Positions 1-35,666 of a stretch of 35,666 nucleotides of DNA are shown piece after piece. Position 1 is the stretch's first letter. Every line of letters begins with the position of its first letter. A program made the position numbers and the translations under genes. Under the pieces are notes generated by a model. It was not told the origin of the DNA and ran no database searches. It worked only from the letters and a program-made list of their open reading frames with translations. The stretch spans positions 1 to 35,666 of IMG/VR virus record IMGVR_UViG_3300046007_002678, one strand, 5' to 3'. This DNA is from a virus.

Positions 1-3
1 AGA

Positions 4-124
4 GTATCTTTGTGCCATACTTAACAACATGAAAAACACAGAATACAGCGTTATTGAGAACGCAATCCAAACACAACTGCCTGACGGATACAAAGAGTTA
101 GCATTGCAGAACCTAAGACTTAAT
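4..124. repeat. Left copy of 121-bp terminal direct repeat
   Basis: These 121 bases recur exactly at 35545-35665. The bases just outside do not match: the first three of the window differ, and so does base 125 versus the last base. The repeat carries the -7 box TATCTTTG at 5-12 and the start of the first gene. It is either an assembly overlap of a circular or circularly permuted genome, or a short real terminal redundancy. Confidence 0.95.
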
Positions 125-331
125 CACAGCGAATACAAACCACTTACTTCTAATATTGAAGATTGTTTGCCTATTGCTTTTCTATGGTCTAAATCGCCAC
201 AAGGTTACAAATTTTGGCGAGCAGTTCAAAGGCACTTTATATGGCAAGTTGAAAAGACAATAAAAGACAAAGACGGCAAAGTGATTGAGGTTATACCTGC
301 ACACTATCCAGATTTGCCTTCGTTACCATAA
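29..331 (+). CDS. Hypothetical early protein, 100 aa
   Basis: I do not recognise this protein. It is soluble, with no membrane segment, and has an aromatic stretch near residues 52-73. It is the first gene behind the palindrome promoter whose full copy lies at the end of the window (35493-35553). The leader between the -7 box and the ATG contains CATACTTAACAAC, which also occurs in the leader of the gene at 3450. It leads the methyltransferase/recombination gene group. The same gene begins again at 35570 because of the terminal repeat. Confidence 0.75.
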   Translation: MKNTEYSVIENAIQTQLPDGYKELALQNLRLNHSEYKPLTSNIEDCLPIAFLWSKSPQGYKFWRAVQRHFIWQVEKTIKDKDGKVIEVIPAHYPDLPSLP

Positions 332-352
332 AATTTTGTTTTGCATGACAAT

Positions 353-393
353 CCGCCCGCCCGATAAGCCCCTCCGCTATCGGGTTAAGGCGG
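353..393 (+). other. Stem-loop between the first two genes
   Basis: CCCGATA (360-366) pairs perfectly with TATCGGG (378-384) around an 11-base loop, and an outer CCGCC (353-357) can pair with GGCGG (389-393). There is no T tract, so this is not a standard intrinsic terminator. It lies in the 71-base gap upstream of the methyltransferase start and may be a leader structure or an mRNA processing site. Confidence 0.55.
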
Positions 394-402
394 TGAAAAA
401 CT

Positions 403-1239
403 ATGATATACAGAGACCATTTCCAGAATTACAAAAGCTATTCAATACCTAAAGCACAATTGATAATAGCTGACATACCATATAACTTAGGTAATAATGC
501 CTATGCTTCTAACCCTGCATGGTATAAAGACGGTGACAATAGCAATGGTGAAAGCGAATTAGCGGGTAAAAGTTTCTTTGATACAGATGAAGATTTCAGA
601 CCTGCTGAATTTATGCACTTTTGCAGCACCATGTTAAAGTCTGAACCTAAAAAGCAAAAGGTAGAAGGCGAGGGTAGGCAAAAAAGCGAAGCCCCATGTA
701 TGATTATATTTTGCGCCTTTGACCAACAAATGTATTTAATTGAGTTGGCTAAGAGATATGGGCTTAATAATTACATAAACCTTGTATTTAGAAAGAACTT
801 CAGCGCACAAGTATTAAAGGCTAACATGAAGATAGTAGGCAATTGTGAGTATGGATTGGTTTTGTATCGGGATAAGCTGCCAAAGTTTAGAAACAACGGC
901 AAAATGATTTTCAATTGCATAGATTGGCCAAGGGATAACGACAGCGTAAAAATACACCCTACTCAAAAGCCCGTTGAATTGCTAAAAACTCTTATATCTA
1001 TTTTCACAGATGAGGGCGATGTAGTAATAGACCCATGTGCTGGTAGTGGTAGTACATTAATAGCAGCGGAAAGGCTCAATAGAAAGGCCTATGGTTTTGA
1101 GATTAAGAAAGAGTTTTACTTGAAAGCTAACGAATGGCTACAAGAAGAGAAACAGATAAAGAAAGATATTGAAAAATACGGCTTTGCTAAGAGCAAACTT
1201 GAAAAGACCGCGCCTACACTTTGGAGTAACATAGATTAA
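403..1239 (+). CDS. DNA methyltransferase, N6-adenine/N4-cytosine type, beta class
   Basis: The order of motifs is that of beta-class amino-methyltransferases: the catalytic motif comes first as DIPY at residues 24-27 (usually DPPY), then HPTQKP at 185-190, then the S-adenosylmethionine-binding motif DPCAGSGST at 210-218. Product length (278 aa) is normal for a solitary phage enzyme. It would methylate the exocyclic amine of adenine or cytosine in a short target, protecting phage DNA from host restriction or marking it. No partner restriction gene is next to it. The Ile in place of the second residue of DPPY is unusual. Residues 85-97 are a Lys/Glu/Gly-rich insertion. Confidence 0.85.
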   Translation: MIYRDHFQNYKSYSIPKAQLIIADIPYNLGNNAYASNPAWYKDGDNSNGESELAGKSFFDTDEDFRPAEFMHFCSTMLKSEPKKQKVEGEGRQKSEAPCMIIFCAFDQQMYLIELAKRYGLNNYINLVFRKNFSAQVLKANMKIVGNCEYGLVLYRDKLPKFRNNGKMIFNCIDWPRDNDSVKIHPTQKPVELLKTLISIFTDEGDVVIDPCAGSGSTLIAAERLNRKAYGFEIKKEFYLKANEWLQEEKQIKKDIEKYGFAKSKLEKTAPTLWSNID

Positions 1240-1254
1240 AAAAGACTTAATAAG

Positions 1255-1725
1255 ATGAAAACAATAAAAGAATGGTTAATGGAGTTGCCTGAGCCAGTAA
1301 GAAGTAGGGCGTTGAAGTATGGGCAAGAATTGCATTGGGTAAACCAGAATAGCTTACAATCAGCATTAGGCACAGCGTTTACATGGCATGAAACAGAAGA
1401 AAGCGGAGAGTATTGGGTAAATGTTTGTAATGGTGATTACGATAAGGCAGAGGAATTACTTGACACCCGCAAACAAAACAGCCGTGAAGCTCACGAAAGC
1501 GTGAATAAAGAAAAGGTGCAGCAAGTAATCTTAGACACCCTCTTTTCATGCAAAACCCTAAGAGCAGAAGGCATGACCAAAGACGAGATAGCAGACCACA
1601 GCAGACTTAAACCTGAGCAAGTACACAAGCGTATGTCAGAGTTAGAAAAAGCGGAAAAGGTAAAGCCTAACGGAAAGAGAAAAGGATCATCAGGACGCAA
1701 TCAAACAATATGGAAATTAATATGA
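1255..1725 (+). CDS. Winged-helix domain protein, 156 aa
   Basis: The C-terminal half (about residues 92-156) reads like a winged helix: a first helix with QQVILDTLF, then TKDEIADHSRLKPEQVHKRMSEL as turn and recognition helix, then a basic wing with KRKGSSGRNQ and the end IWKLI. The N-terminal 75 residues have a compact aromatic domain that I do not recognise. It lies between the methyltransferase and the ERF gene; the ERF start overlaps its stop by 4 bases. It may be a DNA-binding accessory factor or early regulator; the role is inferred only. Confidence 0.65.
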   Translation: MKTIKEWLMELPEPVRSRALKYGQELHWVNQNSLQSALGTAFTWHETEESGEYWVNVCNGDYDKAEELLDTRKQNSREAHESVNKEKVQQVILDTLFSCKTLRAEGMTKDEIADHSRLKPEQVHKRMSELEKAEKVKPNGKRKGSSGRNQTIWKLI

Positions 1726-2267
1726 AACAATCAGAATCAATACTAAACTTAAGCAAGGCACTATTTGACTTTCAAAGTAAGGCGGTTAAGGTAATCAAGA
1801 AAGCCGACAACCCGTTCTTTAAATCAAAGTACGCGGATTTACCAAGCATCTTAGATGAAATACACCCGCATTTAATTTCGTGCGGTTTGGTTATATCTCA
1901 ATTGCCAGACGGTGACGGTTTAACAACTATGCTTATTCACGCCAATAGCGGTGAGTATATTTCAGCTAATTCAACTATGCACCCAACGAAGTCAGACCCG
2001 CAATCAATAGGCAGCGCGATAACCTATCACAGACGCTACGCATTGTGTTCTATTTTAGGCTTAAATGTAGATGAAGACGATGACGGTAATAAGGCAAGCG
2101 CACCAACACAAACCGCACAACCCGACTTACCTTGGTTGAATAAAGATACACAAGGATTCAACCAAGCGGTACAGCACTTAAAGCAAGGCGGAACGATTGC
2201 CGACATTAGAAAGAAATTTAAAGTGTCTAAGGAAACGGAACAACTTTTAACAGCAGCAGCAAAATGA
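1722..2267 (+). CDS. erf: ERF-family single-strand annealing protein
   Basis: The N-terminal 115 residues carry the ERF signature: NPFFKSKYADLPSILD, a GL-x-ISQ strand, then a SAITYHRRYALCSILGL segment followed by DEDDDGN. ERF proteins bind single-stranded DNA and anneal complementary strands during phage recombination and genome circularisation. The residues after about 125 form a variable tail that ends in a charged helix. I chose ATG 1722 because it forms an ATGA overlap with the preceding stop, the usual junction in this operon; an in-frame ATG at 1710 would add four residues. Confidence 0.85.
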   Translation: MKQSESILNLSKALFDFQSKAVKVIKKADNPFFKSKYADLPSILDEIHPHLISCGLVISQLPDGDGLTTMLIHANSGEYISANSTMHPTKSDPQSIGSAITYHRRYALCSILGLNVDEDDDGNKASAPTQTAQPDLPWLNKDTQGFNQAVQHLKQGGTIADIRKKFKVSKETEQLLTAAAK

Positions 2268-2554
2268 ATAAAGTAACTAAACCCCGCAACTTTGTACACA
2301 TGACCTCACAAGATTGGGCGTTGTACATCCAAACCTTTGAGCCTCAGAACATAGAGGAAGCAAACGAATACTTAGATGACTTAGTTGCCTATTCAAAGAC
2401 TGGCAACATACCATCAGGAATCTCAGCAATGCGAATGAGGCGTTTAAAAGTAGACTTTCCTCAGTTGGATTCTATGAAATGTGTACGCATTGAAGGAAAC
2501 GACAAGGCAGAGCAATCACAGATACAAGAGGGATTCTTTGGGAACAAGTTATGA
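2264..2554 (+). CDS. Hypothetical protein, 96 aa
   Basis: I do not recognise this protein. It has an acidic central helix region (EEANEYLDDLVAY) and a basic segment MRMRRLKVDF. Both ends overlap their neighbours by 4 bases (ATGA), so it is cotranslated with the ERF gene upstream and the next ORF. Its position suggests a recombination accessory, but nothing in the sequence proves that. Confidence 0.7.
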   Translation: MNKVTKPRNFVHMTSQDWALYIQTFEPQNIEEANEYLDDLVAYSKTGNIPSGISAMRMRRLKVDFPQLDSMKCVRIEGNDKAEQSQIQEGFFGNKL

Positions 2555-2943
2555 AAACAGTAACGCCATTTAACCAAATAGAACCTGAGTTGCTATCCAT
2601 GCAGAAGTTTCTTGAAATGGAATACGACACCTCAAATGATGAAATGGTATTAACCCGTGCGCAAAAGTTAGAACACATTGTGGCAAGGTCGGGTAAGTTA
2701 TGCGCGGATGCACGTTATCACAGAGATGTAATGACAAGCACGGCAATAATGGACACCTTGAAAGAATCACTTGCACAAGGGGGTTACTCACCTTCGCTGA
2801 TTAATAAAAAGGTTGATTCCCTTTGCATGGATTTCAACTATATTGAAAAGTGGGCGGAAAGGGTTAATAGGACAAGTACACACCAGTTAGAGTTTTCGCG
2901 GACGGTGATAAGTAACAATAAGGCAAAGCGTTCACTTATTTAG
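2551..2943 (+). CDS. Hypothetical helical protein, 130 aa
   Basis: This is a mostly helical protein of unknown function, with no membrane segment and no recognisable metal-binding motif. It ends the methyltransferase-ERF operon. Its stop codon lies inside the palindrome of the next promoter (2938-2956), so the regulatory site overlaps coding sequence. Confidence 0.7.
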   Translation: MKTVTPFNQIEPELLSMQKFLEMEYDTSNDEMVLTRAQKLEHIVARSGKLCADARYHRDVMTSTAIMDTLKESLAQGGYSPSLINKKVDSLCMDFNYIEKWAERVNRTSTHQLEFSRTVISNNKAKRSLI

Positions 2944-2997
2944 AATGATTCTAAATTATAAAAAGTGCTTGCACAATTGAGGGGTGACTATTTACTT
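2938..2997 (+). promoter_or_regulatory. Palindrome-linked early promoter, copy A
   Basis: The odd palindrome ATTTAGAATGATTCTAAAT (2938-2956) is followed by AAAAGTGC and the -33 TTG at 2969-2971. The -7 box is degenerate (TATTTACT at about 2989, or TACTTCGC a few bases later), unlike the other copies, so this promoter may be weak or depend on an activator. It drives the gene at 3005. Confidence 0.7.
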
Positions 2998-3004
2998 CGC
3001 AGAC

Positions 3005-3352
3005 ATGATAACAGAAAACCAATTAAACGATAGGCATTTCTTAGATAGCATTCCTGAAACCATTAGACCCGTAATGCGCGACAATGTAGTTTTAGACCAG
3101 CTACTAAGAAACATTAACGAATTAAGCGAGCAGGTAGACGCAGAAACACCCGCTGAGTGCATAATAGAGCAGTATTTTGATAATGAGTTAGCAGATGGGT
3201 TAGAACAAAGTATTGCTTGTGCTAAGTATTGCGTAGATAATGGCGGCATGACAGATGCTGAATTTCAAAGATTAATAATAGTAGATATTTGTCGGGCATT
3301 GAATGAACACTTGCAGGATGTTTATTTGCAAATTATGCCTGGCTTAGGTTAA
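3005..3352 (+). CDS. Hypothetical acidic protein, 115 aa
   Basis: I do not recognise this protein. It is acidic and helical, with a cysteine-containing middle part (ECIIEQYF, ACAKYC). It is a single gene between two copies of the palindrome promoter, so it is probably expressed alone. I chose ATG 3005 because the -7 region lies just upstream; an in-frame GTG at 2984 would start inside the promoter. Confidence 0.7.
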   Translation: MITENQLNDRHFLDSIPETIRPVMRDNVVLDQLLRNINELSEQVDAETPAECIIEQYFDNELADGLEQSIACAKYCVDNGGMTDAEFQRLIIVDICRALNEHLQDVYLQIMPGLG

Positions 3353-3364
3353 GTTGCCGTAATT

Positions 3365-3425
3365 ATTTAGAATGATTCTAAATTATAAAAAGTGCTTGCA
3401 GATTTAAAAAATAGTATTACCTTTG
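3365..3425 (+). promoter_or_regulatory. Palindrome-linked early promoter, copy B
   Basis: The perfect odd palindrome ATTTAGAATGATTCTAAAT at 3365-3383 is followed by TATAAAAAGTGC, the -33 TTG at 3396-3398, a 19-base spacer, and the -7 box TACCTTTG at 3418-3425. This is a textbook Bacteroidota promoter with an added upstream site. The leader then carries CATACTTAACAAC, as at the promoter in front of position 29. Confidence 0.85.
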
Positions 3426-3449
3426 CTTCATACTTAACAACGAAACAAA

Positions 3450-3725
3450 ATGGAAAAATTAAACACCGTTAAAATTTGCCGCAAGCAGTCAGGCTTTTTA
3501 ATCATTACTCAAATTGATAACTTATCATGGGAAACTGTTGGAGTTTACAACGACCCTCAATCATTGTTGAATGCAGTAAGGGCTTTAGATAGTGAGAAAG
3601 TAATTATCCGCGAGTATGCAATGAGTCAAAAAAAGAAATTAGGTTGGATGTATAACGAGATGGACGCAATTAAAGCGTTTGGATTACAAGCCAACAAAGA
3701 GACAAAGGAATTCTACTTCATTTAA
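3450..3725 (+). CDS. Hypothetical protein, 91 aa
   Basis: I do not recognise this protein. It begins with KLNTVKICRKQSGF and alternates short strands and helices, ending in an aromatic tail (EFYFI). It is the first gene behind promoter copy B. The AAAC-rich leader before the ATG lacks a Shine-Dalgarno site, as expected in this phylum. It is followed directly by a palindrome and a stem-loop. Confidence 0.7.
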   Translation: MEKLNTVKICRKQSGFLIITQIDNLSWETVGVYNDPQSLLNAVRALDSEKVIIREYAMSQKKKLGWMYNEMDAIKAFGLQANKETKEFYFI

Positions 3726-3730
3726 ACCCG

Positions 3731-3791
3731 ACACCTAATTAGGTGTTAAGTTCCACCCGCCTCGCTGCCAAAAGTAGCGGGGTTGCGGTGG
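3731..3791 (+). other. 16-base palindrome followed by a GC-rich stem-loop
   Basis: ACACCTAATTAGGTGT (3731-3746) is a perfect palindrome just after a stop codon. Next, CCACCCGC (3753-3760) can pair with GCGGTGG (3785-3791) with one bulged base, and CGCT (3763-3766) with AGCG (3776-3779) inside it. There is no T run. The second hairpin ends four bases before the ATG at 3795, so it could control that start or attenuate transcription. Confidence 0.5.
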
Positions 3792-3794
3792 TAG

Positions 3795-3908
3795 ATGGCG
3801 GGAAGAAAGAAAAAAGAGAATATGGCGGTGCTTTATAAGCGCGTACCATTACGATTAAAGGCAGAACTACAGAAAATTGTAAACGAATACGTAAAAAAGC
3901 ATGAATAA
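3795..3908 (+). CDS. Small basic protein, 37 aa
   Basis: The product starts MAGRKKKENM and continues with VPLRLKAELQKIVNEYVKK, a strand followed by a helix as in small ribbon-helix-helix type DNA-binding proteins. It is short but fits the dense operon: its stop overlaps the ATG at 3901 by 8 bases. A related layout (GRKK, then a strand and an amphipathic helix) is seen in the broken minus-strand gene at 29877-30057. Role unknown; DNA binding is an inference. Confidence 0.6.
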   Translation: MAGRKKKENMAVLYKRVPLRLKAELQKIVNEYVKKHE

Positions 3909-4128
3909 CGAATTTGACCTATTAAGAAGAGAAGTAGAAGCACTGGATGAAGCTTGTATATATTTGCGCAATCACAACGGCTATTTATTCAGCCGTACAC
4001 CTTTGCAGTTCCTAGAGGAAATAAAGACGCGGAGTGAACGCATCACGGCAATCGCTAACGAAAAGATAATGGCTATACACGGGGGAAAGTTGGAGCAGTT
4101 TAGATACCCTAATAGCGACAAGGCATGA
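3901..4128 (+). CDS. Hypothetical protein, 75 aa
   Basis: This unrecognised small protein is mainly helical, beginning FDLLRREVEALDEACIYL. It overlaps the 37-aa ORF at its start and the next gene by an ATGA junction at its end, so it is part of a tightly packed early operon. Confidence 0.65.
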   Translation: MNNEFDLLRREVEALDEACIYLRNHNGYLFSRTPLQFLEEIKTRSERITAIANEKIMAIHGGKLEQFRYPNSDKA

Positions 4129-4370
4129 AAGCAATGGAAATAGACAGCAGCAAGTGGACGGATGAAATGCGTCAAAATGCGGTGCGTAAGTTGGAAGAGT
4201 TGGGGTATCATGAAGAAGAAAGCGACAATGAAATAGGCAGAAAATCAATCTCTGTTTTTCAATCAGGTTATTTTACTTTGTTTGATGATTGTGGTATTTT
4301 ATTATTAGGTCATGAACTCACCCCCACCTACGAACAATTAATGGCAATGACAAGGGAGGATGTTGCTTGA
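4125..4370 (+). CDS. Hypothetical protein, 81 aa
   Basis: I do not recognise this protein. It starts KAMEIDSSKWTDEMRQNAV, has a strand-rich hydrophobic middle (YFTLFDDCGILLLG) and ends EQLMAMTREDVA. The next start overlaps its stop as TTGA. Confidence 0.65.
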   Translation: MKAMEIDSSKWTDEMRQNAVRKLEELGYHEEESDNEIGRKSISVFQSGYFTLFDDCGILLLGHELTPTYEQLMAMTREDVA

Positions 4371-4678
4371 ACCACAGAGAAAAGTATAAAAGTGCCTTCA
4401 ATGTCCACGATGATAAAATCTACTGCGAAAGCTGCCAGAGATACGGGGAATTTGACGTACACCACATCCAAGCACGAGGCATGGGTGGAGACCCTAACGG
4501 GAAACGGGATATAATTGAGAACCTTATGGGATTGTGTAGGAAGTGTCACGAATGGCATGGGGATAAGAAGCACATGAGATTTTACCTATACGAAAGCCAT
4601 AGACAAGCATTAGTAAGTAAAGAGGTCGATTTTGACGAGGAACTAATGGAACAATTAAAACACGGGAAAAGGTTATGA
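4367..4678 (+). CDS. HNH endonuclease-like zinc protein, 103 aa
   Basis: The fold signature is clear: CESC at residues 20-23, VHHI at 31-34 with the catalytic-type histidine pair, NLMGLCRKCHEWH at 52-64 with a second CxxC. These elements match compact HNH proteins, in which two CxxC pairs bind zinc and the histidine and a later Asn/His hold the active-site metal. It starts at TTG 4367, overlapping the upstream TGA as TTGA. In phages such genes act in packaging, recombination or restriction of competing DNA; which applies here is not shown. Confidence 0.75.
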   Translation: MNHREKYKSAFNVHDDKIYCESCQRYGEFDVHHIQARGMGGDPNGKRDIIENLMGLCRKCHEWHGDKKHMRFYLYESHRQALVSKEVDFDEELMEQLKHGKRL

Positions 4679-4911
4679 AACAAACAGCAGTACAAAGATT
4701 GGTAGAACAATTAAGATTTACCCATAAAGAAGCGTATAATGATTTATATGAGGTAATTCAGCAAGCCTTAAAAATGGAAAAGCAACAAATTGAAGATGCA
4801 CACCGTAAAGGACAAGAGCATGAAAAAGATTATTGGAATATAGGAGATAAGTCAATGTCAAGACATACTGGTAATTGTATAAAATACTACAAAGAAACCT
4901 ATGAAGATTGA
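4675..4911 (+). CDS. Hypothetical helical protein, 78 aa
   Basis: This unrecognised protein is charged and helical (VEQLRFTHKEAYNDLYEVI, then a Lys/Gln/Glu-rich helix). It is joined to the HNH gene by ATGA and overlaps the next small ORF by 11 bases. Confidence 0.65.
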   Translation: MKQTAVQRLVEQLRFTHKEAYNDLYEVIQQALKMEKQQIEDAHRKGQEHEKDYWNIGDKSMSRHTGNCIKYYKETYED

Positions 4912-5047
4912 GGTTATAATCTACACCGAGACCAACGGACACCGAAATAGCTTAGACACTGCGCATACGGATCTAAAAGCAGCAATGCGAGAAATAGAGA
5001 AGGCAATCAAAGAGGGCAAGGACATACAAGTAAAGGTTAAATTGTGA
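4901..5047 (+). CDS. Small protein, 48 aa
   Basis: The product has a strand (KIEVIIYTETNGH), a helix (TDLKAAMREIEKAIKEG) and a final strand (IQVKVKL), a plausible compact alpha-beta fold. It overlaps the preceding stop and ends just before the promoter of the sigma-like gene. I do not know its function. Confidence 0.6.
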   Translation: MKIEVIIYTETNGHRNSLDTAHTDLKAAMREIEKAIKEGKDIQVKVKL

Positions 5048-5055
5048 TTTTTGGT

Positions 5056-5068
5056 TATCTTTGTTTAG
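5056..5068 (+). promoter_or_regulatory. Leaderless-type promoter box of the sigma-like gene
   Basis: TATCTTTG (5056-5063) lies exactly 5 bases before the TTG start at 5069. The spacing and the following TTTAG resemble the element in front of five virion genes (TACATTTR-N5-ATG). No -33 TTG is found at the normal distance. Confidence 0.55.
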
Positions 5069-5611
5069 TTGAAGCGCGACACTATCCTCCAAGAATTATG
5101 CGAGGCGCGATGGTTAAAAGAATCGTGCAAGAGGATTGGCGGCTATAATGACCAAGACTTATATCAGGAATTTATGCTGGTCGTTTGCCAAAAAACAGAA
5201 CAAGACCTAACAGAGATTTACCCGTATATAAAGTGGTGGGCGGTTAGAACTCTGATAAACATTGCCAACCCAAGTAACACCCGTAAAGAGTTTTACAAGA
5301 ATTTTATCCACAGACACACGGATATAAGTCAGGCACAAGAACCAGTGTACGAACACGAGTATAATCACTACGATTATCTTTTGAAGGCAAAGGAAATAGT
5401 AATGGCTGACACTTCTATATATTGGTTTGACAAGGAGTTATTCCTACTTTATGAAAACGGGGAGAGGTATTCCACAATAGCCAAGCGAACTAAGATTTAC
5501 CACAAGACCGTCAAAGAATCCATTGAACACATTAAAACCCTAATAAGAAAAGAATATGAATGTTTGGTTGCAGATTGTTGCGATACCATGTATGGTGACA
5601 CTAATAGTTAA
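5069..5611 (+). CDS. Sigma-70-like transcription factor
   Basis: The N-terminus (CEARWLKESCKRIGG, then YNDQDLYQEFMLVV) resembles the region-2 start of small sigma-like factors common in Bacteroidota phages, and KWWAVRTLINIANPSN is the following helix. The C-terminal part (about residues 122-168: FDKELFLLYENGERYSTIA, then a KTVKESIEHIKTLI recognition helix) looks like region 4. The start must be TTG 5069, because an in-frame TAG sits directly before it. It lies between early and late genes, so it may redirect host RNA polymerase to late promoters; this is inference. Confidence 0.7.
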   Translation: MKRDTILQELCEARWLKESCKRIGGYNDQDLYQEFMLVVCQKTEQDLTEIYPYIKWWAVRTLINIANPSNTRKEFYKNFIHRHTDISQAQEPVYEHEYNHYDYLLKAKEIVMADTSIYWFDKELFLLYENGERYSTIAKRTKIYHKTVKESIEHIKTLIRKEYECLVADCCDTMYGDTNS

Positions 5612-5789
5612 TTACGGAATAATTCCCGCTGCGGATTGGTTGCTTATGAAATTAAGAAAGCCTTTTAACTGCGCTTTCTGTTTGACCTTTTGGTCTTCCT
5701 TAGCTATCTTTGTTTATCAATTTGGCGCGGAAGGAGTTTTGTATTGTGCCATCTCAACAGCCATAGCGGCACAAATCAAATTCACATGA
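5556..5789 (+). CDS. Small membrane protein with CxxC motif, 77 aa
   Basis: There are about three hydrophobic segments (residues 3-22, 42-56, 60-74). The motif FNCAFCLTFW at residues 37-46 recalls DUF1360-like membrane proteins with a CxxCxxFW motif. It overlaps the sigma-like gene by 56 bases; a later ATG at 5592 would reduce the overlap but cut the first membrane segment, so I keep 5556. Function unknown. Confidence 0.6.
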   Translation: MNVWLQIVAIPCMVTLIVNYGIIPAADWLLMKLRKPFNCAFCLTFWSSLAIFVYQFGAEGVLYCAISTAIAAQIKFT

Positions 5790-5989
5790 CCGAGGAACAA
5801 AAGGAAATAATAAGAGGGTTCAAAAAGTACATAGACCAAGTAAATAGAACGGCAACCCTTTCTATGGATGGCAACGACTACTCTTTACTTCAGGACATTC
5901 ACATTAAAACTGGCAGAGGTCACATACCTAGCTGTAAGACTTGCATCATTAACGCACTAAGACAACTCTACAATGAAGCTAACAATTAA
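5786..5989 (+). CDS. Hypothetical protein with CxxC, 67 aa
   Basis: The product starts MTEEQKEIIRGFKKYI and ends in a helix after PSCKTCIINALRQL. A CxxC pair is present but no second pair, so zinc binding is uncertain. I chose ATG 5786 since it overlaps the preceding stop as ATGA; longer upstream extensions read through the membrane-protein gene in another frame. Similar small proteins often occur just before glycosyltransferase-like genes in these phages. Confidence 0.65.
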   Translation: MTEEQKEIIRGFKKYIDQVNRTATLSMDGNDYSLLQDIHIKTGRGHIPSCKTCIINALRQLYNEANN

Positions 5990-6794
5990 GCATTCGGGCA
6001 ACATAGGGGATATTATCTATTCTCTACCTGCTATGAATAAGGCAGCCCAAATCCATAACAAGAAAGTTACGGTCTTACTTCAAACTAACGTCCGCGCACA
6101 ATATGCAGACCATCCCAATTTCAATCATCCTTCGGGAAGTGTGCAGTTAAATCAGAAAGGCGCGGAAATGCTTAAACCGTTATTGCTTTCTTTACCCTTC
6201 GTTGAGGGTGTGGAAATTGCAGATAGCTTTAAATCATGCACCTATAACTTTGACCGCATGCGCGATATCGGGTTGCGTTACCTAGGTAGCATTAGCCGAT
6301 GGTATTTCTACGCATTTCCCGAATTAACCTGCGAGCTTTCAACACCTTTAAGATTTGAACTAGACGCAATTAAGACAACTCGCATAGTTATGAATCGTTC
6401 AGCACGTTATCACAACCCGACATTTGATTACCGTGTTCTTTTACCTTACCAGCACATGATTACTTTCATAGGCTTGGAGGAAGAGTACGAAGTAATGAAA
6501 CGTAAGTTGCCCGAAATGAAATATCAGCCCGTGGAAGACTTTGCAGAGATGGCGGGTATAATCAAAGGCTGTGAATTATTCATAGGTAATCAATCAATGG
6601 CGTACAGCATAGCAGAGATAATGGGTAAGAAAAGAATACTAGAGGTTTGCCCAGTGGCTCACAACTGCATACCCATGACCCCCAACGGGTACGATTGTAT
6701 TAACCTTCAAAACTTAATAGACATCACAAAAGAAATGTTTGTATCTAAACCTAAACGACTTGAAAAGGCAAGTATCGCTTCCGATGAGCAATAA
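5973..6794 (+). CDS. Glycosyltransferase family 9-like protein
   Basis: The N-terminus [18 protein letters not shown] is the GT-B start of heptosyltransferase-like (GT9) proteins, and the region [20 protein letters not shown] near residue 210 matches their nucleotide-sugar binding loop (usually G-x-D-S/N-x-x). Length 273 aa is shorter than bacterial heptosyltransferases (about 320-350). It may modify a cell surface glycan, a virion protein or DNA, or have lost catalysis. It stands just upstream of the packaging genes, overlapped by the HNH gene. Confidence 0.6.
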
Positions 6795-7281
6795 AGAAGT
6801 TTGGGCAACGATTCCAGAGTTTGATGGATATGAAATAAGTAATTATGGGAACTTGCGTTCCTATCGCGTTCAAGGGCCAAATACCAACAATAGGAAAATC
6901 ACACCTAGACAGATTAAACCAAGAGCAGATGTCACGCATTGTGGTAAGCGGTATATAAGATATGTATTACAAAAAGACAACAAGGCAATTAATATGTATG
7001 CACATAGGTTAGTGGCAATGGCATTTATTCCAAACCCACAAAACAAACCACAAGTTAACCATATAGACAACAACGAACAGAATAACCATGTATCAAATTT
7101 AGAGTGGTGTACAAACTCAGAGAATCAAATACATAGATTTAAGGCTGCAAATAAATATAATGGATTAGCATTGTATGTCTATAAAAACAGAACTACCTTT
7201 AAAGTAGAGAAAAAAGGAGTTGTAAATAAGTGTTTTAAAACATTAGAAGAGGCAAAACAATTTGCAGCACAATACTATTAA
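6784..7281 (+). CDS. NUMOD4/HNH homing-type endonuclease
   Basis: Residues 5-28 ([20 protein letters not shown]) are a NUMOD4 motif. The HNH_3 part has [13 protein letters not shown] (74-86), [12 protein letters not shown] (90-101) and [12 protein letters not shown] (106-117). Such genes encode free-standing homing endonucleases that copy themselves into alleles lacking them. I chose ATG 6784 (MSNKE), since the motif begins right after; the 6739 start lies far inside the upstream gene. The gene looks richer in A+T than its neighbours, as expected of a mobile gene, and sits next to terminase, a common target. Confidence 0.85.
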
Positions 7282-7282
7282 T

Positions 7283-7714
7283 ATGAGCAATAACATTCAC
7301 CCATCACGAATATTTAAAACACCCGAAGAGTTAGAAGAGGCATTTAAGGGTTATAAGAAACAACTAAATCAGCAGTCTATGGAATGGCTGAAAGTTCAGT
7401 ATGTAGGCAAGGACGGAGAAAGAAGGGAAGACCCGCAAAAGGTTCCAATGACCCTTGAAGGATTCAAAAGGTATTGCAGAGAAAACCACGGTGACGTGTC
7501 AGAGTATTTCCTAAACAGAGATGGCTATTACGATGACTTTACCATTATCTGTTTGCGTATAAAAGACGAGATACGGGAAAATCAAATTGTCGGTGGATTA
7601 CTAGGCTTCTACAATCCATCCATTACCCAACGTCTAAACGGGCTTACAGAAAAGGTAGAGACAGACAACACCCATAAAGCGAAAATAGAAATCACACTAG
7701 ACCTTAACAAATAA
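7283..7714 (+). CDS. terS: Terminase small subunit
   Basis: The 143-aa product has HPSRIFKTPEELEEAF at the start, MTLEGFKRYCRENHGDVSEY in the middle and GFYNPSITQRLNGL near the end, the pattern of small-terminase/gp3-like packaging proteins in Bacteroidota phages. It would recognise phage DNA and recruit the large subunit. ATG 7283 is chosen because it follows the HNH stop directly. The large subunit is 1.5 kb away, behind a methyltransferase and a glycosyltransferase. Confidence 0.8.
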   Translation: MSNNIHPSRIFKTPEELEEAFKGYKKQLNQQSMEWLKVQYVGKDGERREDPQKVPMTLEGFKRYCRENHGDVSEYFLNRDGYYDDFTIICLRIKDEIRENQIVGGLLGFYNPSITQRLNGLTEKVETDNTHKAKIEITLDLNK

Positions 7715-8265
7715 TGGCAGAGACTAGCAAGGCGCACAAGCGCAGAATTAAATCGGGGTTTTATGATAAGTATATTCAAGGCTACGGCATAGACATCGGA
7801 TGTGGAAGAATAGACACACACGATGGGGCAGACCCAATAGCACTCGATAACTGCATCCACCACGATAAGGACATCTGCGATGCGACAACAATGGACGCAT
7901 ATCCTGCAAACCATTTTGACTACGTGTATGCAAGTCATATCTTGGAACACTTGGACAATCCTATTTTGGCGATTCAGAATTGGATAAGAATCTGTAAGGT
8001 GGGCGGTCACGTTATTATCAGCCTTCCGCATAGGGATTTGTACGAAAGGAAAAAGACATTGCCTAGCAAGTGGAACCTTGATCACAGATACTTCTACTTG
8101 CCCGATGCTTGTGAGCCGCCTCATACGTTCAGCATGAAAGGGATATTGCAGGCAGCAGGGGTGTTCAAATACTCCATGAAGGTAATTGACACCAGCACCA
8201 ACCACGACAAACCCGAGGAACACGCTAACGGGGAATTTTCAATTGAGGTAATAATAAAGAAATGA
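7714..8265 (+). CDS. Class I SAM-dependent methyltransferase
   Basis: Motif I is YGIDIGCGRID at residues 24-34. The post-I acid is in IALDN (42-46), and HFDYVYASHILEHLDNP (68-84) is the typical motif IV/V region of Methyltransf_11 enzymes, followed by a GGHVIISLPH strand. There is no DNA-methyltransferase DPPY motif, so a small molecule, sugar or protein is a more likely substrate. It overlaps the glycosyltransferase start by 4 bases, so the two may act on the same glycan. It lies between the two terminase genes, an unusual place. Confidence 0.75.
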   Translation: MAETSKAHKRRIKSGFYDKYIQGYGIDIGCGRIDTHDGADPIALDNCIHHDKDICDATTMDAYPANHFDYVYASHILEHLDNPILAIQNWIRICKVGGHVIISLPHRDLYERKKTLPSKWNLDHRYFYLPDACEPPHTFSMKGILQAAGVFKYSMKVIDTSTNHDKPEEHANGEFSIEVIIKK

Positions 8266-9269
8266 AAATATTAGCACTATTCCCACACATGGGCGGTAGC
8301 GATTACCACCGTCTTTACATTCCCATGAAACGAATGCAAATAGACAACCCCGACTTGGAGGTTTCTATTGTGCAAGGGCGGTCCATCCCCGACATGGAAG
8401 GGTATGATTTGGTTATCTTCAATAGATACCTATATCAATACCACTACCCTATTATCCAAAAGCTAGCAGAGTTGGACATTCCCTACATACTAGACTTAGA
8501 TGACCATTGGAAGTTACCAAAGTATCACTACGCAAGTAAGTTCAGTAAAGAGGTAGACTTGCCTAACGCGGTAAAGGACGCGATAAGATACGCTGCGGGG
8601 GTTACTTGTCCGACTGAGAATCTAGCGTCTGAGATTAGACCGTTGAATCATAATGTTTGTATATTGCCTAACGTGATAGAGTGGACAGACGCACAATGGG
8701 CGGTCAAGAAAACCGAATCCAAAGAAATAAGGTTTGGATGGGTTGGCGGTATCTCTCACGAAAACGACCTGCATTTAATATCTGAGGCGGTAGAACACAC
8801 GGGTATAAACTTTACTTTGTGCGGGGTTACACCTCACCCGATTTGGGATAGGATAAGAAACAGATTTCCGAACGCTACTATTGGAGATGGGTTGCCAGTG
8901 AACGAGTACGGGGTGCTATATTCTAATATTGACGTTTTACTTTGTCCTTTGGAATCCACAAAATGGAACAGCATGAAGTCAGAATTGAAGGTTTTGGAAT
9001 CCGCTGAGTATAACATCCCCGTGATTGCTTCAAATGTCTACCCTTATAAGTACATGGAAAAGAACATGGGGGTAAGACTTGTAGAGAACAACACTAAATC
9101 ATGGGTTAACACTATTGAGTTCTATTTGAATAACCCTAACAAGGTAGCAATAGACGGCAAAGCAAACTATGAGTATTGCCATGCTTTCTACAATATCGAA
9201 GACGTAAACGAAAAGAGGCTGAATTTCTTTAAACGGATATGCAAGTCAGCTATAAAAGACCGAAGCTAA
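8262..9269 (+). CDS. GT-B glycosyltransferase (GT4-like)
   Basis: The N-terminus KILALFPHMGGSDYHRLYIP fits the first Rossmann half of GT-B enzymes. The second half has IRFGWVGGISHENDL (start of the donor-binding domain), then VLLCPLESTKWNSMKSELKVLESA, which matches the acidic EX7E-like donor loop, and IPVIASNVYPY. Length (335 aa) is normal. It is paired with the methyltransferase by an ATGA overlap and overlaps terL by 31 bases. It may alter host surface glycan, virion protein or DNA; the substrate cannot be read from sequence. Confidence 0.75.
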   Translation: MKILALFPHMGGSDYHRLYIPMKRMQIDNPDLEVSIVQGRSIPDMEGYDLVIFNRYLYQYHYPIIQKLAELDIPYILDLDDHWKLPKYHYASKFSKEVDLPNAVKDAIRYAAGVTCPTENLASEIRPLNHNVCILPNVIEWTDAQWAVKKTESKEIRFGWVGGISHENDLHLISEAVEHTGINFTLCGVTPHPIWDRIRNRFPNATIGDGLPVNEYGVLYSNIDVLLCPLESTKWNSMKSELKVLESAEYNIPVIASNVYPYKYMEKNMGVRLVENNTKSWVNTIEFYLNNPNKVAIDGKANYEYCHAFYNIEDVNEKRLNFFKRICKSAIKDRS

Positions 9270-10429
9270 CAAGCTACCAGATAGCTATATTAGACAGCCC
9301 CGCAAGATTTACAATTACCGAGGCTGCGACTAAGTGTGGGAAGACCGCTAGTCATATCGTATGGATAGTAGAACAAGCATTGCAAGTAAAAGAGAACCAA
9401 GCTGTATGGTGGGTTGCCCCCGTTTATGCGCAGGCTGAGATAGCATACCGAAGGGTAAAGAACCAACTAAATAGAGAAGCGTATAAGTCAAACGATAGTA
9501 AGTTAGTTATCACTTTGATACATGGCGCAAGGATAGAATTTAAATCAGCAGAGAAACCCGATAACCTTTATGGGGATGACGTGTATGCGGCTGTGTTTGA
9601 TGAGTTCACAAGGGCAAGGGAAGAGGCGTGGTTTGCGTTACGTTCTACATTGACCGCTACCAATGGCAAGTGCAAGATGATTGGCAACGCCAAAGGGAAA
9701 AAGAATTGGGGATATAGATTAGGACTGAAAGCCAAGAACGGAGAGCCTAACTATGAGTACCACAAAATTACAGCCTACGATGCTGTTGCTGAGGGAATAA
9801 TTAAACTAGAAGAAGTTGAGCAAGCACAAAGGGATTTACCTGAATGGGTGTTCCGTGAACTTTACCTTGCAGAGCCTAGCGAAGACGGTTCAAACCCTTT
9901 TGGGCTTTCTGCGATACGGTCACGGATTATGCCTTTAAGTACAGCACCAACGGTAGCGTATGGGATTGACTTAGCTAAGTATCGAGATTGGACGGTAATA
10001 ACGGGATTGGATGCAAATGGCGTACCTTCGTACTTTGACAGATTCCAACGAGACTGGCATCAAACTAAAACCGAAATAATAAAAGTGGTAGGAAGAACAC
10101 CCGCAAGAATAGACAGCACGGGGGTAGGTGACCCGATTGTAGAAGACATCACTAGAAAGTGTCCGAGGGCGCAAGGGGTAAACTATGCAGCGGGAATAAG
10201 AACTAAGCAGCAACTAATGGAAGGGCTAGCGGTTGCAATTAATGGCGGGCAAGTAGGGATATTGGAAGGCGTCATGCAGGATGAATTAGAGCAGTTTGAA
10301 TTTGTCTACTCAAATGGGAGAGTGAAATACTCCGCACCCGAGGGTAGTCACGATGACTGCGTTAACTCATTGGCGTTGGCGTATGATTGTAAAATAAATA
10401 ACAAACAAGGCGTATGGGCAGCATATTAA
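9239..10429 (+). CDS. terL: Terminase large subunit
   Basis: The ATPase half has a Walker A variant EAATKCGKTAS (residues 28-38) and Walker B AAVFDE (117-122). The C-terminal RNase H-like nuclease has the three acidic positions in YGIDLAKYRDW (D244), RIDSTGVGD (D292) and SHDDCVNS (D372/D373). The product is 396 aa, compact but complete. It powers DNA entry into the prohead and cuts concatemers. The start overlaps the glycosyltransferase by 31 bases; its stop overlaps the tail chaperone start by 16. Confidence 0.95.
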   Translation: MQVSYKRPKLTSYQIAILDSPARFTITEAATKCGKTASHIVWIVEQALQVKENQAVWWVAPVYAQAEIAYRRVKNQLNREAYKSNDSKLVITLIHGARIEFKSAEKPDNLYGDDVYAAVFDEFTRAREEAWFALRSTLTATNGKCKMIGNAKGKKNWGYRLGLKAKNGEPNYEYHKITAYDAVAEGIIKLEEVEQAQRDLPEWVFRELYLAEPSEDGSNPFGLSAIRSRIMPLSTAPTVAYGIDLAKYRDWTVITGLDANGVPSYFDRFQRDWHQTKTEIIKVVGRTPARIDSTGVGDPIVEDITRKCPRAQGVNYAAGIRTKQQLMEGLAVAINGGQVGILEGVMQDELEQFEFVYSNGRVKYSAPEGSHDDCVNSLALAYDCKINNKQGVWAAY

Positions 10430-11019
10430 GTTGGAACGATGTCACTATAAGGCAATTCCAACAAATTAGTCAGATAAACACGGAACTAGATAAGATAGAC
10501 CGCGATATGTGGATTTTGTCTATTTTACACGGGAAGGAGTTTGAGTATTACGAAACCTTACCACTAGGACAATTGGCAGAACTAATTAAGGAATTGGAGT
10601 GGATGGCTGTGCCTTTCCACGCGGAATCTCAGAAACCATTTAAGGCGGGCGGTCGTAGGTTTAAACTTACCGCAAACCAAAACGAACTACTTGCACATCA
10701 AAACGCAGCGGTGCAAAAACTATGGGAAGAAGGGGGAATTGAGAACGTTCACTTGATAATGTCCTACCTTTCGGTTGAGATTAATATCTTCGGTAAACCC
10801 GTGAAGGTAAAAGACCCGCACGAGGAATTTTCTAAACGTGCTGAGATGTTTAGGGACAAGGTAAGCATTTACACGGCAATGTCGCATATGCTTTTTTTTT
10901 CGACTTTCTTAACCAAATCTTTAAAGGCTATCCTTCCGTATTTGGCAAAGGAAGTGGAAAAGCTGACTGGCGAGTTTGGCTCACCATCACTGACATCATT
11001 GCAAACGGAGACCCCTTAA
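10414..11019 (+). CDS. Tail assembly chaperone, unshifted (G-like) product
   Basis: The 201-aa product begins MGSILSWNDVTIRQFQQISQ and contains predicted helical repeats, like G-type tail assembly chaperones of Bacteroidota siphophages. Near its end the frame crosses C followed by nine T (10891-10900, codons CTT TTT TTT), a strong -1 slippery site. Staying in frame gives a 40-residue tail ending at 11019; slipping gives a longer GT-like form. Chaperones of this kind coat the tape measure during tail assembly. It lies upstream of the tail genes, as expected. Confidence 0.75.
   Translation: MGSILSWNDVTIRQFQQISQINTELDKIDRDMWILSILHGKEFEYYETLPLGQLAELIKELEWMAVPFHAESQKPFKAGGRRFKLTANQNELLAHQNAAVQKLWEEGGIENVHLIMSYLSVEINIFGKPVKVKDPHEEFSKRAEMFRDKVSIYTAMSHMLFFSTFLTKSLKAILPYLAKEVEKLTGEFGSPSLTSLQTETP
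10891..10900 (+). promoter_or_regulatory. Slippery sequence for -1 ribosomal frameshift
   Basis: The run C-T9 includes T TTT TTT in the zero frame, so both tRNAs can re-pair after a one-base slip. It falls where the two chaperone frames overlap. No convincing downstream pseudoknot was identified by eye. Confidence 0.7.
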
Positions 11020-11201
11020 AATATGATGCTGTGTGGAATCTTCCCATCGTGGAGTATCTTAACGCAGCGTCTTTTAAAATGTCCCAAAGGAAAGAATTAA
11101 AGGATAGACTAGAGGCGGCAGCTAACCAAGCGACAAGGGACAAGAATGGCGAAGGGTATAAGATAGCGTTATTGAGTGAAATTGTACATTTGTTAGTATG
11201 A
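10899..11201 (+). CDS. -1 frameshift extension of tail chaperone (GT-like T domain)
   Basis: In the -1 frame the reading is open from 10854 and gives, after the slip, FFFDFLNQIFKGYPSVFG, then WRVWLTITDIIANGDP, WNLPIVEYLNAASFKM and a charged helix, ending at TGA 11199-11201, which overlaps the next ATG (11198). It has no start codon of its own close to the slip. The text WNLPIVEYLNAASF looks like the T domain of GT chaperones, and this frame fills an otherwise empty 180-base gap. A homopolymer sequencing error is the main alternative. Confidence 0.75.
   Translation, partial: FDFLNQIFKGYPSVFGKGSGKADWRVWLTITDIIANGDPLKYDAVWNLPIVEYLNAASFKMSQRKELKDRLEAAANQATRDKNGEGYKIALLSEIVHLLV
11185..11197 (+). 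promoter_or_regulatory. Late leaderless-type promoter element 1
   Basis: TACATTTG (11185-11192) plus TTAGT, then ATG at 11198. The block TTGTACATTTGTTAGTATG is repeated nearly unchanged before four other virion genes. No -33 TTG is found at normal spacing. Confidence 0.6.
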
Positions 11202-11782
11202 ACATTAACCGCGCACAATTAGAGGCATTAGCAAATGGGGTATTTGATTCACTAGGGGAAGACCCGTCTAAATACGACCCCGCCAATAATACCCTAGAGG
11301 AACAAATCCTAGCGGCTGCGGCTAATCAGTTAGTTGAGATGCTGAGGGTCTCACTTCAGGAAAAGAAAGGCACGGCAACCCGGGATTTGTTACAATCATT
11401 AGAAACAAGTCAAACCACTAAATCAGGGGACACGGTTAACGCTAAGATAGTAGGAAGTGAACATTGGAAATACTTTGAGTACGGGAGAAAGCGGGGAAAG
11501 ATGCCACCGATTAAAAGTATTGAGGAATGGATAACAGCTAAGGGGATAGCGGTAAGAAAATCCAAGGGGGAAAGTAAGCAGTCAGTTTTAGACAGAAGGC
11601 GGTCAATGGCTATCGCTATCGCTAAGAAGATAGGCGCAAAGGGAACTATTAAAAGATTCGGATATAAAGGTTCGGACTTTATCAAAGAAGTTTTAACAGA
11701 CCAAAACCTTCAAGTCATATCCGACATCATAGCGGAAAAGTACGGAATGAAGTTGGCTATCTACGCCACTACGGAAGAATAG
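11198..11782 (+). CDS. HK97 gp10-like neck/tail completion protein
   Basis: The middle part, HWKYFEYGRKRGKMPPIKSI then EEWITAKGI (about residues 88-117), is typical of gp10-like proteins that have an E-x-G-x-(x)-PxPF/PPxxxI core and help to join head and tail. The rest is helical and basic. Length 194 aa is somewhat larger than the usual 120-160. Its start overlaps the stop of the shifted chaperone frame as ATGA, and a late promoter element sits directly in front. Confidence 0.6.
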   Translation: MNINRAQLEALANGVFDSLGEDPSKYDPANNTLEEQILAAAANQLVEMLRVSLQEKKGTATRDLLQSLETSQTTKSGDTVNAKIVGSEHWKYFEYGRKRGKMPPIKSIEEWITAKGIAVRKSKGESKQSVLDRRRSMAIAIAKKIGAKGTIKRFGYKGSDFIKEVLTDQNLQVISDIIAEKYGMKLAIYATTEE

Positions 11783-11789
11783 ACTATTG

Positions 11790-11802
11790 TACATTTATTA
11801 GT
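11790..11802 (+). promoter_or_regulatory. Late leaderless-type promoter element 2
   Basis: TACATTTA (11790-11797) plus TTAGT before ATG 11803; preceded by TATTG, as in element 1. Confidence 0.6.
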
Positions 11803-12987
11803 ATGGCATTAAGCGTACTAGCTTCACCCCAATATCAAGCGGCATACTTACCCGATTACTTTACAATTTCAGAATCGTCAGGCGGTATTTACACCGACCC
11901 GAATTTTAAGTTTATTGCAGTACTGAAAAACAGCAGCGGCACACAGCTAGCAAAGTTAAGATTTCCAATCTACCCAAACAGCACCAACAAAGGTGTCGTG
12001 AACGTGAGTAGAATATTAGAGGCGCAAGTGTCCTCTTTTTTCAGTGATGACAGCACCAGCATAGGGACAAGTACAACCCCAATATTTGAATATGAAGTGG
12101 AGTTCGGCAAAGAGTACGGCACACCCGTTACTGAGTATTTAAACGAAGCTAGTAGCACCTTAATAACAACAATTGCTACCACAGCAGATGACGTTAGCTT
12201 TGATTGGCTTACACCCGTGAGAGTGCGAAACCTCCACCGAAACGAAATAACGTGGTTGTATTGGAATAATGCAACGGGCGTCACCCCTTTGACAGACAAC
12301 AGAGTACAAATCAAAGCCTACAATGCAGCGGGTTCGGTAATACAAACCACACAACTAACCTACACCGCTACGGCAAAGACACAATTTAGAGTTCCACTAG
12401 GAGCAAACCAATACGATTTCACAAGCACAGGTTCAATAGGCTCAGGCGGTGTTCCATTTGTTCCTACCAACGCTGCCTATTTTACAGTTGAAGTTGGCGT
12501 TTGGGATGGGGTTAGTGTATTCACGCCTAGTTCTACAACCATGAGATATAACTTAGTGGACACTTGCTCACAATATGACGGGTATTCCGTTTGTTGGTTG
12601 AATGAAAGGGGCGGGTTTGATTCGTGGTATTTTGACATGGTGAGAAAAGACAGCTACGAGATTGACCGCAGAACGATGAAACGCGACACCTACGAACTAA
12701 GCGGCAACCGATTCGCAAGAAACGCACACAAGCATTCAAAATTAGCATACTACACAGAGACCAAACAAAAGGCTATTCTTAATTCTAATAATCTAAGCAC
12801 AGCGGACAGCGACTTTTTAAAAGGTCTTTATACTTCGCCTGAGGTTTACTTACTAGACGGGTCAGATTACTACCCTATAAACATAACACAGAACAACTAC
12901 GATAAGCAATACAACAACGTAGATGGGGTATTTAATCTAAAACTAGAGATTGAGTTCAGCGAACCCGTAAGAAGTCAAGGTATATGA
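11803..12987 (+). CDS. Phage tail protein, 394 aa
   Basis: This is a strand-rich, Thr/Ser-rich protein without membrane segments. It begins MALSVLASPQYQAAYLPDY and has a late, conserved-looking part with GYSVCWLNERGGFDSWYFDM and KRDTYELSG. That layout matches a structural protein that often precedes the large tail-tip protein in Bacteroidota siphophages; a distal tail (Dit-like) or hub role is possible. The next gene overlaps its stop by 4 bases. Confidence 0.6.
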   Translation: MALSVLASPQYQAAYLPDYFTISESSGGIYTDPNFKFIAVLKNSSGTQLAKLRFPIYPNSTNKGVVNVSRILEAQVSSFFSDDSTSIGTSTTPIFEYEVEFGKEYGTPVTEYLNEASSTLITTIATTADDVSFDWLTPVRVRNLHRNEITWLYWNNATGVTPLTDNRVQIKAYNAAGSVIQTTQLTYTATAKTQFRVPLGANQYDFTSTGSIGSGGVPFVPTNAAYFTVEVGVWDGVSVFTPSSTTMRYNLVDTCSQYDGYSVCWLNERGGFDSWYFDMVRKDSYEIDRRTMKRDTYELSGNRFARNAHKHSKLAYYTETKQKAILNSNNLSTADSDFLKGLYTSPEVYLLDGSDYYPINITQNNYDKQYNNVDGVFNLKLEIEFSEPVRSQGI

Positions 12988-15638
12988 TTCAGATAATTTC
13001 TAACAATACTTTCTTAGACGTTCCCGAGGACTTAAATATTCCCATCAATAGGTCAATCGCGGACGTGCGCGAACCTGAGAACAGGCAAAGTGATTGGACA
13101 AAGACCTTTACCCTGGCAGGTACTAAAACCAACAAGGAATATTTTAGTCATCTGTATGAAATAAACTACGAAATCACAGCGGGTACACAATTCAGCCCCG
13201 ACTTCAATCCTAACTATCGTGCCGAGGCTGAAATATGGGTTGACAATATCCCACAGCTTAAAGGGTTTTTAAGGCTCATTCAAATCAATGTCCTAAATGA
13301 TGAGCATATAGAATTTGAGTGCAGTATGCACGGGGTTACGGCTGAGTTATTTACCCAAGTCCGAGGGCTTAAAATGTCCGACTTAGATTTTTCAGAGTAC
13401 AACCATGAATTCACCACTACCAACGTCGTTAACTCTTGGAGCAATAGTATAATAGTAAACGGCACACCCACAGCAGGCGGGGCGGGTATAGGGTATATTT
13501 ACGGGCTAGTAAATGACGGACGTTTAAATTCATACAACACGATAACGCTAGACTTTTACAAGCCGTTCCTCTATGCTAAAACCGTAGTAGATAAGATACT
13601 CACTAACGCGGGTTTCACTTACACAAGTGGGTCATTCTTAAACGATAACGTATTTAAGGGACTAATAATGTCATCAGACGTTGGAACACCGCCATCAGTA
13701 CCTTACTTGTTTAATGCGTCCGCTTCGGTGGACACAAATGTTCTAATCGGGGACAAACTAACCTTTGACACAGAGACAGACCCTAACGGCATATTTGATT
13801 TAGCCAATGACGCTATTACAATGGGTACAAAGTCAGGCGGTATTTGCGATGTGGTTATTGAGGGCAATGTTAAGATGACGGGATTAACCGCTAACGAATT
13901 GTATTCAATTGCATGGGTAATGAAACAGAATGGCGGTGCTATGCAATTAGGTACGTCTTACGTTACTTCAGACGGAAGCGGGGCGGTAAATGATGCTATA
14001 TTTATAACCTTCGACACTAAGTATTTGTCTTATGGCTCAATATACACCGTAGAGGTTTTTGATATTCTGCCCGTTAACAACCCACTTGCTATATTCCCAA
14101 CGCAGTTAACAATGGCAGCGGGCTTTCAGATGTACAACATAAAGAAGCGCGGGGCAACACCTACGCAAACCATGCAGTTCGATAAATTCTTTGTGGGGGA
14201 CATTAAACAAGAGGACGTGCTTAAATCTTTCGTTAATATGTTCAATTTGTACATAGACAAAGACGAGGACGGGAAATTGATAATCATGCCTTATGAGGAT
14301 TACTATACTGGCACGGTCAAAGATTGGTCGCACAAATTAGACAAGTCGCAGAATTTAAGTATCTATCCTATGGGCGAGTTGAACTCTAAGAGGTTCTACT
14401 TTACATACGCACAAGGTGAAGACACATTTAACAAAGATTACAAAGAAATTTATAACCGTAACTACGGGGACTTGTTTGTAACCATTGATAACGACTTCGT
14501 AAAGGATGAAAAAAAGATTGAACTTGTATTCAAACCAACTCAGGTATTCACAGCAGAGGGGCGCACATACCCTTTAATTGATAAGTTTAACGGAATACAT
14601 ATTCTTTTCCATAATTCCATTGCCACAACAAACTCTTATTCAATTTATGATGATGTGGTGGTAACGGGGTCAAGTGTTCCAAGTAGAGTAGCTGACATTT
14701 ACCCTTTGACTATCCACACGGATAACGATGTTCTTCCTAATTTAGATATTCTATTTGGCACACCTTTCGAAGCGGGCTATCCTCAAAACGTAACCTACAC
14801 CGATAACAACTTATACAACGCTTATTGGAGTAGATACATTAACGAAATAACCGACCCGAATAGCAAGGTAGTAACGGGGTATTTTCATATCACGCCCGCT
14901 GACTTTCAGCAGTTGTCATTTAGGGACGTTTACTTTTTTGAGAATAGCTATTTCCGATTAAACAAAATTGTAGACTATGTTCCTGACAGGCTTACAATGT
15001 GCGAGTTTGTACAGCTACAAACATATCCAAGTTTCACCCCGTCAAGTGGTGACATCGGGCAAAGCGATTGGCAGGAGTTAATGGGCAACAAAGTTGTAAA
15101 GATTGGCGAGGCTCAGTTTTTCGGAGATAAGGATATTATAGTAGGCTACAAAGGTGGGTACACTAGCCAAGCAAGCTACGGAAATATAATGGCGGGGTCA
15201 TCGGGTACTATCATAGACGGCAGAGGGAATGTAGTGTTGATGTCTGATAACATGAATATTACGGGGGATGATCAAATGTACTTATTCGGCAAAGAGGTAG
15301 ATTTAAGTGGACATTCAGGTGGGGTCGTTTATGACGGCACGAAATACATATCAGCGGGCGGGGTTACTTCAATAAGTAGCACGACTTCAATATCCCACAT
15401 AGCGGGCGAGTATTTTTACTTAGTCAGCACATCGGGCGGGGCGGTCACAATGAATCTTCCCACGGCAGTAGGGAATGTCGCAATATTCAACTTTGTCAAA
15501 GTAACGGGAGACGGCTCAGTAGTAACAATAGATGGCAGCGGAAGCCAAACAATAAACGGTTCTGCCACAAAGGCTTTAGGTAGCCAATACGCAAAAGTAA
15601 GAATAGTATCAAACGGAAGTAACTGGATAGAAATATAA
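12984..15638 (+). CDS. Large tail tip/baseplate protein with C-terminal binding domain
   Basis: The 884-aa product begins IQIISNNTFLDVPEDLNIPI followed by DWTKTFTLAGTKTNKEYF, a start typical of a conserved Bacteroidota tail protein. Its middle resembles a hub with repeated strand motifs (ITPADFQQLSFRDVYFFE). The last 110 residues (from about 775) are Gly/Ser/Thr rich, with GGAVTMNLPTAVGN and ending NGSNWIEI, a small beta domain also found at the ends of tail fibres. It is thus probably a tail-tip protein that carries a host-contact module. The next gene starts on the last base of its stop codon. Confidence 0.65.
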   Translation: MIQIISNNTFLDVPEDLNIPINRSIADVREPENRQSDWTKTFTLAGTKTNKEYFSHLYEINYEITAGTQFSPDFNPNYRAEAEIWVDNIPQLKGFLRLIQINVLNDEHIEFECSMHGVTAELFTQVRGLKMSDLDFSEYNHEFTTTNVVNSWSNSIIVNGTPTAGGAGIGYIYGLVNDGRLNSYNTITLDFYKPFLYAKTVVDKILTNAGFTYTSGSFLNDNVFKGLIMSSDVGTPPSVPYLFNASASVDTNVLIGDKLTFDTETDPNGIFDLANDAITMGTKSGGICDVVIEGNVKMTGLTANELYSIAWVMKQNGGAMQLGTSYVTSDGSGAVNDAIFITFDTKYLSYGSIYTVEVFDILPVNNPLAIFPTQLTMAAGFQMYNIKKRGATPTQTMQFDKFFVGDIKQEDVLKSFVNMFNLYIDKDEDGKLIIMPYEDYYTGTVKDWSHKLDKSQNLSIYPMGELNSKRFYFTYAQGEDTFNKDYKEIYNRNYGDLFVTIDNDFVKDEKKIELVFKPTQVFTAEGRTYPLIDKFNGIHILFHNSIATTNSYSIYDDVVVTGSSVPSRVADIYPLTIHTDNDVLPNLDILFGTPFEAGYPQNVTYTDNNLYNAYWSRYINEITDPNSKVVTGYFHITPADFQQLSFRDVYFFENSYFRLNKIVDYVPDRLTMCEFVQLQTYPSFTPSSGDIGQSDWQELMGNKVVKIGEAQFFGDKDIIVGYKGGYTSQASYGNIMAGSSGTIIDGRGNVVLMSDNMNITGDDQMYLFGKEVDLSGHSGGVVYDGTKYISAGGVTSISSTTSISHIAGEYFYLVSTSGGAVTMNLPTAVGNVAIFNFVKVTGDGSVVTIDGSGSQTINGSATKALGSQYAKVRIVSNGSNWIEI

Positions 15639-17533
15639 TGGCAATAGAGACCATAATCAATATAAACGCATCCACCAAAGGCGGTAATAGCGTAAAGTCA
15701 ATACGGGAAGAAATCAAGCAGGCACGGCAAGAAGCCATGCAGTTCACCCGTGATTTTGGGGAGTTTAGTCCCGAAGCAATAAAGGCAACACAACGCCTAG
15801 CTTCGTTGAAGGACGAAATGGAAGACCTTAACGAAAGGGTTGCGGGTTTAAATCCTGACAGATTCCAAGCAATTGCGGGAGTTATAGGGGGTTTAGCTTC
15901 GGGCATAAGTGCCGCGCAAGGTGCAATGGCTTTGTTCGGGTCTGAAAGTGAGGACGTGCAAAAGACCTTGGCGAAGGTTCAGGGTGCAATGGCGTTTGCG
16001 TCAGGCATACAGCAGCTTATCTCAATGCAAAATGCGTTGGCGGGTGTCGCTACAATGATTAAAACGCAAGTAATAACAGCATTTAGCACGTTGAAAGGAG
16101 CAATTGCGGCTACGGGAATAGGCGTTTTAGTTATAGCAATCGGAGTTGCAATAGAAAAAATGAGTGCATTTGCCGAGGCTGAAAAGGAAGCCGCGGACGA
16201 AGCAGAAAGATTATATAATAGTGCACAAAAAGTTTTATCATTAAACGATGTAAGTAACCAAAAATACATTAACCAACTTAAAGCAAGGGGCAAGACTGAA
16301 GAAGAGATATACACGGCAAGTACCGAATTCCAACTTAGGCAAATAAAGCTACTAGAAGAAGAACGCGCAAGGGCGGGGGCAAATACTCAAAAGTTTGACG
16401 AGGAAATATACCAACGTAGACAGCAGCTAGAACTAGCACAAAGTGAGTTTGAATTAAAGCAATACGAAAAGCGTCAACAGCAAGAAAAAGACAAAAACGA
16501 AGCCGATAAAAAATCAGCAGAAGCAGCAAAGAAAAGAGCAGAGGATAGAGCAGAGGATAGAGCACAAGCAGATGCAGAATATGCAGAGAAAACAGCAGTT
16601 ACATTAGCGGAACAACTTGCAGCGTTTGAAATGTCTTGGGCTTTAGAAATCAAAGGCGAAGACAAAAAGAACCTAACTAAAGAGCAGCTAGAACGCGAAT
16701 ATCAATTCAGAGTAAACGAAATCCGCACAAAGTTTGACGCAGAGCAAAAAGCCTTAGATGAAAAGCGCAAAGCCGACCAAATAGCAACAACCGATACTGA
16801 GTATAAAGATAGCCTAGACGCTATTAACAAATACTACGAAGACAAAGCAAACATAGAAAAGCAGCGTTATTTAACTGGTGAGATTGATGCAAAGACATTA
16901 GCGGACAATTTGCAAGCCATTGAAAAAGACAAGTACGCAAGACTTTTAACGGAAGCGGCGGATTACGGAAAAGACCAAACAGATATTCAAAAGGCTGCGC
17001 TAGACCAACAAGTTGCAAACAAAAAGGCGGCAGATGATGAGATGGTCTCTGATGACAAGAAAAAAAGCGATGCCTTAAAAAAGAATCAAGAAGACATTTA
17101 TAATAGCACTATGTCGGTATTTAGTGCTGTGTCTCAGTTATTCGGGCAACAATCAAAAGCGGGCAAAGCGTTTGCACTTGCTCAAATAGGAGCAGACACA
17201 GCACGGGCATTAACGGGAGCATTAGCAAACAGCAACACACCAACACCTGACAACGTAGCAACGGGCGGTATAGCGGGTATTGCTAAATATGTAGCATTGG
17301 CAGCGACTATCTTAACCAACGCAGCAAGGGCAAAACAAATACTTGGAGAAAGTGGCAACAAACCATCCGCACCAGAAGCACCTAACGTGCCTCAATTATT
17401 CACCGTTAACAACCAATCACTGAGAAACGCGGGCATTCCAAACGTGGGAAATCAGCGTGTATATGTGGTGGAGAGTGACATTACAAACGCACAAGGGCGG
17501 GTCAAGGTAAACCGTCAAACCTCTGTTTTTTAG
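15638..17533 (+). CDS. Tape measure protein
   Basis: The 631-aa product has the usual layout: an N-terminal helical part (SVKSIREEIKQARQEAM), a hydrophobic segment at about 150-175 (AIAATGIGVLVIAIGVAI), a long Lys/Glu/Ala-rich coiled coil (about 178-490), and a C-terminal hydrophobic zone with GKAFALAQIGADTARALTGA. Tape measures set tail length, pass DNA and are coated by the chaperone pair encoded upstream. At 631 residues it implies a fairly short siphovirus tail. It ends before late promoter element 3. Confidence 0.8.
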   Translation: MAIETIININASTKGGNSVKSIREEIKQARQEAMQFTRDFGEFSPEAIKATQRLASLKDEMEDLNERVAGLNPDRFQAIAGVIGGLASGISAAQGAMALFGSESEDVQKTLAKVQGAMAFASGIQQLISMQNALAGVATMIKTQVITAFSTLKGAIAATGIGVLVIAIGVAIEKMSAFAEAEKEAADEAERLYNSAQKVLSLNDVSNQKYINQLKARGKTEEEIYTASTEFQLRQIKLLEEERARAGANTQKFDEEIYQRRQQLELAQSEFELKQYEKRQQQEKDKNEADKKSAEAAKKRAEDRAEDRAQADAEYAEKTAVTLAEQLAAFEMSWALEIKGEDKKNLTKEQLEREYQFRVNEIRTKFDAEQKALDEKRKADQIATTDTEYKDSLDAINKYYEDKANIEKQRYLTGEIDAKTLADNLQAIEKDKYARLLTEAADYGKDQTDIQKAALDQQVANKKAADDEMVSDDKKKSDALKKNQEDIYNSTMSVFSAVSQLFGQQSKAGKAFALAQIGADTARALTGALANSNTPTPDNVATGGIAGIAKYVALAATILTNAARAKQILGESGNKPSAPEAPNVPQLFTVNNQSLRNAGIPNVGNQRVYVVESDITNAQGRVKVNRQTSVF

Positions 17534-17551
17534 CATCAATCAAAACTAACG

Positions 17552-17564
17552 TACATTTATTAAT
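17552..17564 (+). promoter_or_regulatory. Late leaderless-type promoter element 3
   Basis: TACATTTA (17552-17559) plus TTAAT before ATG 17565. It lies in a true intergenic gap after the tape measure stop, so its conservation is not explained by coding. Confidence 0.6.
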
Positions 17565-18143
17565 ATGGATTTACCCATTTACATGGCAACCGTAAACGAA
17601 GAGGACACCGACATCGGTATTTCGTTTATATCCCTAGTGGACAAGCCTGCAATTAAAAAGGACTTTCTTGCCTTTTCAGAGAAACAAAACTACGCTATCC
17701 AAAGCGAAGATAAAAGAATCATCACGGGTGCGGCTATGATTGCCGACTTGCCGATTTATCGCAAAGATGACGAAAGGGGCGAGTATTACATCGTATTCTC
17801 AGCGGAAACTATTTGGTCACTAGCTAAGAAATTTAGCCGTGAGCAAAGATACAGCGCGGTTAACACTAACCACACAGACGAAGTAGAAAGTTTAAACATG
17901 ATTGAATCTTACTTCGTGAACCGTGAACGCGGTATAAATCCCCCCAAAGGATTTGAGGAAGTGCCAGATGGTTCGTGGTTTGTGTCTTACCTAGTAGACA
18001 ATGACGAGGTATGGGATAAAGTAAAGGCGGGAGAATTCAAGGGATTTTCAATTGAGGGGTTCTTTGGTGTAGAGAACCAAAGCCTTAGAGCAGCAAAGGA
18101 TTTACTTGCTGAGATTGAGAATTTTCGCACCTCTATTCAATAA
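17565..18143 (+). CDS. XkdF-like prohead serine protease
   Basis: The opening LPIYMATVNEEDTDIGISFI and SLVDKPAI, and the part DGSWFVSYLVDNDEVW then VKAGEFKGFSIEGFF (residues 136-166), match the XkdF family of putative phage serine proteases. Candidate catalytic residues are H103 (NTNHTDE) and S162 (KGFSIEG), in the His...Ser order of herpes/HK97-type prohead proteases. The 192-aa product would cleave scaffold and capsid proteins during head maturation. It is followed by the scaffold-like and capsid genes, as usual. Confidence 0.75.
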   Translation: MDLPIYMATVNEEDTDIGISFISLVDKPAIKKDFLAFSEKQNYAIQSEDKRIITGAAMIADLPIYRKDDERGEYYIVFSAETIWSLAKKFSREQRYSAVNTNHTDEVESLNMIESYFVNRERGINPPKGFEEVPDGSWFVSYLVDNDEVWDKVKAGEFKGFSIEGFFGVENQSLRAAKDLLAEIENFRTSIQ

Positions 18144-18145
18144 TG

Positions 18146-18158
18146 TACATTTAATAGT
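18146..18158 (+). promoter_or_regulatory. Late leaderless-type promoter element 4
   Basis: TACATTTA (18146-18153) plus ATAGT before ATG 18159, in the 15-base gap between the protease and the scaffold-like gene. Confidence 0.6.
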
Positions 18159-18665
18159 ATGATAGAAATTTTAGAAAAAATCAAAGGCGAGTTCCAAGCA
18201 CTACGCGAAGAGTTCGCTAAATCAAAGATGAAATTCGGTTCTGTCGCTACCGTTGACGGTGTTGTTCTAAATTACGAAGGCGAAGAACTTGCAGAAGGTT
18301 CTATGGTCACTTTGGAAGATGGCACACCCGCACCCGATGGCGAACACTCTATTGAAGGCAATAAAATCATTACCGTTGTTGACGGTGTTGTAACAGCCAT
18401 CGTAGAAGCAGAAGAGCCTGCACCCGTTGAAGAAGATTTCTCTGAGAAGTTCGCAGCCGTTGAAGGACGCTTCGAAGCATTGGAAAAGTCTATGCAAGAC
18501 ATCAAAGGCGCACTTGAAAAACTTATGGGTATTCAAGAGCAGCAAATGTCAGCACTTCAAGAGTTTGCAGCACAAGAACCTGCACCCGCTAAAAAGCCGA
18601 TACAACCTACGGCAAAAGAAGATAGGTTGGCAAATTTCGCAAAAGCATTAAAAAACAACAAATAA
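18159..18665 (+). CDS. Scaffold-like capsid assembly protein, 168 aa
   Basis: The product is acidic, with an N-terminal helix (LEKIKGEFQALREEFAK), a small strand-rich domain (about 30-90, with EGSMVTLEDGTPAPDGEHSI), a coiled coil (FAAVEGRFEALEKSMQDI and on) and a basic C-terminus with RLANFAKALKNNK. Position between protease and major capsid, plus composition, fit a scaffold. The middle strand domain with its Asp-Gly loops is unusual for a scaffold and could stay on the capsid as decoration. Confidence 0.6.
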   Translation: MIEILEKIKGEFQALREEFAKSKMKFGSVATVDGVVLNYEGEELAEGSMVTLEDGTPAPDGEHSIEGNKIITVVDGVVTAIVEAEEPAPVEEDFSEKFAAVEGRFEALEKSMQDIKGALEKLMGIQEQQMSALQEFAAQEPAPAKKPIQPTAKEDRLANFAKALKNNK

Positions 18666-18668
18666 ATC

Positions 18669-19628
18669 ATGGCATTTTCAGTAGGTAATTTAACTAACTA
18701 CACCAAGGAAGACCAAACCCAACTCTTGGTGAAGGCGATGTTTAGTGGTAAAACAGCATCATTGTTGCAAGGCGCAAACCAAATTGTAACTGATGTTAAA
18801 TCCTCTAAGGCATTACCAATCCTTTCATCAACCATTATGTTTCAAGCAGATGGTTGCGCAAACACAACTTCAGGCACAACCACTATCACAGACCGCGACA
18901 TAGTAGTAGGTAAAGTGAAAGTGTTTGAAAACTTGTGTCCAAAAGACCTTGAAGCAAAATATACTCAAATCGGTCTTAGCGCAGGCGCACCCGTTGACCT
19001 TGGCGTATTCCAAAATCAGATTGGCGAAGAAAAAGCAATGGGCATCGCTGAAGCTATCGAAACCGCTATTTGGCAGGGTTCACTTTCAGGTAGCGGAAAT
19101 AACTCTTTTTGGGATGGCTATTTGACTATCCTAACTGCTCTTGGTTTCGGTGGTGCAGGTGATCCAATCCAAGGCAACCCAACTACGGGCGGTGGATGGA
19201 CACAATTGACTAGCTTAACTTCAAGTAACATTGATGACGCTATCACCAAAATTTACAGCTCACTTCCTGCGGGATTGTTGGGTCGTTCTGACTTGTTCTT
19301 GGCAATGGGTACAGATACATTCAGAACTTACCGTTCTTGGTTGGTATCTGCTAACCTTTACCACTACAACGCAAACGAAGCTGCTAGCCTTGAAATCCTT
19401 GACCCTATCTCAGGCATCAAGATTTACGGTCTTCCTGGTATGGATGGCACTAATAAGATTGTTTGCTCATATTGGGCTAACTTCTTCCTTGGTACTGACA
19501 TGATGAACGAAGAAGAGCAGTTCAAATTTTGGTATAGCGAAGATGACGACATCGTTAAATTCAAAGCCAACTTCAAGTATGGTTGCCAAATCGCATTCCC
19601 TGACCAAGTTGTTTATTTCGTAATCTAA
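18669..19628 (+). CDS. Major capsid protein
   Basis: The 319-aa product lies directly after the protease/scaffold pair and before an intrinsic terminator, as expected for a highly expressed capsid gene. Features include IMFQADGCANTTSGTTTITD near residue 57, an aromatic middle (GNNSFWDGYLTIL), GLLGRSDLFLAMGTDTFRTY and the end ANFKYGCQIAFPDQVVYFVI. These fit HK97-type capsid proteins of Bacteroidota phages. Codon choice looks biased to common codons (many GGT, CTT, GAA), consistent with high expression. Confidence 0.8.
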   Translation: MAFSVGNLTNYTKEDQTQLLVKAMFSGKTASLLQGANQIVTDVKSSKALPILSSTIMFQADGCANTTSGTTTITDRDIVVGKVKVFENLCPKDLEAKYTQIGLSAGAPVDLGVFQNQIGEEKAMGIAEAIETAIWQGSLSGSGNNSFWDGYLTILTALGFGGAGDPIQGNPTTGGGWTQLTSLTSSNIDDAITKIYSSLPAGLLGRSDLFLAMGTDTFRTYRSWLVSANLYHYNANEAASLEILDPISGIKIYGLPGMDGTNKIVCSYWANFFLGTDMMNEEEQFKFWYSEDDDIVKFKANFKYGCQIAFPDQVVYFVI

Positions 19629-19649
19629 ATATAAGTTTAACCAAAAATA

Positions 19650-19678
19650 AAGGGCGGGTTCTTATGCCCGCCTTTTTT
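19650..19678 (+). terminator. Intrinsic terminator after the capsid gene
   Basis: GGCGGG (19653-19658) pairs with CCCGCC (19667-19672) around TTCTTATG, flanked by an A-rich 5' side and followed by T6. This is a standard rho-independent terminator. Confidence 0.9.
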
Positions 19679-19695
19679 ATAAAACACTAAAAACA

Positions 19696-20211
19696 ATGGC
19701 TTGTCTATTAACCCAAGGCTTCACCCTCGATTGCAAAGACCAAACGGGCGGTATTAAATCAATTTATTTGGTAGAGTTTAACTCTTCCGACACCGTGACT
19801 AAATCTAGCGGAGAAATCAGCGCACACACTTTGACGGGTGGACGTGCTTATTTCAAATACGAATTAGAAAAGGAAACGGCTACTTCTACTTGGAGAACTA
19901 TTCCAAGTACTGAAAACGGCACTACTTACTATGAGGCTGACTTGACCGTAAGACTGCACAAACTTTCAACCGCAAAGCGCAACGAAATTAAACTTTTGTC
20001 GCAAGCGCGTTTGAGGTGTATTGTGCTAGACACGGACGGAAATCATTGGCTGTATGGTTCTGATTATGGCATCCAGTTGCAACAATCAGAAATCCAATTC
20101 GGTCAGGCGTTTGCAGACTTTAAGGGCGCGGTTTTGAATTTCTTGCACAAAGAAACAGACCTACCCGCAAAAGTTCAATCGGGCGTTGTAACGTCACTAT
20201 CATTATCTTAA
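19696..20211 (+). CDS. Probable major tail tube protein
   Basis: The 171-aa product starts ACLLTQGFTLDCKDQTGGIK and continues with a strand-rich fold (IYLVEFNSSDT, GGRAYFKYELEKETATSTW, YGSDYGIQLQQSEIQFG). A gene of this size and look follows the capsid gene in related phages and is most likely the tail tube subunit; it lies between two terminators, as expected for an abundant protein. I cannot exclude a head decoration or other virion protein. It has no obvious promoter box of the late type in front. Confidence 0.55.
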   Translation: MACLLTQGFTLDCKDQTGGIKSIYLVEFNSSDTVTKSSGEISAHTLTGGRAYFKYELEKETATSTWRTIPSTENGTTYYEADLTVRLHKLSTAKRNEIKLLSQARLRCIVLDTDGNHWLYGSDYGIQLQQSEIQFGQAFADFKGAVLNFLHKETDLPAKVQSGVVTSLSLS

Positions 20212-20231
20212 TTAGGGGTAATTAATAAAAG

Positions 20232-20258
20232 AGCCTTGCAGAAATGTGAGGCTTTTTT
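20232..20258 (+). terminator. Intrinsic terminator after the tail tube gene
   Basis: AGCCT (20232-20236) pairs with AGGCT (20249-20253) and the flanking A4-G and T6 extend the stem. The T run follows directly. Confidence 0.8.
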
Positions 20259-20282
20259 ATTTAGCGGGTTTTTGGGATTTTG

Positions 20283-20295
20283 TACATTTGTTAGT
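20283..20295 (+). promoter_or_regulatory. Late leaderless-type promoter element 5
   Basis: TACATTTG (20283-20290) plus TTAGT before ATG 20296, 25 bases after a terminator, so a new transcript must begin here. The block TTGTACATTTGTTAGTATGG matches element 1 over 18 bases or more. Confidence 0.7.
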
Positions 20296-20673
20296 ATGGT
20301 GATAATAAGCAAAGGGGCAAGTAACACTTTAATAGTAACCGTTACGGAAAAGGTCACTATTAATAACCCCTTTTTTCTTATACATTTTAAAGACATGATT
20401 ACAAGTCAGCAAACTTCTTTTATTATCACAAACACCTCAACGCATACAGAAAGGTATGATGAGTTCACTTTTGTTGAGGGTAGCAATAGCGCAAAGACTT
20501 TAAACATTGGAGAGTATGTCTATACGATATACGCGCAGACATCCAACAGCAACACTAACATAGCCAACGCAGACGAGGAAGTAGAAAGAGGAATCGCCAT
20601 GGTTCGCCATACAGAAAATACTTTCCCTTCTAACACTATAACCACAACCTATAAACAAAATGTTATCAGCTAA
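20296..20673 (+). CDS. Hypothetical virion-region protein, 125 aa
   Basis: The product is strand rich (ASNTLIVTVTEKVTI, SFIITNTSTHTERYDEFTFV, LNIGEYVYTIYAQTS), with no membrane segment. Small proteins of this kind stand before portal genes in related phages; I do not know the function. I chose ATG 20296 because a terminator and promoter lie upstream; the frame is open back to 20236, inside the terminator. It overlaps the portal start by 14 bases. Confidence 0.65.
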   Translation: MVIISKGASNTLIVTVTEKVTINNPFFLIHFKDMITSQQTSFIITNTSTHTERYDEFTFVEGSNSAKTLNIGEYVYTIYAQTSNSNTNIANADEEVERGIAMVRHTENTFPSNTITTTYKQNVIS

Positions 20674-22333
20674 AAGTATAGACTTTCTGACATTTGCGGA
20701 AAACAAGATGCCTCAGTTTAAAGAACTGAAATCGAAAGGCATTGTAGAATTTGGAGAAAAAAACGCATTCCCTGAGCAACTGATTTATTTAATAAACAAG
20801 TCAGCAACTCACAATTCAATAGTTCAGCAAAAAGTATTGTACATTATTGGCGAAGGCGTTAAAGGCGTTCCTCAGGAGAAAATAGACCAATGGAATAAGT
20901 TTGATACCTTCCAAGAGTTCCGCTATAAGATAACCCATGATGTTAAGGTTTTTGGGGGATTTGCGGTTGAGGTAGTATATAATCGTGCGGGTGTGCCTTC
21001 ATATTATCACATTGACGTGAGTAAGATTCGCACATTGGACCATTCTCAATACTTTTATGCGGAGGATTGGAGCAAGGCAAAGGAAGCGGATATTACTAAT
21101 TACCCCGCTTATAATCCAAACCTTGCCAAGCCAATGACTAAGCAGCTTTATTACTATCGTGAATACAGAGCAGGTTTGGACATTTACCCTTTGCCTGAAT
21201 ACTATCCCGCTTTAAATTACATTGACATTGACGCGAGGATTAGCAACTTCCATCAAAACAACATCGCGAGTGGATTTAGCGCTGGGCATATATTGCAACT
21301 ATTCAAAGGCGAACCAACGCCAGAGGAAGCACGTTTATTTAAGCGTAAGCTAAAAGAATACCACCAAGGGGATTCAAACGCAGGTTCGGTAATGTTGGTT
21401 TACAACGAGAAAAACGAACCCGCAGCGGAATTGACACCTTTAATGAGTAGCGGATTAGACACCATGTTTATTGAGTTAAGCAAGGCGGTTGAATCCAATA
21501 TTTTTATAGCACACCAAGTTGTTTCTCCTATGCTTTTGGGCGTAAAGGAAGAAGGGCAACTAGGGGGAAGGAATGAATTAGCGGTTGCCTCTGAGTTATT
21601 CTACCGTCAATACGTCAAGCCAAACCAACAAAGGTTAGATTCTATCTATACGCAATTCTTAAACGACATGGGCATAGCCGCGGACGTTGAAACACTACGT
21701 TTTGAACCCGTAGAAATTGACTATGTTGCTTTATTTGAAAAGGGCATCGTAGACAAGAATGAGGTAAGACAAAAACTAGGTTTATCGGTTGTGGCAGAAT
21801 TTGCCGAGGAAGAGGACAGAGAAATGCAAATCTTTAAATTCTTTGGTGATGAGGAAACCTATTTTGAATTTGCAGACTTGACCGAAAAGGAATTGAAAGT
21901 AATCGAAGTGGTAAACGAAAACCCAAAGGCAAGCCTTAAAGAAATCAGCGAAGTAACCAAAATAGCAGAGGAAGATATTGATAAGATTCTGCAAGTGTTA
22001 GACCAAAAGGGTAAAATCAAATATACCTCAAAGGCGGTTAAAATTTTGGACGCGGATATTCTAAAACAAACTTTAGTAGTAAGGTATAAATACGACCTAA
22101 GAGCAGATGCCCCTAAATTGGTAGCGGGTGGCGAAAGTAGAGATTTCTGCAAAAAGTTAATTTCACTAGGCAGGGTTTACAGCCGCGAGGACATAGACAA
22201 AATGAGTACCGTGCTAGGTTATGACGTTTGGAAAAGACGCGGAGGCTGGTATCACAATCCTAATACAGACGTAAACGAGCCTGCTTGCCGTCACGAATGG
22301 AAACAAATAATAGTAAGGAGAAAAAATGCCTGA
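20660..22333 (+). CDS. Portal protein with C-terminal winged-helix-like extension
   Basis: The N-terminal two thirds fit a portal: IVEFGEKNAFPEQLIYLINK at about 30, YKITHDVKVFGGFAVEVVYN, the stretch DIDARISNFHQNNIASGFSA and VVSPMLLGVKEEGQLGGRNE. From about residue 407 comes a helix-turn-helix-like unit (LTEKELKVIEVVNENPKA, ISEVTKIAEEDIDKILQVL), and the last 90 residues (FCKKLISLGRVYSREDIDKM, then WKRRGGWYHNPNTD, CRHEWKQIIV) recall head morphogenesis (MuF/gp7-like) C-termini. The product is 557 aa, large for a portal alone, so portal and a minor head module are probably fused. Portals form the DNA channel of the head. Confidence 0.8.
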   Translation: MLSAKSIDFLTFAENKMPQFKELKSKGIVEFGEKNAFPEQLIYLINKSATHNSIVQQKVLYIIGEGVKGVPQEKIDQWNKFDTFQEFRYKITHDVKVFGGFAVEVVYNRAGVPSYYHIDVSKIRTLDHSQYFYAEDWSKAKEADITNYPAYNPNLAKPMTKQLYYYREYRAGLDIYPLPEYYPALNYIDIDARISNFHQNNIASGFSAGHILQLFKGEPTPEEARLFKRKLKEYHQGDSNAGSVMLVYNEKNEPAAELTPLMSSGLDTMFIELSKAVESNIFIAHQVVSPMLLGVKEEGQLGGRNELAVASELFYRQYVKPNQQRLDSIYTQFLNDMGIAADVETLRFEPVEIDYVALFEKGIVDKNEVRQKLGLSVVAEFAEEEDREMQIFKFFGDEETYFEFADLTEKELKVIEVVNENPKASLKEISEVTKIAEEDIDKILQVLDQKGKIKYTSKAVKILDADILKQTLVVRYKYDLRADAPKLVAGGESRDFCKKLISLGRVYSREDIDKMSTVLGYDVWKRRGGWYHNPNTDVNEPACRHEWKQIIVRRKNA

Positions 22334-22874
22334 GTTTGCTTATATGATTGACGTGCAATGGGTCAAAGATAATTCGCCTATTGATGACAACGTAGACCCT
22401 AAATTGCTTCGCAATGCAATGCGTACATCGCAAGACGTTTATATTAGGGACTTGATAGGCTCAGGGCTTTATGATGAGATTTTAACGCAGATTAACGCAT
22501 CTACATTAAGTGCGAACAATCAGACGCTTATAAATCAATATATCGCGCCTTGCTTGCTACATTACATTATTTCTGAGGCAACCGTGCCAATGACTTTTAA
22601 ATTCATGAACAAGTCTATAAGCACCCGCACCTCTGACAACTCAAACCCGATAGACATAGACCAACTTACGACCATAGCCAACCACTATAAAAACAAAGCT
22701 GAGTATTACGCCAATAGATTGACAGCGCACTTAATGGAATATAGCACTACTTATCCACTTTATCTAAATGCGGGTAGCGGAATAGACACTATACATCCAT
22801 CAAGTACTACGTTTTTTTCGGGGATTTACTTAGGGGAAACCAAATGTCGCGACTATGAAGAGCCTGAAGACTAA
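22326..22874 (+). CDS. Head-tail connector (gp6-like)
   Basis: The helical 182-aa product has VKDNSPIDDNVDPKLLRNAM, a DVYIRDLIGSGLYDEIL segment and LINQYIAPCLLHYIISEATV, the pattern of adaptor proteins next to portals in Bacteroidota phages. It probably binds the portal ring to form the neck. It overlaps the portal stop by 8 bases. Confidence 0.65.
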   Translation: MPEFAYMIDVQWVKDNSPIDDNVDPKLLRNAMRTSQDVYIRDLIGSGLYDEILTQINASTLSANNQTLINQYIAPCLLHYIISEATVPMTFKFMNKSISTRTSDNSNPIDIDQLTTIANHYKNKAEYYANRLTAHLMEYSTTYPLYLNAGSGIDTIHPSSTTFFSGIYLGETKCRDYEEPED

Positions 22875-22977
22875 GAAGCAAATCAGAGACGAGCAAAAGT
22901 TAAAAAAATTTCTAAGATTAAATGAACAGCCTAAATCGCTTAATACTTTCGCTAAGAACAGCGGGGGAAAATCATAA
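22855..22977 (+). CDS. Possible small basic protein, 40 aa
   Basis: The frame reads MKSLKTKKQIRDEQKLKKFL and ends KNSGGKS. It overlaps the connector by 20 bases and the next gene by 56, and it fills the short gap between them. Lysine-rich content would also arise by chance from A-rich DNA, so this is tentative. Confidence 0.35.
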   Translation: MKSLKTKKQIRDEQKLKKFLRLNEQPKSLNTFAKNSGGKS

Positions 22978-23461
22978 GCAAATACGCACTATTTTAGTTG
23001 GTGTTGAGGCTGACATTGATACCACGGGGGTAGATTATCCGTTAATGCGGATATTCCCCGATGGTTATAGGCTTTCTTCAGTAGATAGGTCTATTTCATA
23101 CCGTTTTGCAATCGCGGTAATGGATAGGCACAAGGAAGATTTCACCGATGCGGTTGAGGTTTTGTCTGATACTGGCTTAATTCTTCAAGACATTATGTCT
23201 ACTTTGCTTTATGTGTACAGAAGCGAATCTGTAGCATGGGAGGTAAACGACAACGCAGCCCCTTTTTACGACGATAAGACTTCAATCGTAGCTGGGCATA
23301 TAATAAACATTGAGGCTAAAATGAGATACGAGAGGGATTTTTGCTCAGTACCTTCCAACGGTTACGATTTCCCTTCAATAGATTTGGACATCTTGGTAAT
23401 TGACGGGGGTTATTACAATTCAACATACATCACGCCTTTAATTGACGGGGGAATCTCATGA
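22922..23461 (+). CDS. Putative tail terminator/neck protein, 179 aa
   Basis: The product has an alpha-beta pattern (RLILSLRTAGENHKQIRTI, YPLMRIFPDGYRLSS, ISYRFAIAVMDRHKEDFTDA, VEVLSDTGLILQDIMSTL) like tail terminator proteins that stop tail tube growth. It follows the connector, which supports a head-tail joining role. I rate it only as likely. It joins the fibre gene by ATGA. Confidence 0.5.
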   Translation: MNSLNRLILSLRTAGENHKQIRTILVGVEADIDTTGVDYPLMRIFPDGYRLSSVDRSISYRFAIAVMDRHKEDFTDAVEVLSDTGLILQDIMSTLLYVYRSESVAWEVNDNAAPFYDDKTSIVAGHIINIEAKMRYERDFCSVPSNGYDFPSIDLDILVIDGGYYNSTYITPLIDGGIS

Positions 23462-25605
23462 GTGGATACATAACAATAAAATTAAGACGCGGCACAGCTG
23501 CACAATGGACAGCATCAAATCCAATACTTGCAGAGGGTGAGATGGGTTTAGAAACCGATACGCGAAAATTTAAAGTAGGAACGGGCGTAGGTGCTTGGAA
23601 CTCTTTGCAGTATTGGGGCGGTTCGGGTGGTGGTGCGTCTGCGTTTGTAGACTTAACCGATGTACCCCCTTCTTACTCAGGGCAAGGTGGCAAACTTGTT
23701 CGAGTAAAGGCAGACGCAAGTGGGTTGGAGTTTTACACCCTAACAATCGCAGCGGGTGACTTACCTACTGGAATAGATGCTGCGAAAATCGCGGACGGTT
23801 CTGTTTCAAACGCGGAATTTCAAACGCTGAACGGTGCTTCTGCTCCATATACAACGGCAGAGCAGAGTAAGTTGGCGAATGTCACAATTACACAAGCGGT
23901 GGACTTGGATGCTTTAGAATCTGCAAGCCACACCCATAGCAATAAGGCAATCTTAGATGCTACTACGGCTTCATTTACTACGGCAGACGAAAGTAAACTT
24001 GACAACATCACAATAACCCAAGCGGTTAACCTTGACACCCTCGAAACCGATTCACACACGCATAGTAATAAGGCGGTATTAGACGCTACCACAGCTTCAT
24101 TTACCACAGCAGACGAAACCAAGTTAGACGGTATTGAAAGCGGTGCAGACGTAACCGATTCTACTAATGTAAATGCAGCGGGTGCGGTGATGGAGTCCGA
24201 CTATAGCCAAGCGCATTCGATTTTGGTGCAACAGTCAGGCACGGGAACGCCACAAACTTTACACCTAGGCAATAACACTATACTAGGTAAGTCAGGCGGT
24301 GGGGATTTAGCAGCCTTGTCAGCATCACAAGTAAGGTCATTGATTAACGTAGAAGACGGGGCAGACGTAACCGATGCGGCAAATGTAGGTAGTTCTATTC
24401 ACGGGGCAACCGCTAAGACAACCCCTGTAGATGCGGACACTATGCCTTTGATTGATTCTGCGGCTTCTAACGTGCTTAAAAAGGTATCTTGGGCGAACAT
24501 TAAGGCAACCCTTAAAACTTACTTTGATACGATATACCAAGCAGCGGGGAGTTATCTTACAAGCGCGAACATAACCCAAGTAATTACAAATGGGGTTACT
24601 GATAAAGCACCCTCAGAAGATGCGGTATTTGATGCGTTGGCTTTAAAACAAGCTACCTTAACTCTAACCACTACTGGGTCAAGTGGCGCAGCTACATTGG
24701 TGGGCGCTACGTTAAATATCCCCCAATACAGCGGAGGCGGTGGTATTTCCGATGGGGACAAAGGAGATATTACAGTAAGCGGAAGTGGTGCAACATGGAC
24801 AATTGATAGCGGAGTAGTAACGAATACAAAGTTAAGCACGGGTATAGATGCCGTTAAAATTGGTGCAGGTGGCGTAGATAATACCGAGTTCGGATATTTA
24901 AACGGGGTAACCTCTGCAATTCAAACGCAGTTAGATGCTAAGGTGGACGAAAATGCAGCCATCACAGGGGCGACAAAAACCAAAATTACCTACGATGCAA
25001 AAGGACTTGTAACCGCAGGGGCAGATGCTACCACAGCAGACATAGCAGACAGCACTAATAAGCGATATGTAACCGATGCACAAGCAACCGTAATCGGAAA
25101 CACAAGCGGAACAAACACGGGTGACAATGCCGTTAACTCATTGTATAGCGGTTTGGCAGCGAGCAAACAAGATACACTTGTAAGCGCGACCAACATTAAG
25201 ACAATTAACGGGAGCAGCATACTTGGCAGCGGTGATTTAGTTGTGTCAGGAGGCGGTGGTAACACGCAAATATACTTAGACCAATCCCCTGACAATGGGA
25301 CTTATGCCTTATTAAGTGGCACGATAAATGGTAGTAACACTTTATTCACTGTGTCGCAGGGTGTTTACATCTCAGGTACTTTGGTGGTTGCTCGTAATGG
25401 ACAAGTATTAACGCAAGGTGGTTCAAATGATTGGGTAGAAACAACCCCTGCGAGTGGTACTTTCACCTTTAATACAGCACCGAACACGGGCGATGTATTA
25501 ACGGCGTGGTACAATAAGACCGTTGTAGTAGGTGCTAACTTCACAAGCGGCACAGCAGCACCATCAGGCGGAGTTGACGGAGACATTTATTTACAATACA
25601 CATGA
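23458..25605 (+). CDS. Tail fibre / host-recognition protein with internal repeats
   Basis: The N-terminal domain (ITIKLRRGTAAQWTASNPIL, AEGEMGLETDTRKFKVGTG) is the module found at the start of many phage fibres and tropism determinants. The shaft is low-complexity and repetitive: a 42-residue unit occurs twice in tandem (139-180 and 181-222), and GADVTD and DAVKIG-like motifs recur. The end (IYLDQSPDNGTYALLSG, then GTLVVARNGQVL) is another small beta module. At 715 residues it is the longest candidate fibre. The next small gene overlaps by 4 bases. Confidence 0.75.
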   Translation: MSGYITIKLRRGTAAQWTASNPILAEGEMGLETDTRKFKVGTGVGAWNSLQYWGGSGGGASAFVDLTDVPPSYSGQGGKLVRVKADASGLEFYTLTIAAGDLPTGIDAAKIADGSVSNAEFQTLNGASAPYTTAEQSKLANVTITQAVDLDALESASHTHSNKAILDATTASFTTADESKLDNITITQAVNLDTLETDSHTHSNKAVLDATTASFTTADETKLDGIESGADVTDSTNVNAAGAVMESDYSQAHSILVQQSGTGTPQTLHLGNNTILGKSGGGDLAALSASQVRSLINVEDGADVTDAANVGSSIHGATAKTTPVDADTMPLIDSAASNVLKKVSWANIKATLKTYFDTIYQAAGSYLTSANITQVITNGVTDKAPSEDAVFDALALKQATLTLTTTGSSGAATLVGATLNIPQYSGGGGISDGDKGDITVSGSGATWTIDSGVVTNTKLSTGIDAVKIGAGGVDNTEFGYLNGVTSAIQTQLDAKVDENAAITGATKTKITYDAKGLVTAGADATTADIADSTNKRYVTDAQATVIGNTSGTNTGDNAVNSLYSGLAASKQDTLVSATNIKTINGSSILGSGDLVVSGGGGNTQIYLDQSPDNGTYALLSGTINGSNTLFTVSQGVYISGTLVVARNGQVLTQGGSNDWVETTPASGTFTFNTAPNTGDVLTAWYNKTVVVGANFTSGTAAPSGGVDGDIYLQYT
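23872..24123 (+). repeat. Two tandem 126-bp coding repeats in the fibre gene
   Basis: Units 23872-23997 and 23998-24123 encode near-identical 42-residue stretches (each with HTHSNKA-(I/V)-LDATTASFTTADE) but differ at many third codon positions. The duplication is therefore old and kept by selection on the protein. Confidence 0.8.
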
Positions 25606-25808
25606 CAATAATTGAAAAAACAGAATCAATCCTATACCTATCAGATGGGGGTGATTGGGCACTGCAAGTTAGTAACGAAAGTTTTGAGATACTACCACAA
25701 GCAGGTGGTTTGGTGTATCAATCGGGGACAAATATCGACAACTTAGCGGAACTAATTGTTGAGGCAAAAGCTCACGCAATTCAAAACGGAATAACATGGC
25801 AGCAATAA
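25602..25808 (+). CDS. Hypothetical protein, 68 aa
   Basis: A small acidic strand-helix protein (LSDGGDWALQVSNESFEILP; LAELIVEAKAHAIQNGI). I do not recognise it. Placed between fibre genes and overlapping both neighbours, it may be a fibre chaperone or minor tail component; that is only a guess from position. Confidence 0.6.
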   Translation: MTIIEKTESILYLSDGGDWALQVSNESFEILPQAGGLVYQSGTNIDNLAELIVEAKAHAIQNGITWQQ

Positions 25809-26644
25809 CAGACATATCGGATTTAATAAATCGTCAATCAGGCGGCAATAGTGGTACTCCTGAAAATATCTTTTTTCACAAAGTGCCTCGTGTTGCAGGT
25901 GTTGCGGCAACTGCTCCAGTAGCAGGTAGAGGATGTTCGCTGTGGGAATACGATGGAATGCCTGCAAAGGGTGCAGTCCCAACAGTGGGGGAGATACCTA
26001 CGAAATCAACTAATGGAGCAATACCTTTCACTGCCGCAGGTGGAGGTAGAGATAAGCATTTAATAGGGGCATCTATTACACCATTAACCGCAGGCGTGTA
26101 TTTATTGTACGATAGGTTATTTCACGAGGGTGGGTTAAATGCAACTTTAACTACTGCACAAACAATACAAGGGTCAACTCCAAGTCCTGCATTAACCCGT
26201 AATACGGGAGGTGCAGGTAACATAGCATTTTATGAGATTTACACTGTTATAGGAACAACAAGCACCACTCTCACAATGACCTACACAAACCAAGCAGGTA
26301 CGGGAAGTAGAACATCAACAATCAACATAGGTGCAACGGGTTTCCGCGAAGTATCAAGAATGCAAAGAATACCTTTAGCAGCGGGTGATAGTGGAATACA
26401 AGCAATAGAGCAAATACAACTAACCGCTACTACGGGAACGGCTGGAAACTTTGGGATTACCATTGCTCAACCTTTGGCATGGATTCCTGTAGGTGCAGCT
26501 GGTACAATGGGTTGGAGAGATTACACAACAGGACTTCCCGGCATACCCGTTATTGACCCTAATGCTTGTTTAGCACTAATGTTTATTCCAAGTGCTGCAA
26601 CTGCACCTGAATTATTTGGTTCATTAGCAACAATAGAAAAATAA
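25796..26644 (+). CDS. Virion/adhesin-type protein, first tandem paralogue, 282 aa
   Basis: The product is Gly/Thr/Ala-rich and beta-predicted, with GGLNATLTTAQTIQGS, then TMTYTNQAGTGSRTSTI, GATGFREV and IPLAAGDSGIQAIEQIQL. All four stretches recur in the next gene. It ends in IDPNACLALMF, also shared. I know of no defined function; structural decoration or host binding fits its place. Confidence 0.65.
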   Translation: MAAITDISDLINRQSGGNSGTPENIFFHKVPRVAGVAATAPVAGRGCSLWEYDGMPAKGAVPTVGEIPTKSTNGAIPFTAAGGGRDKHLIGASITPLTAGVYLLYDRLFHEGGLNATLTTAQTIQGSTPSPALTRNTGGAGNIAFYEIYTVIGTTSTTLTMTYTNQAGTGSRTSTINIGATGFREVSRMQRIPLAAGDSGIQAIEQIQLTATTGTAGNFGITIAQPLAWIPVGAAGTMGWRDYTTGLPGIPVIDPNACLALMFIPSAATAPELFGSLATIEK

Positions 26645-27453
26645 TGGCACTAACAGACTTTGACGAATACGTTGACAAGCTAAAAGAAAATCGTGTTGCA
26701 GATTTTCAGCTATCCACAACAATCGCAAGAGTTCAGAGATTGAACGCAAGTTGGCAATCTTTTAATCCTGCTCCTGCCGTACCTACTACAAGCGTTGCTC
26801 TTAATAAAGATTCTGCACAATCAATGGGATCTATTCCTGCAATTTCTTCAGGTAGGCTTACATTTTTGGGCGGTAGATTTAATACTTCAACATTTGGCGC
26901 AGGCGGTATGCTTTTAGTTGATTTGTTAAATGTTAGCGGAGGACTGAATGCTACTTTAACAACAGCTCAAACAACCAACCTTCCAACCGCAGCATTAACA
27001 AGGTATACATCTGGTGAAGGGGTTATGGCAGGGATAGTAGTTTATACACAAATTGGTTCAACTGCAACAACGGCAACAATAAGCTACACAAATTCAGCAG
27101 GAACATCAGGTAGAACATCTACTGCCACATCATTTGGGGGGTCAGGTTTTAGAGAGGTAGGTGTTTTACTTCCTATTCCTCTTCAAGCAGGAGATACAGG
27201 AATAAGGTCAATTGAATCAGTAACCGTTACTGCCACTACAGCAACAGCTGGTAATTTTGGGGTTTGTTTATTTAAGCCTTTGGCAATGATTTCATTGGAA
27301 AGTGCAACAGGTGCAATGCCTTTAGATTCGGTTAGTACAGGTTGTATAATCGGTTCTTTGGCAGAAATAGACCCTAATGCTTGCCTTGCGATTAGTGTAT
27401 TTTCTGCAGTATCAACATCACTAACAGGTGCATTAATTTTAAGCGAATCATAA
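26644..27453 (+). CDS. Virion/adhesin-type protein, second tandem paralogue, 269 aa
   Basis: It matches the previous protein along most of its length: GGLNATLTTAQTTNLP, ATISYTNSAGTSGRTST, GSGFREV, IPLQAGDTGIRSIESVTV, TATAGNFGV, and IDPNACLAISVF near the end. N-termini differ more. The genes touch (ATG on the last base of the upstream stop). The pair arose by duplication and diverged, so the two may sit in the same assembly or bind different ligands. Confidence 0.65.
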   Translation: MALTDFDEYVDKLKENRVADFQLSTTIARVQRLNASWQSFNPAPAVPTTSVALNKDSAQSMGSIPAISSGRLTFLGGRFNTSTFGAGGMLLVDLLNVSGGLNATLTTAQTTNLPTAALTRYTSGEGVMAGIVVYTQIGSTATTATISYTNSAGTSGRTSTATSFGGSGFREVGVLLPIPLQAGDTGIRSIESVTVTATTATAGNFGVCLFKPLAMISLESATGAMPLDSVSTGCIIGSLAEIDPNACLAISVFSAVSTSLTGALILSES

Positions 27454-27454
27454 A

Positions 27455-27652
27455 ATGGCAACAAGAAGATTATTCGACGGTGCGACCATTGAGATAGGAC
27501 AAGTTCCCATAGTTGGGTCAGCACCAAGCACATCATCAATATTTCACATCAAAGTAGCAGGCACATGGAAAGAAGCAATAACATGGATAAAAGTTTCAGG
27601 AGTTTGGAAACAAGCAACACCTTTTGTAAAGATAGGGGGAGGGTTTAAATAA
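27455..27652 (+). CDS. Small virion-type protein with Trp-Lys repeats, 65 aa
   Basis: After an N-terminal part, the C-terminal half repeats a strand unit of the type (I/V)KV(A/S)G-W-K three times (HIKVAGTWKEA, WIKVSGVWKQA, FVKIGGGFK). Such units occur in phage tail and fibre proteins as beta hairpins. Function unknown. Confidence 0.6.
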   Translation: MATRRLFDGATIEIGQVPIVGSAPSTSSIFHIKVAGTWKEAITWIKVSGVWKQATPFVKIGGGFK

Positions 27653-28050
27653 TGGGAGTGACTAAATTACAAGCAGACCAACTTAACGTAACCGTTAGTA
27701 TACAATTAGCTTGCTCGGATTTAACAACAGCGTTAACCACAGGCACGGGGAAGGCATATTTTCGCGCGCCCTATGCTTTTACATTGACGGCTGTAAGGGC
27801 ATCACTTGGAACAGCACAAACATCGGGCAGCATTTTCACGGTTGACATAAACGAGGGCGGCAGTACTATCTTATCTACTAAACTGACCATTGACAACACC
27901 GAAAAAACAAGCACAACAGCGGCAACGGCAGCGGTAATTTCTGACACGGCAATTGCGGATGATGCGGAAATAACCGTTGACATTGACCAAGTGGGTGATG
28001 GTACGGCAAAAGGATTGATAGTTACATTAATAGGAACGAGGGCGATATGA
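27652..28050 (+). CDS. Beta-rich virion protein, 132 aa
   Basis: The product has YFRAPYAFTLTAVRASLGTA, then SIFTVDINEGGSTILSTKLT and a DDAEITVDIDQVGDGTAKGL loop. This looks like a small beta-sandwich protein found next to fibres in diverse phages. No catalytic motif is seen. It shares one base with the upstream gene and four with the next. Confidence 0.65.
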   Translation: MGVTKLQADQLNVTVSIQLACSDLTTALTTGTGKAYFRAPYAFTLTAVRASLGTAQTSGSIFTVDINEGGSTILSTKLTIDNTEKTSTTAATAAVISDTAIADDAEITVDIDQVGDGTAKGLIVTLIGTRAI

Positions 28051-28898
28051 TTATAAATAGTTATCAGTTTGCATCAGGTGGTGGGTTTACCGAATACCCA
28101 AGCGGGGCAAGGTTTGCAGTTTCTTTGCGGGAATTACCTGGATTAAGTTACACGGGTAAGTTGATAAGAGTAAGGCGGTCGAGTGACAATGCAGAACTAG
28201 ATTTCTATCAAGGTGCAACAGAATATAGTTGGAACACAACGCGAGGCGGTGGTGGCACTGACTTAGTGACATGGATAGGCGCAAATACAGGATATGTTAC
28301 AGAACTATTTAGGCAAGATGGTAGTTCTGGAAAATTAACCCAAACGACAGCAGGAAATCAGCCAATTATCATATCATCAGGAACATTATTAACAAGTGGC
28401 GGTTATCCATGTATTCTATTTAATTCTGCTGCGACTAACTGGATGTCAATTGACACCACAACCCCGCCAAGTAATTTAGTGCCTCACACTTCTTTTGTAG
28501 TTGGTAATAGGACGGCATCGGCAAAATATGGCTTAACTATGAGCCGATATGATAGCACAGATGGCTGGTCAATAGCACGATGGGGAGATAATAAAGTATA
28601 TCAAAGAACAACAGACGGTCAAGATGGAGCAACTAACACAAACACCACGACTTCATTTGAAATTTTGGCAGCATGGGCAACGGCTTCAAACTTTTCTATG
28701 GACACCGATGCTGGAAATATAGCAGCAGGTCACACAGAGACAAGTTATGGAACTATTAACTTCAATGAATATGGAAGGTGGGATAAAGCTGGTGTAATAT
28801 CAGACTTTAATTTAGTAGAGCACGTATATTACCAATCTGACAAAAGCAGCGATTACCAAGATATAATTGATTTTATGAAAGGGGAATTTGGACTATGA
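28047..28898 (+). CDS. Receptor-binding protein with arabinofuranosidase/ConA-like fold
   Basis: Residues about 20-110 (FAVSLRELPGLSYTGKLIRV, RRSSDNAELDF, LVTWIGANTGYVTELFRQDG) resemble the start of arabinofuranosidase B (GH54-like) catalytic/concanavalin domains often used as phage tail lectins, with the usual W-x-DQSG site changed to LFRQDGSSG. A jelly-roll with many Ser/Thr follows to the end. Probably it binds, and possibly cleaves, a host surface glycan. Catalytic residues cannot be assigned by eye. Confidence 0.7.
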   Translation: MIINSYQFASGGGFTEYPSGARFAVSLRELPGLSYTGKLIRVRRSSDNAELDFYQGATEYSWNTTRGGGGTDLVTWIGANTGYVTELFRQDGSSGKLTQTTAGNQPIIISSGTLLTSGGYPCILFNSAATNWMSIDTTTPPSNLVPHTSFVVGNRTASAKYGLTMSRYDSTDGWSIARWGDNKVYQRTTDGQDGATNTNTTTSFEILAAWATASNFSMDTDAGNIAAGHTETSYGTINFNEYGRWDKAGVISDFNLVEHVYYQSDKSSDYQDIIDFMKGEFGL

Positions 28899-29227
28899 TT
28901 TATAAAGTAGATAATAAAGATAATTGGCTATTAATTAGCGAAAAACTATTTTCATTGATGAAGCATCCAACAACGACAAGTACTCATTTATTTGGAGTTG
29001 AAACCGATGGGACCGGGCAGCATTATATTAATTTAGATTTGGGGACTTTATGCCCTGTTTATCTAAATGCTAATAGTGAAGATAAATTAAAAGAGATAGG
29101 TGACTTGATAGGATTATCAGTTGAGGAACGGGCAACTTTAAAAGATTATATCATGAAAAACAACCCAATAGAGTTGAGTAAAATAATACCCACAATTTTA
29201 CAAGAATATAAACCGATTTACAAATGA
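28895..29227 (+). CDS. Hypothetical protein, 110 aa
   Basis: I do not recognise this protein. It has an N-terminal aromatic domain (NWLLISEKLFSLMKHP; HLFGVETDGTGQHYINLDL) and a helical end. It lies between the receptor-binding protein and the holin-like genes, so a fibre-tip accessory role is possible. Confidence 0.6.
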   Translation: MIYKVDNKDNWLLISEKLFSLMKHPTTTSTHLFGVETDGTGQHYINLDLGTLCPVYLNANSEDKLKEIGDLIGLSVEERATLKDYIMKNNPIELSKIIPTILQEYKPIYK

Positions 29228-29472
29228 TAGCAATGCCACAGCACAGAGAGCAACAACCCGAAGCAAACAACTGGATAAGATGGGCGGTAGGTATATTTTC
29301 AACCGTTATACTTTCTCTTGTCATTCACATAGGCAACGAAGGCAGCGAACTTAAAAAAAGACTGGCAACTATTGAGGTGGTGCAAGCCGCGCATCAAGAA
29401 AACCAACGGATAACCGAAAAGAAAATAGATAGAATTGAGGCTAAAATTGACATTCTGATTGAAAAGAAATGA
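29224..29472 (+). CDS. XhlA-like membrane/coiled-coil protein, 82 aa
   Basis: One membrane segment at about residues 17-37 (WIRWAVGIFSTVILSLVIHI) is followed by a coiled coil to the end (ATIEVVQAAHQENQRITEKK, IDRIEAKIDILI). XhlA/hemolysin-type proteins with one membrane helix and a coiled coil are lysis partners of holins. The next holin-like gene overlaps by 4 bases, supporting that role. Confidence 0.65.
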   Translation: MIAMPQHREQQPEANNWIRWAVGIFSTVILSLVIHIGNEGSELKKRLATIEVVQAAHQENQRITEKKIDRIEAKIDILIEKK

Positions 29473-29822
29473 ATTACTACAATTACATATCGGGAGGGAT
29501 GACCCCCGAACACCTACTTGCGGCACTATCATTTGCTGCTATGGGTTGGTTTGTCTATAAAAGCGTAACGGCTGCCTTCAGGAAAGTGTCAAGCAAAAGA
29601 ACCCCCGCTAAATGGTGCTGGAAGTTTTGGATAAGGGACAATTGGAAAGAGGCATTGCAGCACGCAATTATAATGTTTGTGCTTGTCAGGTTTGCGGCTG
29701 AGATATTGGCGAAGTCAGGGGTAAGCACAGAAGTGATTGACTCAGAAGACCCGATGTGGATTTACCTACTTGTGGGCATCCTTAAATCTTGGTTGCTTGA
29801 CTATTGGAAAAAGCGGGGGTAG
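29469..29822 (+). CDS. Putative holin, 117 aa
   Basis: Three hydrophobic segments (about 14-32, 62-82, 94-110) separated by a basic loop (RKVSSKRTPAKWCWKFW) fit a holin of the inner membrane that triggers lysis. It is the last gene of the long rightward late operon and ends inside the first 13-base direct repeat. No match to a specific holin family was made. Confidence 0.6.
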   Translation: MNYYNYISGGMTPEHLLAALSFAAMGWFVYKSVTAAFRKVSSKRTPAKWCWKFWIRDNWKEALQHAIIMFVLVRFAAEILAKSGVSTEVIDSEDPMWIYLLVGILKSWLLDYWKKRG

Positions 29823-29871
29823 CGCAAAGCCTACCTATTTGGGTGGATTGGCGATATAGTAGCGCAAAGCC
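29819..29871. repeat. 13-bp direct repeat pair at the module border
   Basis: GTAGCGCAAAGCC occurs at 29819-29831 and 29859-29871, 40 bases apart. The first copy includes the stop of the holin gene. The second lies five bases before GTTATGC, which bounds the minus-strand gene block. It may be a scar of insertion or duplication. Confidence 0.7.
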
Positions 29872-29876
29872 GCAAG

Positions 29877-30057
29877 TTATGCGTCACCTTGCAGACGAGC
29901 CGAAACATAATCCTTTACCATTTTTTTAATCGGTTCGACAAATTCAACTCGAACACGAAATGCAATAGTTTTTGTTTCATAGTCTGCTTTTTTACGACCA
30001 GAGCCATCACGTTTACCGCCTTTATTTTTCTGTTTCTTCAATGATTTGTTTTGCATA
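29877..30057 (-). pseudogene. Frameshifted small DNA-binding-type gene
   Basis: Read from ATG at 30057, the frame gives MQNKSLKKQKNKGGKRDGSW and then stops at a TAA. Dropping one base near 30000 restores GSGRKKADYETKTIAFRVRV, VEFVEPIKKMVKDYVSARL and a natural stop at 29877-29879. The restored text, with the GGKRxGSGRKK start, is typical of short basic regulators in this phylum. So a single extra base has broken it, by mutation or by sequence error. Confidence 0.6.
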
Positions 30058-30207
30058 TCCTATTTGTTGTTGCCAAATTTCACTAACAAGATGCTGTTTT
30101 GTGTTGTCGCAAAGTGTTGTTAGTTTCAAAATAGCTATTCTTAATTTAGCATTTTTGTCTTGCAACTTAATAATCATTTCAGTTGCTTTTTTGTGTGAAT
30201 CTTCCAT
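30022..30207 (-). CDS. Small coiled-coil protein, 61 aa
   Basis: The product is one long helix (HKKATEMIIKLQDKNAKLRI; LTTLCDNTKQHLV) with a Trp-Gln patch (IWQQQIGYAKQI). It abuts the 55-aa gene upstream and overlaps the frameshifted gene downstream by 36 bases. I do not recognise it. Confidence 0.5.
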   Translation of the reverse strand: MEDSHKKATEMIIKLQDKNAKLRIAILKLTTLCDNTKQHLVSEIWQQQIGYAKQIIEETEK

Positions 30208-30208
30208 A

Positions 30209-30376
30209 TTATAAATCGTTTTGCATTATTGTTTTGAAAGTCATCACCCATTCAAATGATGCGTTTATTTTTATAAGCAATCCACTTAAATAAACATCAT
30301 ATTTGTCTTTTTTTAAGTATGCTACCACCTGCCTTTTTTGGCAAGTGGTAGTAAATTGTATTTCTTTAGAAAGCAT
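30209..30376 (-). CDS. Small hypothetical protein, 55 aa
   Basis: The product begins MLSKEIQFTTTCQKRQVVAY and ends FEWVMTFKTIMQND. Its ATG lies in the last codons of the 64-aa gene upstream (11-base overlap) and it ends one base before the next gene, which argues that it is real. It contains a long inverted repeat in its DNA (30322-30351). Confidence 0.5.
   Translation of the reverse strand: MLSKEIQFTTTCQKRQVVAYLKKDKYDVYLSGLLIKINASFEWVMTFKTIMQNDL
30322..30351. repeat. 12-bp inverted repeat with A/T loop
   Basis: CTACCACCTGCC (30322-30333) and GGCAAGTGGTAG (30340-30351) are complementary except one position, around T6. It falls inside the coding sequence of the 55-aa ORF. The complement has no T tract after the stem, so it is not a clear terminator. 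Confidence 0.7.
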
Positions 30377-30560
30377 ATACTTTGTTGTTTAAAATTTCAA
30401 CTTTCATTTTTTTTACTTCTATCCAAACTTTTGCTACTTGTTGAGCAAGTTCAATAGTCGTCATTTCTACCATCATAAATCCAGTTGTGCAAGCGTTTTT
30501 TACAGTGTTTTTTCCTGTGAATTTTTCTGTTGCTTCGATTAATTGTTTTGTAGTTGTCAT
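30366..30560 (-). CDS. Hypothetical protein, 64 aa
   Basis: The product has alternating helix (TKQLIEATEKFT; TIELAQQVAKVWIEVKKM) and a strand-like end (VEILNNKVYAF). It is the first gene behind the minus-strand promoter at 30592-30621, with an A/C-rich leader (AACAAAAACAAA) before the ATG. I do not recognise it. Confidence 0.6.
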   Translation of the reverse strand: MTTTKQLIEATEKFTGKNTVKNACTTGFMMVEMTTIELAQQVAKVWIEVKKMKVEILNNKVYAF

Positions 30561-30591
30561 TTTGTTTTTGTTTTAATTGTTATTGATGGTA

Positions 30592-30621
30592 CAAATATAC
30601 AACTTATTTTGATAACTGCAA
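30592..30621 (-). promoter_or_regulatory. Host-type promoter for the minus-strand cassette
   Basis: Read on the minus strand: -33 TTG (30621-30619), a 19-base spacer, and -7 TATATTTG (30599-30592). It matches the Bacteroidota consensus closely and lacks the phage palindrome. Confidence 0.8.
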
Positions 30622-30702
30622 ACTTATTTCAAAGTATTTTTGATTTATTTTTAAAATAGTTTCTAACTTACTGAAAATCAACACGAAAAAAATAAGGCGA
30701 AC

Positions 30703-30788
30703 GCATAACAGCACATAAGCAAAAGCCCAAATTCCACCGCACAATGCCAACGCAATTTGTGCCTTCGCTTATATGCAAAACGTTATCC
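30703..30788. repeat. attC-like imperfect inverted repeat
   Basis: The arms 30711-30733 and 30754-30776 match as inverted repeats at 19 of 23 positions around a 20-base loop. Outside them GCATAAC (30703-30709) and GTTATCC (30782-30788) form a second, outer pair (6 of 7), separated by unpaired bases. This two-box layout with GTT-bearing cores is that of integron attC sites. The outer box on the right contains the endolysin stop codon. The remaining DNA between 30622 and 30702 is A+T-rich with nothing recognised. Confidence 0.4.
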
Positions 30789-31421
30789 TATCAATACAAA
30801 GTCCATTACATAGCCATTCGGGAACATCTTAGCCCACACACTCCAATACTTGTCAGGCACGACCATACAACCTGCAGACCACCTTTCAATAATTGAACCT
30901 AAGCCGCCTCTGTGTAGGTTTATTCCGTATAACCCCGTAGTTTGTATGCCTTGATTTATTACGTTGTCTTTGTTCCCATCGCGGTAAATTTTCATAGGCT
31001 CTATCTGTCTGAAGAACGGCATAGATAGCCAAAGTGTTTTCCAATTTGCGGACGTGTTGAAAACGTGGCTATTCTTTACAATTTGATTTTCAACCGCAAT
31101 TGCAGTACCAGTGATACCGCCCACCGTTAACGGATTCATAACATAGTGCCTTCCCGCTGTGGTGGAGCATGGTGCGCATTCGATTATATGACGGTCAAAC
31201 AACACGGCAAAGTCATCGTAGGTGTTGGTAAGGGAGTAATCCGTGCGGATGTACACTATTTGCTTACGTTTAGGCAAGGTGTAATTTAATCTGCTTAGTT
31301 TAGCGGTAACATAAGCCGTTAACTTTGTTTTCGTGTCGTTTCCATACTTCCCGTCTACATCGGTTTTGAATCCGTTGTCGCATAGGAATTGCTGTAGGCG
31401 TTTTATTTCTTGTGGTGTCAT
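30783..31421 (-). CDS. Endolysin: peptidoglycan-binding plus L,D-transpeptidase-like domain
   Basis: The N-terminal part (EIKRLQQFLCDNGFKTDVDG, KYGNDTKTKL) is a PG_binding_1 repeat. The C-terminal domain ends in GINLHRGGLGSIIERWSAGC (residues 166-185), the H-x-G...S-x-G-C motif of the YkuD family, with H170, S182 and C185 as the likely catalytic set. Such enzymes form or cut L,D cross-links; in a lysis cassette cutting is expected. No signal peptide is seen, so holin-dependent export is likely. It overlaps the spanin-like gene upstream by 4 bases. Confidence 0.75.
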   Translation of the reverse strand: MTPQEIKRLQQFLCDNGFKTDVDGKYGNDTKTKLTAYVTAKLSRLNYTLPKRKQIVYIRTDYSLTNTYDDFAVLFDRHIIECAPCSTTAGRHYVMNPLTVGGITGTAIAVENQIVKNSHVFNTSANWKTLWLSMPFFRQIEPMKIYRDGNKDNVINQGIQTTGLYGINLHRGGLGSIIERWSAGCMVVPDKYWSVWAKMFPNGYVMDFVLIG

Positions 31422-31927
31422 TTAATAATCATTATAGCCCCAAGCAACCCCGCTGCAAAGTGTCCAATTTTGGCAAGTCTTTTACCGCGTTTCTGTTTAG
31501 TGCTGAGTTGTTCGTTCTTCTTTATTAGGTTGCTTATTCTGTCTGTCTTAATGCTGTCAAGTTTTAAGGCTTCCTGAATCCAAAGCGAATCCTTTTCCCA
31601 TTTGTTCTGATATTCGTTAACAAGGGCAGCGTTGAGTTGCCCGCTGAGTAATTGTCTAACCACCTCGCGCTGGCAGCCTTCTTTTGTTCCACTATCTGTG
31701 AAGCCTCTGCAAAGGTTATCCCATGTTGAATCATATACCCATCGTGTGTGTGAATCAGTAATATACCTAAATCGCTGTCTGATTTTGTAGATGGTGTCTG
31801 TTCGTTCGTATCGTAATCGGAGTGTATCATGCTTTAAAATAGTTTGTGGTGTTTGTTCTGTATTCTCGGCAACGATAAAGATGATCATTGCAAGGGCTAC
31901 GATAATGGCAATAACGGCTACTTTCAT
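31418..31927 (-). CDS. Spanin-like membrane protein, 169 aa
   Basis: A hydrophobic N-terminal anchor (residues 3-20, VAVIAIIVALAMIIFIVA) is followed by a charged, helical periplasmic part (KWEKDSLWIQEALKLDSI, SNLIKKNEQLSTKQKRGK) and a second hydrophobic end (IGHFAAGLLGAIMIIK). This fits an inner-membrane lysis accessory such as an i-spanin or unimolecular spanin, though the order differs from the classical ones. It lies directly before the endolysin. Confidence 0.55.
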   Translation of the reverse strand: MKVAVIAIIVALAMIIFIVAENTEQTPQTILKHDTLRLRYERTDTIYKIRQRFRYITDSHTRWVYDSTWDNLCRGFTDSGTKEGCQREVVRQLLSGQLNAALVNEYQNKWEKDSLWIQEALKLDSIKTDRISNLIKKNEQLSTKQKRGKRLAKIGHFAAGLLGAIMIIK

Positions 31928-32139
31928 TTCTCGTATGTTTTAGCCGTTCCGCCCCTAGTTTCCCATACCTTTAAAGGCTCGCACACCACAGCCACACCGT
32001 CTATAATTTTAACGGACGCAATATAATCCCGTGGGTATTTAAAGTTCGTCTGTATCACTCCGTTTGAATCGTAAAAACCAATCAATGGGTACACCTCATC
32101 CCCTACTTTTGCTTTATCTTTGTTTATGACTGCTTGCAC
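31924..32139 (-). CDS. Hypothetical protein, 71 aa
   Basis: The product is a small beta-type protein (AKVGDEVYPLIGFYDSNGVI; SVKIIDGVAVVCEPLKVW) of unknown role; it is first in the minus-strand lysis operon. It starts with GTG at 32139, exactly 5 bases after the -7-like box TTAGTTTG, so it would be translated from a leaderless message. Confidence 0.6.
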   Translation of the reverse strand: MQAVINKDKAKVGDEVYPLIGFYDSNGVIQTNFKYPRDYIASVKIIDGVAVVCEPLKVWETRGGTAKTYEK

Positions 32140-32144
32140 GAATG

Positions 32145-32175
32145 CAAACTAAGGGGTAATATTTGAGATATGCAA
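32145..32175 (-). promoter_or_regulatory. Promoter of the minus-strand lysis operon
   Basis: On the minus strand a -33 TTG (32175-32173) is followed after 20 bases by TTAGTTTG (32152-32145), then CATTC and the GTG start at 32139. The first base of the -7 box is TT rather than TA. Confidence 0.5.
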
Positions 32176-32187
32176 TAGTGAAAAGTT

Positions 32188-32248
32188 ATTTGGAATCATT
32201 CTAAATTACACAAAATGCTTGCAGAAATAAAAAACGGGTGTACATTTG
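32188..32248 (+). promoter_or_regulatory. Palindrome-linked early promoter, copy C
   Basis: ATTTGGAATCATTCTAAAT (32188-32206, one arm mismatch) is followed by CAAAATGC, the -33 TTG at 32219-32221, a 19-base spacer and TACATTTG at 32241-32248. The ATG is only 4 bases further, so the transcript is probably leaderless. It is back to back with the lysis operon promoter. Confidence 0.85.
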
Positions 32249-32252
32249 CGAC

Positions 32253-32426
32253 ATGAATTACTTTGAAATCAGAGAATGGAAAGATGGCGAAGCGGAAGCA
32301 GTCGCACGTCTTCAACGGTACTGGGCAATACAGCGCAACCGCGTGTCCCGTGCTATCGCAATGAAAGAAAGAAACAAGGTTGAACAATGGGCATCTAATC
32401 AAGTAAGTAAGTTTTATGGCAAGTGA
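32253..32426 (+). CDS. Small early protein, 57 aa
   Basis: The product is helical and basic in its middle (EAEAVARLQRYWAIQRNRVS, RAIAMKERNKVEQWA). I do not recognise it. ATG 32253 is chosen because the promoter -7 box lies 4 bases upstream; the GTG at 32238 would be inside the promoter. It opens the right-hand early operon. Confidence 0.65.
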   Translation: MNYFEIREWKDGEAEAVARLQRYWAIQRNRVSRAIAMKERNKVEQWASNQVSKFYGK

Positions 32427-32517
32427 AATGGGATACGTTGCAGGCGCGGCAGCATTGCTGCTAATTGCTATCCTCGGCTTTGCGATTTGGATAATCATTA
32501 AGGATGAATTAAAATGA
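32416..32517 (+). CDS. Single-pass membrane microprotein, 33 aa
   Basis: The product is one hydrophobic helix (VAGAAALLLIAILGFAIWII) with the acidic/basic end KDELK. It overlaps the upstream gene by 11 bases and the next one by 4 (ATGA), which supports real translation. Confidence 0.55.
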   Translation: MASEMGYVAGAAALLLIAILGFAIWIIIKDELK

Positions 32518-32579
32518 CTGACTACATCATAGTCGCAATGTACGGGGTACTTGCATACTACACACTAAAAGGCGAATGA
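32514..32579 (+). CDS. Putative hydrophobic microprotein, 21 aa
   Basis: The product reads MTDYIIVAMYGVLAYYTLKG and one more residue. It is joined to the preceding microprotein by ATGA and ends 10 bases before the next start. It is very short, so coding is supported only by the junctions and composition. Confidence 0.4.
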   Translation: MTDYIIVAMYGVLAYYTLKGE

Positions 32580-32589
32580 AAGATAAGAA

Positions 32590-33330
32590 ATGAACGTGAT
32601 TAATTTTAGCGGTGGAAGAACGTCAGCGTACATGACAAGGCGATTAATAGACGAAGGTGGCGAATACTTAGTTACATTCCAGAACACGGGCAAAGAAATG
32701 CCTCAAACACTTGACTTCATAAACGAGTGCGATAAGATGTGGAATCTTAATATACTTTGGTTAGAGTATCGCTTTGGCAATGCTTTTGAAGTTGTGACTT
32801 ACGAGACCGCTTCACGGAATGGCAGACCGTTTTATGAGTTAATAGCGCACAATAAGCAATTCTTACCCAATCAACGCATGAGATACTGCACCCGCGAAAT
32901 GAAAATAAACACGCTTAAACGCTATCTTAAAAGCATAGGCATAAAAGATTATACTTCGTTCAATGGAATACGTTATGACGAGCCTCGCAGGTGGGCTAAG
33001 ATTAAAGCAAGCGATTACGATGTAGAGTTGCCTTTGGTTAAATGGAAAACAACCAAGGCAGATGTATTGAAGTTTTGGAAACAACAAGATTTCGACCTTA
33101 TGGTTAACGAACCTTACGGTAACTGCGATTGCTGCTTTTTAAAAGGCAAAGGTAAATTAGCTATCATAGCAAAGGAAAAACCAGAGTTATTTGATTGGTG
33201 GATTGCCCATGAAAAAAACTCTACATTCAAAAAAGAAATCAGTTACGAGCAAATAAGAGATAAAGCACAGAAACAAATAGGTCTTTGGGATAACGACCCA
33301 AGTTTTGAATGCTTCTGCAATATAGATTAA
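32590..33330 (+). CDS. PAPS-reductase-like PP-loop protein
   Basis: The PP-loop is NFSGGRTSAYMT at residues 5-16, the nucleotide-binding signature of the adenine nucleotide alpha-hydrolase superfamily including PAPS reductases and DndC. Cysteines at 100, 179, 181, 182, 241 and 243 could bind an Fe-S cluster, as in DndC-like members. The 246-aa product could act in sulfur transfer to nucleic acid or small molecules, or in nucleotide metabolism; phage versions are common but uncharacterised. It is the first sizeable gene of the early right operon. Confidence 0.7.
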   Translation: MNVINFSGGRTSAYMTRRLIDEGGEYLVTFQNTGKEMPQTLDFINECDKMWNLNILWLEYRFGNAFEVVTYETASRNGRPFYELIAHNKQFLPNQRMRYCTREMKINTLKRYLKSIGIKDYTSFNGIRYDEPRRWAKIKASDYDVELPLVKWKTTKADVLKFWKQQDFDLMVNEPYGNCDCCFLKGKGKLAIIAKEKPELFDWWIAHEKNSTFKKEISYEQIRDKAQKQIGLWDNDPSFECFCNID

Positions 33331-33331
33331 T

Positions 33332-33362
33332 TTGCATAAGTAAAAACTTATCCGTATACTTG
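33332..33362 (+). promoter_or_regulatory. Promoter of the replication operon
   Basis: TTG at 33332-33334, a 20-base spacer and TATACTTG at 33355-33362. The -7 box has one departure from TAnnTTTG. The palindrome found at the other early promoters is absent. Confidence 0.65.
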
Positions 33363-33367
33363 CAACA

Positions 33368-33484
33368 CACGACAAGACTTGAAAATGAAAAAGAACTTTA
33401 GGGGCGGGCATTGGAATGGGGTATCTCCCGTTCGGTCTTGTCGTGGGATTAAAAACCCGCCCCTTACTATTTTTACACGACATG
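33368..33484 (+). ncRNA. Structured leader RNA with interleaved inverted repeats
   Basis: CACGACAAGAC (33368-33378) is the perfect complement of GTCTTGTCGTG (33435-33445). AGGGGCGGG (33400-33408) is the perfect complement of CCCGCCCCT (33456-33464). The two pairs interleave, which allows an H-type pseudoknot. TGTCGTG (33439-33445) can instead pair with CACGACA (33476-33482), which touches the first base of the ATG at 33482. So two alternative folds exist, one covering the start codon. This fits a regulatory leader. Confidence 0.55.
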
Positions 33485-33495
33485 GCAAAATCTAA
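33385..33495 (+). CDS. Possible leader peptide, 36 aa
   Basis: The frame gives MKKNFRGGHWNGVSPVRSC and goes on RGIKNPPLTIFTRHGKI, ending past the replication gene start. It has an ATG shortly after the promoter and covers both inverted repeats. Translation here would melt the structures. It may be a leader peptide or a by-product of the RNA's base composition. Confidence 0.35.
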   Translation: MKKNFRGGHWNGVSPVRSCRGIKNPPLTIFTRHGKI

Positions 33496-34228
33496 GAAAT
33501 CTTTTATTCTCTATTGTGATTTGATTCACACGTTAGAGAAAATGCCTGATGACAAAGCAGGGCAACTATTCAAACACATATTGAGGTATGTAAACGACCT
33601 TGACCCAGTTACAGATGACTTAATAGTCAACCTAACATTTGAGCCTATAAAGCAGCAGCTAAAGCGCGACTTAATGGCGTGGGAGAAAACCAACGAAGCA
33701 CAAAGTTTATCGGGTAGAATAGGCAATCTAAAGCGTTGGCATAGGGATTTATACGATTTGTATTTAAAGGGTGCTCGAATTGAAGAGTTAGAAGTAATCG
33801 CATTTAATCGCAAACCATCGCTACCCGATACAACCCAATCGCCCCCAATCGCGAATATCGCTGATACTGTAACTGATAATGATACTGATAATGTAAGTGA
33901 TATAAAAATAGAAGAACCGCCTAAAGGCGTACCCCATAAAATTTTTGTTCCTGATTTTGAATCTTATCCAATAATTTACAGACAAGGTTTAAAATTGTGG
34001 TGGGAGTACAAAATAGAAAAAAAACAAAAGTACAAGCCAACGGGGTGGGAAACGTTTGTTAAATCGGCAATGGAAGACTTCCCTGATGCGGTCAAGTTTA
34101 ATGAAGCATTGAAACATAGCATTTCAAACAATTATAGCGGCTTATATCCAAAGAATAAGCAAGAGGAAAAGAAAGATGTAACGCCTCCTAGTATGGTTAA
34201 CATGAAAAACGACCCAAGATTTTTATGA
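33482..34228 (+). CDS. Replication protein, DUF6291-like N-terminus (replisome organiser type)
   Basis: The product starts MAKSKKSFILYCDLIHTLEK, then MPDDKAGQLFKHILRYVNDL and the region FEPIKQQLKRDL, which matches the N-terminal domain seen in putative phage replisome organisers. A linker of Asp/Thr/Asn follows (about 140-165), then a helical C-terminal domain (YRQGLKLWWEYKIEKKQKYK, PTGWETFVKSAM). Such proteins bind the phage origin and hand over to the helicase loader, which is the next gene (ATGA overlap). I chose ATG 33482; the upstream in-frame ATG 33416 lies in the structured leader. Confidence 0.75.
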   Translation: MAKSKKSFILYCDLIHTLEKMPDDKAGQLFKHILRYVNDLDPVTDDLIVNLTFEPIKQQLKRDLMAWEKTNEAQSLSGRIGNLKRWHRDLYDLYLKGARIEELEVIAFNRKPSLPDTTQSPPIANIADTVTDNDTDNVSDIKIEEPPKGVPHKIFVPDFESYPIIYRQGLKLWWEYKIEKKQKYKPTGWETFVKSAMEDFPDAVKFNEALKHSISNNYSGLYPKNKQEEKKDVTPPSMVNMKNDPRFL

Positions 34229-34836
34229 ATCAATTGGTAGAAAATTATTTGAAGCTGTTGGAAAAAAACAAACCACAGCCAAAGGTTCAAAGGGTAGTAA
34301 GCCCTAGAGAACTTCGCGAGTGTTGGGTTAAGACTGGTTTAACCAAAGTTGAATCCTACGAATACAACGAAATAGCGGACACGATTTTAAAGATATGCTT
34401 TGCCCCTGACAGACAAGTTAAGGGCGCGGTAATATGTGGAAGCAAAGGAATAGGTAAGACATTGAACATGGACATATTCGCTACTATCAATACTCATATG
34501 TTTGGGGTTAAGACTAAGTTTTATGAAGTAGGTGAGATTGAATTGATGTACAAATTAGAGGGCGCAAACTTTTTAGAATCGTTAACAGATATACCTTGCC
34601 TAATAATCAATGACGCGGGTGCTGAGAACCTGTTAAACGACTTCGGTACGCATAGAAATATAATTTCGGACATACTTATACTCCGTTACCGTGCGTTTCA
34701 AAAGAGAGGTCTTAAAACGTATTTAACAAGTAACATGACGTGGAAAGCAATCAACGAACATTACGGGGATAGACTGGAAGATAGGTTCAGGGAGATGTTT
34801 TACAAGGTTGAAATAGTGGGGGAAAGCAAGAGATGA
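34225..34836 (+). CDS. DnaC-like AAA+ helicase loader
   Basis: Walker A is GSKGIGKT at residues 72-79 and Walker B is CLIINDAG at 125-132, followed by a sensor-like segment LKTYLTSNMTW and an arginine-finger-type part DRLEDRFREM near the end. The 203-aa length fits DnaC/DnaI-type loaders that place the host DnaB helicase on the origin. The phage appears to lack its own helicase and polymerase, so use of the host replisome is expected. Confidence 0.85.
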   Translation: MNQLVENYLKLLEKNKPQPKVQRVVSPRELRECWVKTGLTKVESYEYNEIADTILKICFAPDRQVKGAVICGSKGIGKTLNMDIFATINTHMFGVKTKFYEVGEIELMYKLEGANFLESLTDIPCLIINDAGAENLLNDFGTHRNIISDILILRYRAFQKRGLKTYLTSNMTWKAINEHYGDRLEDRFREMFYKVEIVGESKR

Positions 34837-35042
34837 AACACATAGACAACATGACAATAGAGGAAGTAATCTTCTACGGTCAGAGATTAAAATACCACCT
34901 TTTACCAAAAGCAAAGGAGTATGTTAAAATAGCTCCAGTACATGAGGTTATTGGAATAATGGAAACAATAGTAAAGGGTGAGATAATGGTAGAAAAATTA
35001 AGACAAAAATATATAACATGGACACATTCACAGCAGCCTTAG
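34833..35042 (+). CDS. Hypothetical protein, 69 aa
   Basis: An unrecognised helical protein (MTIEEVIFYGQRLKYHLLPK; HEVIGIMETIVKGEIMVEKL). It overlaps the helicase loader by 4 bases and the DnaA-like gene by 25, so it belongs to the replication operon. Confidence 0.6.
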   Translation: MKHIDNMTIEEVIFYGQRLKYHLLPKAKEYVKIAPVHEVIGIMETIVKGEIMVEKLRQKYITWTHSQQP

Positions 35043-35509
35043 ACATTTTAACCGGCAGAGGATTTCCCAACGCCTTAGAGATAGCGAATGAAATTGAATT
35101 TCAAACACGATTAAAGACTATTGAACGTCCGAAAACATTTGAGGATGACAAGAACAGATTGTTTGAAATAATCAAAGATTACTTTCCTACTTACTGCGCA
35201 GGGAAGAATCCCATTCAAAATAAGTTTGGCGAAACAATCGGATATAAAGAGGAAAGAGAACGCCTAACAATAGAAGCGGTAAATTCTAAATCCCGCAAAC
35301 AAGAACTTGTAATGGTAAGGCAAATTATGATGTACTTTCTGAGGGAAAAATCCCACTACGGTTTGAAGCAAATAGCCTACTCATTTGGTGGGCGTGACCA
35401 TTCAACCGCGATACATTCAAAGGACACGGTTATAAACTACATGGACGTGGACAGAAAGTATAAGGCAATGGTAGAGGAAATCGGACGGGCTTATTTAGAA
35501 CGGTTCTAA
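35018..35509 (+). CDS. DnaA domain IV-like origin-binding protein
   Basis: Residues 99-142 match the C-terminal DNA-binding domain of DnaA: VRQIMMYFLRE, LKQIAYSFGGRDHSTAIHS, the last being the signature helix-turn-helix loop that contacts DnaA boxes (GGRDHSTV-IH in bacteria). There is no AAA+ ATPase domain; the first 95 residues are unrelated and helical. A phage protein with only this domain may bind an origin or compete with host DnaA. Its final codons form one arm of the palindrome of promoter copy D. Confidence 0.8.
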   Translation: MDTFTAALDILTGRGFPNALEIANEIEFQTRLKTIERPKTFEDDKNRLFEIIKDYFPTYCAGKNPIQNKFGETIGYKEERERLTIEAVNSKSRKQELVMVRQIMMYFLREKSHYGLKQIAYSFGGRDHSTAIHSKDTVINYMDVDRKYKAMVEEIGRAYLERF

Positions 35510-35553
35510 ATTACTAAAAGTGCTTGCAGAAATAGAAAGTGTATGTATCTTTG
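35493..35553 (+). promoter_or_regulatory. Palindrome-linked early promoter, copy D
   Basis: ATTTAGAACGGTTCTAAAT (35493-35511) is an odd palindrome with 9-base arms. It carries paired changes compared with copies A and B (AAT/ATT to AAC/GTT). Then AAAAGTGC, -33 TTG at 35524-35526, a 19-base spacer, -7 TATCTTTG at 35546-35553 and a leader to the ATG at 35570. It drives the operon at position 29 of the circular map. Confidence 0.85.
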
Positions 35554-35665
35554 TGCCATACTTAACAACATGAAAAACACAGAATACAGCGTTATTGAGA
35601 ACGCAATCCAAACACAACTGCCTGACGGATACAAAGAGTTAGCATTGCAGAACCTAAGACTTAAT
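35545..35665. repeat. Right copy of 121-bp terminal direct repeat
   Basis: Identical to 4-124; the final base of the window (T) differs from base 125 (C). Confidence 0.95.
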
Positions 35666-35666
35666 T
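35570..35666 (+). CDS. Partial second copy of the first gene
   Basis: It repeats the first 32 codons of the gene at 29-331 and is cut by the window end. On the circular map it is the same gene. Confidence 0.85.
   Translation, partial: MKNTEYSVIENAIQTQLPDGYKELALQNLRLN

Follow-up and report, generated by a model that had tools for sequence, protein, structure and literature searches.

The replication operon of the window, by which we mean the whole analysed stretch of an IMG/VR virus record of 35,666 bases, is preceded by a leader in which two perfect helices interleave, and sequence comparison indicates that this cis-acting pseudoknot leader probably gates the operon, by capping of the start codon and coupling to a leader frame in the window and probably by attenuation in its relatives. 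The interleaved or kissing pairing of the leaders is well supported by sequence covariation. The leaders may well represent a new class of phage cis-regulatory RNA, common to Bacteroidota phage replication operons with unrelated initiators, in which a core, either pseudoknot or kissing-loop, whose private arms vary freely would be combined with one of two interchangeable outputs (a U-run, or capping by a third arm copy, A2, together with a translated leader frame) and would control timing or dosage of phage DNA replication.

The elements of the leader and the genes behind it are listed in Table 1. The promoter, which was also matched at the same site by a sigma-70-like scan, ends 5 nt 5' of arm A, in agreement with the initial annotation, which placed the start of the leader within about 10 bases of a promoter. 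From the position of the promoter, transcription is expected to start at about 33366-33370, where A begins. The TAnnTTTG box of this promoter precedes A in relatives as well.

Table 1. Elements of the leader and the replication operon in the window.
Feature	Position	Strand	Basis or remark
Bacteroidota-type promoter: TTTG (33331-33334), 20 nt, TATACTTG (33355-33362)	33331-33362	+	read from sequence
Arm A, CACGACAAGAC	33368-33378	+	5' end of expected transcript; perfect inverted repeat; covaries in relatives
Leader frame (uORF, 36 codons)	33385-33495	+	open frame; runs through B, P4, A', B' and A2
Arm B, AGGGGCGGG	33400-33408	+	perfect inverted repeat with 33456-33464
P4 hairpin, GAAUGGGG-UAUC-UCCCGUUC	33414-33433	+	between B and A'; folding, -10.6 kcal/mol
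Arm A', GTCTTGTCGTG	33435-33445	+	partner of A, alternatively of A2
Arm B', CCCGCCCCT	33456-33464	+	partner of B; perfect inverted repeat
U-rich stretch, TACTATTTTT	33465-33474	+	3' of B'; weak counterpart of the U-run of relatives
A2, third copy of A, ACACGACA	33475-33482	+	contains first base of the ATG at 33482
DUF6291 replication protein, first operon gene	33482-34228	+	PF19808, E 1.2e-19; PHROG 19415, E 2.9e-27
DnaC-like helicase loader	34225-34836	+	phrog_50, E 3.5e-13
Protein with DnaA C-terminal helix-turn-helix	35018-35509	+	PF08299, E 1.9e-16

Both arm pairs that had been described at this site, one of 11 and one of 9 bases, could be confirmed: A and A' pair in 11/11 and B and B' in 9/9 positions, and they interleave in the order A-B-A'-B'. 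The A helix is lengthened by one G.U pair (33379/33434). The third arm copy claimed at the ATG is also present, as an 8-nt repeat of 33367-33374 that includes the A of the start codon and has its complement at 33439-33445. The small frame said to cross the element is open and spans all of it, starting 6 nt 3' of A and with a stop codon that begins 11 nt into the replication gene. Hairpins at the position of P4 were seen by eye in four relatives (L072, L017, L098, L022).

Besides PHROG 19415, the DUF6291 protein gave weak matches to replication-initiation PHROGs. Nearly all aligned homologues begin with MAxxKKSF at 33482, and a longer frame starting at 33416 was ruled out as the start of the gene by this alignment. 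Together with the DnaC-like loader and the DnaA-type helix-turn-helix protein, the DUF6291 protein makes up a phage replication module.

Nested folds of the window leader have close energies of -31.5 (A:A'), -32.1 (B:B') and -27.8 kcal/mol (A':A2). The A:A' fold leaves the first two bases of the ATG single-stranded, and in the A':A2 fold the A2 stretch up to the ATG is paired. The folding programs used do not score A:A' and B:B' together as a pseudoknot, though both can coexist, and since minimum free energy (MFE) folding cannot show pseudoknots, its z value of -1.1 is uninformative for this leader.

DNA similarity searches with the window leader found no relative, because the arms diverge. 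Relatives of the DUF6291 protein were therefore fetched and their upstream regions scanned for interleaved helices, which revealed the same parts in the same order with different arm sequences, for example GCTATCAAGG..AAGCCCCC..CCTTGATAGC..GGGGGCTT in locus L005 and TTCTCTCACAA..ACCGCTAAA..TTGTGAGAGGG..TTTAGCGGT in Cellulophaga phage phi13:2. About 100 non-redundant phage leaders share the layout promoter, A, B, A', B' and start codon, again with differing arms. The covariation check that had been proposed for related leaders turned out in favour of the pairing, as arms are replaced wholesale between phages with their complementarity kept, including double changes and G.U pairs. A descriptor consisting of promoter, interleaved helices, U-run and ATG scored 54.5 for the window leader and gave 75 matches in 766 kb of related loci versus 24 in shuffled DNA; at a score of at least 40, 39 matches were obtained versus 1 in dinucleotide-shuffled DNA. 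Among 160 further DUF6291 loci, some of them refetched, the element was present in 93. At a score of at least 36, 135 non-redundant matches were listed, some of which are due to chance, and the extra matches of an ungrouped scan that did not require the U-run were mostly chance pairs in coding DNA. A second match in the window, at 20372 before another gene, was weak, with a score of 33 that lies at chance level.

The largest subfamily, sub I, presents A on the loop of its 5' hairpin (H1) and A' on that of a second hairpin (H3); H3 is enclosed by the B:B' stem (P2), which is followed by a U-run. By its sequence, the sub I leader is a predicted kissing-loop RNA. In the example L316 the parts follow each other as CGAGTT-CATCCTAC-ATTATA-AACTCG-TAAAGGTATTATT-GACCCTTTGAA-TGAA-TGTG-AG and, directly after AG, GTAGGATG-CACA-GGAT-TTCAAGGGGTT-TTTTAT. 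In a MAFFT alignment of 33 leaders of sub I, a set separate from the window's own sub form, which has few members, 94.9% of cells pair, compared to 67% in shuffled alignments and 34-48% with slid structures. Double changes were found in 24 of 29 pairs and in 268 cells versus 82 in shuffled alignments, and none of 500 shuffles was as good. P2 contains many G.U pairs. RNAalifold independently predicted H1, P2 and H3. Pairing of A with A' and of B with B' is selected for by the descriptor, but H1 and H3 lie outside this selection. As a check on selection bias, sites were also picked by the loop motif alone, without use of pairing. An exact 7-nt complement of A was then found 25-70 nt downstream at 25 of 48 motif sites linked to a TAnnTTTG box, versus 0.4% with swapped A, and at 0 of 175 loop-motif sites without this box. 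The covariance model R1, derived from sub I, misses the window leader.

In the minority form to which the window belongs, A frequently exceeds its usual length (up to 14 bp) and the H1 hairpin is weak; a frame opening shortly 3' of A extends across the element and reaches the gene start or enters the gene. An uninterrupted frame of this kind leads up to the gene start in the window and in roughly ten relatives; carriers are L010/L016, L017, L022, L071, L072, L073 and L083, and the frames of L075 and L446 begin further upstream. In the two Cellulophaga phages indels in T-runs compensate each other and the frame is kept. The encoded peptide is not conserved, since L073 and L083 differ mostly by replacement changes (by eye). 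As a general feature of the leader class the uORF was rejected, because it spans only 5/56 elements in sub I, and it was retained for the sub form of the window. A2 or a complete leader frame is missing from several sub II elements (L098, L051, L005), which weighs against the mechanism proposed below.

A third copy of A stands directly at the ATG in about eight elements. At least 7 nt are shared with A near the ATG in 9 elements, versus 0.9 by permutation with a maximum of 4; six of the nine copies abut the ATG (window, L072, L073, L083, L446, L522), and the other three look like chance. Shorter copies are present in L022, L553 and L002. One position changes in concert in A, A' and A2, being G/C/G in the window, T/A/T in L072 and L073, and C/G/C in L083, as pairing of A' with A as well as with A2 would predict. 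The recurrence of the copy with different sequences and this covariation strengthen the earlier proposal that A and A2 compete for A'.

Based on these observations, the following mechanism is proposed for the window. The transcript would begin at about A, and pairing of A with A' and of B with B' would give a pseudoknot with the P4 hairpin inside, a version of a class in whose usual form the loop of a 5' hairpin would kiss that of a hairpin inside the B:B' stem. When A' pairs with A the start codon would be free, and when it pairs with A2 the start codon would be covered, so that expression of the replication protein should be ON when the pseudoknot is formed. Since transcription yields A' earlier than A2, the A:A' helix should be the first to form. 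By initiating on the leader frame, a ribosome would cover A, then unwind the rest and stop just inside the gene, and leader translation and fold together would set the amount of initiator made by translational coupling. With A:A' formed first and A covered by the ribosome, the pseudoknot is taken as an ON state gated by leader translation. Members of sub I, which have the same core with a U-run and lack the leader frame, would probably act as transcription attenuators. The alternation of the A and A2 pairings in the cell, the direction of the switch, the coupling and the attenuation in relatives are steps that we infer. No ligand is indicated, and no conserved sequence resembling a ligand pocket was seen in the leaders.

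Attenuator riboswitch leaders with loop-loop contacts carry a stem with a U-run, and their output is either the U-run or capping of the start codon. Sub I resembles them in its kissing-loop, its stem with U-run and the two kinds of output of the class, but matches no Rfam family, and its arms are free to change as long as the pairing is kept. An alternative is that the leaders are transcription attenuators only, with B:B' and the U-rich tract as intrinsic terminator, A:A' stabilising or preventing it, and A2 and the leader frame incidental. A stem with an immediate U-run, as expected for an intrinsic terminator, was present in 25/25 unselected sub I sites having the complement of A, and a U-run follows B' in 41/56 strong matches of a scan that did not require it (background 23%). 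Against this, B' in the window is followed by TACTATTTTTA, a poor terminator tract that makes attenuation doubtful there, the stem encloses 47 nt, and copies of A abutting the ATG are over-represented. Attenuation as the only function is thus rather unlikely, and start capping with leader-frame coupling is preferred for the window.

In the operator of T4 gene 32, an AU-rich tract extends from a pseudoknot to the start (PMC535899). The leader described here likewise belongs to a phage replication gene and combines a pseudoknot with an unstructured AU-rich tract to the start (33465-33481 in the window), as in the published T4 arrangement (PMC535899). A phage single-stranded DNA binding protein (SSB) or replication protein could accordingly bind the pseudoknot, spread over the tract and repress its own operon, and one of the copies in Flavobacterium phage tooticki6-1 indeed precedes an HNH-SSB operon. 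However, the T4 pseudoknot comprises ∼28 nt and the product is the SSB itself, whereas the leader comprises ∼100 nt, contains A2 and a leader frame, which autogenous repression leaves unexplained, and is followed by other genes: an SSB is seldom encoded by the first gene, which varies from phage to phage, and in the window this gene encodes the DUF6291 protein rather than an operator-binding SSB. Autogenous control of this kind is improbable.

The gene context was surveyed for elements found by the leader motif alone; part of the downstream genes was profile-scanned and the rest assigned by the look of their N-termini. The element stands before unrelated replication genes, namely DUF6291, DnaD-like loaders (phrog_2514), Lin1244_N and BT4734-like primases, and families sharing PHROG 19415 are also among the genes behind it. 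A restriction of the element to DUF6291 genes is ruled out by these other initiator families. DnaB-like helicase or primase/helicase genes follow the first genes of these operons. Exceptions include a DNA methyltransferase (L229), an HNH endonuclease (L252) and a PAPS-reductase-like gene (L336). The location at replication modules of unrelated initiators would also fit an element acting at the DNA level, as cruciforms or initiator sites of an origin or as a primer transcript (R-loop), and not as a gene regulator. This is most unlikely, because the arms begin at the expected transcription start, P2 contains G.U pairs and unpaired loop motifs are conserved, the orientation relative to promoter and ATG is always the same, and copies also stand before the HNH-SSB operon, the methyltransferase and the PAPS-reductase-like gene. 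A PAPS-reductase-like gene lies beside the element both in the window (32590-33330, upstream) and in L336, where it is located (2073-3287) downstream of a second copy.

Phage genomes that were scanned whole or in large part contain one or two copies with different arms. In tooticki6-1 (L157) the copies at 11677 and 12731, before the HNH-SSB and the DUF6291 operon, respectively, differ in their private arms. R1 found one copy in 14/20 viral records; in ∼690 sampled bacterial genomes, scanned to limited depth with a model that sees only sub I, it gave 0/395 and 1/299 matches, and the single match is to L560, a small contig carrying an initiator-like gene.

A pseudoknot and a leader frame directly before an initiator gene are also found at repZ/repA of IncI-alpha, IncB and IncL/M plasmids (ColIb-P9 repZ with leader peptide repY), where initiator translation is reported to be switched by the repZ pseudoknot (Asano and Mizobuchi, 1998, as cited in PMC10286972 and PMC10724649). 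Sequence comparison and covariation point to a pseudoknot in a replication initiator leader here as well. In the phage leader, by contrast, the transcript's extreme 5' end supplies the partner strand, a competing copy lies at the ATG and the carriers are Bacteroidota phages with no known sequence relationship to the plasmids. A copy-control target, at which an antisense RNA would bind the 5' loop and prevent the pseudoknot, would match the plasmid arrangement of pseudoknot and leader peptide before the initiator in the references given by the same two papers, but has very little probability, and control by antisense RNA was rejected, as an antisense -7 box was found in 5/108 elements versus 11.8 expected by chance and none over the element of the window. 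By analogy, the phage leader would work most like the IncI-alpha/IncB initiator pseudoknot with leader peptide, and it is filed as a member of neither the repZ/repA nor the T4 type.

The strand order of the leader is the same as that of HDV-like ribozymes (P1-P2-P3-P1'-P2'). An HDV-like ribozyme was ruled out, since P1 of the leader has 11-14 bp, there is no sign of the conserved core and no Rfam match was obtained even at E 10. At gathering threshold, no Rfam 15 family matched the window or any of 18 element-carrying loci, and with E up to 10 only chance matches were found, of miRNA/lncRNA type for the window leader, and likewise for L316. The initial annotation knew of no described element with this layout; a search among searchable papers likewise found no description of such an element, but the layout itself is a variant within a widespread class of leaders, most of which, as judged by alignment, take the form of the predicted kissing-loop with U-run.

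Regulatory RNA at plasmid replication genes is textbook knowledge. Phage replication modules whose initiators are unrelated seem to have a structured leader in common, which would mean that the RNA and not the protein is kept. Since the arms change completely, the element escapes sequence-based RNA searches, which hints at further elements of this kind lying unrecognised in phage genomes. The cultured Cellulophaga phages phi13:2 and phi19:3 and Flavobacterium phage tooticki6-1 carry the element, which thereby offers a testable handle on the timing of DNA replication in phages of an ecologically dominant phylum.

Several loci extend these observations. In two rumen Prevotellaceae loci (L137, L138) an element with H1, H3 and A:A' lies ∼330 nt upstream of the DUF6291 gene, from which the leader class may reach the Bacteroidales. 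A contig binned as Woesebacteria (L101) contains a 17-bp A:A' helix behind a Bacteroidota-type promoter upstream of DUF6291, which suggests a Bacteroidota phage contig in the wrong bin. One Capnocytophaga genome contains three near-identical DUF6291 loci with the same upstream stretch (L110, L111, L112). Finally, a stretch resembling GTTTATCNGTANCTTAAAAC..TTATTATTATG recurs from the U-run to a small ORF before DUF6291 in L011, L013, L018, L021, L038, L053 and L091, and is possibly a further translation signal.
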